Positions 1 to 64,000 of a stretch of 64,000 bases of DNA are shown here, piece by piece. The stretch's first letter is position 1; each line of letters begins with the position of its first letter. The DNA comes from Actinoplanes utahensis (lineage in GTDB: Bacteria > Actinomycetota > Actinomycetes > Mycobacteriales > Micromonosporaceae): the NCBI RefSeq assembly GCF_016862455.1, contig NZ_BOMZ01000090.1:1-64000 (forward strand), read 5' to 3'. The position numbers and the translations under genes were made by a program. Under the pieces are notes generated by a model. That model made no database searches. It saw only the letters and a list, made by a program, of their open reading frames with translations, and was not told the DNA's origin.

Positions 1-2
1 GC

Positions 3-1211
3 CGGGAGCAGGCCGCCGCGCTCGGCATCGCCGCTCACCATGCGCATGGGCAGGTGCCCAAACACCGCCGCCTGCTGACCGATCTGGAAGGCGCCGGCAC
101 GATCGACCGGGCCCTCAGCGCCCTGCCTTCCGACGGTGAACTCGCCGAACGTGCCGGTGAGGGCGCCGGCTTGACCGTTCCCGAGCTCGCTGTGCTGCGC
201 AACCACGTCATCCGGGATCTCCAGAGCCACATCACGGACTCCACGATCCCCGCTGCGCCGTGGGCGCCGGAGCTTCTGGAGCGTTACTTCCCGCGGCGAC
301 TGCGGGAAGTCGTACCGGTGGCGAAGCACCCCTTCCGTGACTCCATCATCGGCCTGATGCTGGCGAATGAGGTCGTCAACAAGCTCGGCTCGGCATTCGT
401 TCACACGATGGCCGCGGACACCGGACGATCCGCGATCGACGTGCTCGGCGCCTATGTCTCCGTCAAACAGGCGTACGCCGTACCGGAACTGTGGGATGCC
501 GCCGAGGCGGCCGTCGATCCGTCGTCGCAGGTCGGCGCCGCCGTCGTCGCCGCCGCCATCAGCCGTCTCTTCTCCCGGACCGTCCGGTGGCTGCTGGAGA
601 ACAACCTGCGCGGTTTCGACACCCTGGCCACGCCCCACCGGGAGACGATCAGAGAGCTGACGGCGGAACTGGGCTCGCTGAGTTCGGCCGACCGTAACGA
701 GCGGCGCCGGCAGGCGGCGGAGAGACTTCAGGACCTGGGGCTGAAGCCGGGATTCGCGCGGCGGATCGCGATGCTTCCGGAGACCGGCAGCATGCTCGAG
801 ATCGCCGGTCTCGCCCGTGCGGTCGAGCTGCCGGCCACCGAGGTGGCCCGGGCCTATTTCGGTTTGGCGGATCGCCTGGGCGTGGGGTCGCTCGTTACCC
901 GGATCCTGGATACGCCCGTCCCGGATCCGTCCCGTGACCGGGCGCGGACCTCGGTGGCCAACGGTTTCCAGGACGCGCTGATGGCGTTGACCGACGGGGT
1001 GATCGCGCCGCTGTCGGAGGAGGCTCGCAGGACCCCCGTCCCGGAGCGGCTGAGACGCTGGGAGGGCGCCCACGGCGAGACCGTGGCGCGGGTCCGCGAC
1101 TACGCGGTGGACGACGACCACCACGAGACCGACCTGGCCCGTATCACCACTCTCCTCCGTCAGGTGCGCACCCTCGTCCGGTCCGGACCGCTGTCCGCCG
1201 ACCCGCCGTGA
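3..1211 (+). CDS. NAD-specific glutamate dehydrogenase, C-terminal part (5' end outside window)
   Basis: The reading frame is open from base 3 and ends at 1211, giving about 402 residues of a protein whose start lies outside the window. The segment around HRRLLTDLEG, RALSALPSD and LTVPELAVL, followed by a helical stretch containing LFSRTVRWLL, matches the C-terminal region of the large (about 180 kDa) NAD-dependent glutamate dehydrogenases. These oxidatively deaminate glutamate to 2-oxoglutarate and ammonia in the cytoplasm. The catalytic Rossmann region would lie upstream. The family call rests on these conserved blocks; the full architecture cannot be checked here. The next gene begins 20 bases downstream on the same strand and may be co-transcribed. 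Confidence 0.85.
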   Translation, partial: REQAAALGIAAHHAHGQVPKHRRLLTDLEGAGTIDRALSALPSDGELAERAGEGAGLTVPELAVLRNHVIRDLQSHITDSTIPAAPWAPELLERYFPRRLREVVPVAKHPFRDSIIGLMLANEVVNKLGSAFVHTMAADTGRSAIDVLGAYVSVKQAYAVPELWDAAEAAVDPSSQVGAAVVAAAISRLFSRTVRWLLENNLRGFDTLATPHRETIRELTAELGSLSSADRNERRRQAAERLQDLGLKPGFARRIAMLPETGSMLEIAGLARAVELPATEVARAYFGLADRLGVGSLVTRILDTPVPDPSRDRARTSVANGFQDALMALTDGVIAPLSEEARRTPVPERLRRWEGAHGETVARVRDYAVDDDHHETDLARITTLLRQVRTLVRSGPLSADPP

Positions 1212-1230
1212 AGAATGGATCATCAGTACC

Positions 1231-1992
1231 GTGACCATCGAGACCATCCGATCCGATTCGACTCCCGCCCCGCAGGAGGCGCCCCGGTGGCAGGCCCGCA
1301 ACTCCGCCGCGTTCTGGGCCGCCACGGGCCGCGCCCGTGGCCACCGGGTGATCCGGCGCCGGAGCTATCTCGCCGTCGCCGGCGATGAGCGTGCCGGGCT
1401 GCGCATCCTGATCCAGGAGCCCGGCCTCGGTCCCGAGGAGGTCGCCGAGATCACCGGGCTGGTCCGCGAGGCCGCCGGACCGGTCGACGCCGAGGACCCG
1501 TTCAGCGCCACCGACCTGGACCATCTCGGGCTGCGCTCGTGGCGGATGCCGGTGATGCTCCGCCTGCCCGGCGCGGTCGGTGAGCCGGCGGCCGACGTGG
1601 CCCGGGTCCGCGACTCCGGTGACCTGTGGGCGGCCGAACGCGCGGTGATCACGGCGTTCGGGCTCACCCGCTTCGAGCCGCACCGGCCCGGTGAGCTGTT
1701 CCCGCTGGCGCTGCTCGACGAGCCGGGCGTGGACGTGTTCGTGGCGCGCATCGACGGGGTGGTCGCCGGCGCGTGCGTCAGCGTCGTCCACGACGGCTAC
1801 GGCAGCCACTACTGGGTGGCCACGCCGTCCGCCTTCCGGTCCCGGGGTGTGGGCCGGGCCGTCATGCTCGGCTCCCTCGGCCCGCTGGCGCACCTGCCCG
1901 TCACGCTCACCGCGTCCCAGCTGGGCCGGCCCCTGTACGAGTCGCTCGGCTTCACCGCCACGACGCCCTCGACCTGGTGGGCCTCACGATAG
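1231..1992 (+). CDS. GNAT family N-acetyltransferase
   Basis: A 253-residue protein starting at GTG 1231, just downstream of the dehydrogenase stop. The C-terminal half (about residues 165-250) has the GNAT fold signature: a beta strand with VFVARIDGVVAG, then RSRGVGRAVM, which resembles the acetyl-CoA pyrophosphate-binding loop (R/Q-x-x-G-x-G/A), and a closing LYESLGF motif typical of these enzymes. The N-terminal half is less recognisable and could be a degenerate second GNAT domain. The substrate is unknown. It probably transfers an acetyl group from acetyl-CoA to an amine in the cytoplasm. Confidence 0.75.
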   Translation: MTIETIRSDSTPAPQEAPRWQARNSAAFWAATGRARGHRVIRRRSYLAVAGDERAGLRILIQEPGLGPEEVAEITGLVREAAGPVDAEDPFSATDLDHLGLRSWRMPVMLRLPGAVGEPAADVARVRDSGDLWAAERAVITAFGLTRFEPHRPGELFPLALLDEPGVDVFVARIDGVVAGACVSVVHDGYGSHYWVATPSAFRSRGVGRAVMLGSLGPLAHLPVTLTASQLGRPLYESLGFTATTPSTWWASR

Positions 1993-2087
1993 GCCGTCAC
2001 GTGTTCGGCATGGACGTGTCAGAAACCCGAAATCCGGTTATGTAAGCGTGATCGGGAATGGTCGGCCAAACACGGTGAGGTGTGATC

Positions 2088-2498
2088 ATGCGGGTCGTAC
2101 CGGTCATTGACGAACACGAGGACCATCTGGGGAGCCACGCCCGGATCATGGCGCACGCCATGGCGGGGGCGTCGGTGATCCGCCTGGTCGGCGACATCGA
2201 CCTGGAGGTGGCCGCCGCGCTGCGCACCACCCTCGACACCGCGCTCACCGCGTCGCCGTGGGCCATCGTCGACCTGCGGCAGGTCGGGGCCGTCGACTCG
2301 GTCGGGCTGGGCGTGCTGATCGCCGCCCGGCACGCGGCCCGCCGGCAGGGCGGTGACGTGCTGTTGGCGGCGGCGCCACCGTTCTTCCTGGCGGTGCTGC
2401 GGGCGGCCCGTCTCGGCGCGGTGTTCAGCACGTTCGCCACCGTGCCGCAGGCGATCACGTGGGCGCTCAGCCCGCGTGCTGTACCTGACGCTCGGTGA
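2088..2498 (+). CDS. STAS-domain protein (anti-sigma factor antagonist type)
   Basis: A protein of about 136 residues. I prefer ATG 2088 over the in-frame GTG 2082 because GGTGAGG (2074-2080) sits 7 bases upstream. It is a single STAS domain with the pattern VIRLVGDIDLEVA, then a strand IVDLRQVGAVDSVGLGVL. The serine in VDSVGLG is at the position phosphorylated in SpoIIAA/RsbV-type antagonists. Such proteins bind anti-sigma kinases and release sigma factors. No kinase or sigma gene is adjacent, so the partner is unknown. A second STAS protein lies at 23602-23934. Confidence 0.8.
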   Translation: MRVVPVIDEHEDHLGSHARIMAHAMAGASVIRLVGDIDLEVAAALRTTLDTALTASPWAIVDLRQVGAVDSVGLGVLIAARHAARRQGGDVLLAAAPPFFLAVLRAARLGAVFSTFATVPQAITWALSPRAVPDAR

Positions 2499-2747
2499 CC
2501 GGGTCCGCGGGCCGGTCCATCTGAGCCAGGGTGGCGGCCGGTCCGGGGCCGGCGCCGGACGCCACGTGCTCGCTGCGCCGGGGCGCCACGAGATGGCGAA
2601 GACGCCGGCCAGGTGCATGGTGTGCAGCACGGTCAGCACGAACCGGGACACGCCGACCCGGCACGGGGCGGCGTCCCGCTGCCGGGCGGCGCGCTGCGCG
2701 CGCGGCTCTGCTGGACGGGCGCCGGGGTGGGCGCCTAGGGTCGGCGG

Positions 2748-3574
2748 GTGGACGAGCCGGAGACCCGTCGTGCCGTCGGGGCGGCCGAGGCGGTCGCGGC
2801 GGCGCTCGGGCTGGTGGTCGAGGACGTGACGGTTCTCCAGGAGTCGAACCGGGTCACGGTGCGGCTGTCGCCGTGCGACGTGCTGGCCAGGGTGGGCCGG
2901 GTGGCGCCGGCGGCTGCCCGGTTCGAGCTCGAGGTCGCGGGGCGGCTGGCCGCGGCGGGGAGTCCGGTGGCGGCTCCCGAGCCGCGCGTGCCGGCGGGTG
3001 TCCACGAACATGACGGCCATGCGGTCACGCTCTGGGCCTACCACGAGCCGCTGGGCCGGGTGATGCCCCGGCCGACTACGCCGCGGCGCTCCGGCGGCTG
3101 CATGCGGGCATGCGAACCCTCGACGTTCCGGTGCCGCACGTCACGTGGCGGGTGGACCAGGCCCAGCGGCTCGTGGCCGACCGTCGCCGTGCGCCGGATC
3201 TCGCCGACGGGGACCGGGACTTCCTCGGCGACCTGTTGCGGCGTCTGCGCCGGGCGGTCGCCGGCGGCAGGGCGCCCGAGCAGGTTCTGCACGGCGAGCC
3301 GCATCCGGGCAACGTGCTGGCGACCAGCGACGGGCCGCTCTTCATCGACCTGGAGACGTGCTGCCGGGGGCCGGTCGCGTTCGATGTCGCGCATGCCCCC
3401 GAGGAGGTCGGCGACCACTATCCGGGTGTCGACCGGGACCTGCTGCGCGACTGCCGGGCGCTCACCCTGGCGATCGCCACCGCGTGGCGCTGGGACCGCC
3501 ACGACCGGCTCCCGGACGGCCGCCGGCTCGCCGCCGAGTGGCTCGACCGCTTGCGAGTGGGCAACGGCTCGTGA
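2748..3574 (+). pseudogene. Aminoglycoside phosphotransferase-like protein, frameshifted
   Basis: Two overlapping frames together make one APH/choline-kinase-fold protein. The first (GTG 2748 to about 3062) carries the N-lobe, ending in YHEPLGRV. The second (about 3075 to 3574) continues with ADYAAALRRLHAGM, the catalytic-loop motif HGEPHPGNVL and the metal-binding motif FIDLETCCRGP. The switch moves the frame by -1 (one base missing, or two extra), so the gene as given cannot make the full protein. The canonical Asp of HGD is Glu here, which also occurs in uncharacterised family members. This may be a real pseudogene or a sequencing error in the C/G-rich stretch near 3060-3075. The natural substrate is unknown; aminoglycoside resistance should not be assumed. 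Confidence 0.7.
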
Positions 3575-3830
3575 GCACGACGGCTTCTTGTCGTTCCACC
3601 GGTTCGGCGGGGCTTGGTGCCCTTATCGTGGTGGCTCGGCCGTTGAGGGGCCTGGCCGGTGACCAGCATGAGTCCCACGTCGTCGTGACGGACAGCAGTC
3701 TGCCGGTTCCGGGGCTGACGGGGCTGGGGTTCGGTGCGCGCTCTGGTGAGCCGCTGGTCGCGCGCAGGCTCCGAAACCCCCGCCGCACCCGGGCCGGACT
3801 TCTGCTCATCGTGTCAGCCGCGGGACCGGC

Positions 3831-5063
3831 TCAGCCACCACCCCCGTCGCCGGGTGAGGACCCGGTGACGGCCTGCGTCTCCCGTCCGATCATCTCCGAC
3901 AACGGCACACCATCGCCATTGGCGAGGATAACGCCGATCCAGTCGCTGTTCGGGTAGATACTCCAGTTCGCGCAGACACCGGGGTTGCCACCGGCGCGCT
4001 GGATCGCCCACTGGCCTCCGACGATGTCGGCCGAAGGTCCGTACGTGCCGAACGACGCCGGGCCCAACGGAACCTTGGCAGCGGTGAGTACATCGGCCCA
4101 GGGCCGGTCCAGCAGTGTGCCGTCGCCCAGCGCGCGCGCGAAGCGGACCAGATCCGGTGCGGTGGCGAAGCCACCGTCCCCGATGGCATCGATGAAGGCG
4201 CGACCCGGATTCCGGCCCAGGATGTAGTCGGCCGGGCTGCCCTTGTCGAGGTTGCGCACGGCGTCGACCTGGCTTCCGTCGGCCAGGGTCATGTACGGGT
4301 GTGCGATGTGCGTGTCGGTGAGCCATTGAGGCCTGGTGTAGAACGCCGAGCCGGTCATGCCTGCTCGCCGGAAGATGTTCTCCTCGACGTAGTCCCAGTA
4401 CGTCTTGCCGCTCACGGCCTCCACGATCAGCGCTGGGATCGCAGCCTCAGCCCCGGCGTGAGACGTGTTGGGAAGGCCAGGGGTGCCCACCAACTTCGAT
4501 CGCCGCGCCCACCGCTCCTGGTACTCGTGGACCTCCTCCTTACTCCGAAAGATCCGGTGGATGTCCTCCTCCGGCGTGTTCATCCCCGAGGTGCCGGAGA
4601 GCATCTGGTGGATCGTCACCTGCTCGGCGATGTCATCGTCGAACCCCTCCAAGTGCTGGCTCACGGTGTCTGTCAGCTTGAGCCTGCCCTGCTGGGCCAG
4701 CTGCAGGATGGCGATCGCGTTGAACGGCTTACCCGCCGAGCTGAGCGTGAACGCGATGCCCTCGTGGTTGCGGATCCCGCGGTCTCTGTCGGCCATGCCG
4801 TAACTGCGGGACAGCACCGTGCGGCCTCGGTGTGACAGCATCACCACGCCGGAGAACCTGCCCGTGGCGGCCAGTTGCGCCACGTACCGGTCATAGGCCC
4901 CGCCGGGCCGGGTGTCCGGCGGGATCCGGTGGGGTACGGCCGAGTCGGCGTTGCCGATCCCGGCGTTCATCAGGGGCACCCCGGCCGCCACTGTGCCGGC
5001 GGTGGCCAGCCCGCCCCATCTGAACAGTCTCCGTCGGCCGATGCCACGTGCCGAATCCACCAT
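3831..5063 (-). CDS. Tat-exported serine hydrolase of the beta-lactamase/PBP4* family, altered active site
   Basis: A protein of about 410 residues. I place the start at ATG 5063, preceded by GGGAAAGG at suitable spacing; the open frame extends upstream to 5186 without good start features. The N-terminus GRRRLFRWGG followed by a hydrophobic stretch looks like a Tat signal. The SxxK nucleophile motif is present (SSAGKPFN). The second motif, normally YxN in a YSNAGY context, reads TSHAGAEA, so the general-base Tyr and the Asn are both replaced. The late HxGxxPG motif reads RAGGNPG. Family members are esterases, D-aminopeptidases or class C-like enzymes. With these losses the protein may be non-catalytic or use unusual chemistry. 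It is a stand-alone gene convergent with the APH relic. Confidence 0.8.
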   Translation of the reverse strand: MVDSARGIGRRRLFRWGGLATAGTVAAGVPLMNAGIGNADSAVPHRIPPDTRPGGAYDRYVAQLAATGRFSGVVMLSHRGRTVLSRSYGMADRDRGIRNHEGIAFTLSSAGKPFNAIAILQLAQQGRLKLTDTVSQHLEGFDDDIAEQVTIHQMLSGTSGMNTPEEDIHRIFRSKEEVHEYQERWARRSKLVGTPGLPNTSHAGAEAAIPALIVEAVSGKTYWDYVEENIFRRAGMTGSAFYTRPQWLTDTHIAHPYMTLADGSQVDAVRNLDKGSPADYILGRNPGRAFIDAIGDGGFATAPDLVRFARALGDGTLLDRPWADVLTAAKVPLGPASFGTYGPSADIVGGQWAIQRAGGNPGVCANWSIYPNSDWIGVILANGDGVPLSEMIGRETQAVTGSSPGDGGGG

Positions 5064-5529
5064 GATCACGATGCCTTTCCCGTCGAGGAAGCCGGCGCTG
5101 ACGGGGATACGCCAATGCCTGTACGTCCATGGAAGACGAACCACCGTTGCGGTGGCGTATGCGTTGTCTTTACGTCTGCGATACACATCCCATGAGATCG
5201 TCGGTCGACGTGTGCCAGTCCTCTTGCGTACCTGATCGCCGTCGGTCGGCCATCCTTCACGGGGCGCTCAGCAAAGATCGACTACTCGGCGTACGCGGCG
5301 CATGTACCGGGGTTTTCGCCATGCCTGCGCACACTTCCGTTGATACGCACATCTGCCGGGATCGGCCGGCATCCATGGTCGGCCGACTCTGGGGCTTCGC
5401 CCGGTCGCGGTAAGGGCACGTCACCTGATCGGGGCCCGACGACGCCTTTCGGCCCGGCGCGCGGTCGGATCCCTCAAGATTACCGTGCAATTCATTGACG
5501 TAGGGCGACCGCATGGAGGTCGAAGACGC
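5064..5529. other. Intergenic region between divergent genes, no gene recognised
   Basis: This 466-base stretch separates the serine hydrolase (minus strand) from the secreted protein gene (plus strand). It should contain both promoters. Several short open frames cross it, but none has a convincing start, codon bias or recognisable motif. I could not pick out a reliable -35/-10 pair. The only clear element is GGAGG (about 5515), the ribosome binding site for the gene starting at 5530. Confidence 0.5.
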
Positions 5530-6399
5530 ATGCTGTTCCGTCTGAACGGTCGCAAGGCGATTGCCTTTGCCGCCGTGCCGATATTCGCCGCCCCGAATTT
5601 CGCTGATGCTGAATCCCGCATGTCCGCTGAAACCTCGCTGAACGTCGTCGCCGGTCGGCCTGTGAAAGCCGCCTCCGTACCGTCGCCGGCGATCAAATCG
5701 GATAAACCGAAGCGCCACCGGCCAAGCTGGATATGGAACCTGTTCGGGTTCGGGTACGTTCAGGGCGATTGCTCATCATGGTTGCGCGCCGGGGAGGTGG
5801 CTCCGCCGATGACCGTCCGGCGATATGAGGAGATCTCGCTCTGCTTCAAAGGATTCACATCAACCGACAAGCCGCGGTTGCAGGTCTTCGGACCCGGCGG
5901 CGAGCGGGTTCAGCGCCCCATGAAGGCGACCATGGCGGTCGACGGCGGCTTGCAGTGGTTCTGGTACAGCGAGGACGCAGGAGAGGTCTTCAGGCGTCCC
6001 GGCGTCTACCGTTTCACGGTGACCGCCGCGCACACCGTCGGCACGTCCGGTTCGATCGTGGTGAAGCCGGCCACGGAATCCGGCGTCTACTTCTCGTTCG
6101 ATGATCCGATCCGCCCAGGTGAGGCCGTGACCGGCACGGCGGTCGGGCGCAAGCCCGGCTCCCTGGTGCTCGCTAGTCTCTACGGTGACGAGCGCGACGG
6201 CAAGCCTCACCCGAAGCTGCGACTCCTGAAGGATCTGGAGCCGGTGAAGGCCGACAGCAACGGCGAAGGCGTCATCCGCTGGGTAGCCACCAAGGATCTC
6301 AAATCCGGTACATACGTGATGTTGGTGGAGCCGTTCGTCTCAGGGGGGCACGAGTGCGACCTGTCGTGCACCGTATTCGAAGTCAAGAGCCGAAACTGA
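5530..6399 (+). CDS. Secreted protein of unknown function
   Basis: A 289-residue protein starting at ATG 5530, with GGAGG 10 bases upstream; a longer in-frame start at 5485 is less likely. Residues 1-27 (MLFRLNGRKAIAFAAVP...ADA) form a signal peptide. The mature part has a basic linker and then beta-rich sequence with cysteines (for example GDCSSWLR, LCFKGF, and GGHECDLSCTVFE at the end) that could form disulfides outside the cell. The spacing of strands suggests two immunoglobulin-like domains, but I do not recognise a family. The next gene starts inside its 3' end, so the two are probably translationally coupled. Confidence 0.7.
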   Translation: MLFRLNGRKAIAFAAVPIFAAPNFADAESRMSAETSLNVVAGRPVKAASVPSPAIKSDKPKRHRPSWIWNLFGFGYVQGDCSSWLRAGEVAPPMTVRRYEEISLCFKGFTSTDKPRLQVFGPGGERVQRPMKATMAVDGGLQWFWYSEDAGEVFRRPGVYRFTVTAAHTVGTSGSIVVKPATESGVYFSFDDPIRPGEAVTGTAVGRKPGSLVLASLYGDERDGKPHPKLRLLKDLEPVKADSNGEGVIRWVATKDLKSGTYVMLVEPFVSGGHECDLSCTVFEVKSRN

Positions 6400-7121
6400 A
6401 GATAGCGCGCCGGTCCGGGGCCGCACCGCCGGTACCGCACGGCGGCATGGCGGCCCTGGATTGGACCGTGAAGTACACGGCACCACTGCTCGGCGTGTTC
6501 GGAGCTCTTCTGTTCGGCGCGTTACGCCTCGCGTACGTCTTCTTCTATCTTCAACTCCACGCCACTCCGCAGGAAGTCGGCTACGGCTACCTCGAAATCC
6601 TCGGCGGTCAGCTGCCCGGCACCGCCGAGCTCACGTTGCTGCTCACCGTGGTGATGGTCGTGGCCTGCCTCAGCATCGGCGCTCTGCGTCACGCGATCGC
6701 CGGCCGCTGGCGGGCCATGGTGTCACTGCCAGGGCGCAAGGCGTTGCTGCGCCTGACCGGCAGGTGCGCATCGGCGTCGCTTGCGGTGGTCCTGGCCTGT
6801 CTACCGATGCTCGCCTGGACCTTCGGTACCGAGGCCAAGCGCGGCTACGCGGTCCGCAACATCTACCTCAAGATCGCCGGCCGATTGCCGGTCCTCGCGG
6901 TTCAAGCAGTACCGGCCGACGTGACCTGGACCAAGCCGCGACCACCGGGAGAACCGGACCTGGCAAGCCGTCGCTGCCTTCTGTACCTCGGCCAGGCCGC
7001 GGGCACCACGGTGTTCTACGACGTAGCGTCCGAGGACAGCCTCCGCATCCCCACCGCCGAGATCCTGCTGACCATCCCCATGGCGGAGGGCGTGCGATCG
7101 GAATGCTTCGCCGCGACCTGA
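6354..7121 (+). CDS. Integral membrane protein of unknown function, coupled to the secreted protein
   Basis: A 255-residue protein. GTG 6354 is preceded by a strong AGGGGGG element and overlaps the upstream gene by 46 bases; ATG 6447 is an alternative without a clear ribosome binding site. Hydrophobic segments at about residues 40-68, 91-111 and 138-157 predict three membrane helices. A C-terminal domain of about 95 residues follows with a Cys pair (RRCLLYL and SECFAAT). The family is not recognised. The overlap suggests it works with the secreted protein encoded just upstream. Confidence 0.65.
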   Translation: MRPVVHRIRSQEPKLKIARRSGAAPPVPHGGMAALDWTVKYTAPLLGVFGALLFGALRLAYVFFYLQLHATPQEVGYGYLEILGGQLPGTAELTLLLTVVMVVACLSIGALRHAIAGRWRAMVSLPGRKALLRLTGRCASASLAVVLACLPMLAWTFGTEAKRGYAVRNIYLKIAGRLPVLAVQAVPADVTWTKPRPPGEPDLASRRCLLYLGQAAGTTVFYDVASEDSLRIPTAEILLTIPMAEGVRSECFAAT

Positions 7122-7244
7122 GCCTCCCGGCCCACGTAGGTCTCCTCGCTTCGGGCTCCTGACGTGGGGCTCCGGTGCCAGCGACAATCCGACCAGCGGG
7201 CCAGCCATGACCGCCGAATCATGACCGTTGAAAGGCTGATGACC

Positions 7245-7718
7245 CTAGCCCAGCGGAATCCGAGCCACAGTTACCGTGTCCTCGAAGTAATTTCGCTCGA
7301 GGACAAGACCCCGGTCCGGCCGATATAGCCACAACAACGGCATTGTCGCCATGATTTCCGATATCCGAGCAGACGCCTCTGCCGCACTCAGCAACACACT
7401 CGGAAGCGCAAGGGACGACCACATGATCACCACGTCGCCTCCCTCGCGTAGGTAGTCCCCGATCGCCCGCTCGTCGTCCCGCCCGGCGCGGATCACGAAC
7501 GCGGACGGAACCGAGGCCCACGTGATCGAGCTGTCACCGTTCTGCGGAAATCGCTGAAGACTTGCCCGATCGGACTGCTGATGTTCGTCAAAGTCCAAGA
7601 GGCGCACCCCTGAGCGTCCCACCCACATCAGCAACCGCGAGTCATCGGCCGGTGCCCGAACGACCTTGACCATCGATCTCGGCAACCGGTCGACACTGCT
7701 GCCGTAGCCATCACTCAT
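7245..7718 (-). CDS. Hypothetical protein
   Basis: A 157-residue protein with no signal peptide and no clear membrane helix. It starts MSDGYGSSVDRLPRSM and contains mixed alpha/beta-looking sequence (for example RLLMWVGRSGVRLLDF, GGDVVIMWSSLALPSVL). Codon use is somewhat less G/C-biased than in the neighbours. I do not recognise a family. Its 3' end converges with the membrane protein gene. Acceptance rests on a single long frame with acceptable composition. Confidence 0.45.
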   Translation of the reverse strand: MSDGYGSSVDRLPRSMVKVVRAPADDSRLLMWVGRSGVRLLDFDEHQQSDRASLQRFPQNGDSSITWASVPSAFVIRAGRDDERAIGDYLREGGDVVIMWSSLALPSVLLSAAEASARISEIMATMPLLWLYRPDRGLVLERNYFEDTVTVARIPLG

Positions 7719-7872
7719 ATTCGGCCACCCTGGTCGCGTCTACTGACGGCCGGCAATCTATGAATAGCCGAGGGGGAGACGCGGCCAGGCACCGACCGGA
7801 GCACGCTCGTGCCGAGATGAGGACATGCGATCATGCCGCGGTTCAGTACGTCCGGCGAACTTGCCACCACCG

Positions 7873-8412
7873 TCACCGATCCTTCGTGTGGTACAGCTTT
7901 CGCGCCCGGCTTACGTCAAGCGGCATGCCCTCGTCCAGGGACAAGAAGTGGTCAAGCTGCCATGCTTGCGTGTTGATGGCCTGGCGGCTCGTCGTGGCGG
8001 CCCAGGGTGGATACACGCGAAATCCACGCTTTCCGCCCGACTGGTTCTTCGAAACGATGCCGCGTTCGCAGAGCGTCTCCAGTGGAAGTACGAATTGGCC
8101 GAATCGCCGGGTGTCCCGGGTGCTGATCACTACCAGATCGACAGCATCGGCAGCGTCGAGAGGCCGAATCGGACCACTCGCTGACCTCACCCACAGTGTG
8201 ACGAACTGCCCGACTTTCGTCGGTGTTGTTTTGGCCGTACGGAATCTGACGGACAAGCCGTTCACGAAAAACGAATGCGCACCGTAGTCAGCGCTCTCCG
8301 GCTCGGGCGAAGGGCGAGAGCAGACGAAGCCACCGACGTCGTACACCAGCGCTTTCGCGGCGCGAAGATCGTCGTGCACAGGATCGGTACCGATCCAAGG
8401 ATCGGTCAACAC
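7873..8412 (-). CDS. MepB-like protein
   Basis: A 179-residue protein with the conserved blocks of the MepB family: EPESADYGAHSFFVNG, RTAKTTPTKVGQFVTLW, DAVDLVVISTRD, RRFGQFVLP, and GKRGFRVYPPW with RQAINTQAWQLDHFL. MepB was first described beside the staphylococcal mepRA multidrug efflux genes; its biochemical role is not established. Length agrees with the family (about 160 residues). No efflux gene is adjacent, so there is no functional context. Confidence 0.85.
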   Translation of the reverse strand: MLTDPWIGTDPVHDDLRAAKALVYDVGGFVCSRPSPEPESADYGAHSFFVNGLSVRFRTAKTTPTKVGQFVTLWVRSASGPIRPLDAADAVDLVVISTRDTRRFGQFVLPLETLCERGIVSKNQSGGKRGFRVYPPWAATTSRQAINTQAWQLDHFLSLDEGMPLDVSRARKLYHTKDR

Positions 8413-8630
8413 GGAACAGCCATCTCTGTCACGGCCCGCACCGATGTGTACTCATGGCCGAAGAGTAGCTTCACGCGCGCCGAACACCCTCTCTGCCGCA
8501 GAGAACGTGCGCTGGGTCCCGTCGCTGCCCGCAACCGGGGCGCCGGCCGGCACGCATCGTGGTCCTCCTGGATGGCGCGGCGCCCTCGTCCGCGGCAACG
8601 CCGGGTGGAGCCGAAGGTTGAACGGCAAGC

Positions 8631-9050
8631 TCATGAGCGGGGGATGGCGATTTCCCGCAGGGGGTCGCCGCCGTCGATGAACAGGCGGGCGTCGGGGGTG
8701 GTGGCGTCGGCGAGGCGCTGGAGGATCCGCCGGCCGAGTTCGGGGTGGCGTCCGTCGAGGCCGCCGACCCGGATGGCGAACACCAGGTCGTACGGCTTCT
8801 CGCCGGGCTCCAGGGTGAAGTCCTCCGCCGCGACCCGGCGGACGCTCATGCGGCCGACCGGGACGGCCGCGGCTCGGGTGATCGCGGCCGCGGATCGGTC
8901 GATGGCCAGGATGTGACCGGTGGTGAGGCGGGCCGCCACGGCGCGGGCCGCCGCGCCGGGCCCGCATCCGATCTCCAGCACCCGGGAGGACGGCCGGAGG
9001 GGCAGAGCGTTCACGACGGCGAGAATGCGGGGTGACACCGGGGCCGGCAT
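8631..9050 (-). CDS. Small class I SAM-dependent methyltransferase
   Basis: A 139-residue protein from ATG 9050; upstream frame extensions are arginine/histidine-rich and look non-coding. The SAM-binding glycine motif VLEIGCGPG is followed by ILAIDRS, the acidic strand end that binds the ribose. A later YDLVFAIRVGGLDGR segment corresponds to motif IV. It is short for the family but contains the core Rossmann elements. No substrate can be inferred. No strong ribosome binding site is visible, so the start is uncertain. Confidence 0.7.
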   Translation of the reverse strand: MPAPVSPRILAVVNALPLRPSSRVLEIGCGPGAAARAVAARLTTGHILAIDRSAAAITRAAAVPVGRMSVRRVAAEDFTLEPGEKPYDLVFAIRVGGLDGRHPELGRRILQRLADATTPDARLFIDGGDPLREIAIPRS

Positions 9051-9079
9051 GAACGAGACGATAACGCGGAGCCGGACGG

Positions 9080-9478
9080 TCAGGCGATCTGGCGCATCAG
9101 GGTCGTCATGTCGGGGGAGACCCACTCCTCGGCGATCCGGTCGCCGGTGACGCGATAGATGTCGATGCTGGTGAAGGTGACCCGGCGGTTCGTGGGTGGC
9201 ACGTCCTGGAAGGTGCCGGTGTGGGTGCCGGTGAAACGCAGGCGCACCGCGACCCGGTCGCCGGCGGCGAAGATGTCCTCGATGGTGTGGCGCAGGTCGG
9301 GGAAGCCGTCGCGCATCGCCTGGACGCCGGCCCGCCACACGTCCCGGCCGTGCAGGGGGTCGGGCAGTCCGGGCAGGTTGACGATGAAGTCGTCGGTGAG
9401 ATGCCCGGCGCAGGCGTCGAGGTCGCCGCGCTGCAGACTCTCGAAGGCCGCGCGGACGACGGCGAGGGGCACTGACAT
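9080..9478 (-). CDS. SnoaL-like / NTF2-fold ester cyclase family protein
   Basis: A 132-residue protein starting at ATG 9478 behind GGAGGAG. The sequence has the features of SnoaL-type polyketide cyclases and related proteins: an N-terminal helix (VVRAAFESLQRGDLDAC), HLTDDFIVNLPGLPDPLHGRD, GFPDLRHTIEDIFAAGDRVAVRLRF and a GTFQDVPPTNRRV loop. It forms a small cone-shaped barrel binding hydrophobic ligands. No polyketide genes are adjacent, so this is probably one of the many generic family members. It lies 30 bases upstream of the methyltransferase, and the two may be co-transcribed. Confidence 0.75.
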   Translation of the reverse strand: MSVPLAVVRAAFESLQRGDLDACAGHLTDDFIVNLPGLPDPLHGRDVWRAGVQAMRDGFPDLRHTIEDIFAAGDRVAVRLRFTGTHTGTFQDVPPTNRRVTFTSIDIYRVTGDRIAEEWVSPDMTTLMRQIA

Positions 9479-9572
9479 GGTGGTCACTCCTCCGGACGTT
9501 GGCAATACGACTGCACCGTATCGGTTCCGGGAGGCTGATTGCAATACAACTGCACTGCCAAAGCGGCGGCCG

Positions 9573-12383
9573 TCACTCCTTGGCGGTGAGGAGCAGGAGT
9601 CGCTCCCGGGCGCGGGCGGCGTCCGGATGCTCGAGCGCGTCGAGGAGCCGCTGGGCGCGGGCGGCCGCCTCGACCGCGTCCGCGATCCGGCCCATCGCCT
9701 CCAGGGTGTCGGTGAGATGCAGCAGGGTATCGGCCTCGAAGTACCGGTCGTCCGCGCCGGCGTAGATCTCCACCGCCCGCCGGTAACAGCGCACGGCCTG
9801 CTCGTGGTCGCCGAGATGGTGGTGGGCCCATCCGAGACTGTCGGCCGCCGACGCCATCGCGCGGGCATCGCCGAGTTCCGCGGCCAGGTCGGCGGCCCGG
9901 GTGCAGAACTCCAGGGTGCGGTGGTACGCGCCGAGTTCGGCGTGGTACCAGCCGATCGAGTTGAGCGCGTTCGCCTGCCCGTACCGGTGATCTCCGGCCT
10001 GGAAGGCGGCGTAGGCGGTCCGCGCGTGCCCCAGGGCCCGCTCGTGGTCGCCGGTCTGCGCGGTGAGCTGGGCGAGCGTCATGCCGGTGTGGCCGAGGGC
10101 GATGTGGTCGCCGATCCGCCGGTTGAGGTCCAGCGCCGCGGTCAGGTGTTCGAGGGCCTCGGCCGGGCGGGCCTCACGGGCGGCGGCCAGCCCGATCAGG
10201 CGGTGCGCGCGGGCCTGGGCGGCGTGGTCCCCGAGCCGGGTCGCCGCCGCCAGGGCCTGTCGCTGGGTGGTGGCCATGTCGTGGTATCGGCGGCGCAGGT
10301 CGAGGAACCGGGCGAGCGCCCACGCCAGGTCGGCGACGCGGCGGTCCAGGCCGGCGGCCGCGGCGGTGTGGAAGATCTCCAGCAGCACGGCCTGTTCGGC
10401 GGAGAACCACGCGACCGCCGTGGCGCGGTCGTCGATCCGCTCCGGGCGTACCCCCGCCAGGTGTCGATCGGGATTCATCGGATCGCCGTGCGGGATCAGC
10501 GCCTCGGCGGCGGCGCACGCGGTGTGCAGGTAGTGGTCGGTGGCGCGGGCGACGGCGGCCCGGCGCTGCGGCTCCGGCTCCTGCTGCCGGGCAGTCTCCG
10601 CGGCGTAGGTGCGCAGCAGGTCGTGCATGCTGAACCGGCCCGGCAGGTGCTCGTCGGCGAATCCGGCGCGGACCAGCTCGGCCAGGCCCGCGTGGGCGTC
10701 GGCGGGCTCGATCGCGGCGAGGCTCGCGGCGGCGGCGACGGTGATGTCCGGTCCCGGATGCAGGCCGAGCAGCCGGACCAGTCGTTTCGTGTCGTCGGAC
10801 AGCACCCGGTAGGACGCCGAGAACACCGCCCGGACGTCGCTGGCGAGGTCCCCGACGGTCAGCGAGTCCAGCTCACCGGCCGCCAGGCCGGTGGCCAGCG
10901 CGCCCAGGGTCAGGTCCGGGTCGGCGGCGGCCCGCGCCGCGACGATCGACAGGGCCAGCGGCAACCCGGCGCACCGCCCCACGATCCGGTCGATCGCCGC
11001 CGGTTCCGCGTCGAGCCGGGCGTGGCCGATCCGCGCGGCCAGCAGCTCCCGGGAACCGGCCGGCCCGAACGGGGCGAGCGCCAGCAGCCGGGCGCCGTCG
11101 GTGGCGGCCAGGCCGGTGAGTCGGTCACGGCTGGTCACCAGGGCCATGCTGCCGGCCGAGCCGGGCAGCAGCGGGCGCACCTGGGCGGCGTCGCGGGCGT
11201 TGTCGAGCAGCACCAGCACCCGCCGCGAGGCGAGGATGCTGCGGTAGAGGCCGGCCTGGGCGTCGACGGTGTACGGCACCCGCTGCGCGGGCACACCGAG
11301 ACCGTCGAGCAGGGTCCGCAGCGCCTCGGACGGCGTCACCGGTGCGGCGACCGGGTCGAAGCCCTTCAGGTTGACGTAGAGCTGCCCGTCCGGGAACCGG
11401 GTCCGGGCCCGATGCGCCCAGTGCACGGCCAGGGCGGTCTTGCCGACCCCGGCGATGCCGCCGACGGCGGTGACCACCACGGGTACGGCGACCGCGTCCA
11501 CCGCCGGTGCGAGATCGTCGAGGCGGCGCAGGTCGTCGTCGCGCCCGGCCAGGTGGGGCAGCGGCGCCGGCAGTTGGGCCGGCACCGGCGCGGGCCGTGC
11601 CGCCGGCGCCGCGGCGGGGGCGGGGCCGTGCAGCGCGGGGTCGTCGGTGAGGATCGCCTTCTCCAGGCGGCGCAGCTCCTCGGACGGTTCCAGCCCGTCC
11701 TGCTCGGCGAACAGCCGCCGGGCCTGCCGGAAGTGGGCGAGCGCGTCGGAACGCCGGCCGGCCCGGTGCAGGGCCAGCATGTACAGGCCGCGCAGCCGCT
11801 CGTCGAACGGGTGCGCCTCGATCAGGGCGGCCAGCTCGTCCAGGACCGCGGTGTGCCGGCCGATCCGGATGTCGGCGTCGATGCGGTCGGCCAGCACGGC
11901 GATCCGCCGCCGCCGCAGCCGCTCCCGGTCGGCGTCCAGGGCCGCGGCCGGCACGTCCTCGAACGGCCGGCCGGAGAACAGCGCGACCGCCTCGTGCAGC
12001 AGGGCCGCGGCCTGGCGGTGGTCGCCGGTGGCGAGCAGGTCGCGTCCCCGGTCGGCGAGGCCGGTGAACCGCAGCAGGTCGAGTTCGCCGGCGCCGACCC
12101 GCAGGAGATAACCCGGCGACCGGTACGCCAGCCGGTCGTCGCCGGCGCCCGCCTCGGCCAGCACCCGCCGCAGCTGGGAGATGCGGACCTGCAGGGTGGA
12201 GCGGGCGTTGCGCGGCTGCCGGGACGCCCACAGCACCGCGGCCAGCCGGTCCGTGCCGACCACCCGGTTGGCGTGCAGCAGCAGGGTCGCGAGCAGAGCC
12301 GTGCGCTGACGGCCGCCGATCGGGACCGCGACGCCGCCGACGGTGACCTGCACCGGGCCGAGCAGGCGGAACTCGACAGCCAT
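9573..12383 (-). CDS. AfsR/SARP family transcriptional regulator (BTAD, NB-ARC, TPR)
   Basis: A 936-residue regulator. Residues 1-95 form an OmpR-like winged helix (EFRLLGPVQV...VGGRQ) and 100-245 the bacterial transcriptional activation domain. After a Pro/Ala linker comes an NB-ARC ATPase with Walker A GGIAGVGKT (308-316) and Walker B VLVLLDNA (389-396), and then about 300 residues of TPR-like helices up to the C-terminus. SARP proteins activate secondary-metabolite genes by binding direct repeats with an 11-bp period. It is divergent from a second SARP gene. The nearby cysteine-rich peptide operon is a plausible target because such repeats occur at 17621-17638, but this is inference. Confidence 0.92.
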   Translation of the reverse strand: MAVEFRLLGPVQVTVGGVAVPIGGRQRTALLATLLLHANRVVGTDRLAAVLWASRQPRNARSTLQVRISQLRRVLAEAGAGDDRLAYRSPGYLLRVGAGELDLLRFTGLADRGRDLLATGDHRQAAALLHEAVALFSGRPFEDVPAAALDADRERLRRRRIAVLADRIDADIRIGRHTAVLDELAALIEAHPFDERLRGLYMLALHRAGRRSDALAHFRQARRLFAEQDGLEPSEELRRLEKAILTDDPALHGPAPAAAPAARPAPVPAQLPAPLPHLAGRDDDLRRLDDLAPAVDAVAVPVVVTAVGGIAGVGKTALAVHWAHRARTRFPDGQLYVNLKGFDPVAAPVTPSEALRTLLDGLGVPAQRVPYTVDAQAGLYRSILASRRVLVLLDNARDAAQVRPLLPGSAGSMALVTSRDRLTGLAATDGARLLALAPFGPAGSRELLAARIGHARLDAEPAAIDRIVGRCAGLPLALSIVAARAAADPDLTLGALATGLAAGELDSLTVGDLASDVRAVFSASYRVLSDDTKRLVRLLGLHPGPDITVAAAASLAAIEPADAHAGLAELVRAGFADEHLPGRFSMHDLLRTYAAETARQQEPEPQRRAAVARATDHYLHTACAAAEALIPHGDPMNPDRHLAGVRPERIDDRATAVAWFSAEQAVLLEIFHTAAAAGLDRRVADLAWALARFLDLRRRYHDMATTQRQALAAATRLGDHAAQARAHRLIGLAAAREARPAEALEHLTAALDLNRRIGDHIALGHTGMTLAQLTAQTGDHERALGHARTAYAAFQAGDHRYGQANALNSIGWYHAELGAYHRTLEFCTRAADLAAELGDARAMASAADSLGWAHHHLGDHEQAVRCYRRAVEIYAGADDRYFEADTLLHLTDTLEAMGRIADAVEAAARAQRLLDALEHPDAARARERLLLLTAKE

Positions 12384-12533
12384 AGTTGATCAGTTTACAT
12401 ACGTCTCAATGTCAACATCCATTCAGGACCGTCCCAGCCTGCGGGAACGGCTCGGCGGGTAAGCGTGCGGTAAGCGGCCGCCCCGACCATGTCGATCGCT
12501 GGGCACGGCGACGGGGCGGGGGCTACGACGGTG

Positions 12534-14324
12534 ATGGTGTCGATCGGCTTGCTGGGACCACTGGACGTACGGCGGGGGACCGCGGCGATCCGGATGTCGG
12601 CGGGCAAACCACGGATCGTGCTGGCGTACCTGATCACACACGCGGGCCGGACCGTCACCGTCGACGACCTGACCACCGAGCTGTGGGCGGGCTCGCCGCC
12701 ACCGTCGGCGGTCGCCAACATCCGCACCTACATCGCCGGGCTGCGGCGTTCGCTGGGATCCACGCTGGCCGCGATCGTGGTCCACCCCAACGGCTACCGG
12801 CTGCAGCTCGCCGACGACTGCCGGCTCGACCTCGACGAGTTCCGGGCGCTCGTCGGGCGGGGCCGTGCCGACGCCGCGGGCGGGCAGCCGCACACCGCGA
12901 TCGGGCATCTCGACCGGGCGCTGGGGATCTGGCGCGGGTCGGCCCTCGAAGGGCTGCGGGACGGGCCGGTGCTGAGCACGTTCGCCGCCGTGCTGGAGGA
13001 GGAACGCGTCCAGGCGGTCGAGGAGGCCGTCGACGCCCGGCTGCGCGCCCGGCGGTTCGCTGAGGCGGTGCCGATGCTGCGCCGGCATCTCGAGGAGAAT
13101 CCGCTGCGCGAGCACGCGTACGCCCAGCTGATGACCGCGTTGTACCACTCCGGTGACGTGTCCGGCGCCCTGGCGGCCTTCGGGGCGGCCCGCGAGCAGC
13201 TGAGCACCCACCTCGGGATCGAGCCCGGCCGGGCCCTGAGCGGCCTGCACCTGGCGATCCTGGACCGCAGCCCGGTGCTGGACGCCGAACCGCGGGAGAC
13301 GAGCCGGATCACGGCCACGGAAACGCTCGTCACACCGTTCCTCACGCCGCCCGCGGTCGCCGGTTTCACCGGCCGGGACACCGAGACGGGGTACGCCGTA
13401 CGAGCGCTGACCGCCACGCCCCGCGACGCCCTTCCGATCGTGGCGGTGTCCGGGCTCGCCGGGTCCGGCAAGACCGCCCTCGCGGTGACCGTCGCGCACC
13501 GCGTCCGCGCCGCCTACCCCGACGGCCAGCTGTATGCCGACCTGCACGGCGACAGTCCCGATCCGGCGACGCCCGGCGAGGTGATCGGGCAGTTCCTGAC
13601 GGCGCTGGGCGTACCGGCCGCCCGGTTCCCGGACGGCCTGTCCGACCGCACCGGAATGCTGCGCAGCGCCCTCGCCGGCCGGCGGATCCTGATCGTGCTC
13701 GACAACGCGGCCGACGCCGCCCAGGTCCGTCCGTTGCTGCCGGGCGCCGCCGACTGCGGGGTGCTGGTGACCGGACGGTCCCGGCTGTGCGCCCTGGACG
13801 GCGCCCGGTTCATCGCCCTCGCCGGCCTGCCAGAACCGGCCGCGGTCGCCCTGTTCACCGAGGTCCTCGGCCGCCCGGCCGGCGCGGAGGAGGCCGCGGT
13901 CCGGGCGATCGTCCGGTCCTGCGACCGGCTGCCGCTGGCCGTCCGGATCGCCGCGGTACGGGCCGCCGGCCGGCCCGGGCGGCCGCTGGCCCTCCTGGCC
14001 GCCCTCCTGGCCGACGAGACCACCCGCCTGGACACGCTGCGGGCCGGTGACCTGGACGTCCGGGCCCGGCTCACCGGCGCCTACCGGTCGCTGCAGGCGC
14101 CCGACCGGCGACTGTTACGGCTGCTCAGCCTGCAGCCCGGCCCGGACGTGGCCGCCGGTGTCACCGACCGGCTGGACGCCCTGGTGGACGCCGGCTTCCT
14201 GACCGAGACCGGTCCGCAGCGCTACCGCGTCCACGGCCTGGTGCGCGCCCTGGCCCGGGAGTCGGCCGACGGGTCCTCCATCAGCCGGACCGCGATGCCC
14301 AGCACCCGGTCGGCCGGGAAGTAG
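12534..14324 (+). CDS. Second SARP family regulator (BTAD and NB-ARC, no TPR)
   Basis: A protein of about 596 residues if it starts at ATG 12534 (MVSIGLLGPLDV, the usual SARP N-terminus); an in-frame ATG at 12489 would add 15 residues but has no ribosome binding site. Counting from 12489, it has a winged helix, a BTAD domain, and an NB-ARC domain with Walker A GLAGSGKT (322-329) and LIVLDNA. It ends soon after the winged-helix part of NB-ARC, without the TPR array of its divergent neighbour. The last 100 bases overlap the signal peptidase gene on the other strand. The position next to the peptide operon suggests a pathway-specific activator. Confidence 0.88.
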   Translation: MVSIGLLGPLDVRRGTAAIRMSAGKPRIVLAYLITHAGRTVTVDDLTTELWAGSPPPSAVANIRTYIAGLRRSLGSTLAAIVVHPNGYRLQLADDCRLDLDEFRALVGRGRADAAGGQPHTAIGHLDRALGIWRGSALEGLRDGPVLSTFAAVLEEERVQAVEEAVDARLRARRFAEAVPMLRRHLEENPLREHAYAQLMTALYHSGDVSGALAAFGAAREQLSTHLGIEPGRALSGLHLAILDRSPVLDAEPRETSRITATETLVTPFLTPPAVAGFTGRDTETGYAVRALTATPRDALPIVAVSGLAGSGKTALAVTVAHRVRAAYPDGQLYADLHGDSPDPATPGEVIGQFLTALGVPAARFPDGLSDRTGMLRSALAGRRILIVLDNAADAAQVRPLLPGAADCGVLVTGRSRLCALDGARFIALAGLPEPAAVALFTEVLGRPAGAEEAAVRAIVRSCDRLPLAVRIAAVRAAGRPGRPLALLAALLADETTRLDTLRAGDLDVRARLTGAYRSLQAPDRRLLRLLSLQPGPDVAAGVTDRLDALVDAGFLTETGPQRYRVHGLVRALARESADGSSISRTAMPSTRSAGK

Positions 14325-14719
14325 CCCACCTGTTTCGAGTCGTAACTGATCTCGCCGGCGTCGCCGAGCAGCACCAGCGCACCGTCCGGCACGATCCGCT
14401 CCCCGGCGAGCGCGGGCACCCGGCCCTCCGGCACCGGCTCCCCGGCGACCGCGGCGACCCGTTTGATCAGCCAGCGGCGGCCGGAGATGCCCGCGGCCAG
14501 CGGGGTGGTCGTCCACGCGCCCTGCTCCGGGGCCTCGACGGCGACGACGTCCCCCGTCCGAATCGACGTCGTCGCCCGCCGCACCAGCACCCGGTCACCG
14601 GACCGGAACGCCGGCGCCATCGACGAACCGGTCACCCGGACCACCGCGTGCCGCCGCCGCGTCCACACCAGCACGGCCACGGCCACCGTGGCCGGAACCG
14701 TGAGCCACCAGAACGTCAC
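14222..14719 (-). CDS. S26 family signal peptidase of the Cys-rich peptide locus
   Basis: A 165-residue membrane-anchored serine peptidase. An N-terminal helix (about residues 3-19) is followed by the catalytic-serine motif GSSMAP (Ser33), the general-base Lys in RRWLIKRV (Lys86) and the conserved late box LLGDAGEISYDSKQVGYFP. This fits type I signal peptidases (S26), but the protein is shorter than the housekeeping enzyme. It is the last gene of a four-gene operon and overlaps the ABC transporter stop. I infer that it removes the leader of the 17743-17946 precursor after export. Its 3' end overlaps the SARP gene on the opposite strand. Confidence 0.88.
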   Translation of the reverse strand: MTFWWLTVPATVAVAVLVWTRRRHAVVRVTGSSMAPAFRSGDRVLVRRATTSIRTGDVVAVEAPEQGAWTTTPLAAGISGRRWLIKRVAAVAGEPVPEGRVPALAGERIVPDGALVLLGDAGEISYDSKQVGYFPADRVLGIAVRLMEDPSADSRARARTRPWTR

Positions 14720-16518
14720 CCCACCTCCACCTCCTCCCGGTAGCCGGCCGCCTGCAGCGCGAACAGCCGCGCGTACTCGCCGCCGGCCGCGACCAGCGCG
14801 TCATGGCCCCCGTGTTCGACGATCGTGCCGTCACCGAGCACGACGATCGTCTCCGCCTGGCGGATCGTGCTCATCCGGTGCGAGATCAGCAGGCTGGTCC
14901 GGCCCCGCCGGTGCTCACGCAGCCGCTCGTGCACCTGGAACTCGGCCTCGGCGTCCAGGCCGGCGCTCGGCTCGTCCAGGATCAGCAGGTCACCGTGGTC
15001 GCGCAGCAGCGCCCGGGCCAGCGCCACCCGCTGCCACTGCCCGCCGGACAGCACCACCCCGGTCCGGGGATCGTCACGGTCGGCGGCGTCCAGGAAGATC
15101 CGGGTCAGCAGGGTGTCGTAGCCGTGCGGCAGATCCCGCAGGAACGGGTCGCAGCCGGCCCGCCGCGCCGCCGCCGTGATCCGCTCGGCGTCCTCCAGGG
15201 CCGCGAGGTCACCGACCCCGATGTTCTCGGCCGCGCTCAACTCGTACTCCATGAAGTCCTGGAAGACGACCGCCAGCCGGCGGCGCAACTCGTCCACGTC
15301 GAACTCGCGCAGATCCACGCCGTCCCAGGTGATCGTGCCGCGGGACGGGTCGTAGAACCGGCACAGCAACTTCACCAGGGTGCTCTTCCCGGCCCCGTTC
15401 AGGCCGACCAGTGCGGTCGACCGGCCCGCCGCGATGGTCAGGTCGACACCGGCCAGCACCCACGGCAGATCCTCGCGGTAACGGAACCAGACATCCCGGA
15501 ACTCGATGCCGTGCCGCAGCTCCGGCACCGCCACGGTCCGGCCGGTCGGCGACGGCTGCAGATCCGGGCCGGTGTCCACGACCGCGCAGTAATGACCGAA
15601 CATCAGCAGCGCGTGATGGCCCATCCCGGCCGAGCTGAACACCGCCGCCAGCGCGCCCTGCACCCCGGCGACCGCCGCGACGAACACCGCCACGTCCCCG
15701 ACACTGAGCCGGCCCTGCCGCGCGGCCACCACCGCCCACACCAGGCCGCCCCCGGCGATCACCGCGCCGGTCACCGCCAGCAGCGCCTGCGCCCGCAACT
15801 CCCGCCGGTCCGCGCCGCGCTGCCCGGCGTCGATCGCCCGCAACTCGGTCAGCATCCGCCCCCGGAACAGGCTGCCCAGACCGAAGAGCCGAACCTCCTT
15901 GATCGCCCGTACGCTCGTCAGAAGGCCCGCATAGAAGATCTCCCGGCGGCCCGCCGCGCTGAGGTCCCAGCTCACCCGGGCCCGGTCGCGGCTCATGTTC
16001 AGCTCCGCCCACAGGGTCGGCGCGGACCCGGCGACCACCACCAGCGCCATCCACGGATTGAGCATCGCCAGGGTGCCCAGAAAACCGGCGATCGTCAGCA
16101 CGCCCTGCCCGGCGCCGAGAACACTGCTCACCAGGTCGGCCGGACCGCTGGTGCCGTGGGCCGCCATCCGCAGCCGGTCGTGGAAGGCCGCGTCCTCGAA
16201 CCGGGCCAGCCCCGCCAGCCGGCCGATCGCCCCGAACAGCCGATCCTTCGCCGACAGCGTGACGGACCGGCCGATCTGGGCGTCGACGTACCCGTTGACC
16301 TGCGGCAACATCGCCGCCGCCACCCCGGCGAACGCGAGCGTGAGCGCGGGGCCCAGCAGCGGCGCCGCCGGGTCCCCGATCCGGTCCAGCACCGTCCGGG
16401 TCAGCCAGGCCAGCGCCACCGGGATCAGACCGGCCGCCACCACCAGCACGATCCGGGCCAGCAGCCGGACCGGCGAGACCCGCCAGACGTAGCGCAGGGC
16501 CTGCAGCGTCAGCCTCAT
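14716..16518 (-). CDS. ABC exporter, fused membrane and ATPase domains
   Basis: A 600-residue half-transporter; the start at ATG 16518 overlaps the upstream stop (ATGA). About five to six membrane segments occupy residues 1-300. The nucleotide-binding domain has Walker A GLNGAGKST (372-380), signature LSGGQ (490-494), Walker B LLILDEP (511-517) and the switch His in ISHR. It has no N-terminal C39 peptidase, unlike bacteriocin PCAT exporters, which fits the separate S26 peptidase encoded next to it. The predicted role is export of the cysteine-rich precursor as a homodimer. The open frame continues upstream into the neighbouring genes, but the real start is set by the overlap and the family N-terminus. 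Confidence 0.9.
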   Translation of the reverse strand: MRLTLQALRYVWRVSPVRLLARIVLVVAAGLIPVALAWLTRTVLDRIGDPAAPLLGPALTLAFAGVAAAMLPQVNGYVDAQIGRSVTLSAKDRLFGAIGRLAGLARFEDAAFHDRLRMAAHGTSGPADLVSSVLGAGQGVLTIAGFLGTLAMLNPWMALVVVAGSAPTLWAELNMSRDRARVSWDLSAAGRREIFYAGLLTSVRAIKEVRLFGLGSLFRGRMLTELRAIDAGQRGADRRELRAQALLAVTGAVIAGGGLVWAVVAARQGRLSVGDVAVFVAAVAGVQGALAAVFSSAGMGHHALLMFGHYCAVVDTGPDLQPSPTGRTVAVPELRHGIEFRDVWFRYREDLPWVLAGVDLTIAAGRSTALVGLNGAGKSTLVKLLCRFYDPSRGTITWDGVDLREFDVDELRRRLAVVFQDFMEYELSAAENIGVGDLAALEDAERITAAARRAGCDPFLRDLPHGYDTLLTRIFLDAADRDDPRTGVVLSGGQWQRVALARALLRDHGDLLILDEPSAGLDAEAEFQVHERLREHRRGRTSLLISHRMSTIRQAETIVVLGDGTIVEHGGHDALVAAGGEYARLFALQAAGYREEVEVG

Positions 16519-17063
16519 GCCGCGGCGGGAACCGGCAGCTCGGTCATCACCAGGCTGCTCGCCGCCACCGTGCCGTCCGGGTCGACCAGCAGGAACGACG
16601 GGAACCCGCGGATCGCGAACGCGTCCGCCACCGCACCGTCGGACGCCTCCTGCACCACCCGCGCGACCGGCGACAGCTCGGCCACCAGCGGCTCCGCCCG
16701 ATCCGGTTTCCCGACCACCACGGCCAGGACCCGGGACGGGTCGGCGAGGTCGTTCGCGTACGCCAGGAACGACGGCATCCGCTCCTCGCACGCCGAGCAA
16801 CCGGGGGAGAAGAACCCGACCAGCGTCTGCCCGGTGAACGAGGCCAGGGAGACCGCCCCGCCGTCGTTCGCGGTCGCCTCGAACGGGGCCGCCACCTGCC
16901 CGGCGGCGAGCATCAGCGGGCCGTCCGGGCCGTGCGCGTCCGCGGCCTGCCGGGCCAGCAGCTCGGAGTGCTTGCGCAGCCGCCGGATCACGCCGAAGGA
17001 CAGCAGAAGGTTGACGATGCCGAGCAACCCGGCGAGGGTGACGGCGGCTGCCAGATAGGACAT
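16515..17063 (-). CDS. TlpA/MauD-like membrane-anchored thioredoxin
   Basis: A 182-residue protein with one N-terminal helix (residues 3-25) and an extracytoplasmic thioredoxin-fold domain of the TlpA/peroxiredoxin class. The redox pair is Cys89 and Cys92 in SPGCSACEE, and the cis-proline region is IRGFPSFLLVDPDG. TlpA/MauD-type proteins handle disulfides in exported proteins. Together with the MauE-like protein encoded just upstream, this mirrors mauE-mauD, which is needed for the disulfide-rich small subunit of methylamine dehydrogenase. Here the obvious client is the eight-cysteine peptide. The stop overlaps the ABC gene start. Confidence 0.9.
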   Translation of the reverse strand: MSYLAAAVTLAGLLGIVNLLLSFGVIRRLRKHSELLARQAADAHGPDGPLMLAAGQVAAPFEATANDGGAVSLASFTGQTLVGFFSPGCSACEERMPSFLAYANDLADPSRVLAVVVGKPDRAEPLVAELSPVARVVQEASDGAVADAFAIRGFPSFLLVDPDGTVAASSLVMTELPVPAAA

Positions 17064-17075
17064 GATTCTCCTTGT

Positions 17076-17579
17076 TCAGGCCGTGATCAGGTGGGCGATC
17101 TCGTCGAGATTGATGAGCAGCAGGGCGGCTACCGCGCCCGCCGCGACGGCCAGCACGACCACCGGGCCGGGCTGGTCCGCCGGCGCCCCGGCGAGACCGA
17201 GCAGCGCGGTCGCGAGCAGCAGCACGTTGCGGACCACGGCGGCCCGGCCCGGCGGGGCCGACGTCGCGCCGAAACAGCGGCACGGCTCGGTCGAGCCGCG
17301 GCGCCGCATCACCACGATCGCCCCGGTGAACGCCGCCAGCAGCAGCGCCGCCAGACCGAACCCCCACCGGGCGGTGACCGGCACCGCGACCGCCGCCGCC
17401 ACCGTCACCTCCGCGCCCACCACCGTCACGGCGAGTGGCCCGGCCAGCGTTTCCGGGACCGGCAGGCCGCGCGACAGCGACAGCCGGAACTCCCGGAATC
17501 CGGCCGGCCGCAGTTTTCCGCCCGCAGCCACGACGAACGTCACCACCAGTAATGCCTGGCAGGCCACCGACCAGTCCAC
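17076..17579 (-). CDS. MauE/DoxX-like redox-associated membrane protein
   Basis: A 167-residue polytopic protein with about four membrane helices. The family hallmark is a Cys-x-Cys motif in EPCRCFGA (Cys100, Cys102) at a membrane boundary. MauE-type proteins are thought to pass electrons between the membrane and a partner thioredoxin. It is the first gene of the operon, separated from the TlpA-like gene by 12 bases, and its start faces the precursor gene across a 163-base divergent promoter region. The pairing with a TlpA-like protein and a secreted Cys-rich peptide supports a role in forming or shuffling disulfides. Confidence 0.85.
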   Translation of the reverse strand: MDWSVACQALLVVTFVVAAGGKLRPAGFREFRLSLSRGLPVPETLAGPLAVTVVGAEVTVAAAVAVPVTARWGFGLAALLLAAFTGAIVVMRRRGSTEPCRCFGATSAPPGRAAVVRNVLLLATALLGLAGAPADQPGPVVVLAVAAGAVAALLLINLDEIAHLITA

Positions 17580-17620
17580 GACGAGCTCCCTTCGAGGAGT
17601 CCGACCGTAGGTCCGCGGGA

Positions 17621-17638
17621 TACAGCCGGCCTACAGCC
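17621..17638. promoter_or_regulatory. SARP-type direct heptamer repeat in the divergent promoter of the peptide locus
   Basis: TACAGCC occurs at 17621-17627 and again at 17632-17638, separated by GGCC, giving an exact 11-bp period. This geometry (7 + 4 + 7) is the known layout of SARP binding sites. On the minus strand a -10-like TACGGT (17609-17604) lies downstream towards the MauE operon. On the plus strand TAGGTT (17683-17688) could be the -10 of the precursor gene. An inverted-like copy, GCCTGTA, lies near 17665. Two SARP genes lie 3-8 kb away. Binding is inferred. Confidence 0.5.
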
Positions 17639-17742
17639 GCCGCGATGTATCGAGCACGTACGCCGCCTGTAGCGGTCCGGCCTAGGTTCGGCTGGCCGCA
17701 GACGACTGCGGTGCGTGATCGCAACTCGACACGAGGAGAACC

Positions 17743-17946
17743 ATGCGCCGAATCAGCACCCTCGCCGACCGCCTGCTCGCCCGCTTCGTACCCGAGGTCG
17801 AGGCCGCCGCGGCCTGCACCCCGGGGCAGTTCTGGGGCTTCTGCTACTGCAACGCCGACGGCGTCCTGCGCTGCCGCAGCTGCCAGCGGCTCGCCAGCTG
17901 CGACGACCGCTGCTCCAGCACGTACACCAAGGTCGGCCTCTGCTGA
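17743..17946 (+). CDS. Precursor of a secreted eight-cysteine peptide (putative RiPP/bacteriocin)
   Basis: A 67-residue protein from ATG 17743 with GAGGAG four bases upstream. Residues 1-24 form an amphipathic leader (ISTLADRLLARFVPEVE) ending in four alanines, an AxA-type cleavage site. All eight cysteines (25, 34, 36, 44, 47, 53, 57, 67) lie in the following 43 residues, which also have aromatic and basic residues (FWGFCYC, LRCRSCQRL). The last residue is Cys. The even number of cysteines suggests four disulfides. It is divergent from an operon encoding MauE-like, TlpA-like, ABC exporter and S26 peptidase proteins, and is followed by a strong terminator. There is no lanthipeptide, lasso or radical-SAM enzyme nearby. 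Activity is unknown. Confidence 0.82.
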   Translation: MRRISTLADRLLARFVPEVEAAAACTPGQFWGFCYCNADGVLRCRSCQRLASCDDRCSSTYTKVGLC

Positions 17947-17960
17947 TCTGACCCCCCAGC

Positions 17961-17999
17961 AACCGCGGCGGACACGGGCGCCCCGTGTCCGCCGCGGTT
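17961..17999 (+). terminator. Strong hairpin terminator after the peptide precursor gene
   Basis: A perfect 18-bp inverted repeat (17961-17978 with 17982-17999) around a 3-base loop, beginning AACCGCGGCGG and ending in GGTT plus one further T. It starts 15 bases after the precursor stop. It makes the precursor a single-gene transcript, as expected for a highly expressed small peptide. Confidence 0.85.
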
Positions 18000-18139
18000 T
18001 GTCGGACTTCTCTCCATCCGCCTGCCGAAGTGTGCTCATCGGGCCCGATCGGGTCATCCCCGGAGCTCGCCGCGCGGTTACATTCGTCCGGCACCGCGTT
18101 TCACGGGAGTCGACGCATCATCACGCCCGGGGGGGAACC

Positions 18140-19618
18140 ATGCGCATCAATCGTCACCGGAGAGCCGCCGGGGCCGCCGCGGTCGCCACGGCACTCGCTC
18201 TCGTCGCCGCCCAGCCGTCGCCGGCCGCCGCGCACACCGTCGCGCCCGACGCCGTGTTCGCCAAGATCCTGGTGAAGCAGGTCACCGGCGCGCACGCCAA
18301 GAAGCACCTGGACGCGCTGCAGGCGATCGCCACCGCCCACGGCGGCAACCGCGCGGCCGGGACACCCGGCTACGACGCCTCCCGCGACTACGTCGCCGAC
18401 AAGCTGCGCCGAGCCGGTTACCAGGTCACGCTCGACCCGATCGACTTCGTCCGGGACTGGACGGAGAACAACCCGCCCACGCTGAACCTGACCGCCCCCG
18501 GCGGCAAGGTGTACGTGCCGAACCAGGACTTCCTCACCTTCCAGCCGTCACCGCCCGGCGACGTGACGGCACAGGTGCAGGCGGTCGACCTCACGCTGCC
18601 GCCCACCCCGGCGCCGACCTCCACGAGCGGTTGCGAGACCAGCGACTTCGACGGCTTCGTCGCCGGGCGGATCGCGCTCATCCAGCGCGGCACGTGCGGG
18701 TTCGCGACCAAGGTGCGCAACGCCGGGTTCGCCGGGGCCTCCGGGATCATCGTCTTCAACGAGGGGCAGCCCGGCCGGACCGACGCCTACCCGCTCGACA
18801 TCGGCGAATGGCGGGCCGCGATCCCGATGGTCTTCGCCGACTTCGCCGTCGGCAACGAGCTCGCCGCCACACCCGGCGCCACCGTCCGGCTCAAGGTCGA
18901 CGCCACCCTGACGCTCGGCACCAACCACAACGTGATCGCCGAGACCCGGTTCGGCAACCCGAACAACGTCGTGATGGCCGGCGCCCACCTCGACAGCGTC
19001 CCCGAGGGCCCCGGCATCAACGACAACGGCTCCGGCACCGCCGCGGTCCTCGAGACCGCCCTGCAGATGCGGCACTTCCCGGTCCGCAACAAGGTCCGCT
19101 TCGCCTTCTGGGCGGCCGAGGAGATCGGGCTGCTCGGCTCCGACCAGTACGTCGAGGAACTGACCACGGCCCAGCGGGACCGGATCAAGCTGTACCTGAA
19201 CTTCGACATGGTCGCCTCACCCAACTACGCCTACAAGCTGTACGACGGCGACGACTCCGACGCGACCGGCTCACCGGCCGGCCCGCCCGGCTCCGCCCAG
19301 ATCGAGAAGCAGCTGGCCGCCTTCTTCGACGCGCGCGGCCTCGGCCACGTCGGCGCCGACTTCGACGGCCGCTCCGACTACGGCCCGTTCATCGCCGTGG
19401 GAATCCCGGCCGGCGGCGTCTTCACCGGCGCTGAAGGCATCAAGACCCCGGAGGAGCAGGCCCTGTTCGGCGGGACCGCGGGCGCCTCCTACGACGGCTG
19501 CTACCACCAGGCCTGCGACACCATCGGCAACGTCGACCTGACCGCCTTCGACGTCAACGCCGACGCCATCGCCGACTCGGTGGCCCGGTTCGCCTTCGAC
19601 ACCACCGCCATCCCCTGA
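18140..19618 (+). CDS. Secreted M28 family zinc aminopeptidase with PA domain
   Basis: A 492-residue protein from ATG 18140 behind GGGGGG. It has a signal peptide of about 34 residues (ending SPAAAHT). Residues about 145-240 form a protease-associated domain with a disulfide pair (SGCETSDF, RGTCGFATK). The catalytic M28 domain shows the zinc ligands in order: GAHLDSV (His283), GINDNGSGTA (Asp), AEEIGLLGS (Glu-Glu), NFDM and a final His in CYHQACDT. It resembles the Streptomyces griseus aminopeptidase class, releasing N-terminal hydrophobic residues outside the cell. It may simply be a nutrient-acquisition enzyme; a link to the peptide locus upstream is not shown. Confidence 0.92.
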   Translation: MRINRHRRAAGAAAVATALALVAAQPSPAAAHTVAPDAVFAKILVKQVTGAHAKKHLDALQAIATAHGGNRAAGTPGYDASRDYVADKLRRAGYQVTLDPIDFVRDWTENNPPTLNLTAPGGKVYVPNQDFLTFQPSPPGDVTAQVQAVDLTLPPTPAPTSTSGCETSDFDGFVAGRIALIQRGTCGFATKVRNAGFAGASGIIVFNEGQPGRTDAYPLDIGEWRAAIPMVFADFAVGNELAATPGATVRLKVDATLTLGTNHNVIAETRFGNPNNVVMAGAHLDSVPEGPGINDNGSGTAAVLETALQMRHFPVRNKVRFAFWAAEEIGLLGSDQYVEELTTAQRDRIKLYLNFDMVASPNYAYKLYDGDDSDATGSPAGPPGSAQIEKQLAAFFDARGLGHVGADFDGRSDYGPFIAVGIPAGGVFTGAEGIKTPEEQALFGGTAGASYDGCYHQACDTIGNVDLTAFDVNADAIADSVARFAFDTTAIP

Positions 19619-19625
19619 CCGGCAC

Positions 19626-19666
19626 GGCCTCCGGTGGTGTCGTCAACCCCTTCACCACCGGAGGCC
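19626..19666. terminator. Hairpin terminator after the M28 peptidase gene
   Basis: A perfect 14-bp inverted repeat, GGCCTCCGGTGGTG (19626-19639) with its complement at 19653-19666, and a 13-base loop. It lies 8 bases after the peptidase stop, in the space before the convergent PheRS-like gene. No T-tract follows, as is common in actinomycetes. Confidence 0.75.
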
Positions 19667-19860
19667 GCCGCCAGTCCGTGCCGGCTGACGACTGAAATGC
19701 CCGAGGGATCTCCGCCGCCGCGACCGCCTGCCCGCAGCGCGGCCACCCGCACCAGCCGGCGCCGCCCGCCACGACGCCGATCGACCGAGGGGATCAGCGC
19801 GCGTCCGGGAAAGTGGCCGACGTGCGGCAGTGATGCGAATCGGGTTCGCGGATGCGGCTC

Positions 19861-20973
19861 TCAGATCAGTTCCGGTACGGGTCCCTCGTGCACGGCGCGG
19901 TAGACGGTGTTGCGGATCGTGTTGGCCTCGGCCGAGGTGAGGGTGCGGTCGATCGGCCGGAGGAGGATCCGCAGGAGGATGTTGACCTGGCCGGGACGGG
20001 TTCCCAGCCGGGACCGGGCCGCCTCCGGCAGCGATCCGTGCGGGGTACGGCTGAGCAGCCCCACCGATTCGACGACGTCCGCGTCGTCGCCGAGCGCGGT
20101 CCGGATCCGGTCGCCGAGGGTCTCCTCGTCCTCGTCGTCCGCGACGACCACCGAGATGTCACGCCGGGCCGGCGGCAGCGGCGACACGTGCCGCCACGGT
20201 TCCAGGTCGAGCATCTGACCGGCGATCCGCGGGTCGGCGGCCCGCAGGTACCGGATGTCGGGGATGGATTTACGCAGCATCAGCGCCCGTTCGAGGCCCA
20301 TGCCGAGCGCCGGCCCGGACCAGCGTTCCGGATCGAGCCCGGAGCCGCGGAGCACGCCGGGATGGATGTGCCCGCATTCGGCGAGTTCCAGCCACTGTCC
20401 GCCGTGGCGCACGTCGATCTGCCGCCCGCCGACGGTGTACGGGTGGGTGACGTCGGTGACCCGCCACTCCGCGCCGGGCAAAACCGCGTCCACCACCAGG
20501 CCGATCATGTCCAGCAGGTCCCCGGGTTCGGGTGTGCTCCGGATCCGCCAGAGATCCACCTGATGGGGTTCGCCGACGTGGTGCCGGTCGACCACGTCAC
20601 GCCGGTAGGCCAGCCCCGCCGCGACGATCAGTTCGTCGACGCCGGCGCGCCCCGCGTAGTCCTCGAGCGCCGGAGGCAGCGCGGCGCTGGTGTGGCTGCG
20701 CAGCATCGTCGACGGGCTGACATAGCGGGTGTAGCGGCGGGCCCGGGTGACGTCCCCGGCGTCGTACCCGAGCCGGTCGTAGTTGTCGCGGACCCGCACC
20801 ACCGGCGAGTCCCGCACGTATCGGACGGTGCCGCCCCAACGGCCGCGCAGCGCGGCGACGACCGTGTCGAGAAGGAGCTGGATCGCGTGCGGGCCCTGCG
20901 CCGGATCGGTCAGATCGCGCAGGCTGAGCGCACGGGTGAGCTGTTCGGAAGTCAGATGGTCGGGGTGTGACAT
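19861..20973 (-). CDS. Stand-alone PheRS-like aminoacyl-tRNA synthetase (PheS core with FDX-ACB domain)
   Basis: A 370-residue class II synthetase-like protein. Motif 2 region SHTSAALPPAL (93-103), the PheS signature YRRDVVDRHHVGEPHQVD (123-140) and motif 3 GPALGMGLERALML (220-233) are present. Residues from about 262 (RRDISVVV) form a ferredoxin-fold anticodon-binding domain like the end of PheT. This single-chain catalytic plus FDX-ACB layout is that of mitochondrial PheRS, not of the bacterial alpha2beta2 enzyme. Related actinobacterial proteins have been annotated as PheS-related ligases of unknown role. The substrate amino acid and tRNA (or other acceptor) are unknown. It lies downstream of an RNA-repair-type gene. 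Confidence 0.8.
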   Translation of the reverse strand: MSHPDHLTSEQLTRALSLRDLTDPAQGPHAIQLLLDTVVAALRGRWGGTVRYVRDSPVVRVRDNYDRLGYDAGDVTRARRYTRYVSPSTMLRSHTSAALPPALEDYAGRAGVDELIVAAGLAYRRDVVDRHHVGEPHQVDLWRIRSTPEPGDLLDMIGLVVDAVLPGAEWRVTDVTHPYTVGGRQIDVRHGGQWLELAECGHIHPGVLRGSGLDPERWSGPALGMGLERALMLRKSIPDIRYLRAADPRIAGQMLDLEPWRHVSPLPPARRDISVVVADDEDEETLGDRIRTALGDDADVVESVGLLSRTPHGSLPEAARSRLGTRPGQVNILLRILLRPIDRTLTSAEANTIRNTVYRAVHEGPVPELI

Positions 20974-21346
20974 GAGGAGATCTCCAGACGATGGCGGGCG
21001 GGCGGGGGACGTTCGTCTTCCCCCGACCGCGCCCGCGGAGATCCGGTGCGGTCAGCGCACGCCGGTGCCCCCACGGCCGTCTCCCGGCCGGGGGCTCCGA
21101 AATCGCTGCTGCCGATCCACGTCCCGAGGCTATCGGCCGGCCTCGCCACCGCGCGAAGTGTTTTCCGGCCGGCGCCCTGGTCGCCGTCCGGAAGTCGCTG
21201 CCGTCGATGATCAGTGCGGTGATCGTCCGCATGCCGCTCCTCCCACCGGATCGGCGCGCCGCGAGGAGCGTCGCCGGAATACGTGCCGGTGCCCGAACCG
21301 GGTGGAACCCGACGTGATGACGCCCTCGTGATGACTCATCCGCGGG
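20974..21346 (-). other. Leader/intergenic region upstream of the PheRS-like gene
   Basis: This is a 373-base stretch with no supported gene. Read on the minus strand it contains a GGGGGA...TCCCCC hairpin (about 21006-21026) and, at about 21036-21043, GATCTCC, which is complementary to the GGAGATC ribosome binding site of the PheRS-like gene at about 20976-20983. These could sequester the start site. I found no T-box specifier/antiterminator signature. An in-frame-looking N-terminus (MRTITALIIDGSDF from 21232) runs into low-quality sequence and is not called. Confidence 0.35.
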
Positions 21347-23584
21347 TCAGCGCAGGGCCGGCGCCGTGGAGGTGTGGGTGAGATGGACGCCGGGGAGGGC
21401 GGTGAGCCCGCCGGAAAGGATCGCGTTCAGCGCGGTGGCGGTGGGTGGGCGCCGGCCCAGCCCGACGGCGTACTCGTGCAGGTCCGGGCCGGTGGCGAAC
21501 GGCCGCGGCCAGGCCTGCGCGTCGGTGACGCCGGCCTCGTCGAGGGCGGTCAGCAGGGCCCGCACCCGGCCTCGGAACCGGCCTACGGTCTCCGCGAACG
21601 GCTCGCCGGGCACCGGCCGCACGGTCAGCACCGTCCACGCCCGGTGCCGCCGGTGCGGCGGTGTCGCCGGCCGGCCCTCCCACGACTGGTACAGCTCCTC
21701 GGTCAGCAGGTCCCGGATTCCGGCGGTGACCTGCGTGGTGCAGCTGCGGACCGGGGCGGAGGGCGTCAGGACAGTGAGGGGGTACGCCGTCGCGGGCACC
21801 GTGGCGACGCCGGTGAGCGTGACCGGTTCCGCCCAGTTCCAGGCCGCCCAGGCGCCGCAGAAGTGCCGCAGCAGGTCGGCCGGTGGCAGGTCACCGGCGT
21901 CCAGGGCGGTCCGGGCCGCCAGCACCGTCCACGCCAGGCCGGGCAGCCCGCCGAACGGCGCCGAGTCGAGTCCCTGCAGCCGTGCCCAGGCTTTCACCGC
22001 CCGGGCCAGGCCGCGGAAGCCGGGCGCCCCGGACGTCGCGGCCAGCACGGCCTCGGCGTCGGACACGGCGCTCAGCGCGACGGCCGACGGTTCGCCGAGT
22101 TCCGCGCGCCTGGTCACGGCCTCGGCCACCGGGATCTCGCCGGTACCGACGGTGACCAGGTCGACGGCGAGGCCGTCGCCCCGCAGCCGCAGGCCGGGCA
22201 CGCGGGCGCCGGTCACCGGACGGACCGACCAGTGATCTCCGGCCGCGGCGGCGACCCGTTCCGGCACACCTGTCACGTCGGGGAGCACGGCCACCAGGTC
22301 GAGGTCGGCGCCGCGCAGGTCGCAGCCGAGCCGCCGGGACCCGACCAGGTGCACGACTCCGTCGGCGAGCGCGTCGCGCAGCACGCCGATGATCCCGGCG
22401 GTGTCGGCCGCGGCGGGTGCGGGCGCTTCCGGGTCGGGCATCGGTTCCGCCGGCGCCGTCCGGGTGGCCGGGCGCGCACCGGCGGTCGCCTCCGGCGTCG
22501 CACCGATCGTCACGTCCACGACCACACCGAAATGATCGGAGGCGAGAAGACCGTGCCGGGGTACGTGGCCGAGCAGCCCCGCCGCCCGCACGGAGAGTTC
22601 CTCGCCGCGCAGCAGCACCCGATCCAGCCGGGCCGGCTGCCTGGCCGGCGATCCGATCGCGGCGAGCGGGTTGCGGGCCGGGTCGAACGTGGCGGTCCGG
22701 TCGCCGGGACCGTGCGCCTCGATCCACGCGTCGCGCAGCCCGAGCCGGCGGGCCGCGGTGTCGCCGTCGTCGTTGACGTCCCCGGCCACCACGACCGGCA
22801 CGTCCAGGCCGGTCAGCCCGGCGGCGAGGCTCGCCAGTTCGGCGTCTCGCCGTTGCGGGCCGTCGGCGGCGTGATCGCTGGTCAGATGCACGGCGGCCAC
22901 CACCACCGGGCCGTCCACGGTGATGGCGGTGACCTGCTTGTACCGGCCGAGCCGGTGCCGGGCCGCCTCCCGCACCGGAACCCGGCTGAGCAGCAGCACC
23001 CCGCTGTCGTCGACGTCCCGGCCGACCGGGTCGGTGAACAGCGTGTACCGATCGCGCACCCAGCCGGTGGCGAGCAACCGGTCCAGGAGGTCGCGTTCCA
23101 CCTCCTGGAGCGCGATCACGTCGGCGTCGGCGTGCTCCAGTTCGGCGATCAGCAGCGGGCGGCGGCGGGCGGTGCCGATCCGGTCGGCGTCGTACCGGTC
23201 CCACAGCGTGTTCCAGGTGACCACCCGCAGCGTGGTGGCCGGCCGGCCCGGGCGCGGCTCCGCGGGGACCCAGCCGTCGATCTCGTGCCAGGCGTGCGGG
23301 GTGCGGGCGGTGAAGTACGGGGCGCTGAGCAGGCGCCGGGCACGGACCTGCCCGGCCGGCGACGAGCCGACCCGGTCGACCCCGGTCGCCCGGTCCCACA
23401 CCCGCTCGCCGTCGGCCTCGATGAACAGCACCCGGTGCCAGGGGATGTCGCCGCCGGGCACGAACGCGGGAAGCGGCACCCGTTTCGGCTCGGCCGCCCG
23501 CACCTCGACGCCGACCATGAACCGGGCCGGGTCGAGGCGGGGATCCCAGCGCACCCGGTGATAGATCTCCTCACTGGTACGCAT
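21347..23584 (-). CDS. Three-domain RNA repair-type protein: MJ1316 (DUF504) + EEP phosphoesterase + nucleotidyltransferase
   Basis: A 745-residue protein. Residues 5-85 (IYHRVRWDPRLD...IPWHRVLFI) match the MJ1316/DUF504 domain, predicted to recognise RNA cyclic-phosphate ends. Residues 118-360 form an endonuclease/exonuclease/phosphatase domain with VVTWNTLWD (124-125), LQEVE (Glu161), GDVNDD (268-273) and the catalytic SDH (349-351). After a Pro/Ala linker, a poly(A)-polymerase-like nucleotidyltransferase has GSRRLGCDLRGADLDL (415-430), a third Asp in LAVDLVTV and a PFGGLPGLAWTVL central helix. All catalytic residues look intact. The layout suggests trimming and re-extension of damaged RNA 3' ends. 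The gene starts 17 bases after the STAS gene stop, so the two may be co-transcribed. Confidence 0.85.
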   Translation of the reverse strand: MRTSEEIYHRVRWDPRLDPARFMVGVEVRAAEPKRVPLPAFVPGGDIPWHRVLFIEADGERVWDRATGVDRVGSSPAGQVRARRLLSAPYFTARTPHAWHEIDGWVPAEPRPGRPATTLRVVTWNTLWDRYDADRIGTARRRPLLIAELEHADADVIALQEVERDLLDRLLATGWVRDRYTLFTDPVGRDVDDSGVLLLSRVPVREAARHRLGRYKQVTAITVDGPVVVAAVHLTSDHAADGPQRRDAELASLAAGLTGLDVPVVVAGDVNDDGDTAARRLGLRDAWIEAHGPGDRTATFDPARNPLAAIGSPARQPARLDRVLLRGEELSVRAAGLLGHVPRHGLLASDHFGVVVDVTIGATPEATAGARPATRTAPAEPMPDPEAPAPAAADTAGIIGVLRDALADGVVHLVGSRRLGCDLRGADLDLVAVLPDVTGVPERVAAAAGDHWSVRPVTGARVPGLRLRGDGLAVDLVTVGTGEIPVAEAVTRRAELGEPSAVALSAVSDAEAVLAATSGAPGFRGLARAVKAWARLQGLDSAPFGGLPGLAWTVLAARTALDAGDLPPADLLRHFCGAWAAWNWAEPVTLTGVATVPATAYPLTVLTPSAPVRSCTTQVTAGIRDLLTEELYQSWEGRPATPPHRRHRAWTVLTVRPVPGEPFAETVGRFRGRVRALLTALDEAGVTDAQAWPRPFATGPDLHEYAVGLGRRPPTATALNAILSGGLTALPGVHLTHTSTAPALR

Positions 23585-23601
23585 CGGGCGACCGTACCCG
23601 C

Positions 23602-23934
23602 TCAGGACAGCGGGGGCAGCCCGAACACCTCCGACAATCCGGTCACCTGGATCGCCTTCAGCACCGGCGGCGACGGGTTGATCAGCGTCACGGTGATGCC
23701 GGCGCCGGCGGCGGCGTTGCGGACGCTGACCAGGGCCCCCAGCGCGTACGAGTCGATCAGGGTCACGTTCGAGACGTCGATCTCCAGCAGCCGGTAGGAG
23801 GAGGCCTGCGCGGCGGCCGTGAGGTTGTCACGCACCTCGTCGGCATCCCGCAGATCCAGTTCCCCGGATAACGCGGCACGCAGGGTGACGCCATCGTTGC
23901 TGGTCGCGTACATGATCAAAGCACTGGCGGACAT
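23602..23934 (-). CDS. STAS-domain protein (anti-sigma factor antagonist type)
   Basis: A protein of about 110 residues. The start is uncertain: ATG 23934 is used, but a TTG at 23997 and an ATG at 23913 are in the same frame. The STAS pattern is clear: LSGELDLRDADEVRDNL, LEIDVSNVTLIDSYALGALV with the phosphorylatable serine in IDSYALG, and a C-terminal amphipathic helix. It probably regulates an anti-sigma kinase by partner switching. It lies 17 bases before the RNA-repair-type gene on the same strand, an unusual pairing. Confidence 0.78.
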   Translation of the reverse strand: MSASALIMYATSNDGVTLRAALSGELDLRDADEVRDNLTAAAQASSYRLLEIDVSNVTLIDSYALGALVSVRNAAAGAGITVTLINPSPPVLKAIQVTGLSEVFGLPPLS

Positions 23935-24098
23935 GTCCTCGACCGTAACGGTGATCGTGCCGAACCGCCCCTCCCCGGCACTGTCGAAAACCGGCAACCG
24001 GGCGGCACCGGTACGGGTACTCGACCGGCAACCCCCGCCCTGGAATCTCTTTCACATGCCCGGCGGACATGCGCCGGACAGACCGGGGGAGAGATTTT

Positions 24099-25136
24099 TT
24101 GCGACGTGCCAAGCTGCCGATGTTCCTGACAGCTCTGACCGCCGTGATCGCCACTGTCACCACCGTCGTGGCGCCGAACGCCGCCGCCGCGGCCGGTAAG
24201 ACCTGCACCACCGATGCCAAGCTCGTCCCGTCCTGCAACGTCCTCTGGGGCGGTGCGGCCGGTGGTTTCACCAGCAAGCCGCGCGACCTGGAGCACCGTA
24301 ACTGGGAGAAGCTGAGCGGCCGGACCGCGACGATCTTCCACACGTACCACAAGGGCGACGAGCCGTTCCCGACCAAGTCCGAGATCGCCATGACCCAGGA
24401 CCCGGCCAAGCCGCGGGTGCTGCTGCTGAACTGGAAGATCGCGTACGGCTCGAACTGGGCCAAGGTCGCCCAGGGTCAGCAGGACAAGCGCATCGACGCG
24501 TTCGCCAAGCGGATCAAGGCGTACGGCAAGAAGGTCTTCCTGGTCCTCAACCACGAGCCCGAGAACGACGTCGTCGCCAAGCGCGGCTCCGGCTGGGAGG
24601 CGAAGGACTTCGCCGCCATGTACCGCCACACCATCCAGCGGCTGCGCGCCCAGGGCGCCGGCAACGTGGTCAACGTGATGGCCTACATGGGCAACGAGAA
24701 GTGGATGGCGCAGTCCTGGTGGAAGGACCTCTACCCGGGCGACGACGTGGTGGACTGGATCGGCCTGGACTCCTACGTCTCGGTCGAGAAGGGCTACTAC
24801 CACTACGGCACGTTCGCGGACCTGCTGGACCGTAAGCCCAAGGGCGGCGGCCTCGGCTTCTACGCCTGGGCCACCACCAAGCACGCCGGCAAGCCGATCA
24901 TGATCGCCGAGTGGGGCGGTTACCACCGCATCGGCAAGACCACCGACAAGTCCGCGGTCTACAACAGCGTCCTGTCGCAGCTGGTCAAGCGTCCCGCGAT
25001 CAAGGCCATCGTGCACTTCGACACCAAGAACGACGACCAGGGCAACCGCGACATCAGCATCGACAGCACCAAGGCCGGCCTGGCCGCCTTCCGCAAGCTG
25101 GCCGCCAACCCGATCTTCAACGTGAAGCTCGGCTGA
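24099..25136 (+). CDS. Secreted GH26-like glycoside hydrolase (beta-mannanase type)
   Basis: About 345 residues. TTG 24099 follows GGGGGAGAG at good spacing and gives a clean signal peptide (MRRAKLPMFLTALTAV...AAAAA); ATG 24069 is an in-frame alternative. The fold is a TIM barrel. The likely acid/base Glu lies in VLNHEPEND and the nucleophile Glu in MIAEWGGYH, matching the two-Glu arrangement of clan GH-A family 26. Aromatic-rich loops (SWWKDLYPGDDVVDWIGLDSY) fit a sugar-binding cleft. Mannan or a related beta-glycan is the likely substrate, but this is not certain. No binding module is attached. Confidence 0.75.
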   Translation: MRRAKLPMFLTALTAVIATVTTVVAPNAAAAAGKTCTTDAKLVPSCNVLWGGAAGGFTSKPRDLEHRNWEKLSGRTATIFHTYHKGDEPFPTKSEIAMTQDPAKPRVLLLNWKIAYGSNWAKVAQGQQDKRIDAFAKRIKAYGKKVFLVLNHEPENDVVAKRGSGWEAKDFAAMYRHTIQRLRAQGAGNVVNVMAYMGNEKWMAQSWWKDLYPGDDVVDWIGLDSYVSVEKGYYHYGTFADLLDRKPKGGGLGFYAWATTKHAGKPIMIAEWGGYHRIGKTTDKSAVYNSVLSQLVKRPAIKAIVHFDTKNDDQGNRDISIDSTKAGLAAFRKLAANPIFNVKLG

Positions 25137-25147
25137 CCCACCGCGTT

Positions 25148-25185
25148 CGGCGAGCCGCCATCCCATCCGGGGTGGCGGCTCGCCG
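25148..25185. terminator. Bidirectional hairpin terminator
   Basis: A perfect 13-bp inverted repeat, CGGCGAGCCGCCA (25148-25160) with its complement at 25173-25185, and a 12-base loop. It sits between the stop of the GH26-like gene and the stop of the convergent response regulator gene, so it can serve both transcripts. Confidence 0.8.
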
Positions 25186-25195
25186 CGTATGCCCG

Positions 25196-25870
25196 TCAGG
25201 GCTGCGGCGCGGACAGGCGGATCCCCACCCCGCGGACGGTGTGCAGGTAGCGCGGCTGCGCGGCCCGTTCGCCGAGTTTGCGCCGCAGCCACGTCACGTG
25301 CACGTCAACGGTCTCCAGCGACCGGCTCTCCGGCCACACGTCGTCGAGCAGCTGACGCCGGGTGACCACCGTCCCGGTCCGTTCCATCAGATAGGCGAGC
25401 AGGTCGAACTCGAGCCGGGACAGCTGCAGCGGCGTGCCGTCGAGCGCGGCGGTCCGCGCCTGCCGGTCGAGGGTCAGCCCGCCGACCGTCAGGCCGGCCG
25501 CCGGGCCGCCCCGGCCACGGCGCAGCATCGCCGCGATCCGCGCCTCGATCTGCTCGGCCGAGTACGGCTTGACCACGTAGTCGTCGGCCCCGGCCCGCAG
25601 CAGCCGGATCATCTCGCTCTCGGCCTCCCGGGCGGTCGCCACCACGATCGGCACCTGCGAGGTGGCCCGGATCCGGCTCAGCACGGCCGCCCCGTCGAGG
25701 TCGGGCAACCCGAGGTCGAGGACCACGACGTCCGGCGGCCGGGCGGCCACCTCCCGCAGGCCGTCCAGCGCCGTCGCACACAACCGGACCACATGGCCGG
25801 TCGCGGTGAGTAACCGACCGATTGCCTGACGGACGTCAGCGTCGTCTTCGATCACCAGCACCTGAGGCAT
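25196..25870 (-). CDS. OmpR/PhoB family response regulator
   Basis: A 224-residue protein from ATG 25870. The receiver domain has the acidic pair IEDD, the phosphorylation site in VVVLDLGLPD (Asp52) and the conserved Lys in DDYVVKPYS. The C-terminal winged helix has LSRLEFDLLAYLMERTGTVVTRRQLLDDVW and ETVDVHVTWLRRKLG. No kinase gene is immediately adjacent. The nearest histidine kinase is at 29570-31075, beyond a divergent small protein gene and the large protease gene, and may be its partner. Confidence 0.92.
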   Translation of the reverse strand: MPQVLVIEDDADVRQAIGRLLTATGHVVRLCATALDGLREVAARPPDVVVLDLGLPDLDGAAVLSRIRATSQVPIVVATAREAESEMIRLLRAGADDYVVKPYSAEQIEARIAAMLRRGRGGPAAGLTVGGLTLDRQARTAALDGTPLQLSRLEFDLLAYLMERTGTVVTRRQLLDDVWPESRSLETVDVHVTWLRRKLGERAAQPRYLHTVRGVGIRLSAPQP

Positions 25871-25888
25871 TGCGCCAGCGTATCGGTC

Positions 25889-26494
25889 ATGCAGAATGTG
25901 CCGATGATCCGGAGCTGGAGATATCTCGCGGGATGGCTCGCTGTGACGGTCACCGCGGTCGGGGTGTCCTGGTTCGGCGTCCGGCTCGGTGTGGCCCCGG
26001 CGCTCACCGACGAACCACCGGTCGCCATCGACGCCGACCGCCGCTACACCGAGATCCGTTTCGGCGTCGACGAGACCGTACCCCCGCCCTCGCCGCCGAC
26101 GGTCTCCCCGTCGGCGAGACCGTCGGCCGGACCGTCGGCCGGATCGTCGAAGGCCACACCGTCCCGCACCACCGCCACGCCCAGCCGTCCGGCCGTCACC
26201 AGCCCGGCCGCCACCGTCCCGGCGAGCGTCACGCCGAGCCCGTCGCCGTCGGCCGTGGACCGGCGGCCCCGCTACCGGGTCACCGCCGACGGCGGGTCGA
26301 TCGTCGTCGCGTACTCGGCGACCCGGGTCGACATCGTCGACGCCGACCCGCAGCCCGGCTACACCGCCTCCGGCGCCCGGCGCGGCGACACCGTCGTCGT
26401 GGCGCGGCTGTCCGGGCCCGGCCACACCTCGGTGATCACCGCCTACTGGAGCGGCGGCCCGGCGGCACAGGTCATCGAGGAGTACGGGTCCTGA
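25889..26494 (+). CDS. Membrane-anchored protein with Pro/Ser/Thr linker, unknown function
   Basis: A 201-residue protein (ATG 25889, or ATG 25904 five codons later; neither has a clear ribosome binding site, so a leaderless transcript is possible). One N-terminal membrane helix (YLAGWLAVTVTAVGVSWFGV) is followed by a short extracellular segment, a low-complexity Pro/Ser/Thr/Ala linker (about residues 65-125) and a small beta-rich domain (about 130-201). It starts only 18 bases from the divergent response regulator start, so the two promoters overlap and co-regulation is likely. No family recognised. Confidence 0.65.
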   Translation: MQNVPMIRSWRYLAGWLAVTVTAVGVSWFGVRLGVAPALTDEPPVAIDADRRYTEIRFGVDETVPPPSPPTVSPSARPSAGPSAGSSKATPSRTTATPSRPAVTSPAATVPASVTPSPSPSAVDRRPRYRVTADGGSIVVAYSATRVDIVDADPQPGYTASGARRGDTVVVARLSGPGHTSVITAYWSGGPAAQVIEEYGS

Positions 26495-26603
26495 CGGATC
26501 GACCGTTACCGGTCCGATAGCTGTCCTTCCGGTGCCCTTAAGGAACACCCGGCGAGACTTCCGCGGCGTAAGAGATCGACGACAGCCTTGGGAAGGATCG
26601 TCA

Positions 26604-29504
26604 GTGAGGCGTTCCCGCAGCAGAAGGGCGCTGCGCGTCACCGCGTTGAGCAGCGCCACCCTGGTCGTGCTCGGCCTGGGGGCGGCGTACAGCGCCGGCT
26701 ACTCCGGCATCGGCGAGATTCCGGAGCCGGACTTCTCCGACGGCGGCGCCACCAGCGCGGCGGCCGCGGCCGACCAGTACGTGACCGGCACGTCCACCGG
26801 TTTCGCCAAGGACCCGGACGACACGTACACCCGCCAGTCGGTGACCACCACGGCACGCGGGCTGAACTACGTGAGCTACACCCGTACCTACAAGGATCTT
26901 CCGGTCTTCGTCGGCGGCGACGTCGTCGTCGTGACCGACGCCAAGGGCACCGTCAAGGGCGGTGCCGCGACCGGCGAGGTCTCGGTCTCCACGACCCCGA
27001 AGGTGACCCCGGCCACGGCGCGCGAGGTCGCGCTGGCCGAGCACCCCGGCAAGGTCTCCGGCGAACCGAAGCTCGGCATCGTCGCCGGTGAGGGCCGGGA
27101 CCGCCTGGTGTGGGAGGTCGTCGTGGACGGCGACACCAGCCGCGCCCACGCCTACGTCGACGCGCGGACCGGCCGGTACGCCGGATCCTGGGACGAGATC
27201 AGCGCCGGCGCCGGGCACGGCCACTACAGCGGCCAGGTCACGGTCGGCACCACCGCCGGCGCCGGCGGCTTCGAGCTGCGCGACCCGTCCCGCGGCAACA
27301 TGCGCACCCTCGACGACACCACCGGCAAGGTGCTCACCGACGCCGACGACAGGTGGGGCAACGGCGCCGGCCGGGACATCCCGAGCGGCGGCGTCGACAC
27401 CCAGTACGCCGGCGGCGTCCTCTGGGACATGCTCAAGACGAAGTTCAACCGCAACGGCATCGACGGCAAGGGCGGCACGGCGGCGATGTACGTCGGTCTC
27501 GCCGACGTCAACGCCTACTACAGCTGCGCGGGTACGGGCGACGCGAGCCGCGACCAGACCAAGTACGGCCGCACCAGCGACGGCGCCCGCCAGGTCAACT
27601 CGATCGACGTGGTCGCGCACGAGCTCGGCCACGGCGTCTTCTGCCACACTCCCGGCGGCAGCCGCGGCACCACCAACGAGACCGGCGGCCTGAACGAGGC
27701 GACCGGCGACATCTTCGGCACCCTGGCCGAGCACTTCGCCGCGAACCCGAACGACCCGGCCGACTTCCTCGTCGGCGAGGAGGTGAACCTGGTCGGCCGC
27801 GGCCCGATCCGCAACATGGCCGACCCGTCGGCCGCCGGCGACCCGGACTGCTGGTCGGCGAAGATCCCGACGACCGAGGTGCACTCCGCGGCCGGCCCGC
27901 TCAACCACTGGTTCCACCTGCTCGCCGAAGGCTCCGCGCCGGCCGGCAGCACCTGCGACGGCAGCACGGTGACCGGCATCGGGTTGTGGCCGGCCGGTGA
28001 GATCTTCTACCACGCGCTGCTGCGCAAGACGTCCGGCTGGACCTACGGCAAGGTCCGCAAGGCCACCCTGGACGCCACCCTCGCGCTGCACCCGGGCCGC
28101 TGCACCGAGTTCGCCGCGGTCAAGGCCGCGTGGGACGCCGTCAGCGTGCCGTCCCAGGGCGACCCGGCCTGCACGGTGACCGCGCCGCAGCCGGCCCCCA
28201 CCGCGACCACGCCCACACCCACGCCGCCGGTCTCCCCGTCGTCGTCGGCCCCGGTCCCGTCCGCGTCCTCGTCCGGCCCGGCCGCCGGCGCGGTTCCCGT
28301 CGACATCGACAGCGCCGCCCTGCGCGCCGACATCGCCGAGTTCGCCCGGATCGCGCAGGCCAACAACGGCAACCGCGCCCACGGCAGCACCGGCTACAAG
28401 GCCGCGCTCGACCACCTCAAGCAGCGCCTGGACGCGGCCGGCTACACCACCCGCGTCCAGCAGTTCACCCACGGCGGCAAGACGGGTCACAACCTGATCG
28501 CCGATCTGCCCGGGCGTGGCGACCCGAACCGGGTCGTCATGCTCGGGGCGCACCTCGACAGCGTCACCCAGGGCGCCGGCATCAACGACAACGCCTCCGG
28601 CTCGGCGGGCATCCTCGAGGTCGCCCTCGCCTACGCCGCCTCCGGCGCCAGCGGTGACAAGGGCATCAGGTTCGGCTGGTGGGGCGCCGAGGAACTGGGC
28701 CTGGTCGGATCGAAGGCGTACGTGTCCTCGCTGAGCGCCGCGGAACGCGCCAAGATCACCGGGTACCTGAACTTCGACATGATCGGCTCGCCGAACCCCG
28801 GCTACTTCGTCTACGGGGACGACACCCGGGGCGCCGCCATCGCCGCCGCGCTGAAGGCCGGATTCACCGCCGAAGGCATCGCCTCGGAGAGCACCGACAT
28901 CGACGGCCGCTCCGACCACGCCTCCTTCAAGGCGGCCGGCATCCCGACCGGCGGCACCGCCACCCTCAGTCTCGCCCCCACGATGAGCGCGGCGCAGGCC
29001 GCCAAGTGGGACGGGCAGGCGGGGCAGCCGTACGACCCCTGCTACCACGCACGATGCGACGGGGCCGCCAACATCGACCACGACGCCCTGGACACGCACG
29101 CCGACGTCGCCGCGTACGCCGCCTGGTCCCTGACCGGGGTGAAAGCCCCCTCCGGGGCGACGCCGACCCGGGTGGAGAACACCTTCGACTTCGCGATCAA
29201 GGACCGCTCCGCGATCGAGTCGCCGATCACCGTCCAGCGCGCCGGCCAGGCCCCGGCCACCCTGAAGGTCGAGGTCGACGTCCGCCACGGCTACCGCGGC
29301 GACCTGCAGATCCACCTCATCGCCCCGGACGGCACCGCCTACTCCGTCAAGAAGGCCGGCCGCTTCGACAGCGCCGACGACGTACGGCTCAGCACGACCG
29401 TCGACGCCTCCGCGGAGCCGGCCTCCGGCACCTGGCGACTGCGGGTCCGTGACCTGTACTCCGGCGGCACCGGAACCCTGGACTCCTGGGCCCTGACGTT
29501 CTGA
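26604..29504 (+). CDS. Secreted double protease: M4 thermolysin-like + M28 peptidase + P domain
   Basis: A 966-residue protein. GTG 26604 follows GGAAGGA; the frame upstream to 26532 is not needed. After a signal peptide and an FTP/PepSY-type propeptide comes an M4 domain with the zinc site HELGH (339-343), the third ligand in NETGGLNEATGD and the active-site His in TEVHSAAGPLNHWF. A Pro/Thr/Ser linker leads to a second complete peptidase, M28, with GAHLDSV (His650), INDNASGSA and GAEELGLVGS (Glu696/697). Residues from about 857 form a proprotein-convertase P domain (NTFDFAIKDRSAIESP). Endo- and aminopeptidase activities in one chain could digest proteins sequentially. It lies between a response regulator and a histidine kinase gene. 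Confidence 0.9.
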   Translation: MRRSRSRRALRVTALSSATLVVLGLGAAYSAGYSGIGEIPEPDFSDGGATSAAAAADQYVTGTSTGFAKDPDDTYTRQSVTTTARGLNYVSYTRTYKDLPVFVGGDVVVVTDAKGTVKGGAATGEVSVSTTPKVTPATAREVALAEHPGKVSGEPKLGIVAGEGRDRLVWEVVVDGDTSRAHAYVDARTGRYAGSWDEISAGAGHGHYSGQVTVGTTAGAGGFELRDPSRGNMRTLDDTTGKVLTDADDRWGNGAGRDIPSGGVDTQYAGGVLWDMLKTKFNRNGIDGKGGTAAMYVGLADVNAYYSCAGTGDASRDQTKYGRTSDGARQVNSIDVVAHELGHGVFCHTPGGSRGTTNETGGLNEATGDIFGTLAEHFAANPNDPADFLVGEEVNLVGRGPIRNMADPSAAGDPDCWSAKIPTTEVHSAAGPLNHWFHLLAEGSAPAGSTCDGSTVTGIGLWPAGEIFYHALLRKTSGWTYGKVRKATLDATLALHPGRCTEFAAVKAAWDAVSVPSQGDPACTVTAPQPAPTATTPTPTPPVSPSSSAPVPSASSSGPAAGAVPVDIDSAALRADIAEFARIAQANNGNRAHGSTGYKAALDHLKQRLDAAGYTTRVQQFTHGGKTGHNLIADLPGRGDPNRVVMLGAHLDSVTQGAGINDNASGSAGILEVALAYAASGASGDKGIRFGWWGAEELGLVGSKAYVSSLSAAERAKITGYLNFDMIGSPNPGYFVYGDDTRGAAIAAALKAGFTAEGIASESTDIDGRSDHASFKAAGIPTGGTATLSLAPTMSAAQAAKWDGQAGQPYDPCYHARCDGAANIDHDALDTHADVAAYAAWSLTGVKAPSGATPTRVENTFDFAIKDRSAIESPITVQRAGQAPATLKVEVDVRHGYRGDLQIHLIAPDGTAYSVKKAGRFDSADDVRLSTTVDASAEPASGTWRLRVRDLYSGGTGTLDSWALTF

Positions 29505-29516
29505 CCAGCGCATCCC

Positions 29517-29545
29517 GGGCGCGCCCCCGCTGGTGGGGCGCGCCC
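29517..29545 (+). terminator. Hairpin terminator after the double protease gene
   Basis: An 11-bp perfect inverted repeat, GGGCGCGCCCC (29517-29527) with GGGGCGCGCCC (29535-29545), and a 7-base loop. It lies 12 bases after the protease stop and directly before the histidine kinase start, so the kinase needs readthrough or its own promoter. Confidence 0.65.
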
Positions 29546-29569
29546 GGCACGGCTATGGTCGGCGGTCCG

Positions 29570-31075
29570 ATGAGACGAAGCTACGTACTGGTCGCCCTCG
29601 CCGTCACCACGCTGGTGGCGCTGGCGTTCGTGATCCCACTGGCCCTGCTCGTGCACAGCGCGGTACAGGACCGGGCCATGCGCGAGGCCGAACGCCAGGC
29701 CCTCGGCCTGTCCGCCGTCGTGGTCGTCGCCACCGACCGCGACCTCGTCCTCACCTCGATCATGAGCACCCGCGCCGGGCAGAACGGCGAACTCGCCGCC
29801 CACCTGCCCACCCTCGGCACCGTCGGCGTCACCCGCGCCGGCGACGCAGCGGTCGCCCGGGTCCGGCAGCGGCAGACCGCCGGAACCATCGCCGTCGACG
29901 ACGGCCGCGTCTACCTGCGCCCCGTCGCCCTGCCACAGAACCTGATCGCGGTCATCGAGGTCTACGTCCCCGGCACGTCGCTGCGCGCCGGCGTCGGCAC
30001 CGCCGTCCTGGTCCTGCTCGGCGAGGCGATCGTGCTGGTCGGGATGTGCATGTTCCTCGCCGACCGGCTCGCCGCCCGGATCGTCCGCGCCACCCGCGAC
30101 CTGGCCCGCACCGCGACGAGCCTCGGAGCCGGGCGACTGCATGCCCGGGTACGCCCCAGCGGGCCCCGCGAGATCGAAGAGGTCGGCGCCGCGCTGAACC
30201 TGCTCGGCGACCGTTTCCTGGAGCTCCTCGCCAAGGAGCGCGCCCTCGCCGCGAACCTCTCCCACCGCCTCCGCGTCCCGCTGACCGCGTTGCGCCTGAA
30301 CGCCGAGGCCCTGCCCGCCGGCGACGACCGGGACCGTCAGCTCCGCGTGGTCGACCGCCTGGAACACGAGATCAGCGCCGTGATCAGCGAGGCCGGCCGG
30401 CCGCTGGCCGCCCGCCCCCGCCTGCACTGCGACCTGGGCGCCGTGGTCGCCGACCGGACGGAGTTCTGGGGCGCGCTGGCCGAGGATCAGGGCCGCCCGT
30501 GGCACGCCGGCCCGCCGCCGGAGGGCATCGTCGTCCCGGCGGCCTGGTCCCGGGTGACCGAAGCCCTGGACGTGCTGCTCGGCAACGTCTTCCACCACAC
30601 CGGCGAGGACGCCGCCTGCCGGGTCACCGTCACCCGGCTGACCGGGCCGGCCGCCGTCACCGATCCCGCCGGGCCCGCCGCCGAGCCGGCCGAGTTCACC
30701 GCCGTGACCGCCTCCCAACCGGCCGAGTTCACCGCCGTGACCGCCTCCCAACCGGCCGAGTTCGCCGCCGGGCCCGCCTCCCAACCGGCCGAGTTCGCCG
30801 CCGTGACCGTCGACGACGCCGGACCCGGTTTCGCCGACCCGGAGGCGGCGCTGGCCCGCGGCGCCTCCGACGCCGACTCCACCGGCCTGGGCCTCGACAT
30901 CGCCCAGCGCCTGGCCACCGACACCGGCGGCACCCTCACCATCACCCGGAACGAGTGGGGCGGGGCCCGGGTGGTCCTGACCCTGGGCCTGGTCCCCGCC
31001 GACACCCCCACGGCGACCCCGTCCCGGAAACGCCGCTGGTGGCGCCACCTCGCCGGCGTTCACACCCGCCCGTAG
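29570..31075 (+). CDS. Sensor histidine kinase with tandem repeats inside its ATPase domain
   Basis: About 501 residues (ATG 29570; ATG 29555 is an in-frame alternative). Two membrane helices (about 5-30 and 145-168) flank an extracellular sensor region; a HAMP-like segment follows. The phospho-acceptor His232 is in NLSHRLRVPLTAL. The HATPase domain has the N box (LLGNVFHHTGEDA), the G1 box (DDAGPGFAD) and the G2 box (GLGLDIA). Between N and G1 is an insertion made of four 11-residue units starting PAEF. The protein ends in a basic tail (RKRRWWRH). Its response regulator is not adjacent; the one at 25196-25870 is the nearest candidate. Confidence 0.88.
   Translation: MRRSYVLVALAVTTLVALAFVIPLALLVHSAVQDRAMREAERQALGLSAVVVVATDRDLVLTSIMSTRAGQNGELAAHLPTLGTVGVTRAGDAAVARVRQRQTAGTIAVDDGRVYLRPVALPQNLIAVIEVYVPGTSLRAGVGTAVLVLLGEAIVLVGMCMFLADRLAARIVRATRDLARTATSLGAGRLHARVRPSGPREIEEVGAALNLLGDRFLELLAKERALAANLSHRLRVPLTALRLNAEALPAGDDRDRQLRVVDRLEHEISAVISEAGRPLAARPRLHCDLGAVVADRTEFWGALAEDQGRPWHAGPPPEGIVVPAAWSRVTEALDVLLGNVFHHTGEDAACRVTVTRLTGPAAVTDPAGPAAEPAEFTAVTASQPAEFTAVTASQPAEFAAGPASQPAEFAAVTVDDAGPGFADPEAALARGASDADSTGLGLDIAQRLATDTGGTLTITRNEWGGARVVLTLGLVPADTPTATPSRKRRWWRHLAGVHTRP
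30686..30817 (+). repeat. In-frame 33-bp tandem repeat, four units, in the kinase gene
   Basis: Units start at 30686, 30719, 30752 and 30785. The first two are identical over 33 bases, the third has a few changes and the fourth diverges in its last third. Each encodes PAEF(T/A)A(V/G)(T/P)ASQ-like sequence. Because the unit is a multiple of three, gain or loss of copies changes only the length of the insertion in the ATPase domain. Confidence 0.9.
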
Positions 31076-31231
31076 GAACGCTGTCTCGACCGGGTCTGTT
31101 CTCATCCCGCCGGGAGGAGGCCGCGGTCGGGGACGACGAGCTTCGATGGCGGTCGGTGATCCGACTGGTCGAGCGCGTGCGGGCCGGCAGGGTCGTCGTG
31201 GTCATAGGACGGTCGGCTCGGACATGACGGG

Positions 31232-31501
31232 TCAGGACGATGAACGCTCTACCCAGAGATCGTCGAGGAGGAGCCGGCGCCGCAGTTCAGTCCATGCCTT
31301 GCCGGCTGCTTCGGCCACCGTCTCCGCGGGGGTGCCGGGCCGGCTCCGCACGATGATGCGGGCGGTGAGTATGCCGGTGCCCTCCGGCGCGGGGTTGACG
31401 AGACGGCCGACCGCGACGACCCCACTGAGCCGGCGAAGGGCGGCGAATAGGCCGACAGACCCTGCGGGCCGACGTGGAGGAGACCGAAATCTCGGTTTCA
31501 T
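31232..31501 (-). CDS. Small hypothetical protein
   Basis: An 89-residue protein from ATG 31501. From about codon 17 onwards third positions are almost all G or C, which supports coding in this frame. The sequence has a basic N-terminus (MKPRFRSPPRRPAGS), a moderately hydrophobic middle (GVVAVGRLVNPAPEGTGILTARIIV) and an acidic-basic amphipathic C-terminus (AGKAWTELRRRLLLDDLWV). No family recognised and no strong ribosome binding site. The open frame extends further upstream, but that part overlaps the divergent hydrolase gene. Confidence 0.45.
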   Translation of the reverse strand: MKPRFRSPPRRPAGSVGLFAALRRLSGVVAVGRLVNPAPEGTGILTARIIVRSRPGTPAETVAEAAGKAWTELRRRLLLDDLWVERSSS

Positions 31502-31567
31502 GGTGGGCGCCTCGCGGGCCCGGCGGCAGCCAGCCCACCGACACCCGGGGCCTCGCAGACTCCGGGG

Positions 31568-32329
31568 ATGGAGTCGGATCTGCGGATACGTGCCGGCGGT
31601 GACGGTGAGCCGCTTTTGCTTCTGCTGCACGGACTGGGCGCCACCGGTGACGTGTGGTCCGGGTGGTGGCCGGAGCTGACGGAGCACTGGCCGGGCCGAT
31701 GGGTGGCGCCGGATCTGCCGGGGCACGGCGGGTCGGCGCCGCCGGGGGAGTACACGTTCGGCTCCCTCGCCGAGGCGGTGCTCCCGCTCGTGGCCGGCAG
31801 CACCCGGACCGTCGTGCTCGGGCATTCGCTCGGCGGGGTGGTGGGTCTCGCGCTTGCCGCCCGTCACCCGGTGGCGGCGGTGATCGGGCTCGGCGTCAAG
31901 GTGTCCTGGAGCGACGAGGACCTGCAGCGTGCCGGGGCGCTGGCCGAGCGGCCGGTCGCCTGGTTCGACTCCCCGGACGAGGCGGCCGCCCGGCATCTGC
32001 GGGTGTCCGGGCTGGCGGGGCTGCTCACCCCGGACGATCCGGCGGTCCGTGCCGGGATCCGTGAGGTGGACGGCAGGTGGCGGCTCGCGCTCGACCCGCG
32101 GGCTTTCGGGGTCGGCGCGCCGGACATGGCCGCCCTGGTGCACGGCTCGCCGGCGGCCGTCCTCCTGGCCCGTGGCGAACTCGACCCGATGAACACCGAC
32201 GAGCAGTTGAAGGGCCTCGGCGTACGGACCGTCACGCTGCCCGGCCTGGGCCACAACGCCCACGTCGAGAACCCGCGGGCGTGCCGCACGCTGCTGGACC
32301 TCGGAGCAACGGCGGGTTCGTCACCGTGA
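31568..32329 (+). CDS. Alpha/beta hydrolase
   Basis: A 253-residue alpha/beta-hydrolase fold protein. It has the oxyanion-hole motif LLHGLGATGDVW, the nucleophile elbow VLGHSLGG, the acid in ARGELDPMNTD and the catalytic His in LPGLGHNAHVEN, so the triad is complete. Substrates of this broad family (esters, lactones, haloalkanes) cannot be told from sequence. The stop overlaps the convergent secreted protein gene by 9 bases. Confidence 0.85.
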   Translation: MESDLRIRAGGDGEPLLLLLHGLGATGDVWSGWWPELTEHWPGRWVAPDLPGHGGSAPPGEYTFGSLAEAVLPLVAGSTRTVVLGHSLGGVVGLALAARHPVAAVIGLGVKVSWSDEDLQRAGALAERPVAWFDSPDEAAARHLRVSGLAGLLTPDDPAVRAGIREVDGRWRLALDPRAFGVGAPDMAALVHGSPAAVLLARGELDPMNTDEQLKGLGVRTVTLPGLGHNAHVENPRACRTLLDLGATAGSSP

Positions 32330-33325
32330 AGCGGGAGCGGGTCTGATCCGGGCGGTGGCGTAGCCGTCCCACGGGATCGCCTGGCTCATCGCCGGGACCG
32401 TGGCCAGTTCCAGGGCGAGTTCGCCGGCGGGCGCGGCGGCCGCCTGCCGGAAAGCGAACCGGTAGGTGGCGCTGCGCCCCGCCGCGGGCGCGGTGACCCG
32501 CACGCTGAACGTGCCGGGCCCGGTGGTCACCCGGGGCCAGGCGGCACCGGCGCGCCGCAGACCGTCCGGCGCGGTGAAGGTGAGGACGATCTGCCCGGGG
32601 TGGGCTCCGCGGCGGTGGGTGGCGGTCACGGCGAGGGTGCCGTACCGGTATCCGCCCGTCGCCGGGCCGAGGACCAGGTCGCCGGTGGTGAGGCCGATGG
32701 CGGTCACCCGCCGGTTCAGCGGCATCCGGGCCGGGCCGCTCACCTGGGTGAACCGGCCGCCCCGGAGGGCGTACCCCCGGGTCTGCCAGGTCTGTGGGGT
32801 CCGGTCGGCGCAGCACCGCTGGTAGTCGGCGACCCGCGCGGTCACCCGGCCGGATCCGTCGACGCGGACGCTCGTGTCGCGGATGTCGCGGACCTCTCCG
32901 GTCGTCGCGGCCACCCGCCCCCGGGAGACGATGGCGCCGGAGGCGTCCCGGTCGTAGGCGACGATCTGTTTGCTGCCGCCCTCGATGAGGCAGCCCAGCA
33001 CCGCGACGGTCTCGTCGGCGCCGTCGTGGTCGATGTCGCCGTGCGCGGCGGACAGGACGGTCAGGAACTCCCCGTACGGCGGCCGGCCGTCGGGAACGGG
33101 TTTCGGCGTCACCGGCGCCTCGCCGCCGCGGAACCGCAGCCGGCCGGAGGGGCATCGGAGGCCGTCGGTCGGCCAGGGTGGCACGTCCAGTGTGGCCTCC
33201 CGCAGCGTGGCCAGCGAGATGCGGCCACCCGGCGGGGGCGGCGCCGCATGGGCGGCGGGTGGGACGACGGCGAAGGGCAGGCATGCCATGAGGGCGACCG
33301 CGGGGGAGAGCATCGAAGACTTCAT
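32321..33325 (-). CDS. Secreted protein of unknown function
   Basis: A 334-residue protein from ATG 33325 with a clear signal peptide (MKSSMLSPAVALMACLPFAVVPPAAHA). The mature part contains a segment with GDIDHDGADETVAVLGC, which resembles the FG-GAP/VCBS-type calcium-binding repeats found in secreted proteins, followed by GSKQIVAYDRDASG and a beta-rich C-terminus. Four cysteines may form two disulfides (RCPSG, GCLIEGG, QRCCADR). No enzymatic motif seen. Confidence 0.75.
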   Translation of the reverse strand: MKSSMLSPAVALMACLPFAVVPPAAHAAPPPPGGRISLATLREATLDVPPWPTDGLRCPSGRLRFRGGEAPVTPKPVPDGRPPYGEFLTVLSAAHGDIDHDGADETVAVLGCLIEGGSKQIVAYDRDASGAIVSRGRVAATTGEVRDIRDTSVRVDGSGRVTARVADYQRCCADRTPQTWQTRGYALRGGRFTQVSGPARMPLNRRVTAIGLTTGDLVLGPATGGYRYGTLAVTATHRRGAHPGQIVLTFTAPDGLRRAGAAWPRVTTGPGTFSVRVTAPAAGRSATYRFAFRQAAAAPAGELALELATVPAMSQAIPWDGYATARIRPAPASR

Positions 33326-33461
33326 CGTTGAGACATTTTGCCCTTACTCCCACCATTACCGACAAAAATTCACCCATCTTCGGTACGCCGTCAGAAGCGC
33401 GACATCAGTCCGGGCCTCCCAGCGGTCAGATAGTGACCGCAATCGGCGGCAGGATGGAGGT

Positions 33462-33839
33462 ATGACAGCCACGTGGAAGATCGAACTCATCCCGGTGCCG
33501 GTCAGCGACGTCGACCGGGCCAAGGCGTTCTACGAGCGGATCGGCTTCGTCGTCGACCATGACCACCGGGTGCACCCCGGCCTGCGGTTCGTGCAGCTCA
33601 CCCCGCCCGGCTCGGCCTGCTCGATCGCGATCGGCGACGGCCTCACCCAGCGGCAGCCGGGCACGCAGGAGATCCAGGTGGTGGTGCCGGACGCGCACGC
33701 CGCCCGCAAACAACTGGTGGAGTCCGGCGTGGAGGCGAGCGACGTCGACGTGCAGGCGTGGGGCAGTTTCGTCCACTTCACGGACCCGGACGGCAACAGC
33801 TGGTCGCTCCAGGCGATCGAGACCCGCCCGAACGGCTAG
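33462..33839 (+). CDS. VOC family protein (glyoxalase/bleomycin resistance fold)
   Basis: A 125-residue protein from ATG 33462 preceded by GGAGG. The vicinal-oxygen-chelate fold is seen in VPVSDVDRAKAFYERIGFVVDHDHRV and, in the second half, WGSFVHFTDPDGNSWSLQAIE. Metal-ligand candidates are the first-strand residues and the Glu of LQAIE. Such proteins are dioxygenases, isomerases or drug-binding proteins; no specific role can be assigned. Convergent with the small membrane protein gene. Confidence 0.88.
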   Translation: MTATWKIELIPVPVSDVDRAKAFYERIGFVVDHDHRVHPGLRFVQLTPPGSACSIAIGDGLTQRQPGTQEIQVVVPDAHAARKQLVESGVEASDVDVQAWGSFVHFTDPDGNSWSLQAIETRPNG

Positions 33840-33857
33840 GACCGGGACGGACGACGC

Positions 33858-33889
33858 GTCGCCCGCCTCCGGATCGGAAGACGGGCGAC
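33858..33889. terminator. Hairpin terminator between convergent genes
   Basis: The inverted repeat GTCGCCCG (33858-33865) and CGGGCGAC (33882-33889) encloses a second short pairing (TCCG with CGGA). It lies between the VOC gene stop and the small membrane protein gene stop and can act in both directions. Confidence 0.6.
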
Positions 33890-33914
33890 GTCGGCTTCGT
33901 CGTGCGGGCGGGGA

Positions 33915-34103
33915 CTACGGGGCGAGCATGTTCAGGATCGCCATCCCGAGTCCCGACACGGCGATGAAGGAACCACCGCCCCAGCTCAGGGCCACCGGCT
34001 CGGAGCAGCCACAGTTCCTGGCCGTCCGCTCCGCCAGCAGGCCGACGACGACCCCGCACAGCACCACGATGACCACCAGCGCGATCTTCAATCCGGACAC
34101 CAT
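33915..34103 (-). CDS. Small two-helix membrane protein
   Basis: A 62-residue protein from ATG 34103 with GGAG at good spacing. Two hydrophobic segments (IALVVIVVLCGVVVGLLA and SFIAVSGLGMAILNMLA) flank a short loop with a Cys-x-Cys pair (RNCGCSEP). Function unknown. It is divergent from the large NTPase gene (171 bases between starts), so the two could share regulation. A longer upstream frame is open but lacks coding character. Confidence 0.6.
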   Translation of the reverse strand: MVSGLKIALVVIVVLCGVVVGLLAERTARNCGCSEPVALSWGGGSFIAVSGLGMAILNMLAP

Positions 34104-34273
34104 GCCGCACTCCACTTCCTCACGGGCCACCCCTGGGCCCCGGCGAACGTTCGCGGAGCAGGAGAACGCCTGTGGCCGCCCGGTGGCGGACCGCGGATCG
34201 AGGGGTGCGGCCGGGTGCGGACATCGCACCTCGGGGTGCACCCGTTCCGCGGTGGAACTGGTATGAAGGTCCG

Positions 34274-37200
34274 ATGACTGCGGCACGGCGACCCGGGCGC
34301 AGCCGCTATCTGCCGCTGGCGGATCAGGATCGACCGGCGGCGGCCGCGTTCCTCCGGGCCATGGAGACGGTCGAGCACGACGGGCGCGTGCTCTCCGGGA
34401 ACGCGCTGAAGAGCCTGGTCACCATCGGCGAGCGGAAGGTCCGGGAGGTCTGGGCCGCGAGATGCGCGCTGCCGCCCGCGCGGTTCCTCGAGCTGGCCGG
34501 CGCTCTGGGCGCCGATCATCCCGGTGTCGCCGAGCTCCGCGAGCGGTACCTGGCGGCCTACGGGCACCTCTACGCGTCGGCGGGGCTGGAGACCGCTGAG
34601 CTGGAGGAGATCGGCCGCCTCGCCCCGGCGACCGCCGGCGACTCCCCGCCGGGAGCCGCCGCGACCGCGGTCGCGACCGTGACCCAGCGCAATCTCGATG
34701 AGGCGAACAACCTGCTCGTCACGGGCAGCCGGGCCCGGCACGAGCTACGGCTGGCGGATCTGTACGTGCCCCGCGTCCTCGGCGCGGTCACCGAGGACGA
34801 TCTGCTGGCCAGGTGCGCCGCACCGAGCACGACCCTGATCGTCGGCGAGCCGGGCGCCGGCAAGACCAGCCTCCTGTGGCGGCTGGCCACCCGCCTCCGA
34901 GAGCGTCAGCCGGTCGTGGCCCTCAGCGCGGAGGAGCTCTCGTCCGCTGCGGTGACGGTCGAGCAGATCGCCCACACGCTGGCCGCGGCGTCACCGCGGG
35001 TGACCGTGCTGCTGATCGACACGGTCGATCTGCTGCTGCGCGGGGAGGTCGTCCCGGACGTCCTGACCGCGCTGCTACGGCTTGCGAAGGACACCGGCGC
35101 CGTCACCGTGATGACCTGCAGGGAGCAGGAGTCGTTCCTGCTCCGCAGGAGGGGTGACGATCTCGGCCTCACCGTCGACACCCTCGGCCCGTACGACGGC
35201 CGGGAACTCAGGACGGCCATCCGCGGGCACGCCCAGCACTTCCTGGCGGGGGCGGTCCGCGATCCGGACGCGCTCGCCGCCACGGTGGAGAACGCCGTCA
35301 CCCGGGGCCTGCCGATCGCCGAGATCTGCCGGCGCCCGCTCACCCTCCGCATGCTGTTCGAGCTCGCCCTGCTGGAACCGGGCGACGCCGTGCACGGCGA
35401 CCAGGACGCCATCCGTGTCGAGATCGACATGACCGACCTCTTCGACCGTCACTGGCTGCTCCGGGTGGTCACCGACCGCCGGCGGAACGCGGGTGGCGCC
35501 GAGGAGCCGGACGCCTCCCCGGCCGCCGAGTTCCTGGCGGTCCTGATGGTGGCGAGCGGCCGGTTGCGGCTCTCCGAGACCGAGATCGGCATCGAGTGGC
35601 AGCGCGCCGGCCGGGGCCAGGCCGGCATCCTGGACGCTGTCGCGGCGCTCCGCAGACGACACGTCCTGCACGGTGCCGCGGAGACCCTCGAATACTTCCA
35701 CCAGATCTTCTTCGAGTACGCCTGCGCGCGGGCGCTGATCCGGATGCCGCCCGCCGCGATCGAGGAACTCGTCGACCGGACGATCCAGCTCAACGACCCG
35801 TTCCTGGCCGCGATCACGCAGCAGGTCCTCATCTACGCCTGCCGCTCCACGCTCGAGGCGGCGCGATTGGACCCGATCTTCGCGAAGCTGTTGTCCGCGC
35901 GGCACGACGGCATCCGCCGTACCGCGATCGCCGCCTACGCACAGGCACGCTTCCGGGGGCCGCAGACGGTCGCCGTGGCCCGCCGTCTCCTCGAGCCGCC
36001 GGAGGATCCGGCCCTGCAGCGGGAAGCCGGGCTGGTGAAGCGGTACATGGAGTTCCTGCCCCGGGTACGCCACGAGGACACGGTCTCCGCCCTGGAGGAT
36101 CTCGCGTGCATCTGGCGCTGGGAGCCGGCCAGCGTCAAGAAGGTCGTCGTCGCGGCCCTCGCCGCGCTGGCCGCGTCGTACCCCGAACGGGTGTCGTCCT
36201 TCGTCGAGAGTGAACGGATCGACTGCTTCGGCTGGTTCGAGGGACTCACCGGGGAGCAGGCCCGGGTGCTGCGGGGCGGCCCGCTCCTGCTCGTGGAACG
36301 GCTCGCCGCGGCGGATCGGGCCTGGGCTCGCGGGAAACTGCTCGACCTGGCCCGCAAGGTCTGCGAGGGGACCAGCACCCACGATGCCCTGGCGGCGGTC
36401 CTGACCACCGCCGCCACGATCGCGGACGGCCACGGGGATCTCCGGGACTTCCTCGCCGCGGAGTTCATCGACATCCCGACGAAGACCAGCGGGATCGACG
36501 CCCTGAACCCGGCGCTCGCCGCCATCCATCGTTCGTTGTGGCTGTCGGCGGGCCGGTCCGCGGGCGAACTGCTCGACGACATCATCGCCGCCGACGAGTC
36601 GCAACTGTCCCGGCGGGCCCGGCTGTGGGCCTTGGCCGAGATCACGCACGCCTGTCCGCCGGACGTCGTGGAAGACGTGCTGACCAGGGCACTGGCGGTG
36701 CAGGACCGGCGCCTGCAGGCCGAGGTCTGCGACTACCTGCTGGTCAGACTGCTTCAGGGACCGTATCGGCTGGCCCTTGCCGGCGCCCCGCAACCGGCCA
36801 CCACGCCGGCGTCGAAGATCGCCCGGGAGCGCTGCGTCGCCGGCATGCGGTCCCTTCCCCTCACCGGCGGCGAACGGGTCGGGGGACTACGCCGGCCGGG
36901 GATCCTCTGGCGGGACGCGCTCGAGCACGCCGGCCTGCCCCCGGACGAGATCGCCTCGGTGATGAAGCAGATCGTGGAACCCGCCGACGCGAACCGGTCC
37001 TGGCTGCGGCCCGACGCCTTCGCCGCCTTCCTCGCCCCGGCGGCCGTCGGCGGGCACGACGGCGCCGCCGTGGCCCTGAACGCGTGGGCCCGGCGTAGCC
37101 GGCCGGCCCGCGGCGAACAGGAACAGAAATCGAGGACGATCATCGTGACCCGGCTCCGGGGTCTGTTCCCTCGTCATCCCGCGGTCCTCGGCCAACTGAT

Positions 37201-38176
37201 CGCCGACGGGCGGGTCGAGAACGACGGCTCCCACCTGGCGAGGCTGATCAACGACTCGGCGACCGGTCACGGCGCGGCTCCGGCGGAGAACGCCGCCTCG
37301 GTCGCCGAACTGGCGTACCTGCTCCGGGCCAGCCCCGTGGAGCACACCAGACGAGACGGCTACGTCCTGCTCCGCTGGGCCGCCCGCGCGGGCGAGGAGG
37401 TCGAGGCCGGCGCGGTCGTCACCGGCCTGCGGGACGAGAACCGGGAGGAGGCGCTCAACGCCGTCCTGGCTCTCCTGGAGACGGTGCTGGACATCGGCGA
37501 GCCCACCCGGGAGTGGACGTGGTCGGCGTCGTTCGAGCCGATCTGGACGGCGCTGACCTCCCTCACCCCGCCGACCGGGCTGGTGGCCGCCCGCGTCGCC
37601 GCCTGCCTGCGCGAACTGTGCTGCGTCGCGGGCCCGCTGGATCCGGAGGCGCGGCCCCGGACGATCGCCACCGTACGAGATCTCCTGCTGCGGACCGACG
37701 ACCCGGAGACCCTGGCGCCGTTGCGGACCCTCCTCATCAGGTTGGCGGCGGTCGATCCGGTCGCCGCCGCCCGGCTGCTCGTGGAGACGAGCACCGTGGT
37801 GGCCTCCCTCAGCCGGCAGGGCACCACCGATTCGTGGAAGTCGCGGCGGGGGCACCGTCTCCGTCCCGGCATCGCGGCGGTCGTCGAGGCGGCCGACTTC
37901 GGCGAGTGGAAGCGCACGTTGCGCGGGCTCGCCCCGCTGGACCCGACGATCTTCTCGCAGGCGATCGACCTGAGCATCCGCCGCCGGTCGGCGTCCGCGG
38001 AACCGGCCCTGATCGAGGAGACGATCGACCGGATCCTGGCCGATGTCCCCCAGGGGCCGCGCGTCGTCGCGGAGTACGAGAACTCCAAGGCCCGGCAACG
38101 CCGGATCACCGGGACGGCCCACGAATGGCCGGTCATCCTGGACCGCTGGCGGTCGGCCGACACCCGGGACCGCTGA
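34274..38176 (+). CDS. Large STAND-like NTPase with HEAT-like helical C-terminus, unknown function
   Basis: A 1300-residue protein from ATG 34274; the open frame upstream lacks a ribosome binding site. Residues 1-110 are helical. The NTPase core has Walker A GEPGAGKTS (191-199), Walker B VTVLLIDTVDLLL (Asp249) and a sensor-like VMTCREQES. A winged-helix-like segment (about 385-480) is followed by over 800 residues of repeating amphipathic helices resembling HEAT/armadillo repeats. This N-domain, NTPase and long superhelix layout is shared by STAND signalling proteins, including antiphage Avs-type sensors. No recognisable nuclease, TIR or protease effector domain is present, and no effector gene is adjacent. 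A defence role is only a hypothesis. Confidence 0.75.
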   Translation: MTAARRPGRSRYLPLADQDRPAAAAFLRAMETVEHDGRVLSGNALKSLVTIGERKVREVWAARCALPPARFLELAGALGADHPGVAELRERYLAAYGHLYASAGLETAELEEIGRLAPATAGDSPPGAAATAVATVTQRNLDEANNLLVTGSRARHELRLADLYVPRVLGAVTEDDLLARCAAPSTTLIVGEPGAGKTSLLWRLATRLRERQPVVALSAEELSSAAVTVEQIAHTLAAASPRVTVLLIDTVDLLLRGEVVPDVLTALLRLAKDTGAVTVMTCREQESFLLRRRGDDLGLTVDTLGPYDGRELRTAIRGHAQHFLAGAVRDPDALAATVENAVTRGLPIAEICRRPLTLRMLFELALLEPGDAVHGDQDAIRVEIDMTDLFDRHWLLRVVTDRRRNAGGAEEPDASPAAEFLAVLMVASGRLRLSETEIGIEWQRAGRGQAGILDAVAALRRRHVLHGAAETLEYFHQIFFEYACARALIRMPPAAIEELVDRTIQLNDPFLAAITQQVLIYACRSTLEAARLDPIFAKLLSARHDGIRRTAIAAYAQARFRGPQTVAVARRLLEPPEDPALQREAGLVKRYMEFLPRVRHEDTVSALEDLACIWRWEPASVKKVVVAALAALAASYPERVSSFVESERIDCFGWFEGLTGEQARVLRGGPLLLVERLAAADRAWARGKLLDLARKVCEGTSTHDALAAVLTTAATIADGHGDLRDFLAAEFIDIPTKTSGIDALNPALAAIHRSLWLSAGRSAGELLDDIIAADESQLSRRARLWALAEITHACPPDVVEDVLTRALAVQDRRLQAEVCDYLLVRLLQGPYRLALAGAPQPATTPASKIARERCVAGMRSLPLTGGERVGGLRRPGILWRDALEHAGLPPDEIASVMKQIVEPADANRSWLRPDAFAAFLAPAAVGGHDGAAVALNAWARRSRPARGEQEQKSRTIIVTRLRGLFPRHPAVLGQLIADGRVENDGSHLARLINDSATGHGAAPAENAASVAELAYLLRASPVEHTRRDGYVLLRWAARAGEEVEAGAVVTGLRDENREEALNAVLALLETVLDIGEPTREWTWSASFEPIWTALTSLTPPTGLVAARVAACLRELCCVAGPLDPEARPRTIATVRDLLLRTDDPETLAPLRTLLIRLAAVDPVAAARLLVETSTVVASLSRQGTTDSWKSRRGHRLRPGIAAVVEAADFGEWKRTLRGLAPLDPTIFSQAIDLSIRRRSASAEPALIEETIDRILADVPQGPRVVAEYENSKARQRRITGTAHEWPVILDRWRSADTRDR

Positions 38177-38404
38177 GATCGGGTCCGGGTCTCCGGCACC
38201 CTCGCTCGTCAGGCCGCCCCGGGCGGTGTCCCACCCCGAAGCGGGCGACCACCGTACGATTCCGGGGTGACCGATGACTCGATGAGGCCCGATCTCGACG
38301 TCCATCACGGATCGCCGGAGCACGGCTTGGCTCCGTCTCGTTCGGTGGTCACGATCGAGGAGGTGGGTGCCGCGCCCTCCTCCTCCGAAGGCCGGTAGGA
38401 GGCG

Positions 38405-39190
38405 GTGCGGGTCCCGATCTTCCAACTCGACGCCTTCGCCACTCGGCGCTTCGCCGGCAACCCGGCCGCCGTGGTGGTGCTGGACCGGTTCCTCGACGAC
38501 GCCCTGATGCAGGCCGTCGCCGCCGAGAACAACCTCGCCGAGACGGCGTTCGTCGTGCCGTCCGAGGGCCGGTACCGGCTGCGCTGGTTCACGCCGATGG
38601 TGGAGGTGCCGTTGTGCGGGCACGCGACGCTCGCGGCGGCCGCCGTCGTGGTCGAGCGGCTGGAGCCCGGCCGCGACAGCGTCGTGTTCGATACCGCGAG
38701 CGGGCCGCTGACGGTCGACCGCGTGGGCGCCGCCTATCGGATGGATCTGCCGGCCCGCACGGTGCGGGCCGTGCCGTCGCCGCCCGCGTTGCCGGCGGCG
38801 CTCGGCGTCACACCGGTCGAGACGATGACCGACGGGAGCAACTACCTCGCCGTGCTCTCGGGGGCCGACGACGTCCGGTCCCTCCAGCCGGATCTCGCCG
38901 CGATCGCCCGCCTGGACCGGACCGGGGTCGTGGTGACCGCCGCCGGTGACGGCACGTACGACTTCGTCAGCCGGTACTTCGCACCGGCGAAGGGCATCCC
39001 CGAGGACCCGGTGACCGGCGGAGCCCATTGTGCGCTCGTGCCGTTCTGGGCGGCGCGGACCGGCAAGGACACCTTCTTCGCGTACCAGGCGTCGCGGCGT
39101 GGCGGTGAGCTGGTCTGCCGGCTCGCCGGCGACCGGGTGCACCTGCACGGCTCCTGCGTGTTCTACCTCGAGGGCCACATCGAGCTCTGA
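38405..39190 (+). CDS. PhzF family isomerase/epimerase
   Basis: A 261-residue protein. GTG 38405 is the only possible start because TAG lies in frame at 38396; AGGAGG (38397-38402) is unusually close. The N-terminus IFQLDAFATRRFAGNPAAVV is the PhzF signature, with the catalytic Glu in NNLAETAFV (Glu46), the RWFTPMVEVPLCGHATLAAA block and the C-terminal SRYFAPAKGIPEDPVTGGAHCAL block, which repeats the half-barrel. Family members isomerise small metabolites, as PhzF does in phenazine biosynthesis. No phenazine genes are present, so the substrate is unknown. Confidence 0.93.
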   Translation: MRVPIFQLDAFATRRFAGNPAAVVVLDRFLDDALMQAVAAENNLAETAFVVPSEGRYRLRWFTPMVEVPLCGHATLAAAAVVVERLEPGRDSVVFDTASGPLTVDRVGAAYRMDLPARTVRAVPSPPALPAALGVTPVETMTDGSNYLAVLSGADDVRSLQPDLAAIARLDRTGVVVTAAGDGTYDFVSRYFAPAKGIPEDPVTGGAHCALVPFWAARTGKDTFFAYQASRRGGELVCRLAGDRVHLHGSCVFYLEGHIEL

Positions 39191-39193
39191 GGA

Positions 39194-39820
39194 TCAGCAC
39201 AGTTTCCGGAGCGTTGCGGCGGACGCCGCCGGATCGCACAGGTGCGGGAAGAGACCGTCTCGCCGGGGCGCCCGGGGCGCCTCACCGACGCTGATCCGGG
39301 ACCGCGTCGCGGATCGGGCGCGGGCGGCGGGCCCGGTCAGGCATTCGCGGTACGCCGCCAGCAGCGCCCGATCGTCCCGGGGCACCGCGAACTGCCGGTA
39401 CGACTCGGGGACCCCCGCCAGGGCGTCGCCGCCGGCTGCCGCCGTCCCCACGCTGACCACGGCGTGGGTGGCGTACCGGTCGGCGAACGACTCGGCGATC
39501 AGCGTGGCCTCGGCGTGCCCGACGAGGATCGGCGCCCGCCGCAGGTCGAGCCGGCTGATCAGCATCGCCAGATCGTGGGTGAGCCGATCGAGGTGGTACT
39601 GCTCGCGGGGCGCGGACTCGCCGTGGCCGGGCAGGTCGACGGCGACGGCGGCGCAGCAGTCGCCGAGGTCGGCGGCGACCGGCCACCACATGGTGCGGTC
39701 GTACAGCAGGCCGTGCAGCAGCACGACGGGCCGGCCGTAACGGCCCCACCGGTCGTACACGAGAAGGTTGTCAGGGGTTCCGTGGGCGTGGGTGGTCCGG
39801 CGTCCGGGTCGTGGGTACAC
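39194..39820 (-). CDS. Alpha/beta-hydrolase fold protein lacking the nucleophile serine
   Basis: A 208-residue protein. It has the fold landmarks VVLLHGLLYDRTMWWPVAADL and VAVDLPGHGESAP. The nucleophile elbow, normally GHSxG, reads LVGHAEATL, so the Ser is replaced by Ala and the second Gly by Ala. It is also shorter than usual (250-280 residues). It is therefore either a non-catalytic family member or a decaying gene. It starts 105 bases from the start-distal end of the His-rich protein gene on the same strand and converges with PhzF. Confidence 0.7.
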   Translation of the reverse strand: MYPRPGRRTTHAHGTPDNLLVYDRWGRYGRPVVLLHGLLYDRTMWWPVAADLGDCCAAVAVDLPGHGESAPREQYHLDRLTHDLAMLISRLDLRRAPILVGHAEATLIAESFADRYATHAVVSVGTAAAGGDALAGVPESYRQFAVPRDDRALLAAYRECLTGPAARARSATRSRISVGEAPRAPRRDGLFPHLCDPAASAATLRKLC

Positions 39821-39925
39821 GGGATCGTCTCTCTGGTCTGCGGATGCGAAGCAGGCGCCACCGCGACGCGGACAGTGCGGCGGGATCGGAAGATGCCTGA
39901 AGACGGGTGTGCGGGCGCAGGCCTC

Positions 39926-40330
39926 CTACACCCGCAGCACACCCAGCAGATGGAGATCGACGTCAGCCGGCACCGGAGGCGCCGCGCTCGACGGGGGAGC
40001 GGGGGAGTCCGCCGCACTGCCGCAGGCGATCGTCACGATGAGGACGGCGCCGTCGGGGGCGTCGGTGCGGGAACGTGGCGCCAGGTTCGACACGACGTCG
40101 GACGTGTGGCGGTGCCCGTGGTCGGGCACCGGCTCACCGGTGTGGTGATGCTGCGTCACGCACGCGGCAGCGGTCAGCGGGTGGTCGTGCGAGGCGACGG
40201 TGTGGTGATGGTCGCGGTCGACGGGGAACAACGCGACGGCGGTGAGAAGCAGCAGGAGCATGACCATGGCGGCCCGGCCGCCGGGGGCCGAGCGCCCGGG
40301 CCGGCGCATCCGGGCCGGGTACGCGGTCAT
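39926..40330 (-). CDS. Histidine-rich membrane-anchored or secreted protein
   Basis: A 134-residue protein from ATG 40330. A basic start and a hydrophobic segment (MVMLLLLLTAVALFPV, about 22-37) form a signal or anchor. A His-rich region follows (DRDHHHTVASHDHP, TQHHHTGEPVPDHGHRH), about a dozen histidines within 45 residues, then a hydrophobic C-terminal part. This composition suggests metal binding outside the membrane. It is divergent from the chromate resistance genes, with 119 bases between starts. Confidence 0.65.
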   Translation of the reverse strand: MTAYPARMRRPGRSAPGGRAAMVMLLLLLTAVALFPVDRDHHHTVASHDHPLTAAACVTQHHHTGEPVPDHGHRHTSDVVSNLAPRSRTDAPDGAVLIVTIACGSAADSPAPPSSAAPPVPADVDLHLLGVLRV

Positions 40331-40426
40331 ACCGTCCAGTCAACCAGCAGTCGCCGCGAGACGGTCCCTCCGATGGTGTGACAGTTCACTGCTTTCTCGC
40401 GTGACGACCCGCCTTCCATGACGACG

Positions 40427-40443
40427 GTAACCATGGTTACAGT
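40427..40443 (+). promoter_or_regulatory. Palindromic operator over a leaderless-type promoter of the chromate operon
   Basis: GTAACCATGGTTAC (40427-40440) is a perfect 14-bp palindrome. It overlaps TACAGT (40438-40443), a TAnnnT -10 element lying 6 bases before the GTG start at 40450, the spacing seen for leaderless actinobacterial transcripts. A repressor bound here would block the polymerase. The ChrB N-terminal protein encoded immediately downstream is the natural candidate for autoregulation. Confidence 0.6.
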
Positions 40444-40449
40444 GCTCCG

Positions 40450-40938
40450 GTGGAGCGGGTGCGGAACGCCGGACGGTGGGTGCTGCTGTCGTACCGGATG
40501 CCCCGGGAGCCGTCGCAGCCCCGCATCGCGGTGTGGCGCAAGCTGGAGCGCCTCGGCGTGGCCCGCCTCGGTGACGGCCTGATCGCCCTGCCCGCCGGCG
40601 ACCGGTCCCGGGAACAACTCGACTGGATCGCGGAGGAGGTCGTCGACAACGGCGGCGCCGCGATGATCTGGATCGCGTCCCCGGGTGACATCGCCCAGGA
40701 GCGGGCTGTCATCGACGGCATGCGCGCGGCCCGTGCCGCCGAATACCGGGCCGTGATGGAACAGGCCGCGACGGTTCCCGCCGACGAGGCGGAACGGACC
40801 CGCCTGATCCGCAGACTGCGCGCCGAGCTGCGCCGCATCACCGACCGCGACCACTTCGCACCGGCCGAGCGCGAAGCCGCCCGGATCGCGGTGCAGGAAC
40901 TCGCCGAAAAGGACGTCACCGTGAGGGAGCGGGCATGA
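40450..40938 (+). CDS. chrB: ChrB N-terminal domain protein (chromate operon regulator half)
   Basis: A 162-residue protein from GTG 40450. WVLLSYRMPREPSQPRIAVWRKLERLGVARLGDGLIALPA is a winged-helix-like N-terminus typical of the ChrB N-terminal domain (the quoted stretch spans residues 10-49 with conserved PREPS and RLGVARL), followed by a long basic helical tail. ChrB regulates chrA in response to chromate. Here the usual single ChrB is split into two proteins whose genes overlap (ATGA at 40935). No ribosome binding site precedes the start, consistent with leaderless expression. Confidence 0.85.
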   Translation: MERVRNAGRWVLLSYRMPREPSQPRIAVWRKLERLGVARLGDGLIALPAGDRSREQLDWIAEEVVDNGGAAMIWIASPGDIAQERAVIDGMRAARAAEYRAVMEQAATVPADEAERTRLIRRLRAELRRITDRDHFAPAEREAARIAVQELAEKDVTVRERA

Positions 40939-41366
40939 AGTGGGCCACCCGTGCCGGAGTGCACATCGACCGTGCCGCGTGCGCGTGGCTGATCCGCACC
41001 CACATCGATCCCGAGGCGGAGTTCGTGTTCGTCGACGACCGCACGGCGGTGCCCGCCGACGCGACGCCGTTCGACATGCGCGGCGCCGAACTCGGCCACC
41101 ACCAGGGTGACTGCTCGTTCGAGACGATCCTGCGCCGCTACGAACTGCACGATCCGGTGCTGTGGAAGATCGCCGAGATCGTGCACGAGGCCGATCTGGC
41201 CGACGAGCGGTACGACGCGCCGGAGGGCCCGGGGCTGGACGTGATCCTCCGCGGACTGTCGATGACCTGCGACGACGAGCAGGTTCTCGCGATCGGCGGC
41301 TCGATCTTCGACGGCCTCTACGAATACCAGCGCCGCGCCGTACTGCTGAACCGAACCCCGGGCTGA
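40935..41366 (+). CDS. ChrB C-terminal domain protein (chromate resistance)
   Basis: A 143-residue protein starting at ATG 40935, overlapping the previous stop. It matches the ChrB C-terminal domain: KWATRAGVHIDRAACAWLIRTHID, FVFVDD, FDMRGAELGHHQGDCSFETIL and ALYE-like GLYEYQRRAVLL at the end. The His, Asp and Cys residues in HHQGDCSFE and IVHEADL could bind metal or oxyanion. In other bacteria this domain is fused to the N-terminal half. It acts in the cytoplasm alongside ChrA. Confidence 0.88.
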   Translation: MKWATRAGVHIDRAACAWLIRTHIDPEAEFVFVDDRTAVPADATPFDMRGAELGHHQGDCSFETILRRYELHDPVLWKIAEIVHEADLADERYDAPEGPGLDVILRGLSMTCDDEQVLAIGGSIFDGLYEYQRRAVLLNRTPG

Positions 41367-41386
41367 GAGCACAGGAGAACACCACC

Positions 41387-42790
41387 GTGACGACCATCCA
41401 ACCCGACGACTCCGCACCCGCACGCGTCGTGCCGGCCGGTGACGTCGTCCCCTTCGGCCAAGCGGTGCGAGCCTGGTTCGCCATCTCGCTGCAGACCTTC
41501 GGCGGCCCGGCCGGGCAGATCGCCGTCATGCAACGGCACCTCGTCGACGAGCGCCGCTGGATCGGCCAGAAGCGTTTCCTGCACGCCTTGAACTACTGCA
41601 TGCTGCTGCCCGGGCCGGAAGCCCAGCAGCTGGCGATCTACGTCGGCTGGCTGCTCAACGGCCTGCGCGGCGGCCTCGTCGCCGGCACCCTGTTCGTCCT
41701 GCCCGGCGTCGTGGCGCTGCTCGCCCTGTCGGCGGTCTACGTCGGCTTCGGCGACACGACGGTCGTGGCCGCCCTGTTCGCCGGGCTCGCACCGGCGGTG
41801 GTGGCCATCGTCGTCCAGGCGGTGTGGCGGGTCGCGGGCCGGGCCCTGACCCACCGCACCCTGGTCGCCTTCGCGGTGCTCGCGTTCCTGTCGCTCGCGG
41901 TGTTCGCGGTGCCGTTCCCGGTCGTGGTCGCCGTGGCCGCGCTCGCCGGGTGGGCCCTGCACCGCCGGCGACCGGAACTCGTCGAATCCGCCGGCGGCCA
42001 CGGCGCCGCCAAGGACGGTCCCGAGCCGCTGATCTCCGACGACACGCTGCACCACGACCGGCCCTCCGGCCGCCGGACCGCGACGATCCTGGCGATCGGG
42101 CTGGCCGCCTGGTTCATCCCGGTGGCGCTGTTCGCCGTGTTCACCGGGACGGACAGTGTCTACACCCAGCAGGGGCTGTTCTTCTCCGGCACGGCCGTGG
42201 TCACCTTCGGCGGCGCCTACGCCGTCCTCGCCTTCGTCGCCCAGCGCGCGGTCGAACACTACGCCTGGCTGTCGGCCGGGGACATGGTCCGCGGCCTGGC
42301 CCTCGCCGAGTCCACCCCCGGCCCGCTGATCATGGTGGTGCAGTTCGTCGCGTTCCTCGGCGCCTACAGCAACCCGGGCAGCCTGGACCCGTGGGTGGCC
42401 GGTGTCGTCGCGTCGCTGCTGACGACCTGGGTGACGTTCGTGCCGTGCTTCCTGTTCATCCTGCTCGGCGCACCGTACGTGGAACGGCTGCGCGGCAACC
42501 GGTCGCTGTCGGCGGCGCTGACCGGCATCACCGCCGCGGTCGTCGGTGTCATCGCCAACCTGGGTCTCTACTTCGCCGTCCACACCCTGTTCAGCCGGGT
42601 GCACGAGGTCGAGGCCGGCCCGGTGCACATGACGGTGCCGGACTTCGGTGCCGTGCGCCTCGTACCCCTGGTCATCGCCGTCGTCGCAGCGGTTCTGATC
42701 TTCTGGCGGAAGTGGTCGGTGTTGCGGGTGCTCGGTGTCTGCGCCGGGCTCGGCCTGATCGCCGGGCTCGCGGGCCTGCCCGGGGTGTGA
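41387..42790 (+). CDS. chrA: ChrA chromate efflux transporter
   Basis: A 467-residue membrane protein from GTG 41387 behind AGGAG. It contains two homologous halves, each with a ChrA motif: FGGPAGQIAVMQ with NYCMLLPGPEAQQLAIYVGW in the first, and FGGAYAVLAFVAQ with GLALAESTPGPLIMVVQFVAF in the second. This is the long, two-domain CHR family. It exports chromate using the proton motive force. It is the third gene of the operon 40450-42790, and the gene order regulator-ChrB-ChrA is typical. Confidence 0.95.
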   Translation: MTTIQPDDSAPARVVPAGDVVPFGQAVRAWFAISLQTFGGPAGQIAVMQRHLVDERRWIGQKRFLHALNYCMLLPGPEAQQLAIYVGWLLNGLRGGLVAGTLFVLPGVVALLALSAVYVGFGDTTVVAALFAGLAPAVVAIVVQAVWRVAGRALTHRTLVAFAVLAFLSLAVFAVPFPVVVAVAALAGWALHRRRPELVESAGGHGAAKDGPEPLISDDTLHHDRPSGRRTATILAIGLAAWFIPVALFAVFTGTDSVYTQQGLFFSGTAVVTFGGAYAVLAFVAQRAVEHYAWLSAGDMVRGLALAESTPGPLIMVVQFVAFLGAYSNPGSLDPWVAGVVASLLTTWVTFVPCFLFILLGAPYVERLRGNRSLSAALTGITAAVVGVIANLGLYFAVHTLFSRVHEVEAGPVHMTVPDFGAVRLVPLVIAVVAAVLIFWRKWSVLRVLGVCAGLGLIAGLAGLPGV

Positions 42791-42928
42791 CGCGCGACCA
42801 TCCCCGCGCCGCCGATGTCAGCGATGGTCGGCATAGCGACTCCGTTCCGGGGTAGCCGGGGGACCGGACGGCGGGCCGATCATCGGCCGCCGAGCACGGT
42901 GGCCCCGGCGGGGCGGAGGGGATCAGCA

Positions 42929-44308
42929 GTGACGACGAAGGTGCGGGACTACCTGGCGGAGCATCGGGACGCGATGGTCGCCGAGCTGGCGGAGTGGGTC
43001 CGGATACCGTCGATCGCCGGAGTCCCGGAGCATCTGGTCGATCTGCGGCGGTCGGCGAACTGGCTCGCCGCGGCGTTGCGCGAGACCGGCTTCCCGTCGG
43101 TGGAGGTGTGGGACACCGAGGACGGGCCGGCGGTGTACGCCGAATGGTGCGCGGACCCGGAGGCCCCCACGGTCCTGATCTACAGCCACCACGACGTACG
43201 CGCCGCGAAGGACGAGGAGTGGGACGAGACCGCGCCGTTCGAGCCGACGGTCCGCGACGGCTACCTCTACGGGCGTGGCGCGTCGGACGCCAAGGGCCAG
43301 GCCCTCGCCCATGTGTGGGCGGTCCGTGCCCACCTGGCCGCCACCGGCCGCCAGCATCCCGCGGTGAATCTGAAGCTGCTGGTGGAGGGCGAGGAGGAGA
43401 CCGGGTCGGCGCACCTGCGGCAGCTGCTGCAGGACAACCGCGACCGGGTCGGCGCCGATCTGATCGTCTTCTCCGACACGCTGCTGTGGCGTGCCGACCA
43501 TCCGGCGGTGTGCGTGAGCATGCGCGGCACCATGCTGGCGCAGCTGGAGATCATGGGGCCGTTGCAGGACGTGCACAGCGGAGCGGTGTCCGGGCCGGCG
43601 CCCAACCCGGTCCTGGAGATGAGCCGGCTGCTCGCCGCGCTGCACGACGACAAGGGGCGGATCACCGTGCCCGGTTTCTACGACAGTGTGGTGGAGCCGT
43701 CGCAGCGGTTCCGCGACGAGTTGGCCGCGCTGCCGTACAGCGACGCCGACTGGCTGGAGCGGTCCCTGACCCGCAGTGTGGGCGGCGAGGCCGGGTACAC
43801 GGTGCTGGAACGCCTGTGGACACGGCCGGCCATCGAGGTGACCAGCGTGATCGCCGGCGATCCGATCGGGCCGTCGCGGGCGGCGGTGCCGTCGGTCGCC
43901 ACCGCCGATCTGAGCATCCGGTACGTCAGCGACCAGACCGGCGCCGAGATCGCCGAGCAGCTGCGGCGGTGGGTCGCCGACACCGTCGGTGACCGGTTCG
44001 GCCACCGGCTCACGGTGTCCCCGGAGAGCGCGCAGGACCCGTACCGGACCCCGGATGATCTTCCCGCGGTCGCCGTTCTGGCGGAGGCCGTGGGGGAGGG
44101 CTTCGGGCGCCCGGCGGGCCGGATGGGCAATGCCGGCGGCGGCCCGGCGGTCTGGCTGTCGGAGGGCGTCGGCGCACCGGTGGTGTACTTCGGCACCGGC
44201 CTGCCGGAGGACCACTGGCACGACAGCAACGAGCGGGTGTCCATCGACGTGCTGCTCGCCGGCGCCGCCACGCTGGCCGCCTTCTGGGACCGGCTACCGG
44301 CGGTCTGA
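42929..44308 (+). CDS. M20 family dipeptidase/metallopeptidase
   Basis: A 459-residue protein from GTG 42929 behind GGAGGGG. The di-zinc site is complete: VLIYSHHDVRAA (first His and catalytic Asp), YGRGASDAKGQ (bridging Asp), LLVEGEEETGS (general-base Glu and ligand Glu), FSDTLLW and the final His near PEDHWHDSNE. The dimerisation domain lies at about 195-340. No signal peptide, so it is cytoplasmic. It probably hydrolyses dipeptides or N-acyl amino acids. Confidence 0.92.
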   Translation: MTTKVRDYLAEHRDAMVAELAEWVRIPSIAGVPEHLVDLRRSANWLAAALRETGFPSVEVWDTEDGPAVYAEWCADPEAPTVLIYSHHDVRAAKDEEWDETAPFEPTVRDGYLYGRGASDAKGQALAHVWAVRAHLAATGRQHPAVNLKLLVEGEEETGSAHLRQLLQDNRDRVGADLIVFSDTLLWRADHPAVCVSMRGTMLAQLEIMGPLQDVHSGAVSGPAPNPVLEMSRLLAALHDDKGRITVPGFYDSVVEPSQRFRDELAALPYSDADWLERSLTRSVGGEAGYTVLERLWTRPAIEVTSVIAGDPIGPSRAAVPSVATADLSIRYVSDQTGAEIAEQLRRWVADTVGDRFGHRLTVSPESAQDPYRTPDDLPAVAVLAEAVGEGFGRPAGRMGNAGGGPAVWLSEGVGAPVVYFGTGLPEDHWHDSNERVSIDVLLAGAATLAAFWDRLPAV

Positions 44309-44325
44309 CGCTGCTCCGGGGTGGG

Positions 44326-47300
44326 TCAACGGCTCGGGGCCTGCCAGCGGCGTTCGATCGTGACGGTGGTCCCGGTGGCCGTCGGGACGACTCGGACGTC
44401 GCCGTAGGCGCTCATCAGCAGGGCGCCGCGGCCGCGATCGCGGATCGCCGGCCGGGCGCGCCACCCGCCGAAGTCGCGCACCACGATGAGGACCGTGCCG
44501 TCGACGACCCGCAACTCGACCTCGACCTCGGGCCGGCTGGGCTGCTGGGCGTGCTCCACCGCGTTGTTGACCGCCTCGGTCGCGGCCACCTGCAGGTCGT
44601 ACAGCAGCTCGGAGTCGATGGTGTGGTCGCCCAGGGCGGCGCGCAGGTCCCGGCGCAGCATGCCCGACGCCGACGGGTCCAGCGGGTACGACCAGGTGAC
44701 GTGCAGGTCCGGCACGTCGGCCGCGGGGGCCGTGTCCGGCGCCGGCCGCCGGCGCAGGACGAGCGCCGCGATGTCGTCGCGCTGCGGGTCGGGCACGTCG
44801 GCGAGCACGGCGTCCAGCAGAGCACCGGGGGACACGCCGGCGGCGTACAGCTGCCCGCTCTGCCGTTGCAGCCGGTCGAGTCCGTCGTCGATGGCGGACG
44901 GGAGGCTCTCGACCAGGCCGTCGGTGAAGAGCAGCAGCTGAGCACCGGGCGGCAGCCGGCCGTCGTTCTGCCGGTACGACGCCCCGCGCAGACCGAGCGG
45001 TGGCCCGACGATCCCGTCCATCAGGCGAGTGTCCTGTCGCGGGCCGGAGTACACCGGGGTGGGATGCCCGGCACTGCACCAGGTGAGGTCCCCGGTGTCC
45101 GGGCGCAGATGAAGCACGAACAGGGTGGCCGTCCGGGGCGTGCCGAGGCGGGCGAGCAGTGCCGCCACCCGGGTGACGATGGCCGCCGGCGCCGCGTCCT
45201 CCACCGCGTACGCCCGGACCGCGTTGCGGATCTGACCGGTCGTCACCGCGGCGCCCAGCCCGTGGCCGGCCACGTCACCGACGCTGAGCACGGCGCCGCC
45301 GCCCGGCAGCACCACGACGTCGTACCAGTCGCCGCCGGCCCGCCCGGCCGCCGGCCGGTAGGCCGCCTGCAGGTCGAAACCGTCCAGGGTGGGCAGATCC
45401 TCCGGCAGGGCGCTCTGCTGCAGAGTCAGCACCAGCCGGCGGTCGTGGTCGGGTTGCCAGCCGGTCTGCGCCAGCGAGGCGAGCATGGTCGCCATCGGCT
45501 CGAGCAGGTCCCGGTCCTGAGCACCGGCCCGGCGCGCCGGGCCGATCAGCACGGTGAGCGTGCCGATCCGCTCGCCGTCGCGGCCGCGGATCGTCGCGCG
45601 TACCGTGCCGGCCCCGTCGGTGGGCGGGCGAGCCGCGCCGGAGGTGAACCGCAGCGCGGCACGGCCGGCGCCGCCGTCGACCACGACCTCGGCGCCGATG
45701 CCCTCCAGCAGGCCCTGCGCCTGCTCGGTGACGGCCTGGAACGCCTCCTCGAGGGCCCGGCCGGACGCTATCACCGCGGCGGTGTCGGCGAGCACGGACA
45801 GCTGCCGGGTGTGCACGGCGCGGACCCGGGCCAGCCGCAGGGTGTTGCGGACCCGTGCCACCAGCTCCGCCGCCGTGAACGGCTTGACCACGTAGTCGTC
45901 GGCGCCGGCCTCCAGACCCTCGACGCCTGCTTCGTCGCCGGCCCGGGCGGACAGCATGACCACCGGGAGCGCCCGCGTCGCCTCGTCGGCGCGTACCGCC
46001 CGGACCAGGGCGAAGCCGTCCAGACGCGGCATCATCACGTCGGTGAGCAGCAGATCCGGCGGGAACCGCTGGATCGCCTCCAGTGCCGCGCGCCCGTCGG
46101 GGACGAGCTCCACCTGCCAGCCCTGCCCGCTGAGCAGCCGCCTCAGGTAGGAGCGCATGTCGCTGTTGTCGTCCGCGACGAGGATCCGCGCCGGGTCCGC
46201 CGCCGCCGGCATCGGCTCGACGGCGCCCGGCGGGACGACGGCATGGGGGACGTCGAGCCAGCCGGCCGCCTCCCGGGCCGCGGCCTGCGCCGCCGACATG
46301 TCCGGCAGCGGTTCCGCGGTCGTGGCCTCGACCAGCGGCGCGGTCACCGTGAAGGTGGTGCCGACGCCGGGAGTGCTCTCGACGGTCACCTCGCCGCCGT
46401 GCAGCCGGGTCAGTTCGCGGACCAGCGCCAGACCGATGCCGCTGCCCTCGTGGCTGCGGGACTGCACACCCCGGACGCGGTGGAAGCGGTCGAACAGATG
46501 CGGCAGATCCTTCGCGGCGATCCCGATGCCGGTGTCCGCGACGGTCAGCCGTACCGTGCCGGCGCCGGCTTCCAGCCGCACCCGGATCTCACCGACGAAG
46601 GTGAACTTGAGCGCGTTCGACAGCAGGTTGGTGACGATCTTCTCCCAGTTCAGCGGGTCGACGGCCACCGTGTGCGGCAGCGGCGGGCAGTCCACCACCA
46701 GCCGCAGGTCGGCACGTTCGACCGCGGCCCGGAAGACGCCGGCGAGCTCGGCGGTGTAGCGGGCGAGGTCGATCGGCCGTGGCTGGTGCTGCGCCCGGCC
46801 GGCCTCCACGCTGGAGAACGTCAGCAGACTGTTCACCAGCGAGAGCAGCCGGTCGGCGTTGCGCAGGGCGATCTCCGTCCGGTCCCGCTGGGCCGGCCCG
46901 AGCGGTTCGCCGGCATCGGCGAGGGCGTCGGCCAAGGGGCCCATCATCAACGTCAGCGGGGTACGGAACTCATGGCTCACGTTGGTGAAGAAGTCGGTCT
47001 TGACGCGGTCCAGCTCCGCCAGCGCCGCGGCCCGGTCACGCTCCTCCTGGTACGCCTGAGCGTTACGCACCGCGACCGCCACCTGCTGGGCGAGCAGCTC
47101 GAAGAACGACCGGTACGTCTCGTCCAGGCCCCGGCTCGGGCTGACGCCGGCCAGCAGCACCCCCAGCGGCTGCGACCGTTCGGCCGACGGCAACGGAACG
47201 GCGACCGCGGTGCGTACCGCGTCGTCCCAGGCACCTCCGGTCACGGCCAGCCGCTCGGCGACGTCCGTCACGTCGACGCTCTCGCCGCCGGCGGCGACAT

Positions 47301-48012
47301 GCAGGCGCCACCCGTCCGCGGCCGCGTCGACGAAGGGCGGCAGCACCGTTGCGGCATCGTCCGCCCCGACGGCCGCGGCGCGGCGGAGCAGGGCGCCGTC
47401 GCGCAGGTAGATGGCGGCGAACGGGACGTCGATCCGGTGCTCGCCGATCACCGCGCAGAGATGGGCGCAGACCTGCTCGACGTCGGCTGTCCGGCCGCCG
47501 GCCGGCACCGCGAGGTCGCGCAGCAGGCGCAGCCGGCGTTCGCCGACCACCTGCTCGGTGACCTCGCTGCACACGGTGAGGATGCCCGCGGTGGTGCCGT
47601 CGTCGTCGCGGGCGGGCGCGTGGGAGACGCTGAAGTACGCCTCCTCGCGGTAGCCGGAGCGATCCAGTGCCAGCTGCAGCGCCGGCACCCAGCTGGCCAC
47701 GCCGGTCGCCTTGGCGTCGGCGATCAGCGGCTCCAGGACGGCCCAGCCCTCGGCGAGCGTCACCCGGACATCGCCGCCCAGCGCGTCCGGATGCTTGTCA
47801 CCGATCAGCGCGGAGTAGGCGTCGTTGTAGAGCTGGGTGTAATCCGGTCCCCACAGCAGAAGCATCGGATAGCGGGAGGAAAGTACAATCCGGACAGCCG
47901 CCCGCATGCTCTGCGACCAGGTCTCCACCGGACCGACATCGGTGGCCGCCCAGTCGAGCCGGCTCATCAGGCGCCCCATGGCGCCGCCACCGGCGAAGAG
48001 ATCGTCCGTCAC
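44326..48012 (-). CDS. Hybrid sensor kinase, receiver and PP2C-type phosphatase fusion with a second ATPase domain
   Basis: A 1228-residue cytoplasmic protein. The order is PAS-like (1-155), GAF (170-320), HisKA with NVSHEFRTPLT (His347), HATPase (VTNLLSNALKF, ADTGIGIAA, GSGIGLAL), receiver with TDVMMPRLDG (Asp658) and VVKPF (Lys710), a second GAF-like region (about 735-850), a SpoIIE/PP2C phosphatase (GGDWYDVV, VGDVAGHGLGA, FTDGLVESL) and a C-terminal RsbW-type HATPase (LQVAATEAVNNAVEHA). It joins two-component phosphorelay to partner-switching control of sigma factors. Likely clients are STAS proteins such as those at 2088-2498 and 23602-23934, which is inference. Confidence 0.92.
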   Translation of the reverse strand: MTDDLFAGGGAMGRLMSRLDWAATDVGPVETWSQSMRAAVRIVLSSRYPMLLLWGPDYTQLYNDAYSALIGDKHPDALGGDVRVTLAEGWAVLEPLIADAKATGVASWVPALQLALDRSGYREEAYFSVSHAPARDDDGTTAGILTVCSEVTEQVVGERRLRLLRDLAVPAGGRTADVEQVCAHLCAVIGEHRIDVPFAAIYLRDGALLRRAAAVGADDAATVLPPFVDAAADGWRLHVAAGGESVDVTDVAERLAVTGGAWDDAVRTAVAVPLPSAERSQPLGVLLAGVSPSRGLDETYRSFFELLAQQVAVAVRNAQAYQEERDRAAALAELDRVKTDFFTNVSHEFRTPLTLMMGPLADALADAGEPLGPAQRDRTEIALRNADRLLSLVNSLLTFSSVEAGRAQHQPRPIDLARYTAELAGVFRAAVERADLRLVVDCPPLPHTVAVDPLNWEKIVTNLLSNALKFTFVGEIRVRLEAGAGTVRLTVADTGIGIAAKDLPHLFDRFHRVRGVQSRSHEGSGIGLALVRELTRLHGGEVTVESTPGVGTTFTVTAPLVEATTAEPLPDMSAAQAAAREAAGWLDVPHAVVPPGAVEPMPAAADPARILVADDNSDMRSYLRRLLSGQGWQVELVPDGRAALEAIQRFPPDLLLTDVMMPRLDGFALVRAVRADEATRALPVVMLSARAGDEAGVEGLEAGADDYVVKPFTAAELVARVRNTLRLARVRAVHTRQLSVLADTAAVIASGRALEEAFQAVTEQAQGLLEGIGAEVVVDGGAGRAALRFTSGAARPPTDGAGTVRATIRGRDGERIGTLTVLIGPARRAGAQDRDLLEPMATMLASLAQTGWQPDHDRRLVLTLQQSALPEDLPTLDGFDLQAAYRPAAGRAGGDWYDVVVLPGGGAVLSVGDVAGHGLGAAVTTGQIRNAVRAYAVEDAAPAAIVTRVAALLARLGTPRTATLFVLHLRPDTGDLTWCSAGHPTPVYSGPRQDTRLMDGIVGPPLGLRGASYRQNDGRLPPGAQLLLFTDGLVESLPSAIDDGLDRLQRQSGQLYAAGVSPGALLDAVLADVPDPQRDDIAALVLRRRPAPDTAPAADVPDLHVTWSYPLDPSASGMLRRDLRAALGDHTIDSELLYDLQVAATEAVNNAVEHAQQPSRPEVEVELRVVDGTVLIVVRDFGGWRARPAIRDRGRGALLMSAYGDVRVVPTATGTTVTIERRWQAPSR

Positions 48013-48138
48013 GCGTTCACGCTACCCACGGGGGACCGGGGCGAAGCCACCAGGTTGATCATGCATTGATCCGTCGCCATCCGATCTGCCCAACGCCCCA
48101 CCTCGTCACGGAGTCGCGGCACGCGTGTGCCAAGGATG

Positions 48139-48712
48139 TCACGCGCCACCGACCCGCAGGACCTCGGCCAGCCGCTTGCGGCGCCGGGCGGCGGCCTCCG
48201 CCGCGACCACCACCGGCACCATGGCCGGGAACAGCACACCCACCAGGGCGATCGACGCCCACGGCACGACCGGGACCGGGCCGTCGGCCTGGCCGGTGAG
48301 CAGGTGCAGACCCGACGGGCCCAGCGTGAACCGGGCCGGCCGCACCCCCGGCAACGGGCCACCGACCGCGGCCACCAGCGCCGGCGGCGACAACTCGCCG
48401 GCGGCCACGCGCCGGGCCTCACCAGTCCGCAGACCGAGGGTCCGCAGCCGGCTCAACGTCTGCCACCGCTCCGGCGCCCCGGCCGCCGGCGGCGCGATCC
48501 CGACCGCCCGGGAGGGTGGGAGCCGGAGCCCCGTCCCGGGAGGGCTTCAGCGAGTCCCCGGTCCGGACATGCCCCGCCGGTGACCGGGCCGGCGCCGGAA
48601 TGTCGGCCCCCGAGGTGGCGAGCGCGGGCAGCCGGGGCAGGGGTGTCCGCGAGCAGCCTCCGGTAGGCGGCACTGTCCACGCTCACGCGCGGGGACGGCC
48701 CGGACGCGTCCC
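48139..48712 (-). pseudogene. Remnant of an FtsX-like ABC permease (C-terminal part, frameshifted)
   Basis: The last part (48456-48139, TLSRLRTLGLRTGEARRVAAGE to EVLRVGGA) matches the C-terminus of actinobacterial FtsX/MacB-type permeases, with two hydrophobic segments. Upstream, pieces in other frames (VSVDSAAYRRLLADTP, LPALATSGADIPA, RTGDSLKPSRDGAP) look like the extracellular region of the same permease, interrupted by frameshifts. The N-terminal part is missing. The remnant directly follows the ATPase fragment at 48713-48805, so a deletion has joined the two genes. Confidence 0.7.
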
Positions 48713-48805
48713 GACCAGGTCCAGCCCTTGCAACGCCTGCACCTCGATCGAACCGGTCTGAAAGATGCGGACCAGGCTCTCGCAGACGATCAGTGCCTCG
48801 GACAT
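48713..48805 (-). pseudogene. N-terminal fragment of an ABC transporter ATPase (LolD/MacB type)
   Basis: From ATG 48805 the frame reads MSEALIVCESLVRIFQTGS followed by IEVQALQGLDLV, which is the standard N-terminus of ATPases paired with FtsX-like permeases. Homologous proteins continue with the Walker A loop, but here the sequence changes to unrelated GTRPGRPRA and stops. Everything from Walker A onward is lost, so it cannot be functional. It is the upstream partner of the permease relic. Confidence 0.75.
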
Positions 48806-49029
48806 CAATCCCCCGATCTTGGGCGTGCCTTTCTACCACGTCCCCGGGACTCGACGCCCGCGGGCAGGGCGGCGATGACGGCCTCGCCCGCGCCGCGCGG
48901 ATCGGCCCGGTCCGGGCGATCCGGACCTCGGCGGTACGACCCGGCCTCAGTTTCCGGCCCTAGCTGCCGATCGGACCTTAGCCACCTCGGTGCGGCCGGG
49001 CCCGGACCGCCCGCCGAGGAGCAAGGACC

Positions 49030-50691
49030 GTGTCTGCGAGAGTGACGGAGGAAAGAATTCCCGTGCCGGCCGAACCCATCGCCCCGCCCGCCAGACACTC
49101 CATGTTCAGCCGCGCCGCCAACCTCGGCGTACAGACCAAGATCCTGGCGATCGTCGCTCTGCTCGCCGTCGTGGCGGCCGGGTCCGGCATGCTGGCGGTG
49201 TCGTCGATGCGCGACCTCGCCGCGCAGAACACCCGCCTCGCCGAGTGGCAGCGGGGGCCGGTCTACCTGCGCGGGCAGATCCACATCAAGCAGGTGGTCA
49301 TCCGGCAGATCGTCGGCAACATGTCCGGCGTGCGGTCGCCGAAGGCCAAGGACGAGTGGGTCAAGAAGCTGGCCGACAACGACGCCGGAATCCAGAAGGT
49401 GATCGACCAGTTCGCCGCCACCGAAGGCGCTCGGATGCAGAACTGGCAGCCTTTCCTCACCCACTACGCGGCGTGGGAGAAGGCCCGGGACGAGCAGATC
49501 GTCCCGGCCGCGCTCGCCAACGGCGGCGGCACCGGTTTCGAGACCGTCCTGAACGAGGTCAGCGTCCCCCTGATCGCCGTCTTCGTGAAGGACCTGGACG
49601 CCCTCGAGGTGGAGCTGAACCAGCACGCGACGGGGCTCGCCGACGAGGCCGCCCGGGAGGCGTCGGCCGGCACCCGTACCCTCGTCGTCGCCCTCGGGGT
49701 GGGCCTGCTCGTCGCGCTGACGCTGGCCTTCATCGTGGCCCGGGCGATCCGCCGTGCCATGCGGCAGGTGAAGGCATCCCTCGACGCGATGGCCGACGGC
49801 GACCTCGGTGTCACCGCGGCCGTGCCCAGCATGGACGAGATCGGCCTGATGGCGCAGTCGCTGGGGCGGGCGCAGAAGTCCCTGGGCGCCATGCTCTCCG
49901 GCGTCCGGCAGACCGCTCAGGAGGTCGCCGCGGCGGCCGACGGGCTGGCGCGGACGAGCACCCAGATCTCCGCGAGCGCCGCGGAGACCAGCACCCAGGC
50001 CGTGACGGTGTCGGACGCCGCCTCGGACGTGACCCGCAACGTGCACACCGTCTCGGCCGGGTCGGAGGAGATGGGCGCGTCGATCCGCGAGATCGCCGAG
50101 AACGCCAACCGGGCCGCCGAGGTCGCCGGGGAGGCGGTCGCCGCGGCAGAGGCCACGAACCACACCGTCACCAAACTGAGCGAGTCGTCCGCGGAGATCG
50201 GCAACGTCATCAAGATGATCACGTCGATCGCCGAGCAGACGAACCTGCTGGCGCTGAACGCCACGATCGAGGCGGCCCGGGCCGGTGACGCCGGCAAGGG
50301 CTTCGCCGTCGTGGCCAGCGAGGTCAAGGACCTCGCCCAGGAGACGGCGCGGGCCACCAGTGACATCGAGGCCCGGGTCGCCGCGATCCAGGCCGACACC
50401 GCGACCGCCATCACCGCGATCGCCGGCATCACCGAAGTGATCACCCGGATCAGCGACTACCAGACCACGATCGCCTCCGCGGTCGAGGAGCAGACCGCGA
50501 CGACCAGTGAGATGAACCGCGGTGTCGGTGAGGCCGCCAGTGGTGTCGGTGACATCGCCGGCAGCATCGACTCCCTGGCCGCGGCGGCGCGGCGCACCAC
50601 GGAAGGCGTCACCGAGTCACAGCGGGCCACCGTGGAGCTGGCCCGCATGTCCAGTGATCTCCAGTCGCTGGTGGCCGGCTTCCGGATCTGA
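49030..50691 (+). CDS. Methyl-accepting chemotaxis protein
   Basis: A 553-residue chemoreceptor from GTG 49030. Helix 1 ([19 protein letters not shown]) and helix 2 (about 217-238) flank a periplasmic-side four-helix-bundle sensor domain of about 160 residues. A HAMP domain ([21 protein letters not shown]) leads into the signalling coiled coil. The hairpin tip [28 protein letters not shown] is conserved (quoted from the family block at about residues 406-433). It should control a CheA kinase and therefore motility; zoospores of some Micromonosporaceae are motile. No other che genes are in the window. Confidence 0.95.
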
Positions 50692-50769
50692 CGCCTCCAC
50701 CCGGACGGATCCGCTTTCCGATCTGACGCCGTCACCCGGACGGATCAGCGGGGCGCCGGGGAGCGCCGC

Positions 50770-50793
50770 GGTGGCGGGCTCGCGCCCGCCACC
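50770..50793. terminator. Hairpin terminator between the chemoreceptor and GH64 genes
   Basis: GGTGGCGGGC (50770-50779) pairs with GCCCGCCACC (50784-50793) across a TCGC loop. It lies between two convergent stops. Just before it, 50688-50747 contains two imperfect copies of a 36-base unit ending CACCCGGACGGATC. Confidence 0.75.
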
Positions 50794-50804
50794 GCCCGAG
50801 GGGT

Positions 50805-52394
50805 TCAGCCTCGGCGCCATTTCTGGTTCGCGCCGCCGACGCAGTCCCAGAGGTGCAGCCGGGCGCCGTCGTCCGGATTCCACGCCGCGATGTCGACGCA
50901 CTTGCCGGACTGCGGGTTGACCAGGTCGCCGGCCGCGCTGAGCACGAACTGCTGTGCGGCGTTGCCGCTGCACGTGGCGAGCTGGATGACCGCGCCGTTG
51001 TCCCGGGAACCCCAGGCGACGTCCATGCACTTGTCGTTTCGCGTACCGATGGCGCCGTTGCTGAACGTCCACGCCTGCGCGGCGGTGTTGTTGCAGGTCC
51101 ACACCTGCAACGGCACCCCGTCGGCGAAGTTGGCGTTGGCGACGTCGACGCACTTGTTGTTCCAGTTGCTGAGGATCCGGTTGCCGGTGACCGGCGGGTT
51201 CCCGCCGGCGCCGAACGGGCTCATGACGATTCCGGCCTGCTGCGGGTCGCCGTCGTGGACCAGCGACTCGAAACCGCCGACGTCGTCGTAGGCGAAGCCG
51301 TACGCCTTGCCGTCGACCATGTTGGCGTGGATGATCCGGGAGTAGTGGTTCGGCGCGCTGTTCTTGTAGAACTGGTTCGCGTCGTAGACCGGCTCCACCG
51401 TGGACTGGCCGAGCGTGCCACGTACCAGGGCGGTGCAGATGGTCCGGCGCACTTCGCTCTGGATGAACGGCGCCACGTTCGGGGCGTTGAAGACGCCGTC
51501 GCAGCCCCAGACGTTCGCGGTGGTGGGTTTGTCGACGGTGGCGACCTCGGCGCCGGTGCTGTCGGTGAAGCGCATCGTGGTGCCCACGGTCCGGCCGAAG
51601 AACCGGCGGTTCGGCTCGTTCTGGCGAGGAACGACGGTCAAGGTCTTGCTGGTGTACGCGTTCCACGCCGAGTTGATGTAGGCGTCCAGGTAGTTCGCGG
51701 GGAACTTGCCGGCGTCGGTCGCCTTGCCCGGCGCGAGCACCCGCAGGACCGTACCGTCGGCGCGGGTGATGACCGAGTCCTGCCAGCCCGGCTGGGCCTT
51801 GACGGCGTCGATGACCTTGTTGCGGCCGTCGGCGACGACGTCGCCGGTGCGCTTGGTCTGCCCGGCGCCGTTGGTCACCGTGACCGCGTGCGGGATGCCG
51901 AAGAAGTCGACCTGCGAGCTGTTCAGCCACAGGCCCGCGTCGTTGAACGTGAACTCGCTGGTGTCGAAGAGGACGTTGTAGTTCGGGTCGCCGGGCGCCC
52001 ACGGTGCGGGCTGGACGAAACCGTCCGGGGTGACGAAGAATTTGATCTTGTCGCCCATGGCCATGTAGACCCGGCCGGACAGGCCCTTCGGGATGCGGAT
52101 CGTCGTGGTGCCGCCGTTGCCGGGCCCGGCCATCGCCACGTCCGGGGCGGGCACGGGCGGGTTGCCACCGGCCGGCCAGGGCGTGAAGGCCCCACCGCTG
52201 TTCACGTGACCCCACCGTCCGTTCATGGTGCCGATCACGTAGAGGAACACGGCGTCGCCGCGGCCGGTGTTGTTGGTGACGGTCATCGGGAGCACGGCGG
52301 GCGAGGCCGCCGCGGCGGGCGTCGTCACGGCTGCGATCGGCGCCGCGACCGCGAGCGCGGCGACGGCGGTCAGCCATCTCATTCGGGTACGCAA
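50805..52394 (-). CDS. Secreted GH64-like beta-1,3-glucanase with ricin-type lectin domain
   Basis: A 529-residue protein from TTG 52394 (GAGGTG upstream); ATG 52382 is an alternative. After a signal peptide (ending TPAAAAS), residues about 35-395 match the GH64 thaumatin-like fold of laminaripentaose-producing beta-1,3-glucanases, including NNTGRGDAVFLYVIGTM, FDTSEFTFND and YGFAYDDVGGFESLVHD. Residues about 405-529 form a ricin B-type beta-trefoil with QxW-like repeats (NKCVDVANAN, NDKCMDVAWG, SGKCVDIAAW, NQKW). It probably degrades fungal or plant callose-type glucan. A palindromic LacI-type operator lies 129-144 bases upstream. Confidence 0.9.
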   Translation of the reverse strand: MRTRMRWLTAVAALAVAAPIAAVTTPAAAASPAVLPMTVTNNTGRGDAVFLYVIGTMNGRWGHVNSGGAFTPWPAGGNPPVPAPDVAMAGPGNGGTTTIRIPKGLSGRVYMAMGDKIKFFVTPDGFVQPAPWAPGDPNYNVLFDTSEFTFNDAGLWLNSSQVDFFGIPHAVTVTNGAGQTKRTGDVVADGRNKVIDAVKAQPGWQDSVITRADGTVLRVLAPGKATDAGKFPANYLDAYINSAWNAYTSKTLTVVPRQNEPNRRFFGRTVGTTMRFTDSTGAEVATVDKPTTANVWGCDGVFNAPNVAPFIQSEVRRTICTALVRGTLGQSTVEPVYDANQFYKNSAPNHYSRIIHANMVDGKAYGFAYDDVGGFESLVHDGDPQQAGIVMSPFGAGGNPPVTGNRILSNWNNKCVDVANANFADGVPLQVWTCNNTAAQAWTFSNGAIGTRNDKCMDVAWGSRDNGAVIQLATCSGNAAQQFVLSAAGDLVNPQSGKCVDIAAWNPDDGARLHLWDCVGGANQKWRRG

Positions 52395-52522
52395 GCCGAC
52401 ACCTCACATTCGTCCAGGCACACGCGGTGGACCTCGGGGAAGCGGCCGCGTGGCGGATGGCGGCGACGGGGGAGCGGTCACGGGGGCGTGACGTGTTCGC
52501 CGACGCCCTCGCCCGGCTCGGA

Positions 52523-52568
52523 GTGAGAGCGCTCTCACAGCATTGTTCGGATTGTTAACTGCTGTCAA
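52523..52568 (-). promoter_or_regulatory. Promoter and CebR/LacI-type operator of the GH64 gene
   Basis: On the minus strand a -35 TTGACA (52568-52563) is followed after 17-18 bases by a -10-like CAATGC/AATGCT (52545-52539). Immediately downstream is the perfect palindrome GTGAGAGCGCTCTCAC (52523-52538). Its central 14 bases match the CebR operator TGGGAGCGCTCCCA at 12 positions. A LacI-family repressor bound at the start of transcription would give glucan- or oligosaccharide-dependent induction. Confidence 0.65.
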
Positions 52569-52760
52569 CGGCGAAAGTCGTAAATGTTTCGTACTGAAAT
52601 ACCGCGTCGTTGATCCGTCCTCGGCCCGGACCCGGCAACTCGTACCCGCCGAGAGCCCGGCGACCTGGTGACGGCCTGCCCCGTACCAGGGGCCGCGCCA
52701 CGTACCTCTTGTTCGCGGTGGGCGAGAACCTGGCCTCGCCCTACCCGGACCGCTGCCGGA

Positions 52761-52810
52761 GCTGCCGCCGCACGCCGTCGACGGTCACGCCGACGGCGTG
52801 CGGCGGCAGC
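52761..52810. repeat. Perfect 20-bp inverted repeat
   Basis: Arms 52761-52780 and 52791-52810 are exact reverse complements separated by 10 bases (ACGGTCACGC). The arms begin GCTGCCGCCGCACG. Such a hairpin would be extremely stable. No gene ends just before it on either strand, so it may be an orphan terminator or a binding site. Confidence 0.8.
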
Positions 52811-52901
52811 GGCCGGATTCGCCGGTCGCCCGGGTGATGAAGGACGAGTTCGGCGTCTCCTCAATCCGACGCCACCGCGGCCCGGGACCGTCAGAGCCGC
52901 A

Positions 52902-52929
52902 GGTGCGCCCGCCGGCCGGCGGGCGCACC
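52902..52929. repeat. Perfect 28-bp palindrome
   Basis: The 14-base arm GGTGCGCCCGCCGG (52902-52915) is followed directly by its reverse complement (52916-52929). It may act as a terminator hairpin or a protein-binding palindrome. It lies about 240 bases upstream of the hibernation factor gene. Confidence 0.75.
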
Positions 52930-53144
52930 GTGGGCATCGGGCCCGGATGTCGCCTCACCGGCCGGGGTAGGGCCGATCGGCTCTGTCCCGGCAGGGCCGA
53001 TGGTGGGTAGTGTTCGGGTGGCTCGCTCCGGTGACGGGCCGGGACAGCGGCCTGGTTCCCACACGCCGCCGTTCCGGCGGGAGACGCCGGCCCGAGCCGT
53101 CGGCAGACCTGTTACCAGGATTTCTCTCGTCAAGAGGACGGCGC

Positions 53145-53945
53145 ATGTCGGCTCTCCGCAACATGACACGAGAACGACCCACCGTCACCGTGGTCGGTGC
53201 GGTCACCGCCGAGGAGTCGGCATATGCCCGACATGCCGTCGGGGGAGTGCTGAGCACTGTCGACCACACGGTGGAGCACCCCAGGGCACGTCTGAGCCCG
53301 TACGGCGGGCACGACGACCTCCCGCCGGTGGTGGTGATGCAGATCAACGTGGCCGTCCGCGAGCGCATGGTCCGGGTGCAGACGGCCGCGCCAAGCGTGC
53401 GGGAGGCGGCCGATCAGACCGGCGCCGGCCTCCTGCAGCGACTGCGACGCCTCGACCAGCACCTGGCCGCCGAACGGTGCGGCGACGTCGGGTTCGTCCC
53501 CGGCGAATGGTGTTCGCCGTACCCGCAGAACCCGGTCGGCCTGGCCGGCCCGCGGACCGCCGCCGGGCGCATCGTGCGGATGAAGGAATTCCACCTCGCC
53601 GTGCAGACCCCGGATTCGGCGGCGTTCGCCATGGACCTGCGGGACTACCCGTTCCACCTGTTCGTGGACGCCGGCACCGGCACGGACGCCATCGTCTACC
53701 GGGACGGCCCGACCGGCTACAGCCTGCACCGGTCCGTGCCCGCGCCGGTGCCCGCCGGCTGCACCGTGCCGTTGACCGTCCAGCGATGGCCCGCGGTGCC
53801 GATGCCGGCGGTCCGGGCGATGCAACTGCTCAACGCGGCCCCCGACCGGCGGTTCCTGTTCTTCACCGATCCGCGCAGTCGACGGGGCCGGGTGCTGTAC
53901 CGACGTTTCGACGGCCAGTTCGGGCTGCTCACGCCGGTGTGGTGA
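53145..53945 (+). CDS. Ribosome hibernation factor with two C-terminal S30AE domains (RafH/Rv0079-like)
   Basis: A 266-residue protein from ATG 53145 (ATG 53163 is an alternative). The N-terminal half (about 18-110) has the HPF/YfiA-like fold. Two copies of the S30AE C-terminal domain follow: RIVRMKEFHLAVQTPDSAAFAMDL...HLFVDAGTG...IVYRD, and a second with MQLLNAAPDRRFLFFTDPRS...VLYRRFDGQFGLLTP. The length and double C-terminal domain match mycobacterial RafH (Rv0079), which binds ribosomes during dormancy. It probably stabilises resting or spore ribosomes. No DosR-type genes are adjacent. Confidence 0.8.
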   Translation: MSALRNMTRERPTVTVVGAVTAEESAYARHAVGGVLSTVDHTVEHPRARLSPYGGHDDLPPVVVMQINVAVRERMVRVQTAAPSVREAADQTGAGLLQRLRRLDQHLAAERCGDVGFVPGEWCSPYPQNPVGLAGPRTAAGRIVRMKEFHLAVQTPDSAAFAMDLRDYPFHLFVDAGTGTDAIVYRDGPTGYSLHRSVPAPVPAGCTVPLTVQRWPAVPMPAVRAMQLLNAAPDRRFLFFTDPRSRRGRVLYRRFDGQFGLLTPVW

Positions 53946-54048
53946 GACGCGACGCCGGCACCGCTGGACCACCGGGCGCCCTGCCGGACCCTGTGCGCCC
54001 GGGCGAACGCGGCTCCGTGTCAGGCGTCCCCTCGGCCCTTCCGCGAAG

Positions 54049-54062
54049 GGGAAGCGCTCCCA
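54049..54062. promoter_or_regulatory. CebR-like operator upstream of the GH43 gene
   Basis: GGGAAGCGCTCCCA matches the CebR/LacI 14-mer TGGGAGCGCTCCCA at 12 positions and has the central CG typical of LacI-family sites. It lies 24 bases upstream of the -35 element at 54086. A short CCCTTC-GAAGGG hairpin (54036-54050) adjoins it and may terminate the preceding gene. Confidence 0.45.
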
Positions 54063-54085
54063 GCCGGCGGAATCGATGAGACCCC

Positions 54086-54113
54086 TTGACCTCAGTGTTG
54101 AGAGCGATAACAT
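54086..54113 (+). promoter_or_regulatory. Probable promoter of the GH43 gene
   Basis: TTGACC (54086-54091) and TAACAT (54108-54113) are separated by 16 bases, matching a vegetative sigma factor promoter. TTGAGAGCGATAACA (about 54098-54112) overlaps the -10 and resembles a LacI-type half-palindrome. The predicted leader is about 170 bases long and contains a second operator at 54242. Confidence 0.45.
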
Positions 54114-54241
54114 TCTCGAAACATGATGGTCGGCTCTCGTTGACCGGAACCGCTCGTCCTGGGCCATCTCTGGGCCTCGACGGTCGGGAGACATGCAAGC
54201 CTTCAACGCTTCAGGCCGCCCATCGGCGTGCGCGCGAGATT

Positions 54242-54253
54242 GTTAACGCTAAC
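54242..54253. promoter_or_regulatory. LacI-type operator in the GH43 leader
   Basis: GTTAACGCTAAC is a palindrome with one mismatched pair and a central CG, the usual form of LacI-family sites controlling sugar-utilisation genes. It lies 40 bases before the GH43 start, where a bound repressor could block transcription elongation. Confidence 0.5.
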
Positions 54254-54292
54254 CCAGGCCGCTGAAGAACCTTCTTCCGCCAAGGAGGATCC

Positions 54293-55738
54293 ATGCTGGA
54301 GTTCATGCGCAGGGCGCTGTCCCTCGCCGCCGCGGCACTACTCGGTCTCTGCCTGGCCGCCGTGGCCGGTCCCGCGCCGGCGCAGGCCGCTCCCGGCCCG
54401 ACCTTCACCAACCCGGTCGTCGACGTGCCCAACAGCGCCGACCCGACCCTGACGTACCACAACGGCTTCTACCACTACGTCGCCACGACGTGGTCCGCCG
54501 ATGTCGTCATGCGGCGCTCGGCCACCATCGCCGGCCTGCGCAACGCCCCCGAGCAGGTGGTCGTACGCACCGGCGGCGCCACCATGTGGGCGCCGCACCT
54601 CGAGATGATCGGCAACCGGTGGTACCTGTACTACTCGGTCGAACAGGCCGGCGCGCCCCGCCGCACCCACGTCGCGGAGAGCGCCGGCGCCGACCCGATG
54701 GGCCCGTACACGATCCGCGGCATCCTGAACCTGATGCCGAACAACGGCTGGGCCATCGACGCCGCGCCGATCCGGCTCGGCAACGCCCTGTACATGACCT
54801 TCTCGGCGTTCCACGGCGACGGACTGCAGTCGCTGTACATCGCCCCGATGGCGAACCCGTACACCGCCGCCGGCTTCGGCAGTCGCATCTCCGCGCCGAC
54901 GCTGGCCTGGGAGACCCAGAACGGCGCCGTCAACGAGGGCTCCTTCGCGATCCAGCGCAACGGGCGCACCTTCCTCACCTACTCGGCCAGCCACTGCAAC
55001 GGCCCCAACTACAAGATCGGCATGCTGGAGTACCGCGGCGGCGATCCCCTCGCGCAGGCGTCCTGGACCAAGTTCGCCGACCCGCTCTTCCAGCGCAACG
55101 ACGCCGCAGGGGTGTTCGGGCCGGGTCACCACTCGTTCTTCACCTCACCCGACGGCACCGAGACCTGGATCGCCTACCACGCCAACGCCTCGGCGTCGCA
55201 CGGCTGCGGCACCACCCGTACCACCCGGGTGCAGAAGATCTCCTGGAACGCCGACGGCACCCCGAACCTGGGCGTGCCCGTCGCCACCTCCACCGTCCTG
55301 CCCGCACCGGCCGGCGAGAACTCGGCACCGGTCGGGATCCGCAACCAGCACAGCAACCTCTGCCTCGACGACTACAACTTCGTGACCGCACCCGGCGCCG
55401 AGGTCCGGCAGTGGGCCTGCAACACCGCCGCCGTGCAGGACTGGACCCTGATCCCGGCCGCCGACGGCTACGTCACCATCAGCAACCAGCACAGCGGCCT
55501 GTGCCTGGACGACAAGGACTGGGCCACCGCCGCCGGCTCCGTGGTCCAGCAGTGGACCTGCAACGGCCTGGCCGTCCAGCAGTGGAAGGTCACCCCGGTC
55601 GGCGGCGGGTACTCCACTCTGCAGAACCGGCACAGCGGCCTGTGCCTGGACAACTTCAACTTCGGCACCACCAACGGCGCCGAGGTACGGCAGTGGACCT
55701 GCACCGGCAACAACGCGCAGCGCTGGTCCATCGCCTGA
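54293..55738 (+). CDS. Secreted GH43 family glycosidase with ricin-type lectin domain
   Basis: A 481-residue protein from ATG 54293 behind AAGGAGG. A signal peptide (to about residue 32, AQAAPG) is followed by a five-bladed beta-propeller of family GH43: FTNPVVDVPNSADPTLTYHNG (first Asp of the triad in SADPT; family block at about 38-58), MWAPHLEMIGNRWYLYYS, WAIDAAPIRLGNALYMTFS and NEGSFAIQRNGRTFL with the catalytic Glu. Residues about 345-481 form a ricin B-type trefoil with three repeats (NLCLDDYN, GLCLDDKD, GLCLDNFN and QxW motifs). Likely an arabinofuranosidase or xylosidase; the exact subfamily is uncertain. LacI-type sites upstream suggest sugar control. Confidence 0.88.
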   Translation: MLEFMRRALSLAAAALLGLCLAAVAGPAPAQAAPGPTFTNPVVDVPNSADPTLTYHNGFYHYVATTWSADVVMRRSATIAGLRNAPEQVVVRTGGATMWAPHLEMIGNRWYLYYSVEQAGAPRRTHVAESAGADPMGPYTIRGILNLMPNNGWAIDAAPIRLGNALYMTFSAFHGDGLQSLYIAPMANPYTAAGFGSRISAPTLAWETQNGAVNEGSFAIQRNGRTFLTYSASHCNGPNYKIGMLEYRGGDPLAQASWTKFADPLFQRNDAAGVFGPGHHSFFTSPDGTETWIAYHANASASHGCGTTRTTRVQKISWNADGTPNLGVPVATSTVLPAPAGENSAPVGIRNQHSNLCLDDYNFVTAPGAEVRQWACNTAAVQDWTLIPAADGYVTISNQHSGLCLDDKDWATAAGSVVQQWTCNGLAVQQWKVTPVGGGYSTLQNRHSGLCLDNFNFGTTNGAEVRQWTCTGNNAQRWSIA

Positions 55739-55746
55739 GAAACGGA

Positions 55747-55799
55747 CCGACAGCAGCCGGGTGCCGAGCCGTGACGGCGCAGCACCCGGCTGATGTCGG
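55747..55799 (+). terminator. Hairpin terminator after the GH43 gene
   Basis: A long stem made of CCGACA (55747-55752) and CAGCCGGGTGC (55754-55764) pairs with GCACCCGGCTG (55782-55792) and TGTCGG (55794-55799), with one internal mismatch and a 17-base loop. It starts 8 bases after the stop codon. Confidence 0.8.
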
Positions 55800-55973
55800 T
55801 CGCTGTGTCACCGCACGAACGGCGACCGACGCGAATCGCCGAAATCACCCCGGTCGCCGCCTAACATCGAACACGCACGGATCAGCGTTTCCCGAGACCT
55901 CGAGGACCGTGACGCCGGAACCGGGCGGCTCCTCGGCGTGCCGGAGCCTCGTCGCGTTCGGTGGGAGAGATCG

Positions 55974-56906
55974 GTGGCGCCCGTGGCCGTAGGACAGGTG
56001 GTGCGGAAGGCGTTGCCGGGCCTGCCGGTCTGGGCCGTGCTGTTCCTGCTGGCGGTTCCGGTGGCGATCCTCGCCAACGCCATGATCATCGAAGTGCCGC
56101 CGCGGGGCGACGACACGTTCGGGTGGACGCGGATGACGATGCCGTTGGCCGGTGCCGTCGCGGCGGCCCGGTGGACGGCGAGGACCGGCCGGCGGCGCAC
56201 CCTCGCCGGCTTCGCCTCGGCCGTGCTGGCGGCCACCCTGACCGGCGCGCTGTACCTGGCACTGTCGCTGCTCACCTACCGGTGGGCCGTCCCGTTGCCC
56301 GATCCGGCCGGCGTGGACGAGTTCCTCGTGCTGCCCGCCGCGGTGGTGGGCGGGGCCGCCGGCTACGGGGCGGGACTGTACGTGCGGGATCGGCCGCTGG
56401 GCGGCCTGCCGTACGTCGCCGGAGCCGTGCTGGCCGCCTGCGGTGGATTGGTGATCCTTCCCGCCACCGACGTCGCGGTGCTGCACGGTCGCCCGAACCA
56501 CGGCGGCTACGTCCCGGGCGACGCCGTCGTGCGGGCGCCGTCAGCCGGCCGGTACGGCATCATCCGCCGCGACTCCGTCAAGGAGACCCCCGACTGCCGG
56601 ATCACCGGCCCCGGCCGCACCGGCGAACCGGCGGTACCGCTCACGGTCCCGGTCGACGGCAGTCACGACGGCACGTCCGAGGTGTGGGTGGCGGTGTTCG
56701 CCGTACCCTCCGCGGGCTCCTATCGCGTCACCTGCGACATCACCGAGTACGGCACCCAGCCCCTCGCCCGCGGTGTGTCACCCCGCATCCGTACCTGGCC
56801 GGCACCGCTGATCGTGCTGCTGGGCGCCCTGCCCGGCCTGGCCGTCATCGTCGACACCGTCCGCCGGCGGGGTGGCGGGCTTCGGCGATCGCGTATCCGC
56901 TGGTAG
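55974..56906 (+). CDS. Multi-pass membrane protein of unknown function
   Basis: About 310 residues from GTG 55974, preceded by GGGAGAG; GTG 55938 is an in-frame alternative. Four hydrophobic segments lie in the first 160 residues (ALPGLPVWAVLFLLAVPVAILAN and later ones). An extracellular beta-rich domain of about 110 residues follows (DAVVRAPSAGRYGIIRRD...SYRVTCDITEYG, with two Cys), and a last helix (LIVLLGALPGLAVIVDTV) ends in a basic tail. The layout resembles a membrane-tethered sensor or assembly protein. No family recognised. Confidence 0.65.
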   Translation: MAPVAVGQVVRKALPGLPVWAVLFLLAVPVAILANAMIIEVPPRGDDTFGWTRMTMPLAGAVAAARWTARTGRRRTLAGFASAVLAATLTGALYLALSLLTYRWAVPLPDPAGVDEFLVLPAAVVGGAAGYGAGLYVRDRPLGGLPYVAGAVLAACGGLVILPATDVAVLHGRPNHGGYVPGDAVVRAPSAGRYGIIRRDSVKETPDCRITGPGRTGEPAVPLTVPVDGSHDGTSEVWVAVFAVPSAGSYRVTCDITEYGTQPLARGVSPRIRTWPAPLIVLLGALPGLAVIVDTVRRRGGGLRRSRIRW

Positions 56907-56921
56907 GGCGAGCAGAACCAT

Positions 56922-57959
56922 CTAAGCCGAACGAGCGCCGGAGTCGGCGAGGGCGGGCTGGCCGAGGCGCTGAGCGATCCGGTTCATCGTGGCGCGGAGC
57001 TCCGGGGGCTCGACGTCGCTCAGGTCGCTGTCGAAGGTGATGAGCAGACCCGCGATCCCGGCCCACGACCAGCCGGCGAGGGTGAGCCTGCTGCGGTCGG
57101 CGCCGACGGGTTCGACGACGGAACCGCCCGGGGCCCAGCGGGCGACGACGGCGGCGGGCAGGTGCAGGACCGCCGAGCCGACGTACTGCCACTGCCCGGG
57201 TGTGTCGCCGCGGTCCGGGTTCTGCACCACCAGCCGGGTCAGGTCGTCGCGGGTGAGGGGCTGCGGGGTGAAGACCACGCCGCCGGAGGTACGGGGCCGG
57301 ATCCGGTCCACCCGGTAGGTGTGCCAGGTCCGGTTCCGGTGGTCGCGGGCGATCAGGTACCAGCGGCCGGCCCAGACGACCAGGTGATGCGGCTCGACCT
57401 GGCGGGGCGGGCGGAAACCGGGGTGGCCGGGATCGGGAACGGCGCCGTCCCGGTCGTGGTAGTCGAAGGACAACACCCGGGTGGTACGGATCGCGGCGCC
57501 CACCGTCCGCAGCGTGGCCACGTCGACGGGGGCCGCCGCGAAGTCCCAGTAGTTGCGCAGCGAGGTGACCTCGAACGCCTCGGTCGCCGCGCGCAGCCGG
57601 GCCGGCATGACCTGCCGCAGGGTGGTGAGCGCGCGGGTGACGGCGTCGTCGATCCCGGTCACCGTGGCCGGGGCGGTCTGCAGCGCCAGGGCGATCGCGA
57701 TCGCCTGGTCGTCGTCGAGGACGAGAGCCGGCAGCCGGCCCCCGGCGCCGAGCCGGTAACCACCACCGGCCCCCATCACGGCGTTGACGGGATAGCCGAG
57801 CTCGCGGAGGGTGTCGACGTCCCGCCGCAACGTCCGGGCCGACACGCCGAGCCGGTCGGCGAGCTCGGCGCCGCGCCACTCGACGCGCGCTTCGAGCAGG
57901 GACAGCAGGCGCAGGATTCGTGCGGAGGTGTCGGCCACGGAAACCACGATGGCAGACAT
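56922..57959 (-). CDS. WYL-domain transcriptional regulator
   Basis: A 345-residue protein from ATG 57959. The N-terminal HTH-11 domain is RILRLLSLLEARVEWRGAELADRLGVSARTLRRDVDTLRELGYPV (about 14-58), followed by the YxxGxxG-like GAGGGYRLGAGG loop. The WYL domain (about 140-225) has RVLSFDYHDRDG, RQVEPHHLVVWAGRWYLIARDH and the RVDRIRP arginine. A C-terminal WCX extension completes it. WYL regulators usually sense nucleic acids or small ligands and repress neighbouring genes. It is divergent from a broken MFS gene, and a palindrome covers its start. Confidence 0.92.
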   Translation of the reverse strand: MSAIVVSVADTSARILRLLSLLEARVEWRGAELADRLGVSARTLRRDVDTLRELGYPVNAVMGAGGGYRLGAGGRLPALVLDDDQAIAIALALQTAPATVTGIDDAVTRALTTLRQVMPARLRAATEAFEVTSLRNYWDFAAAPVDVATLRTVGAAIRTTRVLSFDYHDRDGAVPDPGHPGFRPPRQVEPHHLVVWAGRWYLIARDHRNRTWHTYRVDRIRPRTSGGVVFTPQPLTRDDLTRLVVQNPDRGDTPGQWQYVGSAVLHLPAAVVARWAPGGSVVEPVGADRSRLTLAGWSWAGIAGLLITFDSDLSDVEPPELRATMNRIAQRLGQPALADSGARSA

Positions 57960-57982
57960 GGCGGTCAGCGGGTGACCGCCAT
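57958..57982. promoter_or_regulatory. Inverted repeat between the WYL regulator and the MFS gene
   Basis: ATGGCGGTCA (57958-57967) and TGACCGCCAT (57973-57982) are perfect inverted repeats 5 bases apart. They overlap the WYL gene start and end 18 bases before the MFS ATG at 58001. This is the expected position for an operator through which the regulator controls both itself and the divergent transporter gene. Confidence 0.6.
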
Positions 57983-58000
57983 GGTTGCCACGCTGCCGGC

Positions 58001-58958
58001 ATGAGCACTCACCATCCCTCCGCCGGGATCTCCCCGCACCGCCCGCCGGCCCTCACCGGCCGGCGGGCGTCGACCGCCCTGCTGGTCGTCCTGTTCGCGT
58101 CGTTCATGGACCTGCTCGACGTCACCATCGTCACGGTCGCCGCCCCCGGCATCGCGCCGCCGACCTGAATGCAAGCCAGGCGCAACTGCAGTGGACGGTG
58201 GCCGCGTACACCCTCGCCCTCGGATCCGGCCTGATCCCCGGCGGGCGCATCGGTGACGCGTACGGTCGCCGGCGGGTCTTCCTGATCTCCCTGGCCGGTT
58301 TCGCCGTCGCGTCCGCGGCCTGCGCGCTCAGCCCCACCGCCGATGCGCTGATCGCCCTGCGGGCGGTGCAGGGCCTGGCGGGCGGCTTCATGGTTCCGCA
58401 GGTGTTCGGGATCATCCGGTCCTCGTTCCCGCCGGCCGCCACGGCGAAGGCGTTCGGAGCGTACGGGGCGGTGCAGGGGCTGGCCGCGGTCGCGGGCCCG
58501 CTGCTCGGCGGCGCGCTGGTCGAGGCGGACCTGTGGGGCCTGGGCCGGCGCACCGTCTTCTGGATCAACATCCCGGTCGCCGTCGTCGCCCTGGTTCTGG
58601 GCATCCGGGTGCTGCCCGGGTCCAGCGCAGCCGTGCGCACCCGCCCGGACGTCACCGGCGCGGTACTGTCCGCGGTCGCCGTCGTACTGGTGCTGCTGCC
58701 CCTGGTGCAGGGCCGGGACTGGGGCCGGCCCTGGTGGGGCTGGGTTCTGCTGGCGTCCGGCCTGGGACTGCTCGCCGGATTCGTGGCGTACGAGCGGCAC
58801 GTCGCGGCACGCGGCGGACAGCCGATCCTGGACCCGGCGCTGCTGGCGGTACGCCCGTTCACCGCCGGACTGGCCGCGTCGGTGCTCTGGCCGCCGTCGC
58901 GATGCTCGCCCTGCCGCGCACCGCCGCGACCCCCGAGCCCGGTACGGCGCTGCCCTGA
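58001..58958 (+). pseudogene. MFS drug efflux transporter, frameshifted and internally deleted
   Basis: From ATG 58001 the first frame gives helix 1 (STALLVVLFASFMDLLDVTIVTVAAPGI) and stops at 58168. A second frame continues with ADLNASQAQLQWTVAAYTLAL, motif A GGRIGDAYGRRRVF and several more helices up to PFTAGLAASV (58888). A third frame supplies GALAAVAMLALPRTAA, a typical C-terminus, ending at 58958. Together these give about 320 codons, whereas the 14-helix DHA2 family has about 470-500, so helices between about 9 and 13 are missing. The gene is divergent from the WYL regulator and was probably its target. Confidence 0.85.
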
Positions 58959-59133
58959 CATTCGGAGACCTCTCGGGTACGCCCATCGCGCCGGCCTCCA
59001 CGGCTGACCGCGGCCGCCCGGTGGGCGTACCCGAAGGAAGGTGTGGTGGGGAATGAGGGTATTGACCGACGTGGTCATCATCGTGGCAGCGCTCGGGTGA
59101 CACCGGAGCCGGCCCCGCACCATCACGACAGGC

Positions 59134-59640
59134 ATGGGAGTCTCCGAGGTTCAGCCCTTCGACGCCGTCACCGCATGGCGGACCGCCGGCGAGGCCGGTG
59201 ACGCCGCCGGTGCGGTCGCCGCTCTCAGCCCCGACGTCACGCTGGTCTCGCCGATCACCGAGCAGTTCACCTTCCGGGGCCATCGCCAGGTGCGCACCCT
59301 GCTCGAGGTGGCCCTGGCCGCCATCGACGACCTCACCTACACCGACCAGGTCGCCGAGGGCCGTACCGCGGCGCTCTTCTACGAGGCGAGGATCGGCGCG
59401 ACCCGGCTCTACGAAGCTCAGCGGCTGCGCCTGGGCGACGACGGCCTGATCACCGAGATCACCCTCTACGTCCGGCCGTTGCCGGCGCTCACCCTGCTGA
59501 TGACCCGTCTCGGCCCCGAGCTGGCCCGGCGCAACGGGCAAGCCGGGCTGGCCCGGCTGATCCCGCTCGCCGGCGGCATGTTGCACTCGATGGCCACCAC
59601 CGGGGAACAGCGGATCATGCCGAGAGTGACGCCTCGATAG
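59134..59640 (+). CDS. NTF2-fold (SnoaL-like) protein
   Basis: A 168-residue protein. The first 125 residues fit the NTF2-like fold: DAVTAWRTAGEAGDAAGAVAALSPDVTLVSPI, TFRGHRQVRTLLEVALAAI (both are conserved blocks of the fold), ALFYEARIGATRLYEAQRLRLGDDGLITEITLYVRPL. A C-terminal amphipathic extension ends the chain. Such proteins are ligand-binding or isomerase-like; no role can be assigned. It has no close operon partner. Confidence 0.75.
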   Translation: MGVSEVQPFDAVTAWRTAGEAGDAAGAVAALSPDVTLVSPITEQFTFRGHRQVRTLLEVALAAIDDLTYTDQVAEGRTAALFYEARIGATRLYEAQRLRLGDDGLITEITLYVRPLPALTLLMTRLGPELARRNGQAGLARLIPLAGGMLHSMATTGEQRIMPRVTPR

Positions 59641-59813
59641 GAATCCTCGCCGGCCCTTCACAGGAACGAGGACGGTTGCTCGTCCACTTCTTGTAGATTG
59701 CCTGGCATGATCATCGATGTGTTGCGGCGATGCCGCTCGAGCAGCTTCCGGCCGGTCGCCGAAGGGCCGTCCGGTCACGTGCCGGCGGCCACCCCCGCGG
59801 AAGGCCGTGGACG

Positions 59814-60751
59814 ATGATCACCCGGCGGGCCGCGATCGGGGCTGCGGCACTGCTGCTGGCGGGTTGCGACCGGCCGGCCGAGAAGGCGGCCGCGCCGTCG
59901 CCGACACCGAGCCGCGGCCCCTCCCTCGCGCCCTCCGCCCCGGCGGAACGTCACGGCCGGCTCCTCGAACTGGAGCGCACGTTCGGAGCCCGGCTGGGAG
60001 TGTTCGCGACGGCGACCGGCAGCGGTGTCACCGTCGCCCACCGGGCGGACGACCGCTTCCCTTTCTGCTCGGCGTTCAAGGGCCTGGCAGCCGCCGCGGT
60101 CCTGCACACCACCCCCTGTCCGAGCTGGGCCGGCGCATCCGGTTCACCCGGGCCGACGTGAAGCCGAACTGGCAGAACTCGGTCCGGACCCGCGAGCGGG
60201 TGGCCACCGGGATGACCCTCGGCGAGTTGTGCGACGCCGCGCTGCGCTACAGCGACGGCACCGCCGGCAACCTCCTCCTGCGCCAGATCGGCGGGCCGGC
60301 CGGGCTGGCGGCCTACCTGCGGACACTCGGCGACACGGTGACGCTGTCCGCGCGGACCGAGCCGGCGCTGTGGAAGGACCGGGGACCCGGCGACCAGCGC
60401 GACACGACCTCCGCGCGGGCCATCGGCACGGACTATCAGAAGATCGTCGTCGGCGGCGCGCTCACCGACGACGCCCGCGCCTACCTGCGTGACTTGATGG
60501 AACGCGCCGACTGGGCGGCTTCCAGCAAGAACCGGATCCGCTCCGTCGTGCCGCCCGGCTGGACCGTGGCCAACCGGACCGGCACCGGCGGCTTCTACGG
60601 CATCGCGAACGACATCGCCGTCGTCTGGCCCTCGAAGCCGGCCGATCCGGTCATCGTCTCCATCATGTCGAGCCGCGCGGGCCGCGACACCGAGCCCTCC
60701 GACGCTCTCGTCGCCCAGGCCGCCGGGTACGTCCTGGACAGACTCACCTGA
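59814..60751 (+). pseudogene. Class A beta-lactamase lipoprotein, frameshifted in a C-run
   Basis: ATG 59814 starts a lipoprotein signal ([15 protein letters not shown], lipobox LAGC). The first frame reaches the active-site SxxK motif ([14 protein letters not shown]) and stops at 60161. The second frame resumes with [15 protein letters not shown] and carries YSDGTAGN (SDG, as in mycobacterial BlaC), EPALWKDRGPGDQRDTT (Glu166 present, Asn170 replaced by Trp) and RTGTGG (for KTG), ending at 60751. The break maps to CCCCC near 60112-60118, where one more C would restore the frame. It is either a real inactivation, a slippage site or a sequencing error. The Asn170 change would also impair deacylation. 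Confidence 0.82.
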
Positions 60752-60772
60752 GTGAAGGATCGGCCCCGGCCG

Positions 60773-61771
60773 TCAGTCCGTCAGGGTGAGGGTGACCCCG
60801 CACTTCTCCAGGATGGTCTCGCCGGCGATGCCCGGCTGCATTCCCGCACCGCCGCCGATCGGCGCCGGCAGCGGCTCGACCAGGGTGTCGGGGTCGGATT
60901 CGAAGAAGTAGACGAGCGAGACCAGCTCCTCGTCGGGGTCGCTTCCGGGCGGGGCCTGGACGCGGTGGCGCAGCGCCCGCCACCGGCCGTCGGTCCACTG
61001 GTTCATCATGTCGCCGAGGTTGACCACCAGGGTGCCGGGTTCGAACGGGGGCCGGAACCAGCCGTCCTCTTCGTTCCAGGCCTCCAGCCCGCCGACTCCC
61101 TGCTGCCGGTCGAGCAGGGTGATGGTGCCGAAGTCGGTGTGCGGGCCGACCCGCATCTGGCCCTCCTCCACCCCGCCGAGGCTGGACAGGGAGGGGTACC
61201 AGTTGATGTTCTGGGTCCAGGTGGCGCGCTGGGAGCGGCGGGTGAAGTAGTCGGCGTCCAGGCCCAGCGTCTCGGCGAGCACCTCGAGCACGGTCAGCGC
61301 GATCCGGGTCATCTCCCCGCTGTACGCCACGGCGGTCTCGCGGAGGTCCGGTACCTCGCCGGGCCACCTGTTCGCCGGGTAGTAGAGCCGGTCGAAGCGG
61401 TCGTCGCCGGTCCGGTGGCTCGGGCCCATGTGGTACGCCTCGTGCAGGTCCGGGGCGTCGGACATGCTCATGGCGCCCCCGCCGTCCACGCCGTCGAGGG
61501 CGCTGGCCTGCATGGTGCCCAGCTCACGCCACCCGTTGTCGTACGGGCCGCGGACCGCGTACCGCCGCTTCTGCTCGCTGGGGAGCCTCATGAACGCCAG
61601 CCCGGTGGACCGCATCCGCCGGGTCAGTTCGATCGGCACGTCGTGGCCGGCGAGCAGGAACATGCCGGTCTGCCGGAGGGCCGTGTCGAGCGCCGCGCAG
61701 ATCCGGGCCCGGGCGGCGGTGTCGGCGGACCGCCACTCGTGCAGGTCCAGGGTGGGGATGTCGGTGGTCAT
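60773..61771 (-). CDS. Fe(II)/2-oxoglutarate-dependent (isopenicillin N synthase-like) oxygenase
   Basis: A 332-residue protein from ATG 61771, overlapping the Nudix stop (ATGA). It has the N-terminal DIOX_N block (IPTLDLHEW) and the C-terminal double-stranded beta-helix with iron ligands GPHTDFG (His211, Asp213) and ALRHRV (His269). The Arg after the last His helps hold 2-oxoglutarate or substrate. The family oxidises small molecules, often in secondary metabolism. Translational coupling with Nudix and cyclase genes places it in a probable cyclitol pathway as a hydroxylase or desaturase. Confidence 0.88.
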   Translation of the reverse strand: MTTDIPTLDLHEWRSADTAARARICAALDTALRQTGMFLLAGHDVPIELTRRMRSTGLAFMRLPSEQKRRYAVRGPYDNGWRELGTMQASALDGVDGGGAMSMSDAPDLHEAYHMGPSHRTGDDRFDRLYYPANRWPGEVPDLRETAVAYSGEMTRIALTVLEVLAETLGLDADYFTRRSQRATWTQNINWYPSLSSLGGVEEGQMRVGPHTDFGTITLLDRQQGVGGLEAWNEEDGWFRPPFEPGTLVVNLGDMMNQWTDGRWRALRHRVQAPPGSDPDEELVSLVYFFESDPDTLVEPLPAPIGGGAGMQPGIAGETILEKCGVTLTLTD

Positions 61772-62340
61772 CGGGTTGCCCCTTTCGCAAGTGTCAGCAG
61801 GGTCAGCGCGGCCAGGGACGCGGCGTCGCGGAACCGGCCGTCGTGGACCATCTCGGTGAGTTCGGCGGCGGGCACGAAGCGGTGCACCATGTCGGCTTCG
61901 CTCGCCTCCCGCCGGGTGGGGCCGGACTCCAGGCCGGTGGCCAGGAAGACGTGACAGCCCTGACTGGCGTAGCCGTACGCGACATGGATCCGGCCGAGAT
62001 GTTCGATGCGGGTGGCGACCAGGCCGGTCTCCTCGCGCAGTTCGGCGGCGGCCAGCGCGTGCGGCGACCGGTCGCCGCCGGCCGGCACCGACCAGGAGCC
62101 CTGCGGGAACTCCCAGCAGCGGTCCCCGACCGGGTACCGGTACTGCTCGACCAGGTGGAAGCCGTCGTTCTCGGCGGGGATGACCAGCGCGAAGTCGGGT
62201 TTGTCGACGACACCGTAGATGCCGTGGCTGCCGTCCGCGCGTTCGATCCGGTCCTCGCGCACGGTCATCCACGGGTTCCGGTAGACGGTGCGCCCGTCGA
62301 GCCGCCGTACCGGTGGTGGTGTGCCGACCCGGTCCGTCAT
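61768..62340 (-). CDS. Nudix hydrolase (ADP-ribose/NDP-sugar pyrophosphatase type)
   Basis: A 190-residue protein from ATG 62340, overlapping the cyclase gene by four bases. The Nudix box is GGDRSPHALAAAELREETGLVA (about residues 84-105) with the REETG core. The preceding strand (FHLVEQYRYPVGDRCWEFPQGS) is typical of ADP-ribose pyrophosphatase-like enzymes. In this operon it may hydrolyse a nucleotide-activated cyclitol or a phosphorylated intermediate; that is inference. Confidence 0.9.
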   Translation of the reverse strand: MTDRVGTPPPVRRLDGRTVYRNPWMTVREDRIERADGSHGIYGVVDKPDFALVIPAENDGFHLVEQYRYPVGDRCWEFPQGSWSVPAGGDRSPHALAAAELREETGLVATRIEHLGRIHVAYGYASQGCHVFLATGLESGPTRREASEADMVHRFVPAAELTEMVHDGRFRDAASLAALTLLTLAKGATR

Positions 62341-63545
62341 GCGCCCACCATGCGGGCGAGCCGGCCGGCCGGGGCCCCGCCGGGCGGCTGGCACGTGGCC
62401 AGCGCCTCGTCGATCTCCGCCAACGTCAGGTCGTCGACGAACCGGGCCCGGCCGATGCCGACCGTGAGCGGGACCCGCTGCCGGCCGTCACGGTGCCGGA
62501 TGGTGTCGGCGAGCCCTTCGGCGAGCAGGCCGGGGGAGCAGACCGGGTGCCAGGTGGGCAGGCCCAGGTCGGTGATCACGCGATGGATCCGGTCCCGGTC
62601 GGCGGCCGACAGCAGGCCCCGGTGGTGGGCCAGTTCGGTGCTCAGCGCCATGTCGACGGCGACCGCCTCGCCGTGCAGCAGGTCCGGCAGGGCGTGCATC
62701 TCGATCGCCGGGGAGAAGGTGTGCCCGAAGTCGGCGATCCGGTCGAGCCGGTGCTCCCACAGGTTCGGCTGCAACTCGCCGAGCATGTCGTGGATGGCGT
62801 GGCGCATGACGGCCAGCGTCGCCGCGCCACGGTCGGCGCTGTCGTGAGTCTGCATGCGTTCGGCGATCAGGCGGGTGCCGTGCCGCTCCAGCACGTCGAA
62901 GAGCGGGGCGTCCTTGACCAGGGCGATCTTGAGCACTTCGGCGAGACCGTTGCGCAGGTGCCGGACCGGCAGGGTGCGCAGGAACGTGGCGTCGATCAGG
63001 GTGACCGCGGACGGGTGGTAGGTGCCGAGCCGGTTCTTGTGCTGATGGAAGTTGACCCCGGTCTTGGCGCCGATGCCCGCGTCCACCATGCCGATCAGCG
63101 TGGTGGGGACCCGTACGTACGGTGTGGTCCGGCGGTACAGGCTGGTGGCCAGGCCGACGATGTCGCTCAGCACGCCACCGCCGATGGCGAGGACCGGCTC
63201 CCGGCGGCGCGACACACCGAACGCGTCCATGGCGGCCACCACCTGGAAGACGGCGTCCATCGTCTTGCCGCGTTCGTCGGCGTCGAGCACGCAGATCTCG
63301 TACGTCATGGCCTGGGCGTCCATGTAGTCGCGGATCCGGTCGCCGAAGAGCGTGTTCACCCGGGCGTCCACGACGAGCAGCCGGCGCCGGCTGGGGGCGA
63401 CGGGATCGGCCCCGGCGTCGGCGAGGGTGTCATCGCTCGGGTCCAGCAGGTCGGTGCTGAGGCGTACCTCGTAGCTGACGGTGCGGCTGGCGCTGATCCG
63501 CCAGTGCGGGCTCGCTTGCGGTCCGGTGACGTGTAGCCCATCCAT
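62337..63545 (-). CDS. Sedoheptulose 7-phosphate cyclase (2-epi-5-epi-valiolone synthase type)
   Basis: A 402-residue member of the dehydroquinate synthase superfamily from ATG 63545. NAD-binding and substrate blocks are ILAIGGG-like VLAIGGGVLSDIVGLATSLYRR, TPYVRVPTTLIGMVDAGIGAKTGVNF, KNRLGTYHP, NGLAEVLKIALVKD and the zinc-site helix DFGHTFSPAIEMH with HGEAVAVDMAL. The SLYRRTTPYVRVPTTL and AKTGVNF blocks are those of AcbC/ValA-type cyclases rather than of AroB. The enzyme would convert sedoheptulose 7-phosphate to a C7 cyclitol, the first step to acarbose- or validamycin-like compounds. Which cyclase subtype it is (EEVS, EVS or DDGS) cannot be settled by eye. Confidence 0.82.
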   Translation of the reverse strand: MDGLHVTGPQASPHWRISASRTVSYEVRLSTDLLDPSDDTLADAGADPVAPSRRRLLVVDARVNTLFGDRIRDYMDAQAMTYEICVLDADERGKTMDAVFQVVAAMDAFGVSRRREPVLAIGGGVLSDIVGLATSLYRRTTPYVRVPTTLIGMVDAGIGAKTGVNFHQHKNRLGTYHPSAVTLIDATFLRTLPVRHLRNGLAEVLKIALVKDAPLFDVLERHGTRLIAERMQTHDSADRGAATLAVMRHAIHDMLGELQPNLWEHRLDRIADFGHTFSPAIEMHALPDLLHGEAVAVDMALSTELAHHRGLLSAADRDRIHRVITDLGLPTWHPVCSPGLLAEGLADTIRHRDGRQRVPLTVGIGRARFVDDLTLAEIDEALATCQPPGGAPAGRLARMVGA

Positions 63546-63577
63546 GTCGATGGCCTTTCCCCGTGAGAAGAATTCTG

Positions 63578-64000
63578 TCAGGCACTATGTCGTTGGTGAT
63601 GCGGCCGGGCCCGCCGGATGCTCAGCAGAAGCATCGAGATCAGGCAGAAGCCGGCGCCGAGAAGGAAGATCTGGGCCGAGTAGCCCGGAACCAGGAGCGG
63701 GGCGACCACCCCGAAGACGGCGCCGACCTGCACCATTCCGGTGTAGACGTCAGCGCCGGCGCCGAGTCCGCCGTCCAGCACGTCGCTGAGCAGGACCATG
63801 CCGATGCTTTGGAAACCGGCGGCGAAGACCGCGTACAACAGCTGAGAGAGGATCAGCAGGGCGATGCCGCTGCCGACGACGATCAACGCGAACGACGCCA
63901 GGCCGGCCCCGGCGACCAGCACGATCGTGCGGCGGCTGCCGATCCGGTCGGCGAGGGCGCTGATCGGGCCGAGCAGGGGGACCTCGGCGACGACGGACGC
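63578..64000 (-). CDS. MFS transporter, C-terminal part (5' end outside window), sugar-efflux-like
   Basis: The minus-strand frame is open from the right edge to the stop at 63578, giving 140 residues. It shows the motif GPISALADRIGSRRTI (motif A-like loop) and about four helices, with LLSDVLDGGLGAGADVYTGMVQ resembling the SetA-type sugar efflux transporters. It lies 32 bases upstream of the cyclase gene start and so heads the visible operon. It could export the cyclitol product or a precursor sugar. Confidence 0.8.
   Translation of the reverse strand, partial: ASVVAEVPLLGPISALADRIGSRRTIVLVAGAGLASFALIVVGSGIALLILSQLLYAVFAAGFQSIGMVLLSDVLDGGLGAGADVYTGMVQVGAVFGVVAPLLVPGYSAQIFLLGAGFCLISMLLLSIRRARPHHQRHSA

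What the first reader, a model, noticed from the sequence alone, without database searches (positions are those of the whole stretch)
14222..17999. Self-contained secretion and oxidation system for an eight-cysteine peptide
A 67-residue precursor with all eight cysteines in its last 43 residues is divergent from an operon encoding a MauE-like protein, a TlpA/MauD-like thioredoxin, an ABC exporter without its own peptidase, and an S26 signal peptidase. The pieces fit a logical pathway: export, leader cleavage by S26, and disulfide formation by the MauE/TlpA pair. The mauE-mauD pair is known to serve another disulfide-rich exported protein. No lanthipeptide, lasso or radical-SAM enzyme is present, so this looks like a disulfide-only peptide class (bacteriocin, defensin-like or signal). 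I do not know a described family with this gene set.
Basis: partly seen in the sequence, partly recalled or inferred. Interest (0 to 1): 0.88.

Follow-up and report, generated by a model that had tools for sequence, protein, structure and literature searches.

The report
Widespread disulfide-peptide maturation and export system
Many actinobacteria carry an uncharacterised gene set that appears to cut, disulfide-bond and export small cysteine-rich peptides with a constant start and a highly variable end, which points to an untapped pool of bacteriocin-like peptides.

Summary
A 67-residue precursor (8 Cys) lies divergent from MauE, TlpA, ABC-exporter and S26-peptidase genes, and is one member of a large family. 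Linkage was tested from both sides: 59 of 69 ABC-anchored loci have a precursor within 4.5 kb, and 37-38 of 40 precursor-anchored loci in other families have each of the four partners. In 61 unrelated ABC loci no precursor, TlpA, S26 or MauE was found. The leader is conserved, the core hypervariable except for Cys. Cys counts are even in 119 of 126 precursors; all 438 aligned core Cys are kept between close relatives. No modifying enzyme recurs.

This favours cleavage and oxidation at the cytoplasmic face before export; inferred, not shown. Prior art: decRiPPter (2020) listed three mauE-containing candidate RiPP families in Streptomyces, uncharacterised. Function is most likely a secreted antagonistic peptide, untested.

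The parts
17743..17946 (+). Cys-rich precursor, 67 aa; leader residues 1-23 (ends EAAA), predicted mature peptide residues 24-67 (44 aa, 8 Cys; 43 aa if cut one residue later)
   Evidence: no Pfam/NCBIfam/PDB match
17076..17579 (-). MauE-family membrane protein (CRCF motif; five TM segments is the usual count in the family)
   Evidence: PF07291 92.4 bits
16515..17063 (-). TlpA/MauD-like membrane-anchored thioredoxin (CSAC), RRLRKH after the TM
14716..16518 (-). ABC exporter (TM domain + ATPase), no C39 peptidase domain listed
14222..14719 (-). S26-family peptidase with one N-terminal TM, Ser/Lys dyad; best NCBIfam models TIGR02227 then TIGR02754
12489..14324 (+). AfsR/SARP-type regulator (Trans_reg_C, BTAD, NB-ARC), convergent with and overlapping S26; recurrent partner type
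9573..12383 (-). second AfsR/SARP-type regulator (BTAD, NB-ARC, TPR), possible partner
17580..17742 (.). 163-bp divergent intergenic region with an imperfect inverted repeat (17621-17634 / 17658-17671, 12 of 14; best of all pairs tried, chance not assessed); no sigma-70-like hit

Best explanation
This is a peptide system in which a conserved leader carries a hypervariable Cys-rich core. A SARP-type regulator controls it (inferred). The leader (amphipathic LxDRLLxxxVPxxxAxA) is probably not a Sec signal; it works like the pro-peptide of Ni superoxide dismutase and is cut after AxA by the dedicated S26 peptidase. TlpA (CxxC) takes electrons from the core thiols and MauE (CxC) passes them on, giving two to six disulfides (four here). 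The ABC exporter sends the peptide out. Charge patterns put the S26, TlpA and MauE active sites at the inner membrane face, so cleavage and oxidation most likely precede export. Product: a secreted antagonistic, bacteriocin-like peptide. Shown: gene set, linkage, leader/core pattern, Cys parity and retention, motifs, charge pattern. Inferred: order of steps, electron flow, regulation, function. The system without the order of steps I hold at about 0.9; the inner-face order at about 0.5.
For: Precursor-only searches outside the family find the operon: of 40 loci (from 26 genomes), 39 precursor, 38 S26, 38 TlpA, 37 ABC, 37 MauE within 4.5 kb. ABC-anchored: 59 of 69 with precursor, 63 S26, 63 TlpA, 44 MauE, 41 SARP. 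Control, 61 unrelated ABC loci (34 actinobacterial by record title): 0 precursor, TlpA, S26 or MauE; 1 SARP, 3 ABC-model hits. Cys even in 119 of 126, and in 71 of 77 representatives below 50% core identity, binomial p 1.7e-15; 438 of 438 aligned core Cys kept in 55 overlapping pairs of 60-99% identity; leader pN/pS 0.29, core 0.46. Information: leader 2.43 bits per column, core Cys columns 3.31, other core columns 1.25 (58 rows). AxA within residues 15-32 in 121 of 126. Leader hydropathy maximum over 10 residues: median 1.20, window 1.00. Ni-SOD junctions score above the 99th percentile of 764 other N-termini in 23 of 24. Positive flank after the TM, one start rule for all (nearest start): TlpA 98 of 104 (0 reverse), S26 86 of 100 (9 reverse), other single-TM proteins 10 of 65 (45 reverse); with the longest frame 83 of 104, 63 of 100 and 9 of 68 (first version). 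Own LepB (2) and secreted thioredoxins (3): 0 of 5. MauE CxC on the K/R-rich side in 79 of 81.
Against: S26 passes the curated cut-off of housekeeping signal peptidase I (TIGR02227) and not that of the Ni-SOD protease; all six members tested hit both models, and by the system model LepB (51 bits) and SodX (37-53 bits) are about equally close. The S26 charge bias weakens when the longest frame is taken (24 of 100 reverse). The one mau-type MauE/MauD-like pair I could read (L346) shows the same charge pattern (CxC side 10 K/R against 3), and methylamine dehydrogenase is periplasmic (recalled), so either that family also works inside or the positive-inside rule misleads here. MauE is missing near 25 of 69 family loci. 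No immunity gene recurs, which weakens the bacteriocin reading. The leader register (P at -7) was partly imposed when 113 of 122 15-mers were chosen, the SodN sequences are related to each other, and the best of the 764 background N-termini (7.7) exceeds most SodN scores. Loci are relatives, not independent draws. No disulfide, cleavage or activity was observed.
Confidence: 0.55

Rival explanations
1. One reading: the leader-bearing precursor is exported by the ABC protein, then S26 cleaves and TlpA/MauE oxidise it on the outer face, as BdbB-type systems and signal peptidases do.
For: S26 is closest to signal peptidase I by curated model; AxA fits type I cleavage; known S26 signal peptidases and TlpA/ResA proteins act outside (recalled); the same charge pattern in a mau-type pair may mean the rule misleads for this family.
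Against: Leader has no Sec-like hydrophobic core by hydropathy; flank charges of TlpA, S26 and MauE are inverted relative to controls.
Confidence: 0.33
2. TlpA/MauE act as a reductive or isomerase pair that keeps the core reduced or corrects it until export; disulfides then form spontaneously outside.
For: Cytoplasm-facing charge pattern; the cytoplasm is normally reducing (recalled); MauE is absent near some operons (25 of 69).
Against: MauE has been speculated to form disulfides in methylamine dehydrogenase (PMC7794033 citing van der Palen 1997); Cys parity and retention fit built-in pairing, though they do not say where it happens.
Confidence: 0.12
3. The core is a thiol metal ligand or metal-buffering peptide (bufferin-like) rather than a disulfide scaffold.
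For: Cys 17% of core; leader resembles that of a metalloenzyme.
Against: Thiol-oxidation genes are linked; strong even-number bias; no recurrent further enzyme cluster (MNIO not searched by model).
Confidence: 0.05
4. The small gene is incidental and the operon serves another exported protein.
For: Ten of 69 family operons lack a nearby precursor; four of these are ATP-grasp peptide loci with another small gene.
Against: Precursor-only searches in other families return the operon in 37-38 of 40 loci; five of the six other precursor-less operons lie in genomes with a precursor match elsewhere.
Confidence: 0.02

Closest known systems
decRiPPter mauE/mauD candidate RiPP families (Streptomyces; PMC7794033)
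   Same: mauE (and once mauD) with a predicted precursor of at least 8 Cys; transporter, peptidase and regulator genes were required by their strict filter; Streptomyces also carry the family found here
   Different: Only listed as candidates; no leader family, Ni-SOD link, parity or topology analysis in the section read; sequence identity of their three families to these could not be checked (no supplement look-ups)
Ni superoxide dismutase pro-peptide and its S26-type maturation protease (PF09055, TIGR02754)
   Same: Short N-terminal leader with P at -7 and small residues at -3/-1, cut before a Cys-containing mature N-terminus; S26-like frame within the fetched SodN stretch in 28 of 30 loci
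   Different: SodN is a metalloenzyme; by eye most SodX lack the TM; the window S26 does not pass the TIGR02754 cut-off
MauE/MauD of methylamine dehydrogenase maturation
   Same: MauE family (92.4 bits) beside a MauD-like thioredoxin
   Different: Peptide substrate; ABC exporter and S26 in the operon; no other mau gene seen among the scanned neighbours
Actifensin and laterosporulins (defensin-like bacteriocins)
   Same: Leader-bearing Cys-rich peptides, ABC transporter genes, actinobacterial host (actifensin), several paralogues
   Different: Actifensin locus has a subtilisin-like protease, a LuxR regulator and a GA-type cleavage motif (PMC6989792, 12 passages seen); 'peptidase' and 'thioredoxin' do not occur in that text; no match of the precursor in the PDB by sequence (window precursor) or of the family in NCBIfam (58 precursors)
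NHLP / Nif11 leader peptides (leaders related to enzymes; recalled)
   Same: A RiPP leader resembling part of a metalloenzyme
   Different: Here the resemblance is to the Ni-SOD pro-peptide; no recurrent modifying enzyme

Membership tests
RiPP-type precursor system | conserved leader plus variable core in a short gene | tested here: met
   (2.43 v 1.25 bits for non-Cys core columns)
RiPP-type precursor system | genetic linkage to dedicated maturation/export genes | tested here: met
   control
RiPP-type precursor system | enzyme-installed modification in the product | not testable with these tools
   parity and Cys retention are indirect
decRiPPter mauE families | mauE homologue with precursor of at least 8 Cys | tested here: met
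   window: 8 Cys and PF07291; over the family 77 of 126 precursors have 8 or more
decRiPPter mauE families | sequence relation to their listed precursors | not testable with these tools
Sec-exported class II bacteriocin | hydrophobic signal-peptide core | tested here: not met
   hydropathy only, no signal-peptide predictor at hand
Double-glycine / PCAT bacteriocin | C39 peptidase in the ABC protein and GG/GA leader end | tested here: not met
   no C39 in the Pfam list; leader ends AxA
Signal peptidase I (TIGR02227) | curated score and Ser/Lys dyad | tested here: met
   59.3 v 47 bits; SMxP 102 of 103, KR 103 of 103
Signal peptidase I (TIGR02227) | catalytic domain outside the membrane | tested here: inconclusive
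   flank charges point inside in 86 of 100 or 63 of 100 by start rule; own LepB points outside
Ni-SOD maturation protease (TIGR02754) | curated score | tested here: not met
   36 v 63.25 bits
MauE (PF07291) | curated score and CxC motif | tested here: met
   92.4 v 27 bits; CxC 81 of 82 in the family
Lanthipeptide / other enzyme-rich RiPP | modifying enzyme in the locus | tested here: not met
   window: the precursor, its four partners and four neighbours between 9.5 and 21 kb scanned, none; family: no other gene cluster in more than 8 of 121 loci (divergent enzymes could be split into smaller clusters)
Defensin fold | csalpha-beta fold | tested here: inconclusive
   single-sequence model pLDDT 59.8, best PDB match E 1.4

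The most novel reading that the evidence does not exclude
A whole class of actinobacterial peptides is cut and oxidised on the cytoplasmic face of the membrane: an inverted, membrane-tethered S26 peptidase recognises a leader of Ni-SOD pro-peptide type, and an inward-facing MauE/TlpA pair forms the disulfides before ABC export. It would be a natural disulfide-forming machine working inside a mesophile.
Probability: 0.45. Interest if true: 0.9.

Novelty: new variant of a known kind. Interest (0 to 1): 0.74.

Why it matters
It gives a searchable signature (leader model plus partner genes) for a large, hypervariable set of Cys-rich peptides in Micromonosporaceae, Streptosporangium, Allokutzneria, Streptomyces and others that Pfam and NCBIfam miss. 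It links a peptide leader to a metalloenzyme pro-peptide and raises a clear test of where MauE/MauD-type oxidation happens, a question for methylamine dehydrogenase too. If the inner-face order holds, it is a natural source of cytoplasmic disulfide-forming enzymes. Some cores have the C-C-CC-C-C order of knottins (5 of 77 representatives), which invites structure work.

Tried and rejected
Genome-contig scan with the precursor confirmed no relative: the core is too variable for short exact patterns.

Structure: the single-sequence model of the window precursor is poor (pLDDT 59.8) and its PDB fold search has nothing below E 1.4. I did not send the relatives' alignment to the fold tool because its rule does not admit genome-fetch loci. 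Curated families: no match above chance for any of 58 precursors (best E 0.04-0.1). Bufferin/MNIO: passages of PMC12452194 name DoxX, not MauE, and other partners.

Literature searches for a described family: (open PMC papers only; no preprints). 'MauE' with 'RiPP' gave only PMC7794033; Ni-SOD with leader peptide and bacteriocin gave none. Read: PMC7794033 section 7 in full plus passages; PMC6989792 passages; PMC12452194 passages; all others as search listings only.

First topology control used a different start rule from the system proteins; I repeated both with one rule and report that. It kept the conclusion for TlpA and weakened it for S26 when the longest frame is taken.

Rows dropped: in the Ni-SOD test 6 of 30 loci had no exact HCD[LM]PCGVYDP motif and were left out; 9 of 122 precursors could not be put in the P(-7) register; 4 precursors without a start codon in range were added by hand. 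One of the 40 set-B loci (L272) had neither precursor nor partners by the stricter model, so its hit is probably false; it is kept in the denominator. Seven precursors have an odd Cys count; in one (L251) the extra Cys is in the leader. Proteins without a clear TM were left out of the charge tests. The gene calls behind searches are crude (own script).
Full report
What is there. The window holds, divergently, a 67-codon gene (17743-17946 +) and a four-gene unit on the other strand: MauE (17076-17579), TlpA-like (16515-17063), ABC exporter (14716-16518) and S26 peptidase (14222-14719). TlpA/ABC and ABC/S26 overlap by four bases. An AfsR/SARP-type regulator (12489-14324 +) runs into the S26 3' end, and a second lies beyond it. 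The window precursor matches nothing in Pfam, NCBIfam or the PDB by sequence; 58 members of the family match nothing in Pfam or NCBIfam beyond chance.

Where it is found. The window's genome belongs to the Micromonosporaceae, inferred as follows: G118, given as of the same family, has a contig of the same length (55,415 bases) and the same precursor as the genome in which the Catellatospora coxensis locus L176 lies. In that family 41 of 200 sampled genomes have a precursor-like match at E <= 0.01 and 83 of 200 an ABC match at E <= 1e-100. A profile of 58 precursors matched 27 of 394 genomes drawn from the class, the own genome included and one probably false (L272), over several families; and 6 of 25 named genomes: Catellatospora coxensis, Streptosporangium canum, Allokutzneria sp. 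NRRL B-24872, Streptomyces sp. S.PNR 29, S. ardesiacus, S. caelestis. In six of their seven loci TlpA and ABC lie in the same 14-kb stretch; the S. ardesiacus locus has neither. The window's own genome has three such loci, one without MauE.

Linkage. I fetched stretches around ABC hits and around precursor hits. Of 69 ABC-anchored loci of the family, 63 have S26, 63 TlpA, 59 a precursor, 44 MauE and 41 a SARP-type gene within 4.5 kb; six of the 69 had been fetched for their precursor, so 53 of the other 63. Of 40 loci (26 genomes) fetched outside the family for the precursor alone, 39 keep the precursor, 38 have S26, 38 TlpA, 37 ABC, 37 MauE, 16 SARP. In 61 unrelated ABC loci of mixed phyla (34 actinobacterial by title, my count) the same models find no precursor, TlpA, S26 or MauE and one SARP. 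Of the ten ABC loci without a precursor, four share an ATP-grasp gene and its small partner gene (the ATP-grasp model was run on one of the four), three of these with MauE and TlpA; five of the other six lie in genomes with a precursor match elsewhere. Conversely the twelve family loci that I fetched because their precursor hit lay away from ABC hits indeed have no ABC gene nearby, so exporters may serve precursors in trans. No further gene cluster occurs in more than 8 of the 121 loci given, so I see no recurrent modifying enzyme and no recurrent immunity gene.

The precursors. The leader (about 23 residues) reads MxRxxxxLxDRLLxxxVPxxxAxA and averages 2.43 bits per column, against 1.25 for non-Cys core columns and 3.31 for core Cys columns. 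Among 77 representatives the cores are 33-77 residues (median 44), net charge median +2, 17% Cys, rich in Gly and Tyr. Cys number is even in 119 of 126 precursors and in 71 of 77 representatives (p 1.7e-15); in 55 close, overlapping pairs all 438 aligned core Cys are kept, with pN/pS 0.29 in leaders and 0.46 in cores. That is what a disulfide scaffold with changing loops would give. Frameworks vary, and include the C-C-CC-C-C order known from knottins (5 of 77; the name is recalled and the order alone does not show a knot).

Leader cleavage. By hydropathy the leader has no Sec-type stretch, and it has AxA within residues 15-32 in 121 of 126. It resembles the pro-peptide of Ni superoxide dismutase: in the window's own genome that reads MRLPRFLTPRTVVSA before HCDLPCG (L315). 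A position matrix of the precursor leaders scores 23 of 24 Ni-SOD junctions above the 99th percentile of 764 other N-termini; the top of that background still exceeds most Ni-SOD scores, and the register was partly imposed. The Ni-SOD maturation protease (TIGR02754) is S26-like; an S26-like frame lies in 28 of 30 SodN stretches and by eye mostly lacks a TM; that it works in the cytoplasm is recalled. The six system S26 proteins tested score on both TIGR02227 and TIGR02754, the window protein over the cut-off only for the first. So I read the peptidase as working like a Ni-SOD protease on a Ni-SOD-like leader, but do not file it as one.

Which side. With one start rule for all (nearest start), the positive flank follows the TM in 98 of 104 TlpA (0 reverse) and 86 of 100 S26 (9 reverse), against 10 of 65 other single-TM proteins of the same loci (45 reverse); with the longest frame 83 of 104, 63 of 100 and 9 of 68. 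Two own LepB and three secreted thioredoxins point outside, 0 of 5. In MauE the CxC loop lies on the K/R-rich side in 79 of 81 (mean 12.5 against 1.8). By the positive-inside rule all three active sites face the cytoplasm, S26 least firmly. Against it: a mau-type MauE with a MauD-like neighbour in Pseudomonas insulae shows the same pattern, and methylamine dehydrogenase is periplasmic (recalled). So I hold the inner-face order at about even odds, and outside maturation at about one in three.

What is known. decRiPPter (PMC7794033, section 7 read) reported three Streptomyces families with mauE, one also with mauD, each with a predicted precursor of at least 8 Cys, and proposed that these proteins modify the precursor. 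I cannot show sequence identity with those families but the match in kind is clear. In the ten literature searches made (listed under Tried and rejected) I found no characterisation and no mention of a Ni-SOD link.

Verdict. Observation confirmed; interpretation partly supported; a real, widespread and uncharacterised system of a kind that had been glimpsed. The probable role is a secreted antagonistic peptide (mostly cationic, hypervariable, often SARP-linked), but no activity was tested and no immunity gene is evident.

Noticed in passing
L056, L059, L060, L063: The same ABC exporter (three of four with MauE and TlpA) sits in loci with an ATP-grasp gene (MvdD-like model run on L056) and small precursors with Cys-containing tails, so the oxidation/export cassette seems to be shared with another RiPP type.
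   Followed up: partly
L098-L104, L109, L111-L113: Orphan precursors scattered through genomes (6-8 hits per genome in G007, G026, G083) with no ABC gene nearby; these genomes carry an exporter locus elsewhere.
   Followed up: partly
L096, L106, L110: FtsX-like permease gene (about 935 aa, Pfam run on L096) near the operon in six of 121 loci; a possible self-protection or sensing part.
   Followed up: no
window 17621-17671: Imperfect inverted repeat (12 of 14) in the divergent intergenic region; a possible regulator site, chance not assessed.
   Followed up: no
L249, L253, L256-L259: Cores with Cys order C-C-CC-C-C as in knottins, in one other family of the class (f19).
   Followed up: no
L346: A mau-type MauE and MauD-like protein in Pseudomonas insulae show the same inverted charge pattern, raising the question where methylamine dehydrogenase disulfides are made.
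   Followed up: partly
window 18141-19618 +: PA-domain M28 peptidase gene just downstream of the precursor; not among the recurrent neighbours.
   Followed up: no
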